NCBI GenBank assembly: GCA_035690485.1
Contig: DASSKL010000050.1
Coordinates: 1-42,574 of the forward strand
DNA from: Mycobacteriales bacterium
GTDB lineage: Bacteria; Actinomycetota; Actinomycetes; JAFAQI01; DASSKL01
Direction: 5' to 3'
Length of the DNA stretch: 42,574 nucleotides
In this document: positions 1-42,574 of the stretch, piece by piece
Position numbering within the stretch: position 1 is the first letter of the stretch
How the letters are laid out: each line of letters starts with the position of its first letter
Translations under genes and position numbers: made by a program
Notes under the pieces: model-generated
The model's database searches: none
The model's input: only the letters and a program-made list of their open reading frames with translations
Told to the model about the DNA's origin: nothing

Positions 1-35
1 AGCAGGGCGCGCAGCCGCGCCGCGACGTCCGCCAC
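1..35 (-). CDS. Possible N-terminus of a gene running off the left edge
   Basis: Reading leftward on the minus strand, a GTG at 35-33 opens a frame V-A-D-V-A-A-R-L-R-A-L-L that stays open to the window edge. It has an AGGCAGG stretch a few bases upstream that could serve as a ribosome binding site. Only about 11 codons are visible, so no family can be named. It would be transcribed in the same direction as the PIG-L deacetylase at 99-929, 63 bases downstream of that gene's stop. This is an inference from frame, amphipathic composition and position only. Confidence 0.25.
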   Translation of the reverse strand, partial: MADVAARLRAL

Positions 36-98
36 GCCCGCCTGCCTATCACGCGCCGCGGGTGGAGGCCTATCGTCTCGCAGGTGCCGCGTGACAGG

Positions 99-929
99 TC
101 AGCCGCTACGGTCGCGCTGCCCGCCCCGCAGGGTGGCGAAGACGTCGCCCGGACGCGCCCCCCGCGGCCGGCCACGCTCGACGAACCACTCCCGGCCGAA
201 GGCCAGCCGGAACAGCCACGCCGGCAGCCGCAGGAAGATCGCCAGCGACCGGTCGCCGGCATCGGCCGTCGCCTGGCTCACGTGCGCTGCCATCGCGGCG
301 CGCTTGGCGCCGATGTGCTGCCGCACGTCGATCCGATGGGTGATGTCGGCGGCGTCCGTGTAGGCGTGCGCGTAGCGCTCGGGCGACCAGTCCGGTGGCG
401 AGAGCCGCACGGCGTGCAGCAGGCGCAGCAGCCGCAGCAGCCCGCGCCGGGGGACGGTGGCCTCGAGCACGACGGGCGTGCCGGCGAGCTCGGCCGCCCG
501 CACCCCGACCCGGTGCACCTGGACGTGGTCGGGGTGCCCGTAGCCCCCGGCGGCGTCGTAGACCGTCAGCACGTCGACGCGCTCCTCCTGCAGCACCGCG
601 GCCAGCCGGCGCGCGGCGCCGTCGACGTCGGCCCGGGCGAACGCGCACCCGTCGCGGCCGGCGGTGCCGTCCATGCCCGAGTCGTCGTAGCCGAGCCGCA
701 CCACGCGCGCGACGCCGAGCGCGCGGGCCGCGGCGTCGAGCTCGGCCGCGCGCCGGTCCGCCAGCCGGCCGTCGCCGGTGAAGGCCGCTGCGGCCAGGCC
801 CGCGGCCCCGTCGGTCGCCACGACCAGCACGACCCGGTGCCCCTCGGCCGCCGCGCGGGCGAGCGTGCCGCCGGTGAGCAGCGCCTCGTCGTCGGGGTGC
901 GCGTGGAAGGCGGCGAGGGTATAGGGCAC
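99..929 (-). CDS. PIG-L (LmbE-like) family deacetylase
   Basis: A 276-residue zinc-dependent de-N-acetylase of the PIG-L/LmbE superfamily. These enzymes remove acetyl groups from GlcNAc-type sugars on lipids, cofactors or antibiotics. The diagnostic A-H-P-D-D-E motif is at residues 10-15, near the N-terminus as the family requires. The second metal motif G-H-P-D-H is at 131-135, giving the expected zinc ligands H11, D14 and H135. Length is normal. The start is a GTG with no obvious Shine-Dalgarno. It is divergent from a GT4 glycosyltransferase 47 bases away. A PIG-L deacetylase plus a GT4 enzyme recalls the mycothiol pair MshB/MshA, but neither protein can be assigned to those families from the residues visible. 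A role in making or trimming an amino-sugar glycoconjugate is the safer inference. The substrate is unknown. Confidence 0.9.
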   Translation of the reverse strand: MPYTLAAFHAHPDDEALLTGGTLARAAAEGHRVVLVVATDGAAGLAAAAFTGDGRLADRRAAELDAAARALGVARVVRLGYDDSGMDGTAGRDGCAFARADVDGAARRLAAVLQEERVDVLTVYDAAGGYGHPDHVQVHRVGVRAAELAGTPVVLEATVPRRGLLRLLRLLHAVRLSPPDWSPERYAHAYTDAADITHRIDVRQHIGAKRAAMAAHVSQATADAGDRSLAIFLRLPAWLFRLAFGREWFVERGRPRGARPGDVFATLRGGQRDRSG

Positions 930-976
930 GTTCGTATGGTCCGGTACGTGCGCGGCAGTGGGTCCAGGAGGGCGCG

Positions 977-2137
977 ATGAGGATCGCGCACGTCACCGAC
1001 TGCTACCTCCCCCGGCGCGGCGGCATCGAGCTACAGGTGCAGGGGCTGGCCAAGCGGCAGCAGGCCGCCGGTCACGACGTGACGATCGTGACGTCGGTCG
1101 CTGCCCCGCCCGGCTACGACGAAGGCGGCGAGCTGCCCGTCGAGCGGCCGGCGGCAATCGGGCACGACGAGGCGATCCGCTACGGGTTCGCATGGCGCGG
1201 GCGTACGGCGGTGCTGGCGGGTGACTACGACGTGGTGCACGTGCACGCGTCGACGTTCTCGCCGCTGGCGTTCTTCACCGCGCAGGCAACGGCCCGGGCG
1301 GGCGTGCCGACGGCGATGACGATCCACTCGCTGTGGCGTCGCTACACGCCGCTCTACGCGGCCGCCGAGCGGCTGACCGCATGGGGCGACTGGCCGGTCG
1401 CCTTCTCGGCGGTGAGCCAGGCCGCGGCAGATCCGCTGCGGCGAATTCTGCGCGGGCGGGCGGAGGTCACGGTGCTGCCGAACGGCGTGGACCCCGCCCG
1501 GTGGCGGCTGCGCCCGGTCTCCCGCACCGCCGACGAGGTCCGGGTGGTGGCCGTCATGAGGCTGGCCCCGCGCAAGCGGCCGCGCCAGCTGCTGGAGATC
1601 CTGAGGGACGTACGCCGGCGGGTCCCGGCGCGCGTGCGCCTGTACGCGGAGGTCATCGGCGAGGGCCCGGAGCGCCGGGTGCTCGAGCGCGCCATGCGCC
1701 GGCACGGCATGACGGACTGGGTGGCACTGCCCGGGTGGCGCAGTGCCGAGGAGATCGGCGACAGCTTCGCCCGGGCCGACGTCTTCATCGCACCCGCGAC
1801 GCTGGAGTCCTTCGGGATCGCGGCGCTGGAAGCGCGCGCGGCGGGCCTGCCGGTCGTCGCCCGGCGCGACACCGGCATCGCCGACTTCGTGCGGCACCGG
1901 CGCGACGGGCTGCTCGGCGGGTCGGACCGGGAGCTGGCCGACGCGGTGGTGGAGCTGGCCGTCGACCGGGTGCTGCGCGAGCGGATCGCGCAGCACAACC
2001 GCACGGTGATGCCCCCGGTGACCTGGCGCGACGCGCTGCTCGGCGCCTCCGCGCTCTACCAGCAAGCCGCCGCGCTCGTCGGCACGCAGCTGCAGCACCC
2101 CACGCTGCGCGCGGCCGACGCCGCCTCCGGCCCGTGA
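977..2137 (+). CDS. GT4-family glycosyltransferase
   Basis: A 386-residue retaining GT-B glycosyltransferase. The N-terminal acceptor domain opens with a Rossmann strand and the G-G-I-E loop at 15-18 that is typical of GT4 enzymes. The C-terminal nucleotide-sugar domain carries the E-x7-E motif (E277 and E285, in E-S-F-G-I-A-A-L-E). Length matches the family, and no membrane segment or signal peptide is seen, so it should be cytoplasmic and transfer a sugar from a nucleotide donor to a lipid or small-molecule acceptor. The ATG is preceded by AGGAGG at 5-base spacing, a strong start. The stop overlaps the GTG of the EamA-like transporter by four bases, implying translational coupling. It is divergent from the PIG-L deacetylase, so the three genes may handle one glycoconjugate. 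Acceptor and donor are not predictable. Confidence 0.9.
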   Translation: MRIAHVTDCYLPRRGGIELQVQGLAKRQQAAGHDVTIVTSVAAPPGYDEGGELPVERPAAIGHDEAIRYGFAWRGRTAVLAGDYDVVHVHASTFSPLAFFTAQATARAGVPTAMTIHSLWRRYTPLYAAAERLTAWGDWPVAFSAVSQAAADPLRRILRGRAEVTVLPNGVDPARWRLRPVSRTADEVRVVAVMRLAPRKRPRQLLEILRDVRRRVPARVRLYAEVIGEGPERRVLERAMRRHGMTDWVALPGWRSAEEIGDSFARADVFIAPATLESFGIAALEARAAGLPVVARRDTGIADFVRHRRDGLLGGSDRELADAVVELAVDRVLRERIAQHNRTVMPPVTWRDALLGASALYQQAAALVGTQLQHPTLRAADAASGP

Positions 2138-2973
2138 CCGAGGCCGTCGTCGTCGCCAGCGCTCTGGGTTCTGCAATGGCGGCGGCATCGTCCAGCGTGC
2201 TGCAACACCGCAGCGCGCGGAAGGCTCCGGCCGTCCACGCCCGCGCCGGCCGCCTGCTCGGACACCTGGCCACCCGGCCGGACTGGCTGCTCGGCCTGGT
2301 CTTCGCCGCCGTCGGGCTGGGCCTGCACACCTACGCCCTGGCAGGTGGGCGCCTCGCGATCGTGCAGCCGCTGCTCGTCTGCGGCGTGCTCTTCGCCCTG
2401 CCGGCGAGCGTCGCCCTGGAGGGCCGCCGCCCCTCGGCGACGCAGTGGCTCTGGGGCGTGGCGCTGCTGGCCGGGCTCCTGGTGTTCCTGCTCACCGCGC
2501 GGCCGAGCCCGGGCCGGGTCTCGATCGACGCCGACGTGCTGGCGGTCACCACCGCGGTGGGCGTGGTGGTCGCCGGAGCGGTGGCCCTCATCGGGTTGCG
2601 CTGGCCGCACGGGCACCAGGCCGCGCTGCTCGCAACCGCCGCCGGGATCGGCTACGGGCTGGTCGCCGCGCTCCTCAAGCAGAACGCCGCGCTCGCGGCC
2701 AACGGTCCCGCCGCCGTGCTGGGCGACTGGCCGCTCTACGTCCTGCTCGCCGTCGGTGCCGTGACGCTGTCGCTCACCCAGCACGCCTACCGCGCCGGGC
2801 CGTTGAGCGGCTCGCTCCCGGCGCTGACCGTGAGCGATCCCGCGGCCTCGGTGGCGATCGGCGCGCTCGCCTTCCACGAGCACCTCGCCCACTCCCCCGG
2901 CGCGGTCCTGCTCGAGGCGCTGGCGTTCGCCGTCATGGGGCTGGCCACCGCCCGGCTCGCCCTCGCCGACTGA
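2134..2973 (+). CDS. EamA/DMT-superfamily membrane protein
   Basis: A 279-residue multi-pass membrane protein with about nine or ten hydrophobic segments spread through the chain. Two related halves and small-residue-rich helices are consistent with the drug/metabolite transporter (EamA/DMT) fold. The conserved late segment (Y-R-A-G-P-L-S-G-S-L-P) resembles the half-repeat of actinobacterial DMT proteins. The start is the GTG at 2134, whose bases overlap the glycosyltransferase stop (GTGA). The open frame extends much further upstream, but that part lies inside the glycosyltransferase in another frame. Coupling to the GT4 gene suggests export or flipping of the product made by that enzyme. 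The substrate is unknown. Confidence 0.8.
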   Translation: MTEAVVVASALGSAMAAASSSVLQHRSARKAPAVHARAGRLLGHLATRPDWLLGLVFAAVGLGLHTYALAGGRLAIVQPLLVCGVLFALPASVALEGRRPSATQWLWGVALLAGLLVFLLTARPSPGRVSIDADVLAVTTAVGVVVAGAVALIGLRWPHGHQAALLATAAGIGYGLVAALLKQNAALAANGPAAVLGDWPLYVLLAVGAVTLSLTQHAYRAGPLSGSLPALTVSDPAASVAIGALAFHEHLAHSPGAVLLEALAFAVMGLATARLALAD

Positions 2974-2990
2974 TCCGCCAACAGGCGATC

Positions 2991-3036
2991 GTCAACTAAC
3001 GGTTGACGGCGAATCATGCGTCAACTTATGGTTGAC
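2991..3036 (+). promoter_or_regulatory. Leaderless promoter embedded in two identical dyads
   Basis: Two perfect inverted repeats GTCAAC-N5-GTTGAC lie at 2991-3007 and 3020-3036, 29 bases apart start to start. A promoter fits inside them: -35 TTGACG at 3003-3008, an 18-base spacer, and -10 TATGGT (TAnnnT type) at 3027-3032. The ATG at 3039 is 7 bases from the -10, so transcription would begin at or beside the start codon and give a leaderless mRNA. No Shine-Dalgarno is present. A dimer bound to each dyad would cover both promoter hexamers, the geometry of a repressor site. The obvious candidate ligand is the HTH-containing protein encoded just downstream. Confidence 0.75.
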
Positions 3037-3038
3037 CC

Positions 3039-3767
3039 ATGACGCAGCACCCCGTCCGGCTGGGCGACCTCATCGACGAGGTCCTGGCCAAGAGCCCCGA
3101 GGGCGACGCCCTCCAGCACCTGGCCGACGCCGTCGACAGCTCGCAGCGGCTCGGCGAGCTCGCCGACCACCTCATCGGTCACTTCGTCGACCAGGCCCGC
3201 CGATCCGGTGCGTCGTGGACCGACATCGGCGCGCACATGGGCGTGACCAAGCAGGCCGCGCAGAAGCGCTTCGCGCCGCGGGAGTCCGAGGATCTGGACT
3301 TCCCGGCGGGTGGGCGGCTGAGCAGGTTCACCCCGCGGGCGCGCAACAGCGTGCAGGTGGCGAAGGCCGAGGCGCAGCGGCTCAACCACGACCGGGTGAC
3401 GAACGCCCACCTGCTGCTCGGGCTGCTCGGTGAACCGGAGGGGCTGGCCGCGAAGGCGCTGGTGGCGCTGGGCGCGCCGGCCGAACGCCTCCGCGAGGCG
3501 ACGCTCGCCGCCCTGCCACCGGGCCGGACGGCACCGAAGCACTTGCGGTTCGGCCGCGGCGCGAAGAAGACGTTGGAGCTCTCGCTTCGCGAGGCGCTGC
3601 GGCTCAACCACAACTACATCGGCACCGAGCACATCCTGCTCGGACTGCTGCGCAACGACGACGACGTCACCAGCGACCTGCTGCAGGGCTTCGGCATCAC
3701 GCGCGACGGCGCGCACGACTGGCTCGTGCAGGAGCTGGCGACGATCGCCGCGGCGAAGCGGGGCTAG
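3039..3767 (+). CDS. Clp N-domain protein with helix-turn-helix
   Basis: A 242-residue protein without any AAA+ ATPase module. Residues about 59-79 (S-W-T-D-I-G-A-H-M-G-V-T-K-Q-A-A-Q-K-R) read as a helix-turn-helix. Two Clp_N repeats follow at about 96-160 and 168-240, each with the A-x-R-L-N-H-x-x-(V/I)-x-(T/N) pattern and the H-(L/I)-L-L-G-L-L core seen in ClpA/ClpC N-domains. Clp_N domains bind substrates or adaptors of Clp proteases. This is therefore probably a DNA-binding regulator that senses a Clp-type ligand, or is itself handed to the protease. The ATG sits 2 bases after a GTTGAC half-site and has no Shine-Dalgarno, consistent with leaderless translation. The gene is convergent with the CMD-like gene, with no gap. 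The autoregulatory role is an inference from the adjacent dyads. Confidence 0.88.
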   Translation: MTQHPVRLGDLIDEVLAKSPEGDALQHLADAVDSSQRLGELADHLIGHFVDQARRSGASWTDIGAHMGVTKQAAQKRFAPRESEDLDFPAGGRLSRFTPRARNSVQVAKAEAQRLNHDRVTNAHLLLGLLGEPEGLAAKALVALGAPAERLREATLAALPPGRTAPKHLRFGRGAKKTLELSLREALRLNHNYIGTEHILLGLLRNDDDVTSDLLQGFGITRDGAHDWLVQELATIAAAKRG

Positions 3768-4397
3768 TCACTCCTCGAACATCGACATCGGGTCGAAGCC
3801 GGTCGGCGCCTCGACCTCGACGATCGGGTCGTCGCGGTCGTCGAACTCGACCCGCAGAGCGCGCGACATCACGGCGTGCATGAGGTAGAGCGACGTCGTG
3901 TAGGTCAACTCGAGCACCTCCTCGTCCGACAGGTGCTGCTGCAGCGCCTCGACGACCTCGTCGGCCACCCGGCCGCGGTCGTAGACGAGCCCGTCGGTGT
4001 AGGCGAGCACCGCGCGCTCGAGCGGCGTGAAGCAGTCGGCGACCCCCCAGTGCGGGATCGCCCGCACCTTCTCCTCCGGGATGCCGACGCCGCGGGCCGA
4101 CTTGCAGTGCTGCGAGAACACGAACTGGCTGCCCACCGCCCAACCGGCGCGGGTCATGCCGAGCTCACGCAGCTGGGGGTCGAGCCGGCGGTCGGGGCTG
4201 CGGTAGAGACCGAAGCCCTGCACGGCGTGCTTGAGGACGTCGGGCACCAGCGCGAAGACCGTCCACCAGTCGCCGGGCGTGCCGGTCGCGGTGCCGGGCT
4301 CGGCGACCGGGTCGCGGTCGGGACCGAAGAGCCGGTCGTAGAGCCGGGTGGCCAGCGGGCCCGCCTCGGCCCGGCCGACCTGGCGCAGGCGGGGCAT
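3768..4397 (-). CDS. AhpD/carboxymuconolactone decarboxylase-like protein
   Basis: A 209-residue all-helical protein of the CMD/AhpD-like superfamily. The core helix G-W-A-V-G-S-Q-F-V-F-S-Q-H-C at 85-98, followed by A-R-G-V-G-I-P, matches the (Y/F)-x-W/F-x-x-H-x-x-x-A-x-x-x-G pattern of CMD proteins. The later L-E-R-A-V-L-A-Y-T-D segment is the usual second conserved helix. The redox C-x-x-C of classical AhpD peroxidase is absent; only H97-C98 occupy that area. A dithiol peroxidase function is therefore unlikely, and a decarboxylase-like or unknown role is open. The ATG overlaps the TGA of a 15-codon leader ORF (TGATG), so translation is probably coupled. It follows the flavin operon on the same strand with a 53-base gap before the leader and may be its last gene. 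Confidence 0.82.
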   Translation of the reverse strand: MPRLRQVGRAEAGPLATRLYDRLFGPDRDPVAEPGTATGTPGDWWTVFALVPDVLKHAVQGFGLYRSPDRRLDPQLRELGMTRAGWAVGSQFVFSQHCKSARGVGIPEEKVRAIPHWGVADCFTPLERAVLAYTDGLVYDRGRVADEVVEALQQHLSDEEVLELTYTTSLYLMHAVMSRALRVEFDDRDDPIVEVEAPTGFDPMSMFEE

Positions 4398-4444
4398 CAG
4401 CCGGCCACCGGGTTGCTCATCGCCAGCTGCACGGGGTTCGCCAC
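4397..4444 (-). CDS. 15-residue leader ORF ahead of the CMD-like gene
   Basis: The best Shine-Dalgarno near the CMD-like gene (AGGAGG, 6 bases from a GTG) does not serve that gene's ATG. It serves this short frame: V-A-N-P-V-Q-L-A-M-S-N-P-V-A-G and TGA. The TGA overlaps the downstream ATG by two bases. The peptide repeats N-P-V and has no Cys. It may be a leader that loads ribosomes onto the CMD-like gene by termination-reinitiation. A small functional peptide is possible but has no independent support here. Confidence 0.5.
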   Translation of the reverse strand: MANPVQLAMSNPVAG

Positions 4445-4497
4445 GGTGGCCTCCTGTCGGGTCGTGCGGTCGACGCCGAGGATGCCACCACGCGCGC

Positions 4498-5271
4498 TCA
4501 CCCCGGGAAGCCGTCGCTGCGGCGTACGACGCCGGCCCGGTCGACCGTGAGCAGCGTGTAGCCGTCGAGCCGGCCGAACCACGAAGGCTGCGGGTCGCCG
4601 CCCGCGATGACCGCGGTGGCGTAGGCGTCGGCCCGGGTCAGGTCGGGACCGACGACGGTGGCACTGAGCAGCCGGGTCGCCGGGGCGCCGGTACGCGGGT
4701 CGATCACGTGCTCCCCGCGCTCGGCGACTCCCGAGGTCGCGACACCTTCGTCGCGCGCCGGCACGACGACCAGCACGCGGTTGCGGTCGTACGGGTCCGC
4801 GACACCGACCCGCCACGGCTCACCGGGGCCGGGCTCGCCGGCGCAGGCGACGTCGCCGCCGGCGTTGACGACGTGGTCGGACAGGCCGGCTCGGCGCAGC
4901 AGGACGCTCGCCTCCTGCGCGGCCCAGCCCTTGACGATGCCGGTCGGGTCGACCGCGCCGCCGATCAGTGCGGTGAAGAACCCGTCGGTCTCCGCCGCCG
5001 CCTGGGCGCACAGGTCCAGCACGACGGCGACCTGCGGGTCGCAGTCACGCAGCCGCAGCTCGCCGCGGCGCAGCCGGCTGAGCTGCGACTCGGGCTGGTA
5101 CGTGGAGAACGTCGCGTCGACCCATCGCAGCCAGTCGCAGGCCGCCTCGACCGCGCGCGCCGCGTCGTCGGGATCGATGCGGATGCGGCGTACGTCGAAA
5201 GAGGTGACCGTCCCCATCACCGGCAGGACGCGGCGGTAGCTGTCGCCGGCGGCCTGTCCGGTGCTGGTCAC
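4498..5271 (-). CDS. apbE: FAD:protein FMN transferase (ApbE family)
   Basis: A 257-residue flavinyltransferase that moves FMN from FAD onto a Thr of target proteins, using Mg2+. Family motifs are in order: M-G-T at 19-21, D-P-T-G-I-V-K-G-W-A at 108-117, N-A-G-G-D at 136-140, H-V-I-D-P-R-T-G at 188-195 and the metal-site D-A-Y-A-T-A at 215-220. No clear signal peptide or lipobox is present, so it may act on the cytoplasmic side or be exported without a typical signal. The GTG start overlaps the stop of the FMN-binding protein gene by four bases, so the enzyme and its probable substrate are translationally coupled. That substrate carries a textbook flavinylation site. It is slightly short compared with Gram-negative ApbE (about 330), as is common in actinobacteria. 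Confidence 0.93.
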   Translation of the reverse strand: MTSTGQAAGDSYRRVLPVMGTVTSFDVRRIRIDPDDAARAVEAACDWLRWVDATFSTYQPESQLSRLRRGELRLRDCDPQVAVVLDLCAQAAAETDGFFTALIGGAVDPTGIVKGWAAQEASVLLRRAGLSDHVVNAGGDVACAGEPGPGEPWRVGVADPYDRNRVLVVVPARDEGVATSGVAERGEHVIDPRTGAPATRLLSATVVGPDLTRADAYATAVIAGGDPQPSWFGRLDGYTLLTVDRAGVVRRSDGFPG

Positions 5272-5759
5272 GCCTTCAGTCTGTCGAGCGCCGACTGCAA
5301 CGACCTGACGTAGCCCTCGGAGGTGTAGGTCGCGCCGGACACCGCGTCGATCTGCGCGGACTGCGCCTGCAGCGCCTCGGCGCGCAGCTGCGGCACGGCG
5401 TAGTTGTCGATGTCGATGTCACGGCCGCTGCCCTGCGGCAGCTGCAGCGCCGCGACGTCGGTGATCCGGCCGTTCGACTCGGTGACCTGCACCTGCACCG
5501 GGCCGTACTGCGTGTCGTAGGTCCGGCCTGCGACGGTCCGTGGCCCGGACGCCGCCGGCGCGGCGCCGGCCTTCGTGCTGCCGCTCGTCGCGCCCGCGGG
5601 GGTGCCGGAACCTCCACTGCCGGACGCCGTCTTGCCCCCGGCGGTCGGGGCGAGGGCGGCGGTGCCGCCGCCGATGGCGGGGCTGCCGTGCGTCTTGAAG
5701 CCGAGCAGCAGCACGAGGCCGGCGATGGTGGAGACGATGGCGAGTGCGGCGCGACGCAC
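5268..5759 (-). CDS. Membrane-anchored FMN-binding domain protein
   Basis: A 163-residue protein with one N-terminal hydrophobic segment (residues about 4-21), a flexible Gly/Ser/Thr/Ala-rich linker (about 25-75) and an FMN-binding domain (about 78-163). The site D-A-V-S-G-A-T at 138-144, followed by Y-T-S, fits the Dgx(s/t)gAT flavinylation consensus, with T144 as the expected covalent FMN acceptor. The domain should sit outside the membrane and carry electrons. The GTG start at 5759 is chosen because AAAGGA lies 7 bases upstream and the hydrophobic anchor begins right after it; the frame is open further but reads as non-coding. It lies between the reductase and apbE in the same operon. It resembles known ApbE-dependent extracytosolic flavoproteins; its electron acceptor is unknown. 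Confidence 0.9.
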   Translation of the reverse strand: MRRAALAIVSTIAGLVLLLGFKTHGSPAIGGGTAALAPTAGGKTASGSGGSGTPAGATSGSTKAGAAPAASGPRTVAGRTYDTQYGPVQVQVTESNGRITDVAALQLPQGSGRDIDIDNYAVPQLRAEALQAQSAQIDAVSGATYTSEGYVRSLQSALDRLKA

Positions 5760-5784
5760 GGGGCGGTCCTTTCGAGAGGGGGGG

Positions 5785-7161
5785 TCAGAACGCGAAGTTC
5801 TCGCTGTGGATGTGCCGCCGGCTGACGCCGAGCCGGCGCAGTGCGGCAGTAGCGGCGTTGACGAATCCGGGCGGGCCGCACACGTAGACGTCGTGCGCGC
5901 GCAGGTCCGGCAGCAGCCGGCGCAGCCGGTCGCCGACCAGCACGTCGCGGTCACCGCCGACACGACCGGGCAGGAAGTGTGCTGCCTGCTCCCGGCGCTC
6001 GGCCAGGGTCTCGATCTCGCGCCGCAGCACAAGGTCGTCCGGACGCTCGGCGCGGTAGACCAGCGTCAGGTCACCGGGTGCCGCCGGCAGCGACTGGAAC
6101 AGCGCCCGCAGCGGGGTGATGCCGATGCCGCCGGCGAGCAGCAGGACCTTGCGCCGCGTGCGCCGCTGCGCGGTCAGCGCCCCGTAGGGCCCTTCGACCA
6201 GCACGCGGGTGCCGTGCCGCAGCGCCGGCATGTGACCCGTGTGGTCGCCGAGGTGCTTGACGGTGACGCGCAGCAGGTCGCCGTGGGGTGCGGCGGACAG
6301 GGAGAACGGGTGGGCCGCCCACCAGAGGTCGCGGCTCAGGAAGCGCAGCCGGACGAACTGGCCGGGCTGCACCCCGAGCTCGTCGACGTGCCGGCCGCGC
6401 AGGACGATCGACACGACACCCGGCCCCTCGGCGACGACGCGGCCGACCCGCATCCGGTGCCGCCACGTGCGGTAGGCCGGGGTGGCGATGCGGTGCCAGA
6501 CGACGGCGCCCGCGGCGAACAGGTAGAGCGCCGACCACAGCACCCGCGCGAACGGGTGGCTGGCGAACTCCTGCCCGGTCGCGAAGACGTGCGCGAACGA
6601 CAGGGCGATCGCGAGATAGGTGTAGAGGTGCAGGTAGTACCACGTCTCGTAGCGCATCCGGGCCCGCGCCGCGCGGGCCGACACGACGCCGACCCCGACC
6701 AGCAGCAGCCCGCCGACCGTCGCCATCAGCACGTCGGGATAGCTGAGCAGCAACGTCGACGCCTGGCGTACGACGCCGGTGTGGGCCAGCACGGCGTAGC
6801 CCCAGGTGACGAGCAGCCCGTGTGCCACGACGAGGCCGACCGTGTAGCGGCCGGCACGGGCGTGCCAGCGGGCGAGGACGTCGGCGCCGACGTGGTGCTC
6901 GAGCAGCGGCGTACGCGCCATCAGGATCAGCAGCCAGGCCAGCAGGTAGCCGGCGAGCAGGCCGGTGATGCGCCCCGCGTTGGTCAGCCAGTCGCCGAGG
7001 CCGTGGACGGTGGGGGTGTTCACCCACCACCAGCCGACCACCGCGGCGGCGCCGGCTGCGACGGCGAGCGCCGTCAGCGGAGCGACCAGCCGCCCGCGTC
7101 CCGGCCGCGCGGCGAGCAGCGGCCCACGCGTCGTGGCCGGAGTGTCGGCGAGAGCGGTCAT
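5785..7161 (-). CDS. Ferric-reductase-like transmembrane flavin oxidoreductase
   Basis: A 458-residue membrane oxidoreductase. The N-terminal half has about six hydrophobic helices with paired histidines suited to heme b (H100 and H114, H178 and H191), the ferric-reductase/NADPH-oxidase-like core. The C-terminal half is a ferredoxin-NADP reductase-type module: FAD motif H-P-F-S-L-S at 284-289, nucleotide motif A-G-G-I-G-I-T-P at 343-350 and C-G-P-P-G-F at 428-433. It should take electrons from cytosolic NAD(P)H through FAD and heme to the outer face. The next gene encodes a tethered FMN protein and the third encodes ApbE, so the likely flow is NAD(P)H, FAD, heme, FMN protein, unknown acceptor. 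The ATG has GGTGGA upstream. It is divergent from a response regulator across a 142-base gap holding the CAGAG boxes. Confidence 0.92.
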   Translation of the reverse strand: MTALADTPATTRGPLLAARPGRGRLVAPLTALAVAAGAAAVVGWWWVNTPTVHGLGDWLTNAGRITGLLAGYLLAWLLILMARTPLLEHHVGADVLARWHARAGRYTVGLVVAHGLLVTWGYAVLAHTGVVRQASTLLLSYPDVLMATVGGLLLVGVGVVSARAARARMRYETWYYLHLYTYLAIALSFAHVFATGQEFASHPFARVLWSALYLFAAGAVVWHRIATPAYRTWRHRMRVGRVVAEGPGVVSIVLRGRHVDELGVQPGQFVRLRFLSRDLWWAAHPFSLSAAPHGDLLRVTVKHLGDHTGHMPALRHGTRVLVEGPYGALTAQRRTRRKVLLLAGGIGITPLRALFQSLPAAPGDLTLVYRAERPDDLVLRREIETLAERREQAAHFLPGRVGGDRDVLVGDRLRRLLPDLRAHDVYVCGPPGFVNAATAALRRLGVSRRHIHSENFAF

Positions 7162-7205
7162 GCATCCACCGTCGCCGCGGTTCCTTAAGGCACGCTCGCC
7201 CTTCG

Positions 7206-7268
7206 CTCTGTGTTTCCTCTGAACGTGCCGGCGAGGAATCTCAGAGCGTTCTCAGAGGTTTCGCAGAG
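7206..7268. promoter_or_regulatory. Five CAGAG boxes at 11-bp spacing in divergent promoter gap
   Basis: Plus-strand heptamers CTCAGAG (7240-7246), CTCAGAG (7251-7257) and CGCAGAG (7262-7268) repeat exactly every 11 bases. On the minus strand TTCAGAG (7217-7223) and CACAGAG (7206-7212) do the same, pointing the other way. The 11-bp period puts half-sites on one face of the helix, the standard arrangement for head-to-tail dimers of OmpR/PhoB regulators. The boxes lie between the ferric-reductase operon and the response regulator gene, so one regulator could control both directions. That the adjacent regulator binds here is an inference. Confidence 0.72.
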
Positions 7269-7303
7269 CATCGCGTCACGTCCCCGATGTGAAGGTGACA
7301 TCC

Positions 7304-8056
7304 GTGACCGCCTCCTCCGCCGCCTCGCCGCGTACCGCCCCCGACCTGCGCCGCCCCGACGGCTCGCCGATCCGGGTGCTCGTCGTCGACGACGAGCCGA
7401 GCCTCGCGGAGGTCCTCGGCAGCGTGCTGCGCTACGAGGGTTGGGATGTCCAGGTGGCCGGGTCAGGGCAGGAGGCCGTGCGGACCGCGCGGGAGTTCAA
7501 GCCCGACGCGGTGATCCTCGACGTGATGCTGCCGGACTTCGACGGCCTGGAGGTGCTGCGCCGCATCCGCGCGGATCAGCCGCACGCCTGCGTGCTCTTC
7601 CTCACCGCGCGCGACGCGGTCGAGGACCGCATCGCCGGCATCACTGCGGGCGGCGACGACTACGTCACGAAGCCGTTCAGCCTCGAGGAGGTCATCGCCC
7701 GGCTGCGCGGCCTGCTGCGCCGGGCCGGGCTGGCCCGGGCCAAGGCGTCGAGCAACCTGCTGAGGTTCGCCGACCTCGAGATGGACGAGGACGCACACGA
7801 GGTACGCCGCGGTGGTGACCTGGTAGAGCTGACCACGACCGAGTTCGAGCTGCTGCGCTTCCTCCTGCGCAACCCGCGCCGGGTGCTGTCCAAGGCGCAG
7901 ATCCTCGACCGGGTCTGGAACTACGACTTCGGCGGGCAGGCGCACGTGGTCGAGCTCTACATCTCCTACCTGCGCAAGAAGATCGACGCAGGCCGCGAAC
8001 CGCTGATCCACACCGTCCGCGGTGCCGGCTACGTGTTGAAGGCAGTAGGCGGGTGA
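7304..8056 (+). CDS. OmpR/PhoB-family response regulator
   Basis: A 250-residue two-domain response regulator. The receiver has the acidic pair D29-D30 (V-V-D-D-E-P), the phosphoacceptor D73 (V-I-L-D-V-M-L-P) and a K-P-F motif. The C-terminal winged-helix domain has the T-T-T-E-F-E-L-L-R-F-L-L and Y-I-S-Y-L-R-K-K-I-D patterns of the OmpR/PhoB class. The GTG at 7304 is chosen because GAAGG lies 8 bases upstream; a GTG at 7289 would add five residues but has no Shine-Dalgarno. The stop overlaps the kinase GTG by four bases. Upstream are direct repeats spaced 11 bp, the site type this family binds, so autoregulation and control of the divergent flavin operon are likely. Confidence 0.94.
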   Translation: MTASSAASPRTAPDLRRPDGSPIRVLVVDDEPSLAEVLGSVLRYEGWDVQVAGSGQEAVRTAREFKPDAVILDVMLPDFDGLEVLRRIRADQPHACVLFLTARDAVEDRIAGITAGGDDYVTKPFSLEEVIARLRGLLRRAGLARAKASSNLLRFADLEMDEDAHEVRRGGDLVELTTTEFELLRFLLRNPRRVLSKAQILDRVWNYDFGGQAHVVELYISYLRKKIDAGREPLIHTVRGAGYVLKAVGG

Positions 8057-9558
8057 CCTTGCGGTTGCGCCGGTGGTGGACGGCGCGGACGTTGCGCTGG
8101 CGGCTGATCGCCGGGCTGCTCGTGCTGCTGCTGGCGACCTGCGCGGCGATCGGCATCGCGACGACGCTCGCGCTGCACAGCTTCCTGATCCAGCGGCTCG
8201 ACCAGCAGCTGGCCGACGCCGGGCCACGGCTGGCGTTCAGCCTCGAGCACGACAACAGCGGCGGCCGTGGCGGCGCGCCCACCGACTTCGACGACAGCCT
8301 GCTGCGCGGACAGCAGCTCGGCACCTTCGCCGCCCGGCTCAGCGGCGGTCGGGTGACCAACGCAGCGGTGGCCCGCGAGTCCGACCACCAGGTGCAGCTC
8401 GTGCAGGTGCCCCTCGGCGGCGACGAAGCCGCGCGCCTGCGCGCGCTGCCCACCGACGGCCGGGCGACCTCCGCGCAGCTGGGCGTGCTCGGCGACTACC
8501 GGCTCACCGCGGTGCACGGCGCGGACGGCGACGTGCTCGTGACCGGGCTGCCGCTCGACAGCGTCGACAGCACCATGCACCGCCTGGAAGGCATCGAGGT
8601 CGTCGTCTTCCTGTGCGCGCTGGCACTGGCGGGTCTGGTGGGCGCGGCGTCGGTCCGGCTGTCGCTGCGACCGCTGCGCCGGGTGACGCACACGGCGCTC
8701 GACGTGGCGCGCACGCCGCTCGCCAGCGGCGAGGTCTCGCTGCCCGCGCGGGTCCCCGACAGCGATGCCGATCCGGCGACCGAGGTCGGCCAGGTCGGCG
8801 CCGCGGTCAACCAGATGCTCGGCCACGTCGAACGTTCGCTGGCCGAGCGGCACGCGACCGAGGAGCGGCTGCGCCAGTTCATCGCCGACGCGAGCCACGA
8901 GCTGCGCACCCCGCTGGCCGCGATCCGCAGCCACGCGGAGCTGGCCGGCCGCGACGAGGAGACCCTGCCCGACGGCGTACGCCATGCGCTGCGCCGGGTC
9001 GAGGCGGAGGCGTCGCGCATGGGGGTGCTCGTCGACGACCTGCTGCTCCTGGCCCGTCTCGACGCGGGCCGCCCGCTGGCCAGGGAGGCCGTCGACCTGA
9101 CCCGCGTGGTGATCGACGCCACGAGCGACGCGCAGGCGGCCAGCCGCGGCCACCGGTGGATGCTCGAGCTGCCCGAGGAGCCGATCGTCGTCACCGGCGA
9201 CGGGCACCGCCTGCACCAGGTGCTCGCGAACCTGCTGGCCAACGCCCGCACGCACACCCCGGCCGGTACGACGGTGACGGTGGCGCTGCACATGGATGTC
9301 GCGAACGACCTTGCGCTGCTGCAGGTCTGCGACGACGGCCCGGGGATACCGCAGGAATTGCAGGACCGGGTCTTCGAACGCTTCGCGCGGGCCGACGCGG
9401 CGCGCACCCGCACCGCCGGCAGCACCGGGCTGGGGCTGGCGATCGTCGCCGCGGTCGTCGAGGCGCACGGCGGGACCGTGCGCGTCAGCAGCCGGCCCGG
9501 TCGCACCTGCTTCGAGGTGTCGCTGCCACTGGCTCCGGCGATGCAACCGGCGCGCTAG
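8053..9558 (+). CDS. Sensor histidine kinase with HAMP domain
   Basis: A 501-residue membrane kinase. Transmembrane helix 1 (about 15-42) and helix 2 (about 176-204) flank a sensor loop of about 130 residues outside the cell. A HAMP linker follows, then HisKA with the phosphoacceptor H282 in D-A-S-H-E-L-R-T-P. The ATPase domain has the N box (A-N-L-L-A-N-A-R-T-H-T), G1 (D-D-G-P-G-I-P) and G2 (G-S-T-G-L-G-L-A-I-V). The GTG start overlaps the regulator stop (GTGA). The sensor loop has no Cys and no recognised domain, so the signal is unknown; redox or envelope state is plausible given the divergent electron-transfer operon. It is convergent with the aminotransferase gene, with the stops directly abutting. 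Confidence 0.94.
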   Translation: MTLRLRRWWTARTLRWRLIAGLLVLLLATCAAIGIATTLALHSFLIQRLDQQLADAGPRLAFSLEHDNSGGRGGAPTDFDDSLLRGQQLGTFAARLSGGRVTNAAVARESDHQVQLVQVPLGGDEAARLRALPTDGRATSAQLGVLGDYRLTAVHGADGDVLVTGLPLDSVDSTMHRLEGIEVVVFLCALALAGLVGAASVRLSLRPLRRVTHTALDVARTPLASGEVSLPARVPDSDADPATEVGQVGAAVNQMLGHVERSLAERHATEERLRQFIADASHELRTPLAAIRSHAELAGRDEETLPDGVRHALRRVEAEASRMGVLVDDLLLLARLDAGRPLAREAVDLTRVVIDATSDAQAASRGHRWMLELPEEPIVVTGDGHRLHQVLANLLANARTHTPAGTTVTVALHMDVANDLALLQVCDDGPGIPQELQDRVFERFARADAARTRTAGSTGLGLAIVAAVVEAHGGTVRVSSRPGRTCFEVSLPLAPAMQPAR

Positions 9559-10764
9559 TCAGGACTCGGCGAGGACGGCGGCGAGCTGGTCGAGTGCCCA
9601 GTCGAGATCGCTCTGCTCGATGACCAGCGGCGGAGCCAGCCGGATCGTCTGCCCGTGGGTGTCCTTCGCGAGCACGCGGTGCTGCAGCAGCCGCGCGCAG
9701 ATCTGCCGGCCGGTGCCGACCCGCGGATCGATGTCGATGCCGGCCCACAGGCCGACGCCGCGGACCGCCGTGACGCCGGACCCGACGAGCTCGCCCAGCC
9801 GTGCGTGCAGGCGGGCGCCGAGGTCGCGGGCACGCTGCTGGTAGGTGCCAGTGGCAAGCATGCGTACGACGGTGCGCCCGATCGCGCAGGCCAGCGGGTT
9901 GCCGCCGAACGTCGAGCCGTGCTGGCCGGGGCGCAGCACGCCGAGCACGTCGGCATCGCCGACCACGGCCGAGGCCGGGACGATGCCGCCACCGAGCGCC
10001 TTGCCGAGCAGGTAGAGATCCGCCTCGACGTGGCTGTGCTCGCAGGCGAGCGTCGCGCCGGTGCGGCCGAGCCCGCTCTGGACCTCGTCGGCGACGAGCA
10101 GCACGTCCTGCGCGGAGCAGATGCGCCGGACCGCGGGCAGGAACTCCGGCGGCGGCACGATGACGCCCGCCTCGCCCTGGATCGGCTCGAGCAGCACGGC
10201 GACGGTGTCGCCGTCGACGGCCCGGGCGACCGCGTCAGCGTCCCCGTAGGGCACGGTGACGAACCCCGGGGTGAACGGGCCGAAGCCGTCGCGGGCCTCG
10301 GGGTCGTCGGAGAACCCGACGATGGTCGTCGTACGCCCGTGGAAGTTGCCCGCCATCACGACGATCTTCGCGCGGTCAGGCGCCACGCCCTTGACCTCGT
10401 AGCCCCACTTGCGGGCGACCTTGATGCCGGTCTCGACGGCCTCGGCACCGGTGTTCATCGGCAGGACCATCTCCTTGCCCACGAGCGCCGCGAGCTCGGC
10501 GGCGAACGGGCCCAGCTCGTCGTGGTGGAACGCCCGGCTGATCAGCGTCAGCCGCTCCAGCTGGTCGCGGGCGGTCGCGAGGAGCTCGGGGTGCGAGTGA
10601 CCGAAGTTCAACGCCGAGTAGGCGGCCAGGCAGTCGAGATAGCGGTCGCCGGCGACGTCGGTGACCCAGGCGCCGGAACCGCGGGCGGCGACGACCGGCA
10701 GCGGCGCGTAGTTGTGTGCGACGTGGGCGTCGACGAGCGCCAGGTGGTCGGCGGCGTCGGGCAT
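9559..10764 (-). CDS. rocD: Ornithine aminotransferase-like class III aminotransferase
   Basis: A 401-residue PLP enzyme of fold type I, class III. It probably converts ornithine and 2-oxoglutarate to glutamate semialdehyde and glutamate. The cofactor Lys is K255 in L-L-G-K-A-L-G-G-G. D226-E227 (A-D-E-V-Q-S-G-L-G-R-T-G) bind the PLP ring. T-G-A-E-A-V-E-T-G-I-K at 105-115 and E-P-I-Q-G-E-A-G-V at 193-201 match ornithine aminotransferases better than acetylornithine or GABA enzymes. The ATG at 10764 lies 10 bases past the FAD-oxidase stop. The frame is open far upstream, but that stretch overlaps the oxidase. A TTG nearer the stop is an alternative start. Pairing with an FAD-linked oxidase suggests a dedicated amino-acid catabolic pathway. 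Exact substrate is not proven. Confidence 0.85.
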   Translation of the reverse strand: MPDAADHLALVDAHVAHNYAPLPVVAARGSGAWVTDVAGDRYLDCLAAYSALNFGHSHPELLATARDQLERLTLISRAFHHDELGPFAAELAALVGKEMVLPMNTGAEAVETGIKVARKWGYEVKGVAPDRAKIVVMAGNFHGRTTTIVGFSDDPEARDGFGPFTPGFVTVPYGDADAVARAVDGDTVAVLLEPIQGEAGVIVPPPEFLPAVRRICSAQDVLLVADEVQSGLGRTGATLACEHSHVEADLYLLGKALGGGIVPASAVVGDADVLGVLRPGQHGSTFGGNPLACAIGRTVVRMLATGTYQQRARDLGARLHARLGELVGSGVTAVRGVGLWAGIDIDPRVGTGRQICARLLQHRVLAKDTHGQTIRLAPPLVIEQSDLDWALDQLAAVLAES

Positions 10765-10774
10765 CGGTGCGATC

Positions 10775-12388
10775 TCATGCAGGGTCAAGGAGCACCCCCG
10801 GGTTGAGGATGCCGCCAGGATCCACCGCGGACTTGGCGGCGCGCAGCGCTTCGGCGAACAGGTCGGGGCGTTGCCGGTCGTACTGCGGCCGGTGCATGCG
10901 GCCGACCGCGTGGTGGTGGGTGATCGTGCCGCCCGCGTCGAGCACGGCCTCGGCCGTCGCGTGCTTGATCTCCTGCCACATGGCGATCTCGCTGCCCTGC
11001 CGGCCGACGCCGGACCACGAGTAGTAGGGCGCGGGCCCGTCGGGGTAGACGTGAGTGAACCGGCACGACAGCAACGGGGCGTGGCCGAAGACCTCACGCA
11101 GCGCGGCACCCACCCGCTCGCGGACCGAGGCGTCGAAGTCCGGCCAGCGGTCCCAGGTGATCGACGTCTCGAACGTGTCGGCGACGACGCCGAGGCTGGT
11201 CTCGACCCCGGGGCGTACGCCGATGAACGCGTCTCGCCACGCGCCGACGGCGCCACCGCGCCCCGTCGGCGTGCCCTCGCCGTCGTCGACCGCCACGTCG
11301 CCGTCGTCGATGTGCCCGCCGCAGCCACGAGCGATCTCGACCGCTTGACCGATGGGGCCGCGCTGCGACAGCTCGGCCGACTCGAAGCCGATGATGAGCA
11401 GCGACTGGTCGCCGTCGAGCCCGGCGGCGCGACCGGCCTCGGCCGGGTCGAGCAGCCGCAGGTTGGCCGGCCACAGCTTCGCCTGGGCGATCTGCCGGGC
11501 GGCGTCGTAACCGGCCGGCCACGAGTCGAAGACGACCCCGGCGGTCGCGCGGAACGCCGGCCGCTTCTGGATGCGCATCCACGCCTCGGTGACGATGCCG
11601 AGGATGCCCTCGCTGCCGAGGACCAGCCGGTCCGGTGACGGCCCCGCTCCCGAGCCCGGCAGCCGCCGCGACTCCCACCAGCCCTGCGGCGTCAGCATCC
11701 GCACCGACTCGACGAAGTCGTCGATGTGGGTGTGGTTGGTCGCGTAGTGACCGCCCGAGCGGGTCACGATCCACCCGCCCAGCGAGGAGAACCGGAACGA
11801 CTGCGGGAAGTGCCGCAACGTATAGCCGTGCGGCCGCAGCTGGTCCTCGAGGTGCGGGCCGAAGACGCCCGCCTGGATGCGCGCCGCCCGCGAGGTCTCG
11901 TCGAGCTCGAGCACCCGGTCGAGGCGATCGAGCGCGATCGTGACGATGCCGTCGGCCTCGGGCGGGTTGACGCCCCAGACGACCGACGAGCCGCCGCCGT
12001 AGGGCACCACCACGTGGCCCTTGTCGGCGCACCAGTCGAGGGTCGCCTCGAGCTCGGCCTCCGTGCGCGGGTGCGCAACGATGTCGGGCGGGTTCGGGAA
12101 GTCGAGGTTGAAGGCGCGGGTGCGGTCGGTGAACGCCGCGCCGTAGGAGTGGAACGCCCGCTCCCAGGCGTCGGTCGTGCACCACCTGGCGACGGCGTCG
12201 GGTGCCTCGATCCGTGGGTCGCGCAGCTGCGCGTCGGCGAGGTCGGGGATCGGCCGGGGCACGATCTCGACACCGGACCCCTCGGACAGCCGCCGGGCGA
12301 GCTTGGCGCGCTCCTGCGAAGTCGGCTCCTCCGACTGCAGGCACCAGGCCCAGAACGACCGCCGAGCGGGTGCCTCCGTCGTTGCCAT
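10775..12388 (-). CDS. FAD-linked oxidase, alkyl-DHAP synthase-like
   Basis: A 537-residue flavoprotein of the VAO/PCMH superfamily. The FAD_binding_4 domain has the pyrophosphate loop P-Y-G-G-G-S-S-V-V-W-G at 129-139 and later S-G-G-H-Y-A-T. The C-terminal domain ends in the usual D-P-G-G-I-L-N-P-G. A run of three histidines in G-G-T-I-T-H-H-H-A-V-G matches the active-site HHH of alkyldihydroxyacetonephosphate synthases. Many bacterial relatives are broader FAD-linked oxidases, so ether-lipid synthesis should not be assumed. The ATG at 12388 has AGGAGG 6 bases upstream, which rules out the longer open frame. It is first in an operon with the ornithine aminotransferase-like gene. Confidence 0.85.
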   Translation of the reverse strand: MATTEAPARRSFWAWCLQSEEPTSQERAKLARRLSEGSGVEIVPRPIPDLADAQLRDPRIEAPDAVARWCTTDAWERAFHSYGAAFTDRTRAFNLDFPNPPDIVAHPRTEAELEATLDWCADKGHVVVPYGGGSSVVWGVNPPEADGIVTIALDRLDRVLELDETSRAARIQAGVFGPHLEDQLRPHGYTLRHFPQSFRFSSLGGWIVTRSGGHYATNHTHIDDFVESVRMLTPQGWWESRRLPGSGAGPSPDRLVLGSEGILGIVTEAWMRIQKRPAFRATAGVVFDSWPAGYDAARQIAQAKLWPANLRLLDPAEAGRAAGLDGDQSLLIIGFESAELSQRGPIGQAVEIARGCGGHIDDGDVAVDDGEGTPTGRGGAVGAWRDAFIGVRPGVETSLGVVADTFETSITWDRWPDFDASVRERVGAALREVFGHAPLLSCRFTHVYPDGPAPYYSWSGVGRQGSEIAMWQEIKHATAEAVLDAGGTITHHHAVGRMHRPQYDRQRPDLFAEALRAAKSAVDPGGILNPGVLLDPA

Positions 12389-12843
12389 GCCGATCCTCCT
12401 GCGAGCGGCCGACTTATCGTCCTGCCGCTTCCTCGTCCGCCGCTTGCTCGTCGAGCGGATCCCGGGCGCCGGCCGCTCTGCTCTGACGATCCCAGGTGCG
12501 CGCCCGAAATGCGACGACCTCACGAACTCCACGTCGAGGCGCGTCGGCCGGACGCCGTTCACCCGAACGGCTGGTTGCCTCGGCCGGCGGCCGGGGCACG
12601 CTGGACGTGCGCCGCCCGGCAAACCCCCGTGGCCGGGCGGCGCGTCCCTGGCCCACCGGGTCGAGGCGTCGGTCGTCGCCTGCCTGCACGCACCGACCGC
12701 GCCACGGCCGGAGCTGATGCCGCGGTGTGACGTCCGGGTGACAACTGCCTGGCACCCGACAAGTTGAGGAGCGCGATCGGTGCCGCCGCCGTCAACGCGG
12801 GTAGGGCGAGGGTGTCCACGAGAGTCGCCCGTGAGGACGTCGC
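12389..12843. other. 455-base divergent gap with no convincing gene
   Basis: This is the only stretch over 300 bases without a supported gene. It separates the FAD-oxidase (leftward) from the DUF4232 gene (rightward). Several open frames cross it on both strands, but their translations are Arg/Pro/Ala-rich, low in hydrophobic cores and lack a ribosome site, so they look like GC-driven shadows. It should hold promoters for both flanking genes, although I cannot fix -35 and -10 elements with confidence. It also contains an unusually strong hairpin at 12609-12643, listed separately. Confidence 0.6.
12609..12643. terminator. 12-bp perfect stem, 11-base loop; terminator or structured RNA
   Basis: The arms GCGCCGCCCGGC (12609-12620) and GCCGGGCGGCGC (12632-12643) pair perfectly over 12 bases around an 11-base loop. 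No U tract follows on either strand. It lies inside a divergent intergenic gap, where no known transcript ends, so a plain terminator role is not explained by the annotated genes. It could end an undetected small RNA, or be a fold in a 5' leader of the DUF4232 mRNA about 200 bases upstream of its start. Confidence 0.45.
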
Positions 12844-13377
12844 ATGAAGCCCGCCGCAGCCGCGCTGCCGGCGATTGCCGCCATCGGTGTCGGGCTGGCG
12901 GTCTCCGTGCCGTCCATGTCGGCGACCAGCGCCGACTCGGCGACTCGGGTGTCGTGCACCGCGGCCCAGCTGCGTCCCGGCGTCGCCGCGGAACAGGGCG
13001 CGACCGGACACCTTCAGATGGTCATCGCTCTGCACAACCTGTCGGCGACGAGCTGCCACCTCACCGGCTACCCCGGCCTGCGGCTGCTGGACGCGCACGA
13101 CAAGCCGATGACCACCAAGGTCGTCGACGGTGGCACCTACGACGCCCCGTCGTACACCCCGCGCACCGTCACGCTGCAGCCCGGCGGTGTCGCGTCGTTC
13201 GCCGTGGCGTGGGACCACATCCCCGGCAGCACCGGCACCTCGTGCCCGGCGGCGCAGAAGCTCGCGATCCTGCCGCCCGGCAGCAGTGACCACCTCACCA
13301 TCGACGCGCCGGTGGACGCGTGCGGGGGCGTCGTCCACGTGTCCGCGATCGCCCGAGGGTCCAACGGCCCGTCCTGA
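12844..13377 (+). CDS. Exported DUF4232-domain protein
   Basis: A 177-residue exported protein. The N-terminus is a signal peptide (about residues 1-30, hydrophobic core then S-A-T-S-A). The mature part is a DUF4232 domain: a first Cys in V-S-C-T-A-A-Q-L, then L-H-N-L-S-A-T-S-C-H-L-T-G-Y-P-G-L-R-L-L, the family hallmark, and two further Cys near 137 and 159 that probably form disulfides. DUF4232 proteins are actinobacterial, beta-sandwich-like and of unknown function. There is no lipobox, so it should be secreted rather than lipid-anchored. GAGGA lies upstream of the ATG. A hairpin starts at its stop codon. It is convergent with the LuxR-type regulator gene. Confidence 0.85.
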   Translation: MKPAAAALPAIAAIGVGLAVSVPSMSATSADSATRVSCTAAQLRPGVAAEQGATGHLQMVIALHNLSATSCHLTGYPGLRLLDAHDKPMTTKVVDGGTYDAPSYTPRTVTLQPGGVASFAVAWDHIPGSTGTSCPAAQKLAILPPGSSDHLTIDAPVDACGGVVHVSAIARGSNGPS

Positions 13378-13392
13378 CCCGGCCCCGGGTCA
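13375..13392 (+). terminator. Hairpin at the DUF4232 stop codon
   Basis: TGACCCGG (13375-13382, beginning with the stop codon) and CCGGGTCA (13385-13392) are perfect inverted repeats separated by two bases, giving a 7-bp stem with a 4-base loop. No U tract follows. It is a plausible GC-rich terminator for the exported protein gene. A second weak stem CGACC/GGTCG at 13446-13458 could serve the opposing regulator gene. Confidence 0.5.
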
Positions 13393-13480
13393 CGTACCGA
13401 GAGTCCCCAGGCTGACGCGACGTCCGGAGAAGAGCACTGAGGGCCCGACCCGTGGTCGTGACCCTCAACGCGGGCGGGGA

Positions 13481-14119
13481 TCAACGCGACGACGGGCGCC
13501 CACGCGCCTTCAGCGCCGCTTGAGTGCGATCCGAGACCTGCAGCTTGTCGAGGATTCGCGACACGTAGTTCTGCACGGTCTTCAGGCTCACGCCCAGGGC
13601 ACGGGCGATCTGGGCGTTGTTGGCTCCTTCGGCCAGCAGCGCCAGCACCTCGCGCTCCCGCTCGGTCAGCCCGTCGTCCTCGCGCCCCGCTCCCCCACCC
13701 GGCGACGCCAGGGCCAGAACCTGCGTAGCGACGCCTGCACCGAACACTGCACCACCCGCAGCGACAGTGCGCACCGCCGCCACGATCTCCGCTCCCACCG
13801 AGCCCTTCAGCACGTAGCCGCGGGCGCCCGCGCGCATCGCCGCGAGCACCGTGTCGTCGTCGTCGACCATCGTGACCGCGAGGACTGCGGGCGGGTCTGG
13901 CAGCGCGGCCAGCCGTGCGGTCGCCTCGATGCCCGACATCGTCGGCAGGTTGAGATCCATCAGCACGACGTCGGCGCAACCGTCGGACAGCGCCTCGATC
14001 GCTTCCGGGCCGTCCCCCGCCGCCCCGACGACGTCCAGGTCCTCGACCGAACCGAGCAGCGCCACGAGGCCGTCGCGGAACACCGGGTGGTCGTCGACGA
14101 CGAACACGCGCGTGCTCAC
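13481..14119 (-). CDS. NarL/LuxR-family response regulator
   Basis: A 212-residue response regulator. The receiver has D9-D10 (F-V-V-D-D-H-P), the phosphoacceptor D55 (V-L-M-D-L-N-L-P) and K105. The LuxR-type HTH spans about 150-205 with the E-R-E-V-L-A-L-L-A-E-G-x-x-N-x-x-I-A and L-S-L-K-T-V-Q-N-Y-V-S-R-I-L-D-K-L signatures; the usual V-K-x-H is Q-N-Y here, as in some actinobacterial members. The GTG start overlaps the kinase TGA by four bases, so it is made with its cognate kinase. It is the last gene of the four-gene operon. Targets are not evident; its own operon promoter upstream of 17194 is an obvious candidate. Confidence 0.93.
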   Translation of the reverse strand: MSTRVFVVDDHPVFRDGLVALLGSVEDLDVVGAAGDGPEAIEALSDGCADVVLMDLNLPTMSGIEATARLAALPDPPAVLAVTMVDDDDTVLAAMRAGARGYVLKGSVGAEIVAAVRTVAAGGAVFGAGVATQVLALASPGGGAGREDDGLTEREREVLALLAEGANNAQIARALGVSLKTVQNYVSRILDKLQVSDRTQAALKARGRPSSR

Positions 14120-16152
14120 CGCTCCGCCGCCAGCACCGGGGCGCTCGGGGCGCGAGCAGCAGGCGGCAACGGCAGCTCGGCGACGACCGTCGTACCGCTG
14201 CCGGCTTCGATCCGGAGCCGGCCGCGCAGCTCCTCCGCGCGCTCCCGCATCGTGTGCAGGCCGTTGCCCGCCGGAGATGCGACGGCCATCCCGCATCCGT
14301 CGTCGGTGACGGTGACCCGCAACATGCCGTCGACCCCCACGAGACACACCGTGCACTGCGCGGCGCCGGCGTGGCGGACGGCGTTGGTGACCGCCTCCGT
14401 GACGATTCGGAAGGCCGCCACCTCGATCGCGGCCGACAACGGGGGCAGCTCCTCGACGTGCAAGCCGACGCGCACGGCGCTGCCGGCGCTGAGCCTTTGC
14501 AGCACCTGCGACAGGGCGCCGGCCAGCCCCAGCTCGTCGAGCGCCGGCGGCCGCAGCCCCTCGACGACCCGGCGAACCTCGAGCACCGTGCCACGCAGCT
14601 CCTGACGCAGCCGGTCGACCTCGGCGTACGCCGCGGGATCGTGATCCACCTTCGACGCGATCAGGTCCAGCCGCAGCAGGTGCCCCGCGAGGGCCGGCCC
14701 CAGCCCGTCGTGCAGGTCCCGGCGCAACCGGCGGCGTTCCTCCTCGCGCGCGAGCACCTGGCGCTCGAGCGCCCGCTGCAGGTCCGCGGTCAGGTGGCGC
14801 GCATGCAGCACGCCGCCGAGGTGACCGGCCAGGTCCTCGAGCAGTCGACGGTCCCGCTGGCGCAACGGCTGGCCGGGCCTTTGGTAGCGCAGCGTTCCTA
14901 CCGGACGACCGAACGCCGCCAGGGGTTGGGCAACCAGGTGGTCGGTCGTCGCAACATCTCCCGCGACGACCCGCCCGTCGGCGTCGTAGACGGCAACGGC
15001 GCCGAGCCCGAGCCCGTGCAGCTCGCTCACGACGTCGGCGAGCAGCCGGTCGACGTCTACGCTGGCCTCGAGGCGCTGTCCGAGCGCGGCGAGCACGTCG
15101 TAGGGCTCGTCCCAGCGACCGAAGGTCAGCCGGTTGATGCCCCGCTGAAGCACGTCGCGCAGCGGGGCGAACGCCACCGCGACGACTCCGGCGGCCACCC
15201 AGGCCAACCAGGCTGCGCCGTGAACGTCCAAGCGGCTGCCGAGACCCTGGATGACCAACGCGTACAGCCCGACGATGAGGGCCGACAGGGTCACCCACAC
15301 CAGCGTCCGGTTGGCCGCGGTGCGCAAGTCGTAGAGATCTCGCGCCAGCACGGCAAAGCCGATCGCGATCGGCAGCGGCACTGCAGCCGCCCCGAACACC
15401 CAGTCCCCGTGGGCCGTGCCAAGGGCGAACACGACCGGCACCGCGAGGATCCCGATCGCCGCGGCACCGATGAACAGCTGCAGCTGCTGGCGCAGCAATG
15501 GACCGCCCTGCCGCCAGCGCCGCACCAGCTGGCCGACGATGGCGACGGCGACGACAAGCCCGAGCGGCGCCTGAAGGATGAACGCGAGTGCCTGGAAGAA
15601 CTGCCAGCCGCCGGTCGGTGCGATCGGGTTCTGCCAGCTTCCCAGACCGGTGAGGTCCGCCTGCTTGTCGGTGATCGGGCCGACGACCGAGGCGACCAGC
15701 ACGACACCGAGCAAGGTCGGCAACCAGCGACGGCGGCTGGCCAGGAACTTGCCGTCCGGGAACACCGCCGGCACGCCGAGGGTCAACAGGTACCAACCCA
15801 GCGAACGGCACGATTGGCCGGCGACCGCGAACGCCGAGGCTCCGGGCAGGCTGCCCGGGTCCACGACGATGCCGTGATGGGCCAGCGATGCCCCGGCGTT
15901 GCCGAGGCTCGACACCGCAGCGCCGGCCAGCATGAGCCAACCGACGCCGTTGCCCGGCCGGGCCGCCGCAACGACGGCGCCGGTCGCCGCGAAGGCCACC
16001 ATGAAAGATGCGACCAGCGCCGTGGAGGCGACCGACTGGTGATCCTGGACGGCCGCCCAGAGGGAACCCGCCACCCCGGTGAGCGACAGGCCGACGGCCG
16101 CGGCGATCACCGCGGCCGTCGGCCCCACCCCCCGCAGCCTCACGTCGTCCAT
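14116..16152 (-). CDS. NarL-type membrane sensor histidine kinase
   Basis: A 678-residue HisKA_3-family kinase. The N-terminal third has about eight to ten membrane helices (about 10-320), which is large for this class and suggests sensing in or through the membrane. A GAF-like region (about 345-455) follows. The dimerization domain has R-R-L-R-R-D-L-H-D-G-L-G-P with the phosphoacceptor H481. The ATPase domain has E-A-V-T-N-A-V-R-H-A, D-D-G-C-G-M and G-L-H-T-M-R-E-R-A. The ATG at 16152 is chosen because GGAGAG lies nearby and the first membrane helix starts soon after; upstream extensions overlap the neighbouring gene. It follows the membrane protein gene by 32 bases and overlaps the regulator gene by four. 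The signal is unknown. Confidence 0.9.
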   Translation of the reverse strand: MDDVRLRGVGPTAAVIAAAVGLSLTGVAGSLWAAVQDHQSVASTALVASFMVAFAATGAVVAAARPGNGVGWLMLAGAAVSSLGNAGASLAHHGIVVDPGSLPGASAFAVAGQSCRSLGWYLLTLGVPAVFPDGKFLASRRRWLPTLLGVVLVASVVGPITDKQADLTGLGSWQNPIAPTGGWQFFQALAFILQAPLGLVVAVAIVGQLVRRWRQGGPLLRQQLQLFIGAAAIGILAVPVVFALGTAHGDWVFGAAAVPLPIAIGFAVLARDLYDLRTAANRTLVWVTLSALIVGLYALVIQGLGSRLDVHGAAWLAWVAAGVVAVAFAPLRDVLQRGINRLTFGRWDEPYDVLAALGQRLEASVDVDRLLADVVSELHGLGLGAVAVYDADGRVVAGDVATTDHLVAQPLAAFGRPVGTLRYQRPGQPLRQRDRRLLEDLAGHLGGVLHARHLTADLQRALERQVLAREEERRRLRRDLHDGLGPALAGHLLRLDLIASKVDHDPAAYAEVDRLRQELRGTVLEVRRVVEGLRPPALDELGLAGALSQVLQRLSAGSAVRVGLHVEELPPLSAAIEVAAFRIVTEAVTNAVRHAGAAQCTVCLVGVDGMLRVTVTDDGCGMAVASPAGNGLHTMRERAEELRGRLRIEAGSGTTVVAELPLPPAARAPSAPVLAAER

Positions 16153-16184
16153 AGTGACGCTCTCCGGGAGATCGCGGAACCCAT

Positions 16185-16868
16185 TCAGGCAGGCACGGCG
16201 ACGGCGCTCTGCGCCGGCAGCTCCACGGTCGACCGGGAGCGCCGCAGCAGGACGACCCCGAGCGCCACGAGCCAGGCGAACCACAGCAGCGTCTGCGGCG
16301 CACCCGCCTTCGCCGCCGGCACCGCGGCGATGCACACGACGCCCACGACGTAACCCGCGTAGGCCAGCCACCTCGGCAGCCGTCGCGTGATCTGCCCGGA
16401 CGCCGATGCGGTGATCGCGATGACGCCGGCAACCCCGCCGGTCAACGAGAATCCGATGTTGCGCATGTCGTTGACCGTGGTGATCGTGCTCAGTGGTGCC
16501 CCGTGGTGCCCGTCGTAGAGCGCGGCTGCACCGGCAGCACCGCCGGTCGCGAGCATGACCGCGGCGTAGACGACCGCCGCGCCGGCCACGCAGGAGGACA
16601 ACCACTGCGTGGTCTGGTCACCGCCACGCAGCAGCCGTGCCACCAGCAGCGCCGCCACGAGGAAGACCAGCGTCGCGACGAACTCGATGTAGCCCCCGGT
16701 GAACTGCTTGGTCATCGAGGAGTCGACCAGGGCGGACGCGACCTTGGCGGGCTTGTCGCCGAGGACCGGCTGGTTCTGGAACGCAGTGCCGGCGAACGTC
16801 AGCACCACGTAGCCGATCACCAGCCAGCCGGCGGTGAGCCACAGCCGCCGCGGCGTGGCCGCGGTCAC
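16185..16868 (-). CDS. Multi-pass membrane protein of unknown function
   Basis: A 227-residue protein with about six hydrophobic segments: near 8-28, 58-78, 86-105, 133-150, 165-185 and 190-208. The loop after helix 1 is polar (N-Q-P-V-L-G-D-K-P-A-K-V). I do not recognise a catalytic motif or named family. The GTG start overlaps the TGA of the small exported protein gene (GTGA), and 32 bases separate it from the sensor kinase. Sandwiched between an exported protein and a polytopic kinase, it may be a sensory partner, a transporter of the signal or an accessory controlling the kinase. That is context-based inference only. Confidence 0.75.
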   Translation of the reverse strand: MTAATPRRLWLTAGWLVIGYVVLTFAGTAFQNQPVLGDKPAKVASALVDSSMTKQFTGGYIEFVATLVFLVAALLVARLLRGGDQTTQWLSSCVAGAAVVYAAVMLATGGAAGAAALYDGHHGAPLSTITTVNDMRNIGFSLTGGVAGVIAITASASGQITRRLPRWLAYAGYVVGVVCIAAVPAAKAGAPQTLLWFAWLVALGVVLLRRSRSTVELPAQSAVAVPA

Positions 16869-17194
16869 GGGAGGCAGTCCAGGACGGAGCCGTGGTTCTG
16901 TGCCATCGAGCTGCTGAACTCGCCGACGGCGCCGGGCCCGTCGGTGGTCGCGTGGCCGGACACCGAAGGACCGACCTGCCCGTGCACGATCGGCGGAACG
17001 CCGTCGCCACTGCCCGTAGGGTCCACACCGTAGTGGGCCGCGAAGTCGTACGCCGCTCCCATGCACGATGCGCCGCTGCTCGGGAAGCCCGGGGCCGGGT
17101 AGAACTGCCCGGCCAGCGCGGGGGTCACCGTGACCACACCGACGCCACCGGCGGCCACGATCGTGAGCGCGGCCTTGGCAATGATTCTCTTCAT
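16865..17194 (-). CDS. Small exported two-cysteine protein
   Basis: A 109-residue protein. Residues 1-28 form a clear signal peptide: M-K-R-I-I-A-K, a hydrophobic core and T-P-A-L-A before G29. The mature chain of about 80 residues is Gly/Ser/Pro-rich with two Cys (C44 and C107) near its ends, fit for one disulfide, and no recognised domain. The ATG at 17194 is chosen because GGAGGGGA lies upstream and the signal peptide begins there; an earlier in-frame Met lacks both. It is first in the operon with a membrane protein, sensor kinase and regulator, and is coupled by a 4-base overlap. It might be a ligand or periplasmic partner for that kinase. No family is recognised. Confidence 0.75.
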   Translation of the reverse strand: MKRIIAKAALTIVAAGGVGVVTVTPALAGQFYPAPGFPSSGASCMGAAYDFAAHYGVDPTGSGDGVPPIVHGQVGPSVSGHATTDGPGAVGEFSSSMAQNHGSVLDCLP

Positions 17195-17242
17195 CTGCTG
17201 CTCCCCTCCTGGTTGTCGTTGCAGCACCAGGAGGCTGCAGCC

Positions 17243-17304
17243 GGCGGTTTCCCACCGCCCAGAGCAGCGGCACTGTCGGGCACCGGGAAGTTGTCCCGGC
17301 AGTG
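17243..17304 (-). terminator. Two hairpins after the acyl-CoA ligase gene
   Basis: Two perfect 6-bp stems with 5-base loops lie between the ligase stop and the exported-protein start. They are CCGGGA/TCCCGG (17283-17299), flanked by further arms CACTG (17271-17275) and CAGTG (17300-17304), and GGCGGT/ACCGCC (17243-17259). There is no U tract. Their position directly downstream of the minus-strand ligase gene suggests termination before the next operon; the second could instead sit in the leader of that operon. Confidence 0.45.
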
Positions 17305-17317
17305 TCGGGAACGAGTC

Positions 17318-18880
17318 CTAGAGCAGGCCGGCGGCCCGGTCGCGTAAGCGCATCTTCTGGATCTTCACGCCGTTGGGCCCCGACACCGTGGGCCACTCGT
17401 CGACCACGTGCACGGCGGCGGGCACCTTGTAGTTGGCCAGCGCCCGGCGGCAGTGGTCGACGAGCTCGGCAGAAGTGGCCGTGGCCGCGGCGCCGGGCTC
17501 GAGCTCGACGAAGGCGACGGCGACGTCGCTGCCGTCCGGGCCGCTGACGCCGACCACCTGGGCCAACCGGACCGCCGGGTGCTGCTGCAGCTGCACCTCG
17601 ATCTCGGCCGGGTCGGTCAGGAACCCGCGCAGGCGCAAGGAATCCTTGAGCCGCGACAGGTAGAGAAAGCCCCCGTCGTCGCGGGTGCTGCCGAGGTCAC
17701 CACTGCGGTACCACCCGTCGGGCGTGAACGCCGCCGCGGTCGCCGACGGGTTGCCGTGGTAGCCGCTGGTCACCGTGTAGCCGCGGAACTGCAGCTCGCC
17801 CGGCTCGCCGTGCGGCAGCACCTCACCGCTCTCCGGGTGCACCGCCCGGACCTGCAGGTCGGGCGAGACCGGGATGCCGCCGCAGACACCGCGCCGGTCG
17901 GGATCCCACTCCCGCGCCCAGCGCGCCAGCAGGGCGAACACTTCGCTCGCGCCGTAGACACCGGTGACCCGGGCTCCGACCGACTCCTCGATCTCCCGCA
18001 CGAGATCGGGGCCACCACCGGCGAACGCGGCGTAGGCCCCCTCCCGCCAGCTGCGCAACGACAGACCCTCCGCCGCGGCCACGTCGAGGACGCCGCGCAT
18101 CATGCCGTCGGCGGCGTGCCAGTGGGTGACGCGGTGCTCGTCGATCGCGTGCGCCGCCTCCGCCGCATCGAACGCCGCCGGGAGCAGCACGGTCGACCCG
18201 GCGGCGAGTGCCGACATCACCGCGTTGAAGCCGAACACCCCGCACAGGGGCAGCGCGCACAGCGACACGTCGTCCGGTCCCATGGCGAACGCCGTGGCGT
18301 CGTTGCGGGCGTGCGCTACGACACTGGCCTGCCGGTGGGTCGCCAGCTTCGGGATGCCGGTGGACCCGGACGTGGAGAACAGGTTGCAGACGTCGTACGC
18401 CGTGCCGAGTTCGGCGTCGAGGGAGCCGTGGTCGAACAGCGACGACCACGGCTGCGCCCCTTCGGGCACGTCCGAGCCGACTCCGACGACCAGCGGCGGC
18501 CGCCGGTCCGTCTCGGCGAGGATGCCGGCGAAGTCGATGTCGCGGAACCCCTGGGCCATCACCAGGCAGGCCGGCTCGGCTGCGGCCAGGATCGCGTCGA
18601 GCTCCGCCGAGCGGAAGCGCGTGTTGACCCCGACGACGACGGCCCCCAACCGGCCGGCCGCGAACTGCAGCACCAGCGCCTCGGGCAGGTTGGGCAGCCA
18701 CAGCGCGATCCGGTCGCCGTGCTCGACCCCGAGTGCCGCGAGACCCGCCGCGACCTGCCGTGACCGGCGGTCGAGCTCGCTGTAGGTCAGGCGGCGGCCC
18801 GTCTCGGGCACCAGCACGGCCGTGCGGGCGGGCCCAGCCGCGGCGACGGCCGCCAGCAGCCCGGCGACCGTCTCCGTCAT
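17318..18880 (-). CDS. AMP-forming acyl-CoA synthetase / ligase
   Basis: A 520-residue ANL-superfamily enzyme that adenylates a carboxylic acid and usually transfers it to CoA. The P-loop-like motif F-S-T-S-G-S-T-G-I-P-K is at 168-178. Y-G-A-S-E-V-F is the aryl/fatty acid-binding A5 region, Y-R-S-G-D-L-G follows, and the C-terminal catalytic Lys is K506 in N-G-V-K-I-Q-K. Length is normal for acyl- or aryl-CoA ligases. The substrate cannot be read from the sequence. The next gene upstream on the same strand (DUF3068) is 69 bases away, so cotranscription is possible. Nearby genes include a fused acyl-CoA dehydrogenase, suggesting lipid or steroid-type carboxylate catabolism. Confidence 0.92.
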   Translation of the reverse strand: MTETVAGLLAAVAAAGPARTAVLVPETGRRLTYSELDRRSRQVAAGLAALGVEHGDRIALWLPNLPEALVLQFAAGRLGAVVVGVNTRFRSAELDAILAAAEPACLVMAQGFRDIDFAGILAETDRRPPLVVGVGSDVPEGAQPWSSLFDHGSLDAELGTAYDVCNLFSTSGSTGIPKLATHRQASVVAHARNDATAFAMGPDDVSLCALPLCGVFGFNAVMSALAAGSTVLLPAAFDAAEAAHAIDEHRVTHWHAADGMMRGVLDVAAAEGLSLRSWREGAYAAFAGGGPDLVREIEESVGARVTGVYGASEVFALLARWAREWDPDRRGVCGGIPVSPDLQVRAVHPESGEVLPHGEPGELQFRGYTVTSGYHGNPSATAAAFTPDGWYRSGDLGSTRDDGGFLYLSRLKDSLRLRGFLTDPAEIEVQLQQHPAVRLAQVVGVSGPDGSDVAVAFVELEPGAAATATSAELVDHCRRALANYKVPAAVHVVDEWPTVSGPNGVKIQKMRLRDRAAGLL

Positions 18881-18949
18881 GCCGGCAGCATCCCGCGCGG
18901 CGAGCCCGGTGTCGCCACCGGGCTCGCAACGAGGTCCGGCTAGCTCTGA

Positions 18950-19990
18950 TCACCCGACGGGAGTGAACTCCCTGGGTGCCGACTGCGGGGTCGGCGGACG
19001 CCGGCGGCTCATGAAGAGTCCGACGACGCCGAGCAGGACGAACAGCACCCCGCCGGAGGCCAGCGCGATCGGCAGCGTGACGTAGGCCAGCGTCACGGCG
19101 TCACCCTTGTCACGGGCGTCCTGCGCCGCAGCGGCGAGGGTCGCCGGCGGGGACGTGAACGTGAGGTCGAGGACCCGCGTCACGGGCACCGCCGTCGTGC
19201 CGGTCACCAGCGCGATGGTGCGCACCTGGTGCTCGGTGGCGTCGACCACGATGCCGCTGTCCGGGGCCACCCAGTAGGTCGCCGTCGCCTGGTAGTTGTA
19301 GGCGAACTTCACCGGGTCGGGCAGCGCGGGCAGCAGCTGCTGCAGGCCGGCCAGCTGGTCGCTCGGGAGTCCCAGGCCGCCGGCGAGCTGCACCAGCGCG
19401 GCTTTCGGCATCGACGTCGGCAGCTGGCTCAGCAGCTGCGGGTCGGTGATCGGGGCCACCTGGGTGTTGGCGGTGAAGACGTAGGTCTGCACGCCGCCGC
19501 GCGTCGCCGTGCCCTTGTAGTGCAGCACGGTGGTGCGGCCGGTGTCCGCGACCCAGCCGGTGTAGTCCTTCTGCTGCGTGCGGATCGGCCAGTTGAACGT
19601 GATGCCGGTCTGCTTCACCACGCCGGAGTACCCGGCGCCTTCACCCATGTCCGTCCGGTTCACCGCGTAGCGGTAGTCGACGGCCGCCACGGTCGTCCCA
19701 CCGGTCCGGACGGTCTTCGCGTCGGACACCAGCGCGTTGTCGCCGCTGGTCCCGAGCACCTTGGTGTGGTGCACGACCGTGATCGGCGCGTTCGTCAACA
19801 GCACCTGCCCGCCTGAGGCGATCGCCGCCGGGTTGAGCAGCACCGCCGCGGTGCCCGAATAGGTCCGGGTCGTGTCGGTATCGCCCGGCAGCACGGCCAT
19901 CGCCGGTGCGACGACCCACCTCATGAGGCCGCCTCCCAGCGCCAGCAGCAGACCGAGAGCGATGCCGGTGATCGAGAGCTTCCTCCACAC
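18950..19990 (-). CDS. DUF3068 (PorA-family-like) membrane-anchored protein
   Basis: About 346 residues with an N-terminal membrane helix (about 5-30), a long external beta-rich domain and a C-terminal helix (about 305-330) followed by an Arg-rich tail (S-R-R-R-P). This is the DUF3068 layout common in actinobacteria, where some members are labelled PorA-like although channel activity is not general. The external part has repeated T-Y-x-V / Y-x-Y-x-A-T-A-T-Y-W-V-A-P-D-S-G patterns typical of the family. The GTG at 19990 is preferred because AGGTGA lies 5 bases upstream; the GTG at 19999 would touch that ribosome site. It is divergent from the M41 peptidase gene across only 35 bases. Function is unknown; envelope lipid biology is plausible. 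Confidence 0.82.
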   Translation of the reverse strand: MWRKLSITGIALGLLLALGGGLMRWVVAPAMAVLPGDTDTTRTYSGTAAVLLNPAAIASGGQVLLTNAPITVVHHTKVLGTSGDNALVSDAKTVRTGGTTVAAVDYRYAVNRTDMGEGAGYSGVVKQTGITFNWPIRTQQKDYTGWVADTGRTTVLHYKGTATRGGVQTYVFTANTQVAPITDPQLLSQLPTSMPKAALVQLAGGLGLPSDQLAGLQQLLPALPDPVKFAYNYQATATYWVAPDSGIVVDATEHQVRTIALVTGTTAVPVTRVLDLTFTSPPATLAAAAQDARDKGDAVTLAYVTLPIALASGGVLFVLLGVVGLFMSRRRPPTPQSAPREFTPVG

Positions 19991-20025
19991 GGCTCTCACC
20001 TCTTCTCCATCTCGAGGAGTTCAGC

Positions 20026-20895
20026 GTGCGCGCGCCGGAAGCGCGCCCGGTAGAGGCGAACTGCCCGGGCTTCTCCGGCGCCGACCTCGCGAACCTGGTC
20101 AACGAGGCGGCCATCGCCGCGGTGCGTGCCGGCCGGCACGTGCTGCGGCCGGTCGACTTCGACGACGCCCGCGACCGCATCCTGCTGGGCCGCCGGGACG
20201 GGTCCAACGTGCTGCTGCCCGACGAGAAGTACGCGGTGGCCGTGCACGAGGCGGGCCACGCGCTGGTAGCGGTGTACGCAGAGAAGGCCGAGCCGGTGGC
20301 CAAGGTGACGATCCTCCCGGCCGGGCAGACGCTGGGCGTCACCGAGCAGCTGCCCGTGGTCGAGCGCCATCTGTACGGCGAGGACTACCTGCATGACGCC
20401 CTCGCCGTTTACCTGGGCGGGCGGGCGAGCGAGCTGCTGGTGCTCGGCCAGGGGTCGACCGGCGCGAGCAACGACCTGTCCCGCGCGACGGAGCTGGCGA
20501 CGAAGATGGTCCGCGAGTTCGGGCTGTCCGCGAGGGTGGGCCCGGTGAGCTACCCCACCGGTGGCTCGGTGTTCCTCGGCGAGGGCGGCAGCGCGTTCAG
20601 CAGCCGCCCGTTCGCCGAGCAGACGCAGGCGGCGATCGACGGCGAGGTCGCCGAGTTGCTGCGGCGGGCCGAGCGCGACGCCACGGAGAAGCTGGAGATG
20701 CACCACGACGTGCTCGACGCCCTCATCGCGCGGCTCGTGGCGCTGGAAACCGTCGACGGGCCGGAGGTCTACGAGCTCGCCGGGCGGCCGCTTCCGCAGG
20801 ATCCGGCCTGGCAGTCCGCCCTGCAGCCGCCGTCGCTGCGCCACACCGGCAGCCCTCCCGGCGAGCGACGCGGCACTACCCGACCTGCGCCCTGA
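20026..20895 (+). CDS. N-terminally truncated FtsH-like M41 metallopeptidase
   Basis: A 289-residue protein that begins inside the AAA+ module of FtsH (C-P-G-F-S-G-A-D-L-A-N-L-V-N-E-A-A at 13-29, the sensor-2 region) and continues through the M41 peptidase domain. The zinc motif H-E-A-G-H is intact at 74-78 and the third ligand is D150 in T-G-A-S-N-D-L. The membrane helices, Walker A and Walker B of normal FtsH (about 640 residues) are missing; the DNA upstream is a different gene on the other strand. The GTG has a canonical GAGGAG 6 bases upstream, so the short form may be translated. It is either a 5'-deleted remnant or a stand-alone M41 peptidase, which could act with another ATPase. The frame is clean throughout. 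Confidence 0.82.
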   Translation: MRAPEARPVEANCPGFSGADLANLVNEAAIAAVRAGRHVLRPVDFDDARDRILLGRRDGSNVLLPDEKYAVAVHEAGHALVAVYAEKAEPVAKVTILPAGQTLGVTEQLPVVERHLYGEDYLHDALAVYLGGRASELLVLGQGSTGASNDLSRATELATKMVREFGLSARVGPVSYPTGGSVFLGEGGSAFSSRPFAEQTQAAIDGEVAELLRRAERDATEKLEMHHDVLDALIARLVALETVDGPEVYELAGRPLPQDPAWQSALQPPSLRHTGSPPGERRGTTRPAP

Positions 20896-20910
20896 GCCCC
20901 GGGACTGGCC

Positions 20911-20923
20911 TAGTCTCCCGATC
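20911..20923 (+). promoter_or_regulatory. Possible -10 element for a leaderless monooxygenase mRNA
   Basis: TAGTCT (20911-20916) fits the actinobacterial TAnnnT -10 pattern and stands 7 bases before the ATG at 20924. No Shine-Dalgarno precedes that ATG. A clear -35 was not found, so this is a weak prediction. Confidence 0.35.
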
Positions 20924-21850
20924 ATGCAGACGTCGTTCACCCGCCTGGTCGGGTGCCGCCACCCGTTACAGCTGGCCGGCATGGGTGCCGTCGGCAGCGT
21001 CGAGCTCGCCAGCGCCGTCACGGCCGCCGGCGGGCTCGGCACCGCCGGTGTCGCCGGGCTGCCCGCCGACCTGGTCGCGACGCTGCTCGACCAGGCGGCC
21101 CGGCCACTTGCCGCGAACTTCCTGATGCCGTTCGTCGACCCGGCCGCCGTCGAGGCAGCCGCGTCGCGGGTGCGGGTCGTCGAGTTCTTCTACGGCGACC
21201 CCGACGGGTCACTGGTCGACCTCGTGCACGCCGGCGGAGCACTCGCCTCCTGGCAGGTGGGGTCGCTCGAGGAGGCGCGGCGGGCGGCCGACGCCGGCTG
21301 CGACTACCTCACCGCCCAGGGCACCGAGGCCGGCGGACACGTCCGCGGCAAGCAGCCGTTGCCGCAGCTGCTCGCTGAGGTGCTGCAGGCGGTCTCGGTG
21401 CCGGTCGTCGCGGCGGGTGGCATCGCCACCGCGCAGCAGGTCGCCGGCCTGCTCGCCGACGGCGCCGCCGGGGTGCGCGTCGGCACGCGGTTCCTCGTCT
21501 GCCCGGAGGCCGACGTGCACCCGGCCTACGTCGAGGCGCTGCTGGCAGCCGACGGCGACGACACCGTGCTGACCGAGGCGTTCGGGGTCGGCTGGCCGGA
21601 CGCCCCGCACCGGGTCCTTCGCGACTCCGCCGAGCGCGCGCGGGCCGGGAGCTCCGACGTGGTAGGCACCCTGCAGATGGGCCCGGTGCAGGTGCCCGTG
21701 CCGAGGCTGTCGACGCTGCCGCCGACGCGGACCGCCGAGGGCGACGTGGCCGCGATGGCGATGTACGCCGGGATCGGCGTCGGCCACGTCACCCGCGTGC
21801 AGTCGGTCGCCGAGGTCGTCGACGACCTGATGCGCGAGGTCTCCGGCTAG
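20924..21850 (+). CDS. Nitronate monooxygenase-family FMN oxidoreductase
   Basis: A 308-residue TIM-barrel flavoprotein of the 2-nitropropane dioxygenase/nitronate monooxygenase family. Signs are the FMN-site Gly-rich strands (G-T-E-A-G-G-H-V with the family His), V-V-A-A-G-G-I-A-T and G-A-A-G-V-R-V-G-T-R-F. These enzymes oxidise alkyl nitronates, although many homologs have unknown physiological substrates. The ATG at 20924 is chosen because the alignable barrel strand begins a few residues later; the much longer open frame covers the M41 gene in another frame. No Shine-Dalgarno is seen, but a TAGTCT lies 7 bases upstream, suggesting a leaderless mRNA. It is convergent with the acyl-CoA dehydrogenase gene, 6 bases between stops. 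Confidence 0.88.
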   Translation: MQTSFTRLVGCRHPLQLAGMGAVGSVELASAVTAAGGLGTAGVAGLPADLVATLLDQAARPLAANFLMPFVDPAAVEAAASRVRVVEFFYGDPDGSLVDLVHAGGALASWQVGSLEEARRAADAGCDYLTAQGTEAGGHVRGKQPLPQLLAEVLQAVSVPVVAAGGIATAQQVAGLLADGAAGVRVGTRFLVCPEADVHPAYVEALLAADGDDTVLTEAFGVGWPDAPHRVLRDSAERARAGSSDVVGTLQMGPVQVPVPRLSTLPPTRTAEGDVAAMAMYAGIGVGHVTRVQSVAEVVDDLMREVSG

Positions 21851-21856
21851 TGCCGG

Positions 21857-24016
21857 TCAGTTGTTGATCAGCGGGTCGCGGGGCAGCCCGAGGAGCCGCT
21901 CGGCGATCTGGTTGCGCTTGATCTCCGAGGTGCCACCCGCGATCGACATGCCGCGGTGCATCAGCACGAGCGGGCCGGTGATCGCGCCGGCGCCGTCGAG
22001 GTAGGCCGTCTCGGCCCCGCTGAGGTCGGCGAGGATCTCGGCGGCGTCGTGGCCGATCTCCGACAGCACGAGCTTGGTCATCGCACCCTCGGGGCCGGGG
22101 CCACCGCCCGCGACCGCTCGGTGCGCGCTGCGCAGGTTCAGCGCGGCCATCGCGTGCTGGTTGGCGATGTAGCGGCCGATCCGCACGGGACCGCCGGTGA
22201 GCCGCTCGGGGTGCGCGTCGTACATGCCGATGAGCCCGTCGGCCGGCATCGACCGGCCACCGTCACCGCCGCCGATGCTGACGCTCTCGTTGCCCAGCGT
22301 CGCGCGCGCCACGGTCCAGCCGCCGTTGACCGGGCCGACCACGTCCTCGTCGGGCACGAAGACGTCGTTGAAGAAGACCTCGTTGAAGTCAGACGCTCCG
22401 CTGGTCTGCCGCAGCGGGCGCACCTCGACGCCCTTGGCGTGCATGTCGATGACCATCATCGTGATGCCCTGGTGCTTGGGCACGTCGGGATCCGTGCGCA
22501 CGGTCGCGAAGCCCTTGCCGGCCAGGTGCGCACCGCTGGTCCAGACCTTCTGGCCGTTGACGATCCAGCCGCCCTCGACCTTGGTGCCCTTGGTCCGCAC
22601 ACCCGCGGCATCGGAGCCGGCGTTGGGCTCGCTGAAGAGCTGGCACCAGATCAGCTCCTGGCGCAGCGCCGGCGGCACCAGCCGCTGCACCTGCTCGGGA
22701 GTGGCGTGCTGGATCAGCGTCAGCAGCACCCAGCCGGTGATGCCGTAGGCCGGCCGCTTGACCCCGGCCGCCGCGAACTCCTGCTCGATGACCAGCTGCT
22801 CGACCGCGCCGGCGTCACGGCCCCACGGCTTCGGCCAGTGCGGCATGACGTAGCCGCTCTCGATCAGCGCGTCGCGCTGCCCGGCGGCGTCCTTGTCCTT
22901 GATCTGCGCGGCGAACTCCCGCACCTCGGTGCGGATCGACTCCGCCTCGGGCGGCAGGTCGACGCTGCGCTCGCGGCGCACGCCCTTGCGGACGAGGTCG
23001 GTCACGTCGGTCGCCGCGGCGTCGGGGTCGAGCAGCCGGCGCAGCACGGTCGCACGACGCATGTAGAGGTGTGCCTGGTGCTCCCAGGTCATCGCGATGC
23101 CCCCGTGCACCTGCGTGTTGAGGTTGGCGCAAAGGTAGGCCGCTGGGCCCGCGATCGACGCGGCGACCGCCGCCGTCAACGCACGCTGCTCACCACCGGT
23201 GGACGCGGCCCGGGCGGCGTCCCAGGTGACCGCGGACGCGAGCTCGGTGGCGACCGCCATGTTGGCGCAGTGGTGCTTGACCGCCTGGAACATCGCGATC
23301 GGGCGGCCGAACTGCTCACGCACCTTGGCGTAGGCCGCGCCCATCTCGGTGCACTCGCGGGCGACGCCGACCGCCTCGGCCGACAGGATCAGCCGGGCGA
23401 GGTCGCGCAGCGCCGCACGGCCGCCGGTCAGGACGGTCGCGGCCGCACCCGACAACGTCACCCGGCCGGAGCGACGGGTCGGGTCGAGGTTCGGCGGGAT
23501 CGACACTTCGACCCCGCTGCCGCCCAGCTCCACGAGCGCGACGTCGTCACCCACGCCGAGCATGAGCACGTCGGCCATCCCGGCACCGAGCGCCAGGTCG
23601 ACCGTGCCGGTCACGGCGTCCTGCGCGAGCTCGACCGTGCCGTCGAGGGCGATCGCCGCCGTGCGCGAGCCGTCGGCGAGCCCGGGCAGCCAGGCCTTCT
23701 TCGCCGCGTCGTTGTCCGAGGCGAGCAGCACGGAGCTGGCGATCACCGTCGGCACGAACGGCCCGGGGGCCACGGCCTTGCCGAGCTCCTCGACCGCGAC
23801 GACCAGGTCCTCGATGCCGCCGCCGGCTCCGCCGTACTCCTCGGGCACGTGCAGTCCGGTGAGCCCGAGCGAGACGAGGTCGGACCAGAACGCCGGGCGT
23901 TCCTCGGTCGGCGCGTCCAGCAGCGCATGTGCGGCGGCGCGCGCGTCGCGGCGGCGCAGCGTCTGCGCGACGGAGTCGGCCAGTGACCGGTGGTCGTCGG
24001 TGATCGCGATCGACAT
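21857..24016 (-). CDS. Fused two-domain acyl-CoA dehydrogenase, FadE34-like
   Basis: A 719-residue protein holding two acyl-CoA dehydrogenase domains in tandem, about 1-345 and 355-719. The first keeps the family N-terminal fold and ends with R-E-Q-F-G-R-P-I-A and L-N-T-Q-V-H-G-G-I-A. The second has E-P-N-A-G-S-D, G-Q-K-V-W-T-S and the final S-I-A-G-G-T-S-E-I-K-R-N-Q-I-A-E-R. The size and order match mycobacterial FadE34, which acts in steroid side-chain beta-oxidation, but other fused FadE proteins exist. In fused enzymes usually one half is catalytic; which half is active here is not certain. GAAAGG lies upstream of the ATG. No other steroid-catabolism genes are in the window, so the substrate stays open. 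Confidence 0.9.
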   Translation of the reverse strand: MSIAITDDHRSLADSVAQTLRRRDARAAAHALLDAPTEERPAFWSDLVSLGLTGLHVPEEYGGAGGGIEDLVVAVEELGKAVAPGPFVPTVIASSVLLASDNDAAKKAWLPGLADGSRTAAIALDGTVELAQDAVTGTVDLALGAGMADVLMLGVGDDVALVELGGSGVEVSIPPNLDPTRRSGRVTLSGAAATVLTGGRAALRDLARLILSAEAVGVARECTEMGAAYAKVREQFGRPIAMFQAVKHHCANMAVATELASAVTWDAARAASTGGEQRALTAAVAASIAGPAAYLCANLNTQVHGGIAMTWEHQAHLYMRRATVLRRLLDPDAAATDVTDLVRKGVRRERSVDLPPEAESIRTEVREFAAQIKDKDAAGQRDALIESGYVMPHWPKPWGRDAGAVEQLVIEQEFAAAGVKRPAYGITGWVLLTLIQHATPEQVQRLVPPALRQELIWCQLFSEPNAGSDAAGVRTKGTKVEGGWIVNGQKVWTSGAHLAGKGFATVRTDPDVPKHQGITMMVIDMHAKGVEVRPLRQTSGASDFNEVFFNDVFVPDEDVVGPVNGGWTVARATLGNESVSIGGGDGGRSMPADGLIGMYDAHPERLTGGPVRIGRYIANQHAMAALNLRSAHRAVAGGGPGPEGAMTKLVLSEIGHDAAEILADLSGAETAYLDGAGAITGPLVLMHRGMSIAGGTSEIKRNQIAERLLGLPRDPLINN

Positions 24017-24142
24017 GACGAGCCCTTTCTGAGGCTGGTGTCAGGTTGCGCTGGGACGCATCGTGCCACGGCGACGACCACCGGCGCGGCGGAGGTGTCG
24101 AACCCGCTGCGAACGGCCCGGCTTGTCGCGAGAATGCAACGG

Positions 24143-25291
24143 ATGACGACGCATCTTCGGCCGCGTCGGGTCGCTCTGCTCCTCGCCGCCGTGGCCGCGA
24201 CCGGCCTGGTGGCGTGCTCCGGTTCGCCCGCCGCGCCGGCAGCGCGCTCGACCCCGTCAGCGCACTCGACCTCCGGCCGCGCCGCTTCGGCGCCGGCCAC
24301 GGTGTGGCTGTGCCGTCCGGGTCACTCTCCCGACCCCTGCACCTTCGCCGAGCGCGCCGTCTCGGTCGACGCCGCCGGCCGCACCCAACCCGACCCGGCG
24401 CCCTCGGCGGACCAGCGCGACCTGGACTGCTTCTACGTCTATCCCACGGTCAGCACGGAGACGACGGCCAACGCGGACCTGACGATCCAGAAGGCGGAAG
24501 ACGACGTCGCGGTCGCGCAGGCGTCGCGGTTCTCCTCGGTCTGCCGGGTCTGGGCGCCGATGTACCGGCAGCGGACCCTCACCGACCTGTTCAACCTCGC
24601 GCACGCCGCGCCCGACTCGCCGCAGAACCTGCTCGCGCTGTCGAGCCTGCGCAGCGCGTGGCACGACTACCTGGCGCACGACAACCACGGCCGCCGCGTC
24701 GTGCTGATCGGCCACTCGCAGGGGGCCGCGATGCTGATCCGGCTGATCCGGTCCGACATCGACTCCGACCCGGCGATGCGCGCCAAGGTCGCACTCGCCA
24801 TCCTGCTCGGCGGCAACGTGACCGTGCTCTCCAGCCGGACGGTCGGAGGCAGCTTCCAGCGCATCCCGCTGTGCACCCGGCGCGGCGAGAGCGGCTGCGT
24901 CATCGCCTACTCGTCGTTCCTGACGCCGCCCTCGGCCGGCGGGCTCTTCGGCACCGCCGGGACCGGCGTCAGCCTCCAGAGCGGGGAGACCGCGCGCGAC
25001 CGCGAAGTGGCCTGCGTCAACCCGGCCGACTTCAGCGCCGCGCCGGCTCCGCTCCGCCCGTACTTCCCCAGCGTCCGGCTGACGGCAGGTGCCCACTGGG
25101 CCACGTACCCGGGTCGCTACGTCGCGCAGTGCCGCAGCGCGAACGGGGTCACCTGGCTGCAGGTGACGCCGCACGCGCCCGATGCCCGGCCCCTGGTGAC
25201 CGAGGATCCCAGTCCGTCGTGGGGGCTGCACCGGGTCGACGTCAACCTCGCGTTGGGCGACCTCGTCGCGGCCGTCGCCGCACTCCCGTGA
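24143..25291 (+). CDS. DUF3089 alpha/beta-hydrolase-like lipoprotein
   Basis: A 382-residue exported protein. A signal peptide ends in a lipobox (A-T-G-L-V-A-C-S), so the mature protein should be lipid-anchored at its Cys. A low-complexity Ala/Ser/Thr/Pro stretch of about 25 residues follows. The rest is a DUF3089 domain with D-C-F-Y-V-Y-P-T-V-S, A-P-M-Y-R-Q and the nucleophile elbow G-H-S-Q-G-A, which points to a serine esterase or lipase. The ATG at 24143 is used; an ATG three codons upstream (24134) is equally possible because neither has a good ribosome site. A 7-bp hairpin follows the stop. It is divergent from the acyl-CoA dehydrogenase, and the next gene downstream is another exported hydrolase. 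Confidence 0.88.
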   Translation: MTTHLRPRRVALLLAAVAATGLVACSGSPAAPAARSTPSAHSTSGRAASAPATVWLCRPGHSPDPCTFAERAVSVDAAGRTQPDPAPSADQRDLDCFYVYPTVSTETTANADLTIQKAEDDVAVAQASRFSSVCRVWAPMYRQRTLTDLFNLAHAAPDSPQNLLALSSLRSAWHDYLAHDNHGRRVVLIGHSQGAAMLIRLIRSDIDSDPAMRAKVALAILLGGNVTVLSSRTVGGSFQRIPLCTRRGESGCVIAYSSFLTPPSAGGLFGTAGTGVSLQSGETARDREVACVNPADFSAAPAPLRPYFPSVRLTAGAHWATYPGRYVAQCRSANGVTWLQVTPHAPDARPLVTEDPSPSWGLHRVDVNLALGDLVAAVAALP

Positions 25292-25297
25292 CGCCCT

Positions 25298-25319
25298 GGC
25301 GGCCGTTCGCCGGGCCGCC
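25298..25319 (+). terminator. Hairpin after the DUF3089 gene
   Basis: GGCGGCC (25298-25304) and GGCCGCC (25313-25319) form a perfect 7-bp stem with an 8-base loop, starting 7 bases after the stop codon. No U tract is present, as is usual in GC-rich genomes. It probably separates this transcript from the CocE/S15 hydrolase gene. Confidence 0.5.
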
Positions 25320-25421
25320 CGTGCGAGCCGCGAGGAAGGAGCGACCCCTCCGGGCGTCGAAGAGGGCCGTCGAACAGGGTCGGGGAGCGACCCACGGGCG
25401 GTCGCGAAGGAGACGTCACCG

Positions 25422-27755
25422 GTGCGGAACCACGGCGCGCTCGTCCGGATCTCGCTGGCCGTCACGCTCATCTCTGGGCTCTTCGTCGCGGTCGACGCCG
25501 CGACAGCGGGTCCGCCACCCGCCGTCGACGCGCACGGCAGCGTCGGGCAGGTCTACGTCACCGGGCTGCACGCCGGGGCGCAGGCGGCGCTGCTCGACGG
25601 CACCGGCCACCAGGTCGCCACGAAGTCGGCCGACTCGCTCGGGGGCCTGATCTTCTACGGCGTCGCGCCGGCCCGCGGCTACCGCGTCAAGCTGCTGCCG
25701 CACGGGCCCGAATCGGCTCCGGTCACGGTGCACACCGACCGCCCGGCGCCGTGGGACCCGTCGACCTACCAGCAGTCGATCCCGGACCACGGCTACGGCT
25801 ACCTGACCACCCGCGACGGCACGCGGCTCTCGATCTACGTGCACCCGCCCACGGCGCCGGCCGGCCAGAAGGTGCCCGACAACAACCTGCCGAGCGGGCT
25901 GCCCGACTACGCCCCGCCGTACCCCACGCTGATCGAGTACTCCGGTTACGGCTACTCCGACCCGGCCGGACCGCAGAACGGCATCGCCATCCTGGCCAAC
26001 GTCATGGGCTTCGCCGTCGTCGACGTCAACATGCGCGGCACCGGCTGCTCGGGCGGCGCCTTCAACTTCTTCGAGCCGCTGCAGAACCTCGACGGCTACG
26101 ACGTCGTCGAGACCATCGCCCACCAGCCGTGGGTGCGCGACCACAAGGTCGGGATGATCGGCATCTCGTACGGCGCCATCAGCCAGCTGTTCACCGCGCA
26201 GACCCGCCCGCCGTCGCTCGAGGCGATCGCTCCGCTGTCGACGATCGACGCGACCGCGACGACGCTCTACCCGGGCGGCATCCTCAACACCGGCTTCGCG
26301 GTGGGCTGGGCCCTGGAGCGCCAGCACGATGCGCTCCCCGCGAGCGCCAAGGGGGGCCAGTCGTGGGCCTACCAGCAGATCCAGTCGGGTGACCAGACCT
26401 GCACGCAGAACCAGGTGCTGCACGGCGAAGCCGAGAACCTGCTCGCGACGATCCGGGCCAACGCGCACTACAACCCGGCGGTCGCCGACCCGCTCGACCC
26501 GATCACGTTCGTGCACAAGATCGACGTGCCGGTGTTCATGGCCTGCCAGTGGGAGGACGAGCAGACCGGCGGCCACTGCCCCGACCTCGCCGCCCACTTC
26601 CGCGGCACGTCCAAGAAGTGGTTCACCTTCACCAACGGCGCGCACATCGACTCGCTCGACCCGGCGACGTACGACCGGTGGTACGACTTCCTGCAGCTCT
26701 ACGTGGCGCACCAGGCGCCGATGCTCAACGCGGCCGTCACGGCCGCGGCCGCGCCGGTCATCTTCCAGCAGGCGATGGGGCTGCCGCAGGACGACGTCGT
26801 CACGCTGCCGCCCGACCCGATCCAGACGATCCCGACCTACGCCGCCGCGCTGGCGGCCTTCGAGAAGCTGCCGCAGGTGCGAGTGCTCTTCGACAACGGC
26901 GCCGGCCAGTCGCCTACAGGAACAGCAAGCGCCGGCGACCCCTACCCCGGTTTCGAGGCGTCGTTCGCGAAGTGGCCGATTCCCGGGACCGTCGCGCAGC
27001 GCTGGTACCTCGGACCCGCCGGCACGCTGACCGACACGCCGCCGCGGGGCCACGGCGTCGACGGCTACACGTCGAACGCGAAGGCGCTCCCCCTCACCGA
27101 CTTCGGCGACAGCACCGGCGGCGGCGGGCTGTGGGGCAACGCGTCGCAGTGGCAGTGGAAGTGGCAGCAGAACCCGGCGGGCACCGCGGTGGCCTACCTC
27201 ACCGCGCCGCTCAAGCACGACACGACCGTCGTCGGCGCCGGAGCCCTCTACCTGTGGGTGCGCTCGTCGACTCCCGATGTCGACCTGCAGGCGACGGTCA
27301 GCGAGGTCGACCCGGACGGGCACGAGACGTTCGTGCAGAACGGCTGGATCCGCGCCAGCGAACGCAAGCTGGCAACCGGTTCCGACACGATGCTCGCCCA
27401 GCCCAGCACGCTGCTCGAACCGATCCCGAGCATGCTCGCCTCCGACGTGCAGCCGATGCCGAAGAACGGGTTCGTCCCGGTGGCGATCCCGCTGTTCTAC
27501 GAGGGGCACGCCTACCGCGCCGGCAGCCGCATCCGGGTGACGATCGCCGCGCCCAACGGCACGCAGCCGGTCTGGTCGTTCGGCGAGACCGAGCCGGCGG
27601 GGACCGCCCAGGTGGCGATCGCCTTCTCACGGCAGATGCCGTCGAGCCTGGTGCTGCCCGTGGTGCCCGGCGTCAGCGTGCCGACCGGCTTCCCCGCCTG
27701 CCCGAGCCTGCGCAACGAGCCGTGCCGCGCCTATGTGCCGATGGCCCGGAGGTAG
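25422..27755 (+). CDS. Exported CocE/NonD (X-Pro peptidase S15) hydrolase
   Basis: A 777-residue hydrolase. A signal-like N-terminus (about 1-28) and a beta-rich region (about 35-110) precede an alpha/beta-hydrolase domain of the S15/CocE type with the nucleophile S249 in G-I-S-Y-G-A. The upstream V-D-V-N-M-R-G-T-G-C-S-G-G motif is the family oxyanion region. The C-terminal jelly-roll (X-Pro dipeptidyl-peptidase C-terminal domain) spans about 540-770. Substrates range from proline peptides to esters; none can be assigned. The GTG has AAGGAG 10 bases upstream. The stop is followed by an imperfect hairpin shared with the convergent ABC exporter. Confidence 0.9.
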   Translation: MRNHGALVRISLAVTLISGLFVAVDAATAGPPPAVDAHGSVGQVYVTGLHAGAQAALLDGTGHQVATKSADSLGGLIFYGVAPARGYRVKLLPHGPESAPVTVHTDRPAPWDPSTYQQSIPDHGYGYLTTRDGTRLSIYVHPPTAPAGQKVPDNNLPSGLPDYAPPYPTLIEYSGYGYSDPAGPQNGIAILANVMGFAVVDVNMRGTGCSGGAFNFFEPLQNLDGYDVVETIAHQPWVRDHKVGMIGISYGAISQLFTAQTRPPSLEAIAPLSTIDATATTLYPGGILNTGFAVGWALERQHDALPASAKGGQSWAYQQIQSGDQTCTQNQVLHGEAENLLATIRANAHYNPAVADPLDPITFVHKIDVPVFMACQWEDEQTGGHCPDLAAHFRGTSKKWFTFTNGAHIDSLDPATYDRWYDFLQLYVAHQAPMLNAAVTAAAAPVIFQQAMGLPQDDVVTLPPDPIQTIPTYAAALAAFEKLPQVRVLFDNGAGQSPTGTASAGDPYPGFEASFAKWPIPGTVAQRWYLGPAGTLTDTPPRGHGVDGYTSNAKALPLTDFGDSTGGGGLWGNASQWQWKWQQNPAGTAVAYLTAPLKHDTTVVGAGALYLWVRSSTPDVDLQATVSEVDPDGHETFVQNGWIRASERKLATGSDTMLAQPSTLLEPIPSMLASDVQPMPKNGFVPVAIPLFYEGHAYRAGSRIRVTIAAPNGTQPVWSFGETEPAGTAQVAIAFSRQMPSSLVLPVVPGVSVPTGFPACPSLRNEPCRAYVPMARR

Positions 27756-27776
27756 CACCGGTCCGCGAACCGGGTG
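27756..27776. terminator. Bidirectional hairpin between convergent genes
   Basis: CACCGGT (27756-27762) pairs with ACCGGGTG (27769-27776) with one bulged G and a 6-base loop. It fills most of the 32-base gap between the convergent hydrolase and ABC exporter stops, where a terminator working in both directions would be expected. Confidence 0.5.
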
Positions 27777-27787
27777 ACAGGAGCAGC

Positions 27788-30700
27788 TCAGCCGGCGAGA
27801 TGCTGCCAGTCGGCCGCGAGCTGCGACCACGGCCCGACTGCCGCGATCCGGCCGTCGACCAGCACGAGCACGCGGTCCGCCTGACGCAAGGCCGCCCGCT
27901 TCGACGTCGAGGCGATGACCGTCGTACCGCGGGCCCGCAACGCGCCCCACAGCTCGACCTCGGTGCGCGCGTCGAGCGCGCTCGACACGTCGTCGGCGAG
28001 CACGAGCTCGGCCTCGGTCGCCAGTGCGCGGGCGAAGGCGAGCCGTTGCACCTGCCCGCCGGACAGCCGCACGCCGCGGTGCCCGACCACCGCGTCGAGC
28101 CCGCCGGCGTCCGCGACGTCGAGCGAGAGCCGCGCGTCGGCGATGGCGCGGTCGAGCGCGCGCCGGTGGTCGAGCCGCACGTTGTCACCGAAGGTGCCCG
28201 ACAGCACCCGCGGCATCTGCGCGACGTAGGCCACCTGGCCCGGCCGCAGGAACACCTGCGGGTCCTCGACGTCGACGCCGTTCCACCGGACGTGGCCGCT
28301 GTGGTGCACGAGCCCGGCCAGCGCGGCGAGCAGCGACGACTTGCCCGAGCCGATCGGGCCGAGCAGCAGCACCAACTCCCCCGCGTCGACGGTGAACGTG
28401 ACCCGCTCGACGCCGATGGTGCCGTCGGCGTGCATCGCGGTCAGACCGACGACCGACAGTCGTCGCAGCGGTGTGCGTGGAGGCAGCGGCGGCGTCGGCG
28501 CGGTGCCGCGCACCAGGTCGACGCCCGGGGGGACCGCCATCAGGTCGACACCCCCGGCCAGCGAGGCCGTGGCGTCCTTCCACGCCCGCACCCCGGGCGC
28601 CTCCGTGATCACCGAGCCGGCGACCCGGCCGAACCAGTCGAACCCGTTGACCGCCGTCGTCACCAGCAGCGCGGTCGCCAGCCCCCAGCCGCCGGCGAAG
28701 TAGACCAGCCAGCCGGCGACGACACCGCACTGCACCATCACGATCGGCACACCGTCGAGCGCCGCCTGGACCCGGTGCTCCCGGACGGCGGCCTCGACAC
28801 GGCCGGCGTCGACCTGCTGCAGGTGCCGGTGCACCGCCGGGGTGGCGGCGGCGAGCTTGACGGTGCGGGCCGCGTCGAGCGCCGACACGAGTGAGCGGCC
28901 GAAGCGCGCCCGGGCCGCGGACGACGCGGCGGCGGAGCGGCCGGCGCGCGGCGTGCCGATGGTCGAGGCCAGCGACGACACCGCCATGACCGCGACGAGG
29001 ACGACGCCGGCCAGGACGTTCCAGCCGGCGAGCATCGTCACGGCGATGATGGCCATGCCGTTGACGAAGTCGACCCACCGGTCGGCGTAGCGCGCGAAGC
29101 GGTCGGCGTCCATGGCGCGGGCGACCACCTCGCCGGGCGGGGTGCGCGGCAGCCGGTGCTGCATCGTCTGGCCGCGCAGCACGGCGTGGCGCACCCGCAG
29201 CATCACCGCCGACCACCACTGCGGGTAGACGCGGAACGCGACCGACAGCGCGAGTGGCGCGACGAGCAGCGCGACCACCAGGGCACCGGTCAGCGTCGTG
29301 ACAGCGCGGCCCGCCCGCAGGTCCGCGACGAGGTGGCCCCAGATCCACCCGGTGATCGCACCCCACGCTCCGGTCACGGCCGCGGTGAGGAACAGCGCCG
29401 CCCCACCGATGCCCCACGCCGGATGGATGCGCAGCATCGACACGGTGCTGCGCGCGAGCCCCGGCCCGGTGCCGGGTTCGTCCTCCGGCGGCACGTCGCC
29501 GACGCGGCGGGCGGTCGCGGTGACGGCCGACGGGCCGGTGATGTCGAGCGCCTGTGTCTCGGTGCCGGCTGCGACGAGCAGGTCGCGAAACGCCCCGGGG
29601 GTGGCGGCCAGCACCGCGCGCTCCCCCAGCTGCACGATCCGGCCGCCGGCGAGGACCGCGACGACATCGGCGCGCGCGGTCGTGGACAGGCGGTGCGCGA
29701 TGAGTACGCCGGTGCGCCCGCGCAGCAACCGCTCGGCGGCGCCGACGACGCGGGCCTCGGTGACCGGGTCCATCCGCGCGGTGGCCTCGTCGAGCACGAC
29801 GATCCGCACGTCGCGCACCAGCAACCGCGCGAAGGCCACCAGCTGCTCCTCGCCCGCCGACAGGCTGGTGCCGCCCGGCCCGAGAGGCGTGTCGAGCCCC
29901 TCCGGCAGGCCGGCGACCCAGGCCGTCAGGCCGAGCTCGTCGATCGCCGCCGCGACGGTCGCGCGGGGCAGGTCGGCGAACAGCGTGATGTTCTCCGCCA
30001 GCGTGCCGGCCAGGATCTCGGTGCGCTGGGTGACGACGCCGACGGTGCGGCGCAGCTGCTGCAGGTCGATCGTCGTGACGTCGACGCCGCCGAGGAAGAC
30101 GGTGGCCGCGGGCGGTTCGACCGCACGGGACAGCAGCGCGGCAAGCGTCGACTTGCCGGAACCGGTGCGGCCGACCAGCGCGATCGTCGTGCCCGCCGCG
30201 ACGTCGACCGTGACGTCGCGCAGCTCGAACGTGCCGTGCGGGTAGGCGAAGTGCAGGTGGCGCACCTGGATGCCGAGTAGACCGTGGGGTACGCCGCGCC
30301 CGCCGCGCGGCTCGGCCGGGACGGCCATCATCGCGCGAAGCCGGGTGAGGGCACCCAGGCCCTCCTGCAGGTCGGGCATGTGCCGGGCGACCTGGTCGAC
30401 CTGGCCGACGAACGACGTCGTCACGAGGAACAGCGTCACGAGCCCGGCGGTGGACAGGCGGCCGTGGACGGCGAGCGCGACCCCGGCGACGGCCGTCGCG
30501 GCCAGCAGGCCGTGCAGCACCAGGCCGGCCCGGCGGCCGAGGATTCCCGCGGCCCGGCAGGTCGCGCCCACCTTGGCGTGCACCGCGGCCGACAGCTCGG
30601 CGCAGCGCCGGATCAGGTAGGCCTGGCCGAGGCTCGAGCGCAGGTCGTCACGCGCTGCGATGCCCTCCTCCATGACCGCGGCGTGGTCGGTCCAGGCGAT

Positions 30701-31300
30701 CTCCTCCTCGACCTTCAGGCGCGAGACCTCTGCCGCAGGACCGCGGATGACGAGCGCCGTGAGGGCCGCCGTGACCGGGAAGAGGGCCCAGGCCGGCCAC
30801 CAGGTCAGCCCGGCGACCACCCACAGCGGCAGCGCCCGCAGCGCGGTGCGCACGAGGTCCCACGCCACGCGCCGCAGCAGCAGGCCGAGCTCGTGCGTGT
30901 CGTCGTCGATCCGGTCGAGGATCTCGCCTACCGCCGTCTCGGACAGTGCCGACAGCGGCTGGCTCAGCGCCGCGGACAGCAGGTCGCCGCGCAGCCGGCC
31001 CTCCGCCCGGTCGACGACGCCGGCCCACGCCGTACGACCGGCCGTGTCGAGCACGGCGCCGCCGACGACCGACAGCGCGAGCAGCCCGAGCGCCAGGCCG
31101 GTCGGCCGGGCGGCCAGCCGGCCCGCGACCAGGGTGCCCAGGGCGTAACCGACGGCGGCGACAGCGGCGGACGCCACGCACCACCAGGTGACGGCGCCAC
31201 GCAGCCGGGCGAGGGTGATGCGACGGTCGGCCGCGTCCTCCGACGACGGCACGCCGGGCCGCGCGTGGACGGCCTGAGTGGTCAGCTCGTCGACGCTCAT
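27788..31300 (-). CDS. Fused full-length ABC exporter (two TMD-NBD halves)
   Basis: A 1170-residue transporter in which two half-exporters, normally separate genes, are joined: TMD1 (about 35-325), NBD1 (about 340-585), TMD2 (about 625-910) and NBD2 (about 945-1170). NBD1 has Walker A G-R-T-G-S-G-K-S (377-384), signature L-S-A-G-E (480-484), Walker B with catalytic E505 (V-V-L-D-E) and H536. NBD2 has Walker A G-P-I-G-S-G-K-S (981-988), a perfect L-S-G-G-Q (1079-1083), D1104 in place of the catalytic Glu and S1131 where the switch His should be. The changes all fall in one composite site, as in asymmetric heterodimeric exporters. The ATG at 31300 is the first clear start ahead of the cytosolic N-tail. 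The substrate is unknown. Confidence 0.93.
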   Translation of the reverse strand: MSVDELTTQAVHARPGVPSSEDAADRRITLARLRGAVTWWCVASAAVAAVGYALGTLVAGRLAARPTGLALGLLALSVVGGAVLDTAGRTAWAGVVDRAEGRLRGDLLSAALSQPLSALSETAVGEILDRIDDDTHELGLLLRRVAWDLVRTALRALPLWVVAGLTWWPAWALFPVTAALTALVIRGPAAEVSRLKVEEEIAWTDHAAVMEEGIAARDDLRSSLGQAYLIRRCAELSAAVHAKVGATCRAAGILGRRAGLVLHGLLAATAVAGVALAVHGRLSTAGLVTLFLVTTSFVGQVDQVARHMPDLQEGLGALTRLRAMMAVPAEPRGGRGVPHGLLGIQVRHLHFAYPHGTFELRDVTVDVAAGTTIALVGRTGSGKSTLAALLSRAVEPPAATVFLGGVDVTTIDLQQLRRTVGVVTQRTEILAGTLAENITLFADLPRATVAAAIDELGLTAWVAGLPEGLDTPLGPGGTSLSAGEEQLVAFARLLVRDVRIVVLDEATARMDPVTEARVVGAAERLLRGRTGVLIAHRLSTTARADVVAVLAGGRIVQLGERAVLAATPGAFRDLLVAAGTETQALDITGPSAVTATARRVGDVPPEDEPGTGPGLARSTVSMLRIHPAWGIGGAALFLTAAVTGAWGAITGWIWGHLVADLRAGRAVTTLTGALVVALLVAPLALSVAFRVYPQWWSAVMLRVRHAVLRGQTMQHRLPRTPPGEVVARAMDADRFARYADRWVDFVNGMAIIAVTMLAGWNVLAGVVLVAVMAVSSLASTIGTPRAGRSAAASSAARARFGRSLVSALDAARTVKLAAATPAVHRHLQQVDAGRVEAAVREHRVQAALDGVPIVMVQCGVVAGWLVYFAGGWGLATALLVTTAVNGFDWFGRVAGSVITEAPGVRAWKDATASLAGGVDLMAVPPGVDLVRGTAPTPPLPPRTPLRRLSVVGLTAMHADGTIGVERVTFTVDAGELVLLLGPIGSGKSSLLAALAGLVHHSGHVRWNGVDVEDPQVFLRPGQVAYVAQMPRVLSGTFGDNVRLDHRRALDRAIADARLSLDVADAGGLDAVVGHRGVRLSGGQVQRLAFARALATEAELVLADDVSSALDARTEVELWGALRARGTTVIASTSKRAALRQADRVLVLVDGRIAAVGPWSQLAADWQHLAG

Positions 31301-31436
31301 GGCGCGCTCGACGCTACGCGCGCGCGCCCGTGGCAGTCGCCCCGATTTTCGCGCGCGCCCGCACACTGGTGGGCATGGCTACGGGACTGCGTGCAACCAG
31401 TGGGGTGTCCGGCGTACGACCGCTCGGCGTCCGCTG

Positions 31437-32066
31437 ATGTTCGACCAGTTCACCCATCTCGTCGCCAACGCGTCCGCCTGGGCCTACGTGGTCGTGCTGC
31501 TCTTCGCGATCACCGACTCCGTGTTCCCGATCGTGCCGAGCGAGACAGCCGTGATCACGGCTGGAGTCGTCACGGCCGCCGGCGACCTGAACCTTGCCTT
31601 GGTCATCGCGGCAGCCGCCGTGGGCGCGTTCGTCGGCGACAACCTCGCCTACGCGATCGGCCACCGCTACGGCGACCGGGTGCAACGACGGTTCTTCTCC
31701 GGCGCGAAAGCGCAGCACCGGATCACCTGGGCCCGTGGCCAGCTCGACCAGCGCGGTGGGCAGCTCATCGCGGTGGCCCGCTTCATCCCCGGTGGGCGGA
31801 CCGCGGTGACGCTGACCGCCGGGCTCACCCACTTCCCGTGGCCGCGGTTCGCGGTGTACGACGCCGTCGCGGCGATCGTCTGGGCCGGCTACGGAGCGCT
31901 GCTCGGCTACTTCGGCGGGCGCGCCTTCGAGCACCAGGCGTGGAAAGGCCTGCTGCTCGCGCTCGGGATCGCGTTCGCCGTGACCGCGCTCACCGAGCTG
32001 ATCCGCTGGCTGCTACGCCGGCGAGTGCAGGGCATCGGCCGGAAGCGACCGACCGCCCGCACCTGA
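31437..32066 (+). CDS. DedA-family membrane protein
   Basis: A 209-residue DedA/SNARE-associated protein. Hydrophobic segments frame the conserved core F-P-I-V-P-S-E-T-A near residues 30-38, G-D-N-L-A-Y-A-I-G near 67-75 and the R-F-I-P-G-G-R-T motif at about 118-125. This family acts in membrane lipid homeostasis, and some members translocate undecaprenyl phosphate or phospholipids. The C-terminus is Arg-rich and cytosolic. The ATG at 31437 is chosen because the conserved protein begins there; the longer frame has no homologous content. It is divergent from the ABC exporter (136-base gap) and convergent with the cupin gene, with a hairpin between. Confidence 0.9.
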   Translation: MFDQFTHLVANASAWAYVVVLLFAITDSVFPIVPSETAVITAGVVTAAGDLNLALVIAAAAVGAFVGDNLAYAIGHRYGDRVQRRFFSGAKAQHRITWARGQLDQRGGQLIAVARFIPGGRTAVTLTAGLTHFPWPRFAVYDAVAAIVWAGYGALLGYFGGRAFEHQAWKGLLLALGIAFAVTALTELIRWLLRRRVQGIGRKRPTART

Positions 32067-32068
32067 GG

Positions 32069-32093
32069 GCCGGCGAGCAGAGGTGGTGCCGGC
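32069..32093. terminator. Hairpin between DedA and cupin genes
   Basis: GCCGGC at 32069-32074 and again at 32088-32093 are self-complementary and form a 6-bp stem with a 13-base loop in the 26-base gap between convergent stops; the last base touches the cupin stop codon. This suggests a shared terminator. No U tract is seen. Confidence 0.4.
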
Positions 32094-32455
32094 TACTTCT
32101 TGGCGTAGCCAGCCATCCCCTGCCAATCGATCATGACGACCGTTTCGTCGCCGATGACCCACCCGTCGTGGCCGGCCGGGATGCTCACGAAGTCACCCGG
32201 CCCGAACTCCATCTCCTCGCCATCGTCCAAACGCACACCCATACGTCCCGAGATCTGGTAGCCGACGTGCGCCACCTGGCAGCTCTCGGTCCCGGCGATC
32301 GGCCGCACGTGCTCGGACCACCGCCACCCGGGCCGGAACGTCGCACGGCCGACCGCGCCGTCTTCGACGTTCACCAGTTCGATGTGCCCCATTCCGCCTT
32401 CGACCTTGCGGACCTCGTCCGGCGCGTCGAAGTTCTTGCGCACGATGCGTCCCAT
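32093..32455 (-). CDS. Small cupin-domain protein
   Basis: A 120-residue single-domain cupin. The first motif region is G-W-R-W-S-E-H-V-R-P and the second is F-G-P-G-D-F-V-S-I-P-A-G-H-D-G-W, the usual G-(D/x)-x-x-x-(I/V)-P-x-G-x-x-H pattern with a retained His. The metal-binding set in motif 1 is only partly visible (H then E), so a catalytic role is uncertain and ligand binding or sensing is possible. GGGAGGGG precedes the ATG at good spacing. It follows the SRPBCC gene by 75 bases on the same strand and may belong to the ArsR/SRPBCC transcript. Confidence 0.85.
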   Translation of the reverse strand: MGRIVRKNFDAPDEVRKVEGGMGHIELVNVEDGAVGRATFRPGWRWSEHVRPIAGTESCQVAHVGYQISGRMGVRLDDGEEMEFGPGDFVSIPAGHDGWVIGDETVVMIDWQGMAGYAKK

Positions 32456-32530
32456 GGCGCCCCTCCCCGGGTCGATGCCGCGCTGAAGAAGCAACGGTAG
32501 GCCCGTCCGATCGGCTTGAACAGCCTGCAC

Positions 32531-33517
32531 TTAGCGCGCGAGAACGGTGCGTTCCAGGCGCGCGTAGCTGGCTTCCATCCCACCGACCATTCCGGTGCCC
32601 AGGACCTCGTCCCGGGTCTCGGCATCGGGGTAGGTGACCACCACCGTGACCAGGGTGCCGCCCTCGACGGGGATCAGCGTCATCTCGTTGACGGTGCCGG
32701 CGGCGTCGTCGGGGATGCCGTCGCCGTACATCCGCTCGGTGGTCACGGTGCGGTGCGGCGCCGCGAACTCGACCACCTCGCCGGTCGAGGCGAAGCTCCG
32801 GTCGCCGGTGTCCTCCCGCCACACGTAGCGGTAGGTGCCGCCGACCTCGGTCGCGACCTCGCAGACGGGCATCGACCAACCGTCCGGGCCCAGCAGCCAC
32901 CGCGAGACCAGGGCCGGGTCGTGGTAGGCGGCCCACACCTGCGCGACGGTGCCGCGGATGACCCGGCTGATCCGGACGGTCGTGTCACTGAGGACCCCGG
33001 CGGCTGCCGGCAGGTCCGCAGCGAAGCTGCGCAGATCGTCGAGCACCGCGTCGATCTGCCCCATGGCCTGGCGCATGCCCTCTTCCATGCCCATACTCAT
33101 CAGCTGCTCGAGCTCGTCGACGGACGTGAAGAACGTGGTGGTCGTCAACCGCGAGCCGGACGCTGTTGCCTCGAACGCGAACGTCATCCGCATGGTCGGC
33201 ATCTCGGTGTCGGGCGTGCCGTCGGGGCGGCAGAAGCCGTCGAGGACCTCGAACGAATGCGGCGCCTTGACGTCGAGGAACTCCCAGTAGCCACGGGACA
33301 CGTCGCCCTCCGGCCCGACCATGGCGTACGCCGACCGGCCACCCGGGAACATGTCGTGCCGGGTGAACGTCGCCGGATACGTCGGGGGCCCCCAGAACTT
33401 CTCGAGCTGCCGCGGGTCGGCGTAGGCGTCCCAGAGCCTTTGCAGCGGCGCCGCGAAGTCCGCGACGACCGTCATCGTGAGCGTTTCCGGGTCCTTGTGC
33501 ACCGAGGTGATCGGCAT
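32531..33517 (-). CDS. Tandem SRPBCC (AHSA1-like) protein
   Basis: A 328-residue protein made of two SRPBCC/AHSA1 domains, about 10-165 and 175-328. Each starts with the helix-grip pattern P-x-x-x-L-W-D-A-Y-A-D-P-x-x-L-x-x-F-W-G (first copy) or A-Q-V-W-A-A-Y-H-D-P-A-L-V-S-R-W-L-L-G-P (second copy). Each ends in a long helix (G-M-E-E-G-M-R-Q-A and G-M-V-G-G-M-E-A-S). The fold binds hydrophobic ligands; a molecular role is not known. Single-domain AHSA1 genes are commonly paired with an ArsR gene as here; a double-domain version is less usual. The ATG follows GGAGAGG. It lies 42 bases after the ArsR gene and is surely cotranscribed. Confidence 0.88.
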   Translation of the reverse strand: MPITSVHKDPETLTMTVVADFAAPLQRLWDAYADPRQLEKFWGPPTYPATFTRHDMFPGGRSAYAMVGPEGDVSRGYWEFLDVKAPHSFEVLDGFCRPDGTPDTEMPTMRMTFAFEATASGSRLTTTTFFTSVDELEQLMSMGMEEGMRQAMGQIDAVLDDLRSFAADLPAAAGVLSDTTVRISRVIRGTVAQVWAAYHDPALVSRWLLGPDGWSMPVCEVATEVGGTYRYVWREDTGDRSFASTGEVVEFAAPHRTVTTERMYGDGIPDDAAGTVNEMTLIPVEGGTLVTVVVTYPDAETRDEVLGTGMVGGMEASYARLERTVLAR

Positions 33518-33559
33518 GACACGGGTCCTCTCCTTGCCGGGCCGGCTCTCGCCGGTTGG

Positions 33560-33901
33560 TCAGTGGTCGTCGTGTTCGAGCAGTGCGTCGAGGCGGGAGA
33601 TGCGCGATCGCCAGAGCTGCTCGTAGGAGTCCAACAGCGCACGCGCCCGCTGGATCCCCGCCGGGTTGCCGCGGACCAGACGTTCTCGACCGTGCGCTGC
33701 CTTGGTTACGAGCCCCGCCCGTTCCAGCACCGCCACGTGCTTCTGCACCGCAGCGAAGGACACGTCGTAGTCCTGCGCCAGCTGCGACACGGAGTGCTCA
33801 CCGACCAGCGTGCGACGGACGATGTCGCGGCGGGTCGCATCGGCGAGGGCCCGGAAGATCCGGTCCACCTCGTCGTCGGTCAGATCATTTCCTACAACCA
33901 T
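33560..33901 (-). CDS. ArsR-family repressor paired with SRPBCC gene
   Basis: A 113-residue winged-helix regulator of the ArsR superfamily. R-A-L-A-D-A-T-R-R-D-I-V at about 17-28 is the family entry motif, the recognition helix is V-S-F-A-A-V-Q-K-H-V-A-V-L, and the wing is K-A-A-H-G-R-E-R-L-V. It contains no Cys, so it is not a thiol metal sensor; these AHSA1-partnered ArsR proteins have unknown effectors. The ATG lies inside an 18-bp palindrome and has no Shine-Dalgarno, but a near-consensus promoter stands 8 bases upstream, so the mRNA should be leaderless and self-repressed. Confidence 0.92.
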   Translation of the reverse strand: MVVGNDLTDDEVDRIFRALADATRRDIVRRTLVGEHSVSQLAQDYDVSFAAVQKHVAVLERAGLVTKAAHGRERLVRGNPAGIQRARALLDSYEQLWRSRISRLDALLEHDDH

Positions 33902-33938
33902 TTGGTTGTACGTTAGCGAGCAAGGTGCGTCGGGTCAA
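33893..33938 (-). promoter_or_regulatory. Leaderless ArsR promoter with palindrome over start codon
   Basis: On the minus strand, -35 TTGACC (33938-33933), a 17-base spacer and -10 TAACGT (33915-33910) precede the ATG at 33901 by 8 bases, so the transcript starts at or beside the ATG. A perfect palindrome TACAACCA-N2-TGGTTGTA (33893-33910) covers the transcription start and start codon and touches the -10. A bound dimer there would block initiation. The ArsR protein encoded here is the natural candidate. Confidence 0.75.
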
Positions 33939-33965
33939 TGCCCGCCGTGGCCGGGGGCAGGTTCA

Positions 33966-34367
33966 TCAGCCGGCGAGGAAGGACAGTCGCAACGTGCGCA
34001 CCGGGTTGTCGCCGTTGGGGTCGACGACGACCACGCTCTGCCAGGTGCCGAGCATGACCCGGCCGTCCACCACCGGCAGTGTCAAAGAAGGGGAGACGAA
34101 CGCGGGGAGGACGTGGTCGCGCCCGTGACCGGGCGACCCGTGACGGTGCCGATAGCGGCCATCCGCTGGAAGAAGACGAGCGACTGCGTCCTCGAGATCG
34201 CTCTCGCTACCCGACCCCGTCTCCATCAGCGCCAGCCCGGCGGTGGCGTGCGGCAGGAACACGTGAACGAGCCCGTCGCCCCCGCCCGCACAGAACTCGC
34301 GCACCAGACCGGTCACATCGTGTACGACGCGGGTGCCGGTCTCGATCCGCAGCTCAACCGTCTTCAT
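33966..34367 (-). CDS. YjbQ (UPF0047) family protein
   Basis: A 133-residue protein of the YjbQ/UPF0047 family. Conserved blocks are V-H-V-F-L-P-H-A-T-A-G-L at about 45-56, D-L-E-D-A-V-A-R-L-L-P and the C-terminal M-L-G-T-W-Q-S-V-V-V-V-D, with the conserved E and H residues of the trimeric fold. Members have weak thiamine-phosphate synthase activity in tests; the true role is unclear. The ATG at 34367 gives the family's usual length; a GTG at 34397 would add ten residues. It lies 61 bases after the MMPL gene on the same strand, possibly as the operon's tail. Confidence 0.88.
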   Translation of the reverse strand: MKTVELRIETGTRVVHDVTGLVREFCAGGGDGLVHVFLPHATAGLALMETGSGSESDLEDAVARLLPADGRYRHRHGSPGHGRDHVLPAFVSPSLTLPVVDGRVMLGTWQSVVVVDPNGDNPVRTLRLSFLAG

Positions 34368-34428
34368 GACCACATCTTCACCGGCGGTCGTCGACACCGA
34401 GACGGAAGCCTTCGGGACAGCAGCGCGG

Positions 34429-36630
34429 TCACTCCGTAGCCCGTCGGGTGACCTCCGGAGGTGTCGCGCCGTGGGCGAACCGGACGTTGGGCAGGACGCG
34501 ACGCAACCAGCTCGGGCCGGCCCAAGCCGCGCGGCCGGTCAAGCGCAACAGCACCGGCAGCAGGAGCAGGCGGATGAGCAACGCGTCGAGCAGGACCGCG
34601 ATGCCCAGAACGATGCCCATCTCCTTGGGTGGCAGCGGTCCGGACAGCGCGAAGGTGAAGAAGACCGCAACCATGACGCCGGCGGCGGCGAAGATGACCC
34701 GGCCCGAGTGCGCAACGCCGCTGATCATCGCGTCGCGGGCGTTACCGCGGCTGGCCTCCCAGTGTTCTTTTGCGCTGGACAGCAGAAACACGGTGTAGTC
34801 CATCGAAATCGCGAAGATCATGGCGAAGAAGAACACGGGCGCCCACGCGTCGAGAAAGTGCTGAGGTTCGAATCCGAACAGGCTCGCGCCGAGACCGTTC
34901 TGAAAGATCAGTCGGGCCACACCGAATGCGGCGCCAACCGCGAGCAGGTTGGTCACCACACCGAGCGCCGCGATGAGCGGCGCCTGCAGCGCGACGAGCA
35001 GCAGCAGGAACCCGAGGCCGAGCACGACGCCGATGACGAGCGGCGTGCGAGCGGAAAGCAGCTTCTCCAGGTCGTGGTTCTCCGCCGCAGCACCGCCCAC
35101 GAGCGCCCCGGGAGGCATCTGTGCGCGGAGCTCGTCGACGATGTGGCCGAGTGTCTTCGATGACGGGTCGACGGTCGGGATGGCTTGGATCATCTGCCAG
35201 CGTCCGTCGGCAGAGGGCATCGCCGGCGTCACCTGTGCGATGCCGGGCGAGTGGGTGAGTACCTGTGTCGTCCGGGCGGCTTCGGTTGTCGACGTGACGA
35301 CCTGCAGTGCGCCCGGGGCGCCGGGACCGAACGCGGACTGGACAAGGTTGTAGCCCACGCGGGCGGTGGCCGTGGTGGGGATGACCTTGATGCTGGGCAT
35401 GCCGGTCCGCAACCCGAGAATCGGCAACGCAAGGGCAAGAAGGGCGATCAGCGCTGCTGCGCCGTACACGACCGGTCGGCGCCACAGCCGTTCGGCCCAT
35501 GCCTGGAACCGGAGCGAGCGGTGTTCGCCGGTGTGCACCCACGGCAGCGCGACGCCATCGACGCGCGCACCGAGCTTCGCGAGGACCGCAGGCAGCAACG
35601 TCAGGGTCGCGGCGAGGACGAAGATGACGGCGAGCATGATGCCGAGAGCCATCGACCGGAACGCCGGTGACGGCACGAGCATGACCGCGGACAGGGAGAC
35701 GAGCACGGTCAGGCCGGAGAACAGCACGGCCTTGCCGGCGGTGTCCATCGTCTCGGCGACCGCGTGCCCCTCGTCCTCGTGTCGGCCGAACCGGGCGCCA
35801 CGGAAGCGGACGACGAGAAACAGGGCGTAGTCGATGCCGAGCGCGAGCGCGAACATCAGCGCGAAGTTCATCGCCCAGATCGAGATCGCGCCGATGTGCG
35901 TACCGAGCCACAGCGAGCCGGCAGCCGCCATCAATCCGATGATGGTCAACATCAGCGGCAAGCCGGCGGCGACGAGCGATCCGAACGCGACGACAAGGAT
36001 CGCCATCGTGACCGGCCAGCTGAACAGCTCCGAGCGCATCATCGCGGTGTGGTTGGCGGCGTTGAAGTCGCTCCACAGTCCGGACGAGCCGGTGAGCGCG
36101 ACGGTCGTGCCGTTGCCGGACAAGTGCGTCAGCGGCCCCTTGAGCGCGTCGGCGGCGCGGACCATCGCGTTGGTGTCGCCGGCTGCACCGGCCTGGATGA
36201 CGGCGGTGTGCCCGTCCCGGCTGACCGAGACACCGGCAGTCGGGGGTACGACGCGGCTGATGCGGTCGTCCGTGCGCAGCAGCTGCTCGGCGCGGGTGAT
36301 GACGGCCTGGACCGTCGGGTCGTGAATGGTGTGGCGGTTGGAGTGGACGACGACCTGCAGGGCGGCGCTGGACAGGCCGGCGAACTGCTTGTCGATGAGC
36401 TGACGGGCGGCAACCGACTGCGACCCGGAGGCCTCCCACCCGGCGCCGGCGAGCGCATGCTGCGCCTTCGGTGCGAAGAAACCGAGGCCGAGCGCGACGA
36501 CGACCCAGGCGAGCAGGACCGCGCGGAAGTGCCTGGCGGTCCAGAAGCCAAGCCGGCCCAACGGCCCGTACGACGCCTCGTCGACTGCGGCTGTGGCTGC
36601 TGGGCGGGCAACTGCAGGTTGTGCGGTCAC
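34429..36630 (-). CDS. MMPL/RND-family membrane exporter
   Basis: A 733-residue transporter with about twelve membrane helices in two blocks: helix 1 (about 30-50), then five helices near 185-340, and the same pattern in the second half. The proton-relay type motif A-L-G-I-D-Y-A-L-F-L-V-V-R-F-R is in the first block and A-I-S-M-D-Y-T-V-F-L-L in the second, as in MMPL proteins that export lipids or drugs. External loops (about 55-180 and 400-540) have no Cys. The GTG at 36630 overlaps the stop of the 47-residue membrane protein gene by four bases; the open frame upstream runs through the ArsR gene in another register. It is regulated by that ArsR gene by position. Confidence 0.9.
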   Translation of the reverse strand: MTAQPAVARPAATAAVDEASYGPLGRLGFWTARHFRAVLLAWVVVALGLGFFAPKAQHALAGAGWEASGSQSVAARQLIDKQFAGLSSAALQVVVHSNRHTIHDPTVQAVITRAEQLLRTDDRISRVVPPTAGVSVSRDGHTAVIQAGAAGDTNAMVRAADALKGPLTHLSGNGTTVALTGSSGLWSDFNAANHTAMMRSELFSWPVTMAILVVAFGSLVAAGLPLMLTIIGLMAAAGSLWLGTHIGAISIWAMNFALMFALALGIDYALFLVVRFRGARFGRHEDEGHAVAETMDTAGKAVLFSGLTVLVSLSAVMLVPSPAFRSMALGIMLAVIFVLAATLTLLPAVLAKLGARVDGVALPWVHTGEHRSLRFQAWAERLWRRPVVYGAAALIALLALALPILGLRTGMPSIKVIPTTATARVGYNLVQSAFGPGAPGALQVVTSTTEAARTTQVLTHSPGIAQVTPAMPSADGRWQMIQAIPTVDPSSKTLGHIVDELRAQMPPGALVGGAAAENHDLEKLLSARTPLVIGVVLGLGFLLLLVALQAPLIAALGVVTNLLAVGAAFGVARLIFQNGLGASLFGFEPQHFLDAWAPVFFFAMIFAISMDYTVFLLSSAKEHWEASRGNARDAMISGVAHSGRVIFAAAGVMVAVFFTFALSGPLPPKEMGIVLGIAVLLDALLIRLLLLPVLLRLTGRAAWAGPSWLRRVLPNVRFAHGATPPEVTRRATE

Positions 36631-36770
36631 CGCTGGCGCCTCGGCGCGACTCCGGCGCGGCGCAGCACCAGGAACAAGCGACTGACGGTCATGGTCAGCA
36701 TCACGCTGAGCGCGACCATCGTTCCGGCGGGTGCGAAAAGCACTCGCTCCAGTGGCCAGCGACCGGTCAT
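36627..36770 (-). CDS. 47-residue single-helix membrane protein
   Basis: A small frame locked into the operon by 4-base overlaps on both sides (ATGA with the ArsR gene, GTGA with the MMPL gene). It reads M-T-G-R-W-P-L-E-R-V-L-F-A-P-A-G-T, then a hydrophobic stretch and an Arg-rich tail (R-R-A-G-V-A-P-R-R-Q-R). The W-x-L-E-R-x-(L/V)-F-x-x-A-G-T start resembles the YgaP-type DUF2892 membrane segment, but the second half is shortened. It may be an accessory or regulatory subunit of the exporter. GAGGGAG lies upstream of the ATG. Confidence 0.65.
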   Translation of the reverse strand: MTGRWPLERVLFAPAGTMVALSVMLTMTVSRLFLVLRRAGVAPRRQR

Positions 36771-37108
36771 GCGTTTGCTCCCTCGATCGCCGCGGCGAGC
36801 CGGCCGATGTCGCGTTGCACCACGCCGCAGACCTGCTCGCAGATGGCGACCACCGACGCGTCGGTGATCCGGTAGTAGGCGAACGTGCCGTCCTTGCGCC
36901 GGCCGACGATCCCAACCCGCGCCAGGACACCGAGGTGCTTGGACACGTTCTGCTGCGAGGTGCCGACGTGCTCCGCGAGCTCCTGCACCGACGCCTCGCC
37001 GTCCCGCAGGCGCTCGAGCAGGCGGATGCGGGTGGGGTCTCCGATGGTGCGGAACCGTTCGGCGATCAGCTCGACCAGGGGGTCCGGGAGCGGATGGGGC
37101 ATCGACAT
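36767..37108 (-). CDS. ArsR-family regulator with C-x3-C
   Basis: A 113-residue winged-helix ArsR-type repressor. The family entry R-T-I-G-D-P-T-R-I-R-L-L is at 20-31, the recognition helix T-S-Q-Q-N-V-S-K-H-L-G-V-L at 50-62 and the wing at 70-80 (R-R-K-D-G-T-F-A-Y-Y-R-I). Two Cys, C90 and C94, lie one helical turn apart in the C-terminal helix (A-I-C-E-Q-V-C-G) and could bind a metal or act as a thiol switch. The gene heads an operon with a small membrane protein and an MMPL exporter. No Shine-Dalgarno precedes the ATG; the promoter geometry indicates a leaderless mRNA. Release of repression by metal, oxidant or sulfur species is an inference. Confidence 0.92.
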   Translation of the reverse strand: MSMPHPLPDPLVELIAERFRTIGDPTRIRLLERLRDGEASVQELAEHVGTSQQNVSKHLGVLARVGIVGRRKDGTFAYYRITDASVVAICEQVCGVVQRDIGRLAAAIEGANA

Positions 37109-37145
37109 AGTTGCTTATGTAACTGTGTAGTTGTGTAGTTGTCAA
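37105..37145 (-). promoter_or_regulatory. Leaderless ArsR/MMPL promoter with repeats
   Basis: On the minus strand a consensus -35 TTGACA (37145-37140), an 18-base spacer and -10 TACATA (37121-37116) stand 7 bases before the ATG at 37108. On the plus strand, two tandem GTGTAGTT octamers (37125-37132, 37133-37140) fill the spacer, and a dyad ACATA-N6-TATGT (37105-37120) runs from the -10 into the start codon. Both are candidate operators of the encoded ArsR protein. The local AT-richness stands out against the surrounding sequence. Confidence 0.7.
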
Positions 37146-37244
37146 ATGGGCGGTTGGTCGAGGCTCCGAACCGGCCGGCTGGGAAGGAGAAGACGCGCCG
37201 TCCGCGAACTAGAGAGCAGCTGACGCTGCCCCAGGGGAGGACTC

Positions 37245-38666
37245 GTGTTGCGCAGGACCGCTGTCGCTTTGGCCTGCGCCGTGTCATTAGCCGTCGCTGT
37301 GACGCCGGCGCTCGCCGGTGGCGCCGCGCCGGATCCGATCGACTGCGTCGGTCCGGCGGGTGATCCGGCACCCGGCACAGCGGCGTGGCACCAGCGCGAC
37401 TTGGCCAACGTCTGGTGCGCTACGCAGCGAGAGCAGGACGAGCTGGACAGCCCGGCGTTCGCGTCGGCGTTCGCCCGCCAGACGCCGGGCATCTACGCGA
37501 CTCAGCTCGGAGAGCAGCTCCAGGAGCCGACCCGACCGCGACTGACGCTGGGGCAGCTGGTCGCCGGCGGGACGACTGCTGATCCTTTCCGCACGCTGTC
37601 GCGCTGGCAGGACGACCTGCATCGGGGTCGGGTGTTCCCAGTGCAGTTCACCGCGAGCGATGGCGCGCTGCTGCACGGACACGTCTTCCTCCCGTCAGGC
37701 GGCAACGGTCCCTACCCGTCGATCGTGATCACGACCGGGTCCATCCAGGGCTACCAGCAGATGTACTGGTGGGCAGCCGAAGGACTCGCCGAGGCCGGCT
37801 ACCTGGTGCTCACCTTCGACGTGCAGGGCCAGGGCGCCTCGGAGACCTTCGCCCATCCGTGCAGCGCGACGGCATGCCCAGGGGTGCCGTTCCAGCAGGA
37901 CTACAACTTCGTGCAGGGCACCCGCGACGCATTGAACTACCTGTTCTCGAGCCCGTCCGCGCCGACCAAGAACGGTGACGTCAACCCGTTCTGGGCATCG
38001 GTGGACCGAAAGCACGTGGGCCTGGCGGGTCATTCGCTCGGCGCCACCGCGGTCAGCGTGGTGGGCCAGGAAGACCGACGCGTCTCGGCCATCGTCGCGT
38101 GGGACAACCTCGCGACCCCGCCCAAGGGGACAGCGCTGCGCACACCCGCGATGGGCATCAACTCCGAGTACTTCTTCAACCCGCAGCCCATGCAGGCAGC
38201 CCCCGATCCGCATGCGGACGACGCAGCGTTCCGACAGCTGCGGGCTGCGGGTGTCGACACCATGCAGGTCGCGCTGCGCGGATCGACTCATCTGGAGTAC
38301 TCCTACGTTCCCTACATCCTTCCGGCGAGCCGGCTCGGCGAACGCGTCGCCTTCTACTACACGCTCGCCTGGTTCGACCGCTACCTGCGCGGCGACCGTT
38401 CGGCGACCGAGCGACTCACGGCCACAAGGTTCGACAAGTCATCCGATGTGCACTCCATCGGCGCCGGCCCCTTCGACCCGCAGCAGGCCGCTGCCGCGGG
38501 CAACGTCGAGGCCGGCAACACGCCGCCCACGATCAACGGCATGCCGGTCGCCGATCGCCTGTCCTTCTACTACCTGTCGGGCTACTCGCTCGAGCACGGC
38601 CGCCTGGCCTGTCAGGACCTACGCCATGGCTGCCACGGCAGCGCGGGAGGCACCAGCGCGCCGTGA
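37245..38666 (+). CDS. Exported alpha/beta-hydrolase
   Basis: A 473-residue exported protein. The signal peptide spans about 1-25 (ending T-P-A-L-A-G-G). Two N-terminal Cys (34 and 58) could form a disulfide. The hydrolase core has the nucleophile S264 in L-A-G-H-S-L-G-A, a preceding V-L-T-F-D-V-Q-G-Q-G-A-S strand-loop and a likely catalytic His in G-S-T-H-L-E-Y. Substrates could be esters, lipids or amides. GGGGAGGA precedes the GTG. It is divergent from the ArsR operon across 136 bases, so the operator region at 37105-37145 might also affect it. Hairpins follow the stop. Confidence 0.88.
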   Translation: MLRRTAVALACAVSLAVAVTPALAGGAAPDPIDCVGPAGDPAPGTAAWHQRDLANVWCATQREQDELDSPAFASAFARQTPGIYATQLGEQLQEPTRPRLTLGQLVAGGTTADPFRTLSRWQDDLHRGRVFPVQFTASDGALLHGHVFLPSGGNGPYPSIVITTGSIQGYQQMYWWAAEGLAEAGYLVLTFDVQGQGASETFAHPCSATACPGVPFQQDYNFVQGTRDALNYLFSSPSAPTKNGDVNPFWASVDRKHVGLAGHSLGATAVSVVGQEDRRVSAIVAWDNLATPPKGTALRTPAMGINSEYFFNPQPMQAAPDPHADDAAFRQLRAAGVDTMQVALRGSTHLEYSYVPYILPASRLGERVAFYYTLAWFDRYLRGDRSATERLTATRFDKSSDVHSIGAGPFDPQQAAAAGNVEAGNTPPTINGMPVADRLSFYYLSGYSLEHGRLACQDLRHGCHGSAGGTSAP

Positions 38667-38668
38667 CA

Positions 38669-38747
38669 GTAGCCCGGCAGCTACGGCGGGTCTGCGCCAG
38701 CTGACTACCGCGTCACCCGCCCAGTCCGAAGTCGCCGCCCGGCGGCG
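38669..38747. terminator. Two hairpins in the convergent gap
   Basis: GTAGC (38669-38673) pairs with GCTAC (38680-38684) around a 6-base loop, 2 bases after the hydrolase stop. CGCCGC (38733-38738) pairs with GCGGCG (38742-38747) around 3 bases, downstream of the opposing helicase gene. Each could terminate one of the convergent transcripts. No U tracts are seen. Confidence 0.45.
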
Positions 38748-38795
38748 TCCAGCCCGCGTTCCTGCGTCGAGCAGCCGAGCGCACACTGGCACGAG

Positions 38796-40676
38796 CTATC
38801 CACCACCCGCTTCGGCACGGCCGGCGACCGAGGACCGAAGAAGTTCTTGTGTCTCAGGGTCCACCGAGTGCACGACGGTGCCCACCATGCCTCGTGTCAG
38901 CAGAACCTTGTAGACGTTGCGGAGCAGCGGGCCAGCTTCGTCCGGGGAGAGACCGCGCAGGGCTGGGTCTTTGGACCCCTTCGGCTGTGCAACCCATCGG
39001 CCCTCCCGCCAGACGAGGTCCGGACCGAGGATGACGCCGTTCCAGTCGTACTCGAAACCTTGAGCGGTGTAGATGCATCCGACCTGGCCGAACCCGGCCG
39101 GGTCGGTTGCCCACAGGCTGGCCGGCGGCGCACCGCCGACACCTCGCTCGCCGCGGAGGTTCCAGGGCCGTCGCCAGTTCCCGATGGTCACGTCGTCGAC
39201 GAGAGAGCCGTCCGGCCTCGGATCACTCCACGGCCAGCAGAACCCGGCGGTCATCCGGGCTCCGTACCCGGCATCCGCCTTCGCCTGCAGGGCGCGCTCC
39301 AGCTCGGCCGGTGACGACGCGACCTGCAGCTCGAAGTACGTGTCTCCCGTCCACGGGATCGGGCCGCCGGGATCGAGGCCGAGCAGCCGCAACACCCACT
39401 CCTCGAAGGTTCGAGACCCACCGCAGCGGAACTGGGCGTCGAGTGCGATCTCGACGACGTCGAGGCCGAGCTCGCCTGCGTGTTGCCGAATCAGCTGTGC
39501 CGTGCCGGTCTCGCCCGGGCGAACGACCTGGTGCTGGTCCAGCAGAAACACGGGCACGCGCGCGGCGTCGATGAGCTCCCGGACCTGCGGCCTACCCGTC
39601 CGGAGCTCCGCGCGGGTGTAACGGTTGGCGGAGGTCTCCCGCATCCGGTGCGCCTCGTCGCAGACGAGGACGTCGAAGCCGTTGCGTTCGGCCGTCATGA
39701 AGCTGTTGAAGTACTTGAACAGCGCCTTCACCCGCGTGTTGCGGCGGCCGGCCACCTTGCGCAGCGTCTGTGTGAAGGACTTCGAACCGGTCGCGTGCAG
39801 CGCCGACCGACCCTGTCGCCACAGCTCGCCGACAAGCGACAGCGCGATCACGCTCTTGCCCGATCCTGGACCACCGGTGATCACGATCACCTGCTTGGCG
39901 TCGGAGGCCCTCGCTCGCTCCACCGCAGTGAGCACGAGCCGGTAGGCGACCTGCTGCTCGTCCAGCAGCGTGAACTGCTCGCGGGTCTGCACCTCGTCCG
40001 CGGCGACCTTCAGCAGCTGCCGACTGGGTGCGACGCGGCTGGCCAGCAGGAGATCGGCCGCTTCGACGCCCGGCTCAGGGGCAAGCCGGGACTGCAGGAA
40101 GTCGACAAAGTCTTGCCGTCGCTCACGGGTGAACAGCCGACCGTGCTCGTCCTCGGGCAGCGCCCGAAGCGACCCGACCCCGAACTCGGTGGCGTTGTGT
40201 AGGTACGCCGCACCCGCGACCGGGTCCGGCGCATCCTCGAGCGCGCCGCTGAAGTCGGCGAGGAAGGTGCAGTATCGCCGGACCTGCTCGGCCGGGTGCA
40301 GCACCGGGTGGCGTCCGTAGGTGTCCACGTAGCAGAGGTCATGGGCGTCCTCGTGTGCCTCGGCCTGGGTCCACTGCTTGAGCTCGACCAGCACGTACGA
40401 CGGCGCCCCTGTCTTCGGGTGCACACCCGCGAGCAGCGCATCAACGCGCTTGCTCGACAGCGGAAGCTGGTACTCCGCGAGCACCTCTACCTGCCCAAGG
40501 CCGGCTTCCCGGAGATCGTCCGCCAGCACCGGCAGGCTTCGCTCCCACGAGCGCCGCTCAGAATCGGCGGCACGCCGTCCAAGGGCGAAGGAGTACTGCT
40601 CCGCCAGATGCGCAGCCAACCGCCCCGCCTGTGCCTCCGACCGCAGCGATTCCGCGGACGCGCGGTACAGCAGCAC
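38796..40676 (-). CDS. PD-(D/E)XK nuclease-DUF2075 helicase fusion
   Basis: A 626-residue protein with two modules. The N-terminal one (about 1-225) carries a PD-(D/E)XK nuclease set: E68, D79 (R-V-D-A-L-L), E98-L-K100 (V-L-V-E-L-K-Q-W) and Q131-x3-Y135 in H-P-A-E-Q-V-R-R-Y. The C-terminal one is a DUF2075/superfamily-1 helicase-like ATPase: Walker A G-G-P-G-S-G-K-S at 268-275, Walker B V-C-D-E-A-H at 338-343, Q-F-R-C near 415 and Y-T-A-Q-G-F-E-Y-D as motif V. Such proteins are suspected in DNA repair or phage defence; the exact role is unknown. The start is a GTG at 40676 with GGGGAG nearby. The next gene to the right is divergent across only 42 bases. Confidence 0.88.
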   Translation of the reverse strand: MLLYRASAESLRSEAQAGRLAAHLAEQYSFALGRRAADSERRSWERSLPVLADDLREAGLGQVEVLAEYQLPLSSKRVDALLAGVHPKTGAPSYVLVELKQWTQAEAHEDAHDLCYVDTYGRHPVLHPAEQVRRYCTFLADFSGALEDAPDPVAGAAYLHNATEFGVGSLRALPEDEHGRLFTRERRQDFVDFLQSRLAPEPGVEAADLLLASRVAPSRQLLKVAADEVQTREQFTLLDEQQVAYRLVLTAVERARASDAKQVIVITGGPGSGKSVIALSLVGELWRQGRSALHATGSKSFTQTLRKVAGRRNTRVKALFKYFNSFMTAERNGFDVLVCDEAHRMRETSANRYTRAELRTGRPQVRELIDAARVPVFLLDQHQVVRPGETGTAQLIRQHAGELGLDVVEIALDAQFRCGGSRTFEEWVLRLLGLDPGGPIPWTGDTYFELQVASSPAELERALQAKADAGYGARMTAGFCWPWSDPRPDGSLVDDVTIGNWRRPWNLRGERGVGGAPPASLWATDPAGFGQVGCIYTAQGFEYDWNGVILGPDLVWREGRWVAQPKGSKDPALRGLSPDEAGPLLRNVYKVLLTRGMVGTVVHSVDPETQELLRSSVAGRAEAGGG

Positions 40677-40718
40677 CGGACTCCCCAGGCAGCACGAACT
40701 GGTCGTGCGGGTGGGGGC

Positions 40719-41195
40719 ATGTCCGGTGAGGAAGCCCGTCGGGCCGCAGTCCTTCGCACCTTACCCACGGGAGTGCGGCATCCACAGATGTTCTGCCGGA
40801 CGTGTCGTCGCGACCCATTGCTGGCCACTCTCGACCACATGGCGAACTGGTTGGACGACCGCATCTACGGCCTGCGGGGGCGCCTTACACCCGCGGACGA
40901 AGGCTCGCTCTGGCTGCTCTTCCTGGACGGGCCGCGGGGCGAGGTGATCCTGGCGTCCGCCTTCGCCGACGCGATGGCGCACGTCGATGCGCAGATGACG
41001 CGCAATCTGGTCCGCATCCTCGACCATGTCCCCGCTGTGGCGGTGCTGCTGGCGGTGCCGCGCGCGGATGGTCGGCCGCTTCCCGTCGACAGGCAACTAT
41101 GGTCCGACCTCGAAGGTCACGACGCGATCCCCTTGGTCGACCTGGTTGTCGTTGGCGAAACCGACTACTGGTCGGCGCGAAGCGCCGCGGCTTAG
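40719..41195 (+). CDS. RadC/JAB-like protein without the metal motif
   Basis: A 158-residue protein. Residues about 38-152 follow the order of the RadC C-terminal JAB domain: a helix with L-D-D-R-I, the central strand W-L-L-F-L-D-G-P-R-G-E-V-I, helix R-N-L-V-R-I-L, strand A-V-A-V-L-L-A-V, then P-L-V-D-L-V-V-V-G-E-T-D-Y-W-S. The H-x-H-P-S-G metal loop of true RadC/JAMM peptidases is replaced by V-P-R-A-D-G-R-P, keeping only an Asp in P-V-D-R-Q-L, so it should be catalytically dead. The family call is by eye and moderate. C26 and C29 near the N-terminus are the only Cys. The ATG at 40719 has a GGGTGGGGG stretch upstream; a later start is possible. It is divergent from the nuclease-helicase gene. 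Confidence 0.55.
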   Translation: MSGEEARRAAVLRTLPTGVRHPQMFCRTCRRDPLLATLDHMANWLDDRIYGLRGRLTPADEGSLWLLFLDGPRGEVILASAFADAMAHVDAQMTRNLVRILDHVPAVAVLLAVPRADGRPLPVDRQLWSDLEGHDAIPLVDLVVVGETDYWSARSAAA

Positions 41196-41292
41196 CGGCT
41201 CGTCAGACGACGCCGCGACGCGTCACGCCTCTCGGCGATCTGCGCCCGGCTCATTCCACGGTCCGCGAGCGCAGTGCGCCTACGGTTCGGCC

Positions 41293-42126
41293 ATGGCGTC
41301 AGACCATCCAGGTGTGCTCGGCCCCCTGCTTGCTGGGCCGCCTGCATCCGACCTGCCGGTGCCCGAGGTGGTGCTACGCATCGCGGCGGGCCGCCCGGTC
41401 CGGCCGGTTTGGCTCAACCAGCTCGGCGGCGTCACGTGCGAGATCGTGGGCGACGACGGGCACTGGTTCGTGAAGTGGGCGCCGGCGAACAGCGGCCTGG
41501 ATCTGGCGGCGGAGGCAGCACGGCTCGCCTGGGCCGCGGCGTACGCGCCGGTGCCGCGCGTGCTCGACCAGGGTGCCGACACGGCTGGGTCGTGGTTGGT
41601 GACGGCCGGGCTGCCGGGCGAGACAGCGGCCAGTGACCGCTGGAAGCGAGAGCCGGGCCTGGCAGTAACAGCGATCGGGGAGGGGCTGCGCGCGCTGCAC
41701 GAGGCGCTGCCAGTCGCCGAATGCCCGTTCTCCTGGTCCGCGGCCGACCGGCTGGCGTCTGCGCACGCGTGCGCTCGCCAGGACCTGCTCGACCCGGCGA
41801 GGTGGCACCCCGATCATCGCCACCTCGACGTCGACGAGGCTCTCGGTCTGCTGGCGGATGTCCCCGACGCCGACGTGCTGGTGGTCTGCCACGGCGACAG
41901 CTGCGCGCCCAACACGCTCGTGGGCGAGGACGGCCGCTGCACCGGGCACGTGGACCTCGGCCGCCTCGGCGTGGCGGATCGCTGGGCGGATCTCGCGATC
42001 GCCACCTGGAGCACCGTCTGGAACTACGGGCCCGGGTGGGAAGGCCGGCTGCTCGACGCCTACGGCGTACGACCCGATCCGGATCGCACCCGCTACTACC
42101 GGCTCCTCTGGGACCTGACGCCCTGA
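41293..42126 (+). CDS. APH(3')-like aminoglycoside phosphotransferase family protein
   Basis: A 277-residue kinase-fold phosphotransferase. ATP Lys is K61 (W-F-V-K-W). L-R-A-L-H-E-A-L-P-V-A-E-C-P-F at 132-146 is characteristic of APH(3') enzymes. The catalytic loop C-H-G-D-S-C-A-P-N at 199-207 gives D202 and N207, and the metal motif G-H-V-D-L-G-R-L-G-V-A-D-R at 218-230 gives D221. Members phosphorylate aminoglycosides such as kanamycin, but distant chromosomal homologs may act on other sugars. The ATG at 41293 matches the family N-terminus; the longer frame overlaps the RadC-like gene. No Shine-Dalgarno is seen; TACGGT lies 6 bases upstream as a possible -10. Confidence 0.85.
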   Translation: MASDHPGVLGPLLAGPPASDLPVPEVVLRIAAGRPVRPVWLNQLGGVTCEIVGDDGHWFVKWAPANSGLDLAAEAARLAWAAAYAPVPRVLDQGADTAGSWLVTAGLPGETAASDRWKREPGLAVTAIGEGLRALHEALPVAECPFSWSAADRLASAHACARQDLLDPARWHPDHRHLDVDEALGLLADVPDADVLVVCHGDSCAPNTLVGEDGRCTGHVDLGRLGVADRWADLAIATWSTVWNYGPGWEGRLLDAYGVRPDPDRTRYYRLLWDLTP

Positions 42127-42232
42127 CCGCACCACGGCACAATCGGTCGACGAGCCAGGAGGTGGCGCGCATCGCGCAGCACCCGTTCGTCGACGTTGCT
42201 CCTCGGGCACCCGATGACTGCTCTGCAGAACG

Positions 42233-42574
42233 ATGAGTGATTCGGTCCGCCATCGTGTGGTCCAGCTGGGATGCGCGCTGCCCGAGGTCATCGCCGATGA
42301 GTCGCACGAGCCGCACGTGGCCTTCCGGGTCGGCAGCAAGAACTTTGCTTGGTACGTCGAGAACGAGCACGGCGACTGCCGGGTCGCATTGCTGGCCCGT
42401 GTGCCGCCCGGGGAGAACGCGGCTCTTGTCGCGACCGACGGGGAGCGGTTCGCGTTGCCGAAGTACGTGGCGCGCCACGGCTATGTGAGCTACTACCTCG
42501 ACCTGCCCCACCGGCCGGTGGATTGGGCGGAGGTCACGGAGCTTCTCGCGGACAGCTATCGGTTGCAGGCTCCC
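42233..42574 (+). CDS. MmcQ/YjbR-family protein, cut by the right edge
   Basis: From the ATG at 42233 the frame stays open for 114 codons to the window end. The translation fits the MmcQ/YjbR DNA-binding-like fold: C-A-L-P-E-V near 14-19, H-V-A-F-R-V-G-S-K-N-F-A-W near 28-40, a Gly-poor sheet region, P-K-Y-V-A-R-H-G-Y-V-S-Y-Y-L-D-L in the middle, and W-A-E-V-T-E-L-L-A-D-S-Y-R-L near the end, where family members normally finish. Only a few residues should be missing. The ATG overlaps the TGA of a 24-codon frame that has AGGAGG upstream, which may help load ribosomes. Function is unknown. Confidence 0.8.
   Translation, partial: MSDSVRHRVVQLGCALPEVIADESHEPHVAFRVGSKNFAWYVENEHGDCRVALLARVPPGENAALVATDGERFALPKYVARHGYVSYYLDLPHRPVDWAEVTELLADSYRLQAP

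Follow-up and report, generated by a model that had tools for sequence, protein, structure and literature searches.

In the 42,574-base stretch of DNA analysed here (the window), the gene of an OmpR/PhoB response regulator and that of a ferric-reductase-like membrane protein are transcribed divergently, and the bases between them carry short repeats that read outward to both sides (Table 1). Gene adjacency need not by itself entail co-regulation, and the question is whether the regulator serves both of its neighbours through these repeats. It is probable that a dedicated PhoP-like two-component system controls itself and the divergent MsrQ-like flavinylation operon by the following steps, taken jointly. 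As a dimer or trimer arranged head to tail, the phosphorylated regulator would occupy each outward TCAGAG[GC]-N4 array and would recruit RNA polymerase to the promoter that the array faces. The operon would conduct electrons from NAD(P)H through the membrane, by way of FAD and two haems, to a flavinylated protein on the outer side. His219 of the regulator would read the central G of each box, and the Asn of a sister branch would read C.

Table 1. Genes and box arrays of the divergent locus
Feature	Position	Strand	Evidence
apbE, FAD:protein FMN transferase	4498..5271	-	Pfam ApbE 1.4e-40; N-terminus read, no hydrophobic signal seen
FMN_bind protein, putative N-terminal hydrophobic anchor	5268..5759	-	Pfam FMN_bind 9.7e-10; motif DAVSGATYTS; N-terminus
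MsrQ-like / ferric-reductase-like membrane protein, FAD and NAD domains	5785..7161	-	Pfam
Reductase-facing array TCAGAGG-N4-ACAGAGC	7205..7222	-	Sequence; kept in relatives
Regulator-facing array TCAGAGC-N4-TCAGAGG-N4-GCAGAGC	7241..7269	+	Sequence; kept in relatives
PhoP-like OmpR/PhoB response regulator	7289..8056	+	Pfam; M. tuberculosis PhoP closest among solved relatives (276 bits)
Sensor histidine kinase	8053..9558	+	Pfam HisKA and HATPase_c; alignment; H-box His282

Outward arrays and a PhoP-like regulator

The intergenic gap comprises 142 bases if the regulator starts at 7304, and 127 bases with the GTG at 7289. Exact CAGAG copies lie at 7206-7210 and 7217-7221 (minus strand) and at 7242-7246, 7253-7257 and 7264-7268 (plus strand); both groups proceed in 11-bp steps and read outward. 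The whole window contains no further CAGAG pairs at a lag of 11. Dinucleotide shuffling of 7162-7303 (20,000 rounds) never gave two or more plus pairs, gave a minus pair twice, and never gave three or more pairs in total. The arrays are not explained by chance, and the three plus and two minus boxes described in an earlier note on this DNA are confirmed by coordinates and shuffles alike. The half-site is better described as a TCAGAG[GC] heptamer, successive copies being separated by 4 bp.

The regulator consists of a receiver (Response_reg) and a winged-helix domain (Trans_reg_C) and contains the acceptor Asp78, the switch residue Thr106 and Lys128, as is typical of the OmpR/PhoB family. Among solved relatives, PhoP is followed by PrrA (192 bits), MtrA (171) and RegX3 (168). 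According to the available part of PMC4832192, mycobacterial PhoP binds 7-bp repeats that are separated by a strict spacer of 4 bp; at the level of sequence, half-site frame and spacer are the same in the window. Val, Glu, Tyr and Tyr recognition residues are common to both proteins. In contrast, the window's regulator contains His219 in the recognition helix where PhoP has Asn212, and Leu223 where PhoP has Ser216. The boxes differ as well (TCAGAG[GC] versus TCACAGC for PhoP; PMC4832192, in part), and the window's system, unlike PhoPR, is genetically linked to a flavinylation operon. The regulator thus appears to be a variant of the PhoP-like branch and not an orthologue sharing PhoP's specificity.

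Conservation of the arrays and their link to the reductase

The relatives were sampled as 104 distinct loci, 20 linked to a reductase and 84 unlinked, after L098 (short upstream region) and the near-copies L035, L094, L103, L124 and L141 had been dropped. Since loci were picked by their likeness to linked regulators, the linkage rate of 22/110 is biased. An 11-bp pair scoring at least 8 precedes the regulator gene in 102 of the 104 loci, compared to 3.9% of 2,330 random stretches; the underlying half-site score is indifferent to the central base and was shaped after inspection of the same loci. The regulator-side array of L062 scores only 8.0. On the regulator strand, CA[N]AG pairs at lag 11 were found in 88 of 104 loci (17/20 linked, 71/84 unlinked), and other lags from 6 to 30 occur in at most 4/84, except 22 (twice 11) and 24 (9/84). 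On the reductase strand, pairs also occur at lags 15 (7/20) and 26 (9/20), which is due to a CACAGT hexamer. Conservation of the 11-bp phasing in relatives had been chosen beforehand as a test capable of refuting the proposal; it was run, and the phasing is conserved. Asn-type sister regulators, for example from Nocardioides, Micromonospora, Intrasporangium and Streptomyces, have the same domains and likewise carry 11-bp arrays upstream of their own genes. They differ from the window in that their boxes are of the TCACAG[GC] type and in that none of the 75 non-His loci has a divergent reductase.

The persistence of the regulator-facing array in loci lacking a reductase neighbour is what would be expected if the arrays served the two-component operon alone, by autoregulation, the minus pair being leftover or auxiliary and the reductase being subject to another (iron or redox) regulator. 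Minus arrays scoring at least 8 in 22 of the 75 non-His loci, all without a reductase, fit this alternative too; these arrays, however, may face other divergent genes, such as VIT1 in L093. It is further opposed by the 29 His-type loci, in which a reductase-facing array of at least 8 is present in 20 of 20 loci with a divergent reductase and in none of the nine without (Fisher 1e-7, kinship being ignored). Moreover, in 18 of 20 loci a CA-N-N-G-T/C hexamer follows exactly 9 nt after the end of the last reductase-facing box; these loci are largely from related Streptomyces, and the hexamer pattern was written down after viewing the alignment. Autoregulation alone is therefore improbable. On the reductase side of the window, this hexamer was not found at 9 nt from the last box.

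The promoter geometry also bears on the direction of control. On the regulator side, the last box lies at varying distance from a -10-like element (9, 21 or 31-33 nt), as might be the case if the regulator repressed both operons and the boxes blocked polymerase until a signal arrived. The fixed spacing of 9 nt on the reductase side argues against repression, as does the helical phasing on the other side, where a GATSCTGG-like element lies at 9-10 nt modulo 11 in 16 of the 18 loci having one (again a pattern formulated on the viewed alignment of these largely related loci). An activator would need such regularity, and a repressor would presumably do without phase. Repression is accordingly a possible, if rather unlikely, mode of action. 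Altogether, the comparison of loci supports the original claim that the boxes are sites of the regulator serving both promoters, and the preferred reading remains activation of both operons.

Several loci lie beside these counts. L060, one of the nine His-type loci without a reductase, is cut by a contig end, and at the start of contig C20 of its genome a TCAGAG array accompanies a reductase gene. Two reductase-linked loci are outside the set of 75 non-His loci: L019 is of the Asn type and in L025 the contig ends before the helix. In two Streptomyces-like genomes (loci L238 and L239), a more distant regulator (56%) is divergent to another reductase, and such boxes are absent. The divergent genes of unlinked loci, taken as longest ORFs in high-GC DNA, were mostly unconvincing as genes; six of these ORFs tested by Pfam gave one VIT1, one TPR, one sub-threshold DUF2680 and three without a match. 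At first sight L076 might have a divergent apbE, an impression for which an ORF list was consulted. Of 25 reductases that lack a regulator next to them, four (L005, L006, L007 and L021) reach a score of 9.0 compared to 2.3% by chance, which is no more than a hint; the 29 reductase loci were taken from the top of a longer list of matches, each with about 1.5 kb of flank. The array of L007 falls within the predicted gene start.

Recognition-helix residue and central base of the box

The central base of the boxes differs between regulator types. With Asn at position 219 the majority base is C in 79 of 88 cases; with His it is G in 19 of 29 (C in one, nine ties), and with Ser or Thr it is T in 10 of 11. 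The Asn-type exceptions are L133 (T), L139 and L019 (G) and six ties; L070 (His) and L073 (Ser) have C, and L033, L036 and L037 contain mixed boxes. The central letter thus seems to track one residue of the recognition helix, and the number of independent changes is small. The His clade arose once (SH-aLRT 94-95) and provides one independent contrast; Ser/Thr provides one on supported branches and three in all. For Ser/Thr, 200 random pairings gave a base difference in the same direction in 126, none in 71 and the opposite in three. The trees were calculated by a quick method, and the long branches L187 and L019 meet in the second tree.

In the crystal structure, Asn212 of PhoP contacts the central base of its site (PMC4832192, available part). 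This contact bears on the idea that the boxes are sites of a different actinobacterial regulator, present here by coincidence. OmpR-family half-sites are short, which makes chance resemblance conceivable; yet a change in the recognition helix of the neighbouring regulator goes along with a change of the central letter, which is precisely the contacted base. The OmpR-type candidate considered, CutR of Streptomyces, binds TAWATAAA, as stated in the accessible text of PMC12802291. Such a coincidence is hardly credible. CutRS is likewise an OmpR-type two-component system, tied to extracytoplasmic stress and with two conserved cysteines in its sensor (same part of PMC12802291), and CutR was dropped as the Streptomyces counterpart on account of its different binding site.

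A more general rule is favoured by a narrow margin of belief: one residue where the recognition helix begins (position 219 of the window's regulator, 212 of PhoP) would set the central base of every box in the family (Asn-C, His-G, Ser/Thr-T) and would thereby insulate the His branch, after duplication, from the Asn paralogue of the same genome; across Actinomycetes, the His branch would have become dedicated to the control of outward flavin electron transfer. A one-residue/one-base correspondence in a family as large as OmpR/PhoB, with a crystal contact to support it, would aid regulon prediction and help to account for how paralogous regulators are kept separate within one genome.

Pairs of the form TCAGAGS-N4-TCAGAGS with at most one mismatch were found at 92 sites in 13 genomes with a His-type regulator (reversed pattern: 19) and at 17 sites in six Streptomyces-like genomes without one (reversed pattern: 23); in five of these six, position 219 was read as Asn. 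Exact pairs occur in 11 of the 13 and in none of the six, a count that is partly circular because in most of the 11 the pair is the promoter used to class the regulator. The window's own genome contains no pair with at most one mismatch outside this promoter. With up to two mismatches, 16 sites (three here, 13 elsewhere) compare to 24 for the reversed pattern; as this does not exceed the control, no wider regulon is claimed.

Flavinylation operon and sensor kinase

The reductase protein contains Ferric_reduct, FAD_binding_8 and NAD_binding_1 domains (Pfam), with H100/H114 and H178/H191 as candidate haem pairs. The predicted flavin acceptor of the FMN_bind protein is Thr144 (codon 5328-5330), and all 55 FMN_bind matches that were read, overlapping loci included, contain its motif [ST]GA[ST]. 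Pfam and motif bear out the assignment of FMN_bind and apbE to a flavinylation operon. The operon matches the MsrQ-like cluster, common in Actinobacteria, in which a PF01794 membrane protein with a C-terminal NAD-binding domain accompanies FMN_bind and ApbE (Meheust et al. 2021, PMC8238504, available part). N-termini read directly contain a hydrophobic segment in FMN_bind and none in ApbE, the latter unlike the cluster as presented there.

The same part of PMC8238504 describes no two-component system for this cluster. In line with the earlier note, whose author was aware of no such circuit, no paper joining the parts was among the matches listed; the operon type was already known from that source. 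New are the dedicated regulator branch of the operon and the residue-base rule. A dedicated two-component system offers a handle on the inducing signal of MsrQ-like operons.

The kinase had been supposed to sense an envelope or redox cue. This is unsupported: in the alignment of the 29 His-type loci, the outer domain (about 130 residues) has no conserved cysteine and no obvious metal site, and therefore no signal is proposed. A sequence SLEH is frequent in these outer domains.

Boxes in the divergent promoter and their proposed counterpart residue

Re-reading of the window sequence confirmed the positions of the five CAGAG boxes that an earlier note had placed between the reductase and regulator genes. 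Beyond this gap, no CAGAG pair at lag 11 was found in the whole window. When the gap was dinucleotide-shuffled 20,000 times, three or more such pairs never arose, and single CAGAG is scarcer in the window than the shuffle expectation (32 versus about 90).

By sequence, the nearest solved relative of the window regulator is M. tuberculosis PhoP. PMC4832192 describes PhoP as a tandem dimer on TCACAGC repeats that must be separated by exactly 4 bp; trimers and tetramers can form as well, and Asn212 makes a hydrogen bond to the central C of the repeat. The window arrays share the frame and the 4-bp spacer of the PhoP site. In contrast, the window boxes have a G at the centre, and the regulator contains His219 at the position of Asn212.

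Across loci, box centres of His-type regulators are mainly G (50 G, 9 T and 10 C units), those of the Asn-type are C in 182 of 206 units, and Ser/Thr-type loci, found through an Agromyces query, have T-centred boxes. The majority central base of 128 loci is C in 79 of 88 Asn-type and T in 10 of 11 Ser/Thr-type loci (the exception is L073); the 29 His-type loci comprise 19 with G, nine ties and one with C. Fisher's test, with ties left out, gave 1e-19, which rests on one change because the His branch is a single clade (SH-aLRT 94-95). The Ser/Thr changes add modest weight to a residue-base rule. Both regulator types co-occur in three of the genomes read (G107, G198 and G021).

Boxes, arrays and genes discussed in the text
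Feature	Source	Coordinates	Strand	Box sequence
Box	window	7241-7247	+	TCAGAGC
Box	window	7252-7258	+	TCAGAGG
Box	window	7263-7269	+	GCAGAGC
Box	window	7222-7216	-	TCAGAGG
Box	window	7211-7205	-	ACAGAGC
Co-occurring types	G107, L060			TCAGAGG
Co-occurring types	G107, L188			TCTCAGG/TCACAGG
Co-occurring types	G198, L059			TCAGAGG
Co-occurring types	G198, L191			TCTCAGG
Co-occurring types	G021, L033			mixed
Co-occurring types	G021, L189			TCACAGC
f17 array	L227	1600-1639		CAGAG-like
f17 array	L229	1560-1590		CAGAG-like
f17 array	L231	1472-1511		CAGAG-like
Second arrangement	L238, L239	1501-3665
Decarboxylase-family gene	window	3768-4397
Second reductase	window genome, contig C73	6190-7539
VIT1 arrangement	L093	2591-3409		CACAG-type

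Conservation of gene order, phasing and promoter distance

Searches found the reductase in 51 of 99 genomes (own included; E ≤ 1e-30) and the regulator in 300 of 393 class genomes (E ≤ 1e-70). A divergent adjacent regulator is present in four of 29 reductase-centred loci (L011, L013, L019 and L025; roughly 1.5 kb of flank fetched, window locus excluded). Conversely, 22 of 110 regulator-centred loci (30 and 80 from two collections) have a divergent reductase within 1.5 kb. After a short upstream region and five near-duplicates were dropped, 104 loci were left, 20 linked to a reductase and 84 unlinked; His219 occurs in all 20 linked regulators and in nine unlinked ones.

The earlier note had proposed looking for the 11-bp phasing in related genomes, where it is indeed kept: on the regulator strand, 17/20 linked and 71/84 unlinked loci contain CA[N]AG pairs at lag 11. 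Other lags from 6 to 30 on this strand reach at most 2/20 and 4/84, barring lag 22, which is twice 11 (7/20 and 40/84), and lag 24 (9/84 unlinked). The reductase strand also pairs at lags 15 (7/20) and 26 (9/20), owing to the CACAGT hexamer taken up below. A reductase-facing array with a score (best 11-bp half-site pair, central base free) of at least 8 is found in 20/20 linked and 22/84 unlinked loci and in 3.9% of random stretches (n=2,330); among His-type loci only, the counts are 20/20 linked versus 0/9 unlinked. The unlinked locus L060 stops at a contig border, and in its genome a TCAGAG array and a gene for the reductase stand at the start of contig C20. Of 25 MsrQ-like reductase loci lacking an adjacent regulator, four (L005, L006, L007 and L021) have upstream CACAG-type 11-bp arrays that score at least 9, versus 2.3% expected.

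A CA-N-N-G-T/C hexamer lies exactly 9 nt past the last reductase-facing box in 18/20 loci. A GATSCTGG-like element lies 9, 21 or 31-33 nt past the last regulator-facing box in 18/29 His-type loci, at 9-10 modulo 11 in 16 of these 18. Thus, the helix face of the boxes tends to be constant relative to the promoter. The window contains neither element at the distances kept in its relatives. Most likely, the phosphorylated regulator would occupy both arrays and activate both operons, so that a cell-surface signal would increase sensor and electron-export chain in parallel.

Further sites and arrangements

Summed over 13 His-type genomes (regulator read in 12; G161 is a near-copy of one of them), TCAGAGS-N4-TCAGAGS with at most one mismatch occurs at 92 sites versus 19 for the reversed pattern; G260 alone is near its control (9 versus 6). 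The six Streptomyces-like genomes without a His-type regulator yielded 17 versus 23 sites (best regulator Asn-type in the five whose helix was read, all but G172). In the window's genome, the divergent promoter at this locus is the sole one with such a site. Three genomes of family f17 have an acyl-CoA-ligase-like gene (Pfam AMP-binding in both cases tested, L227 and L229) that is preceded by an array of three or four CAGAG-like boxes in the opposite orientation to the gene. This gene may be a second target of the His-type regulator.

In two of the six Streptomyces-like genomes (G029 and G066), a more distant OmpR-type regulator (56% identity) is transcribed divergently from another member of this reductase family (41-43%). 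TCA-N-AG arrays are absent from these loci, L238 and L239; their reductase-facing side contains CGACAG/TGACAG units at 11-bp steps. Given this second arrangement, the pairing of OmpR-type regulators with the reductase operon may extend beyond the His branch. In Intrasporangium, an Asn-type regulator is divergent to a VIT1 iron-transporter gene, at which a CACAG-type array is aimed.

Genes of the flavin operon

Pfam bore out the earlier gene calls: ApbE (4498-5271), FMN_bind (5268-5759), a ferric-reductase-like gene product containing both an FAD and an NAD domain, the response regulator and the histidine kinase. The FMN_bind protein has its flavinylation site at Thr144. The His pairs of the reductase (100/114 and 178/191) have the spacing of bis-haem ferric reductases. 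The operon layout itself is already known: it is that of the 'MsrQ-like' flavinylation cluster, whose broad conservation in Actinobacteria is reported in the consulted part of PMC8238504. Among the matches listed in a literature search (for one query the best 15 of 133; subscription papers mostly outside), no paper linked a two-component system to the MsrQ-like operon, and none stated the residue-base rule. A paper that deals with iron genes of Bifidobacterium (PMC5449479) names apbE together with an FMN-binding protein, but no regulator for them in the part seen.

ApbEs are mostly secreted, though cytosolic examples exist, according to the part seen of PMC12052999. A hydrophobic ApbE N-terminus was found in none of 28 measured rows from window-type clusters (highest 17-residue mean 1.06; two of these rows are one place); the 29th row of the set has only 11 residues before the match. 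The FMN_bind N-terminus shows a basic pair and a hydrophobic segment, the pair being MRR in 17/34 and KR-type in 3/34 rows; the other 14 have an automatically assigned start without it. A carboxymuconolactone-decarboxylase-family gene follows apbE on the same strand, about 100 bases downstream, and may be an operon member. Another member of the reductase family (39% identity) is encoded elsewhere in the window's genome.
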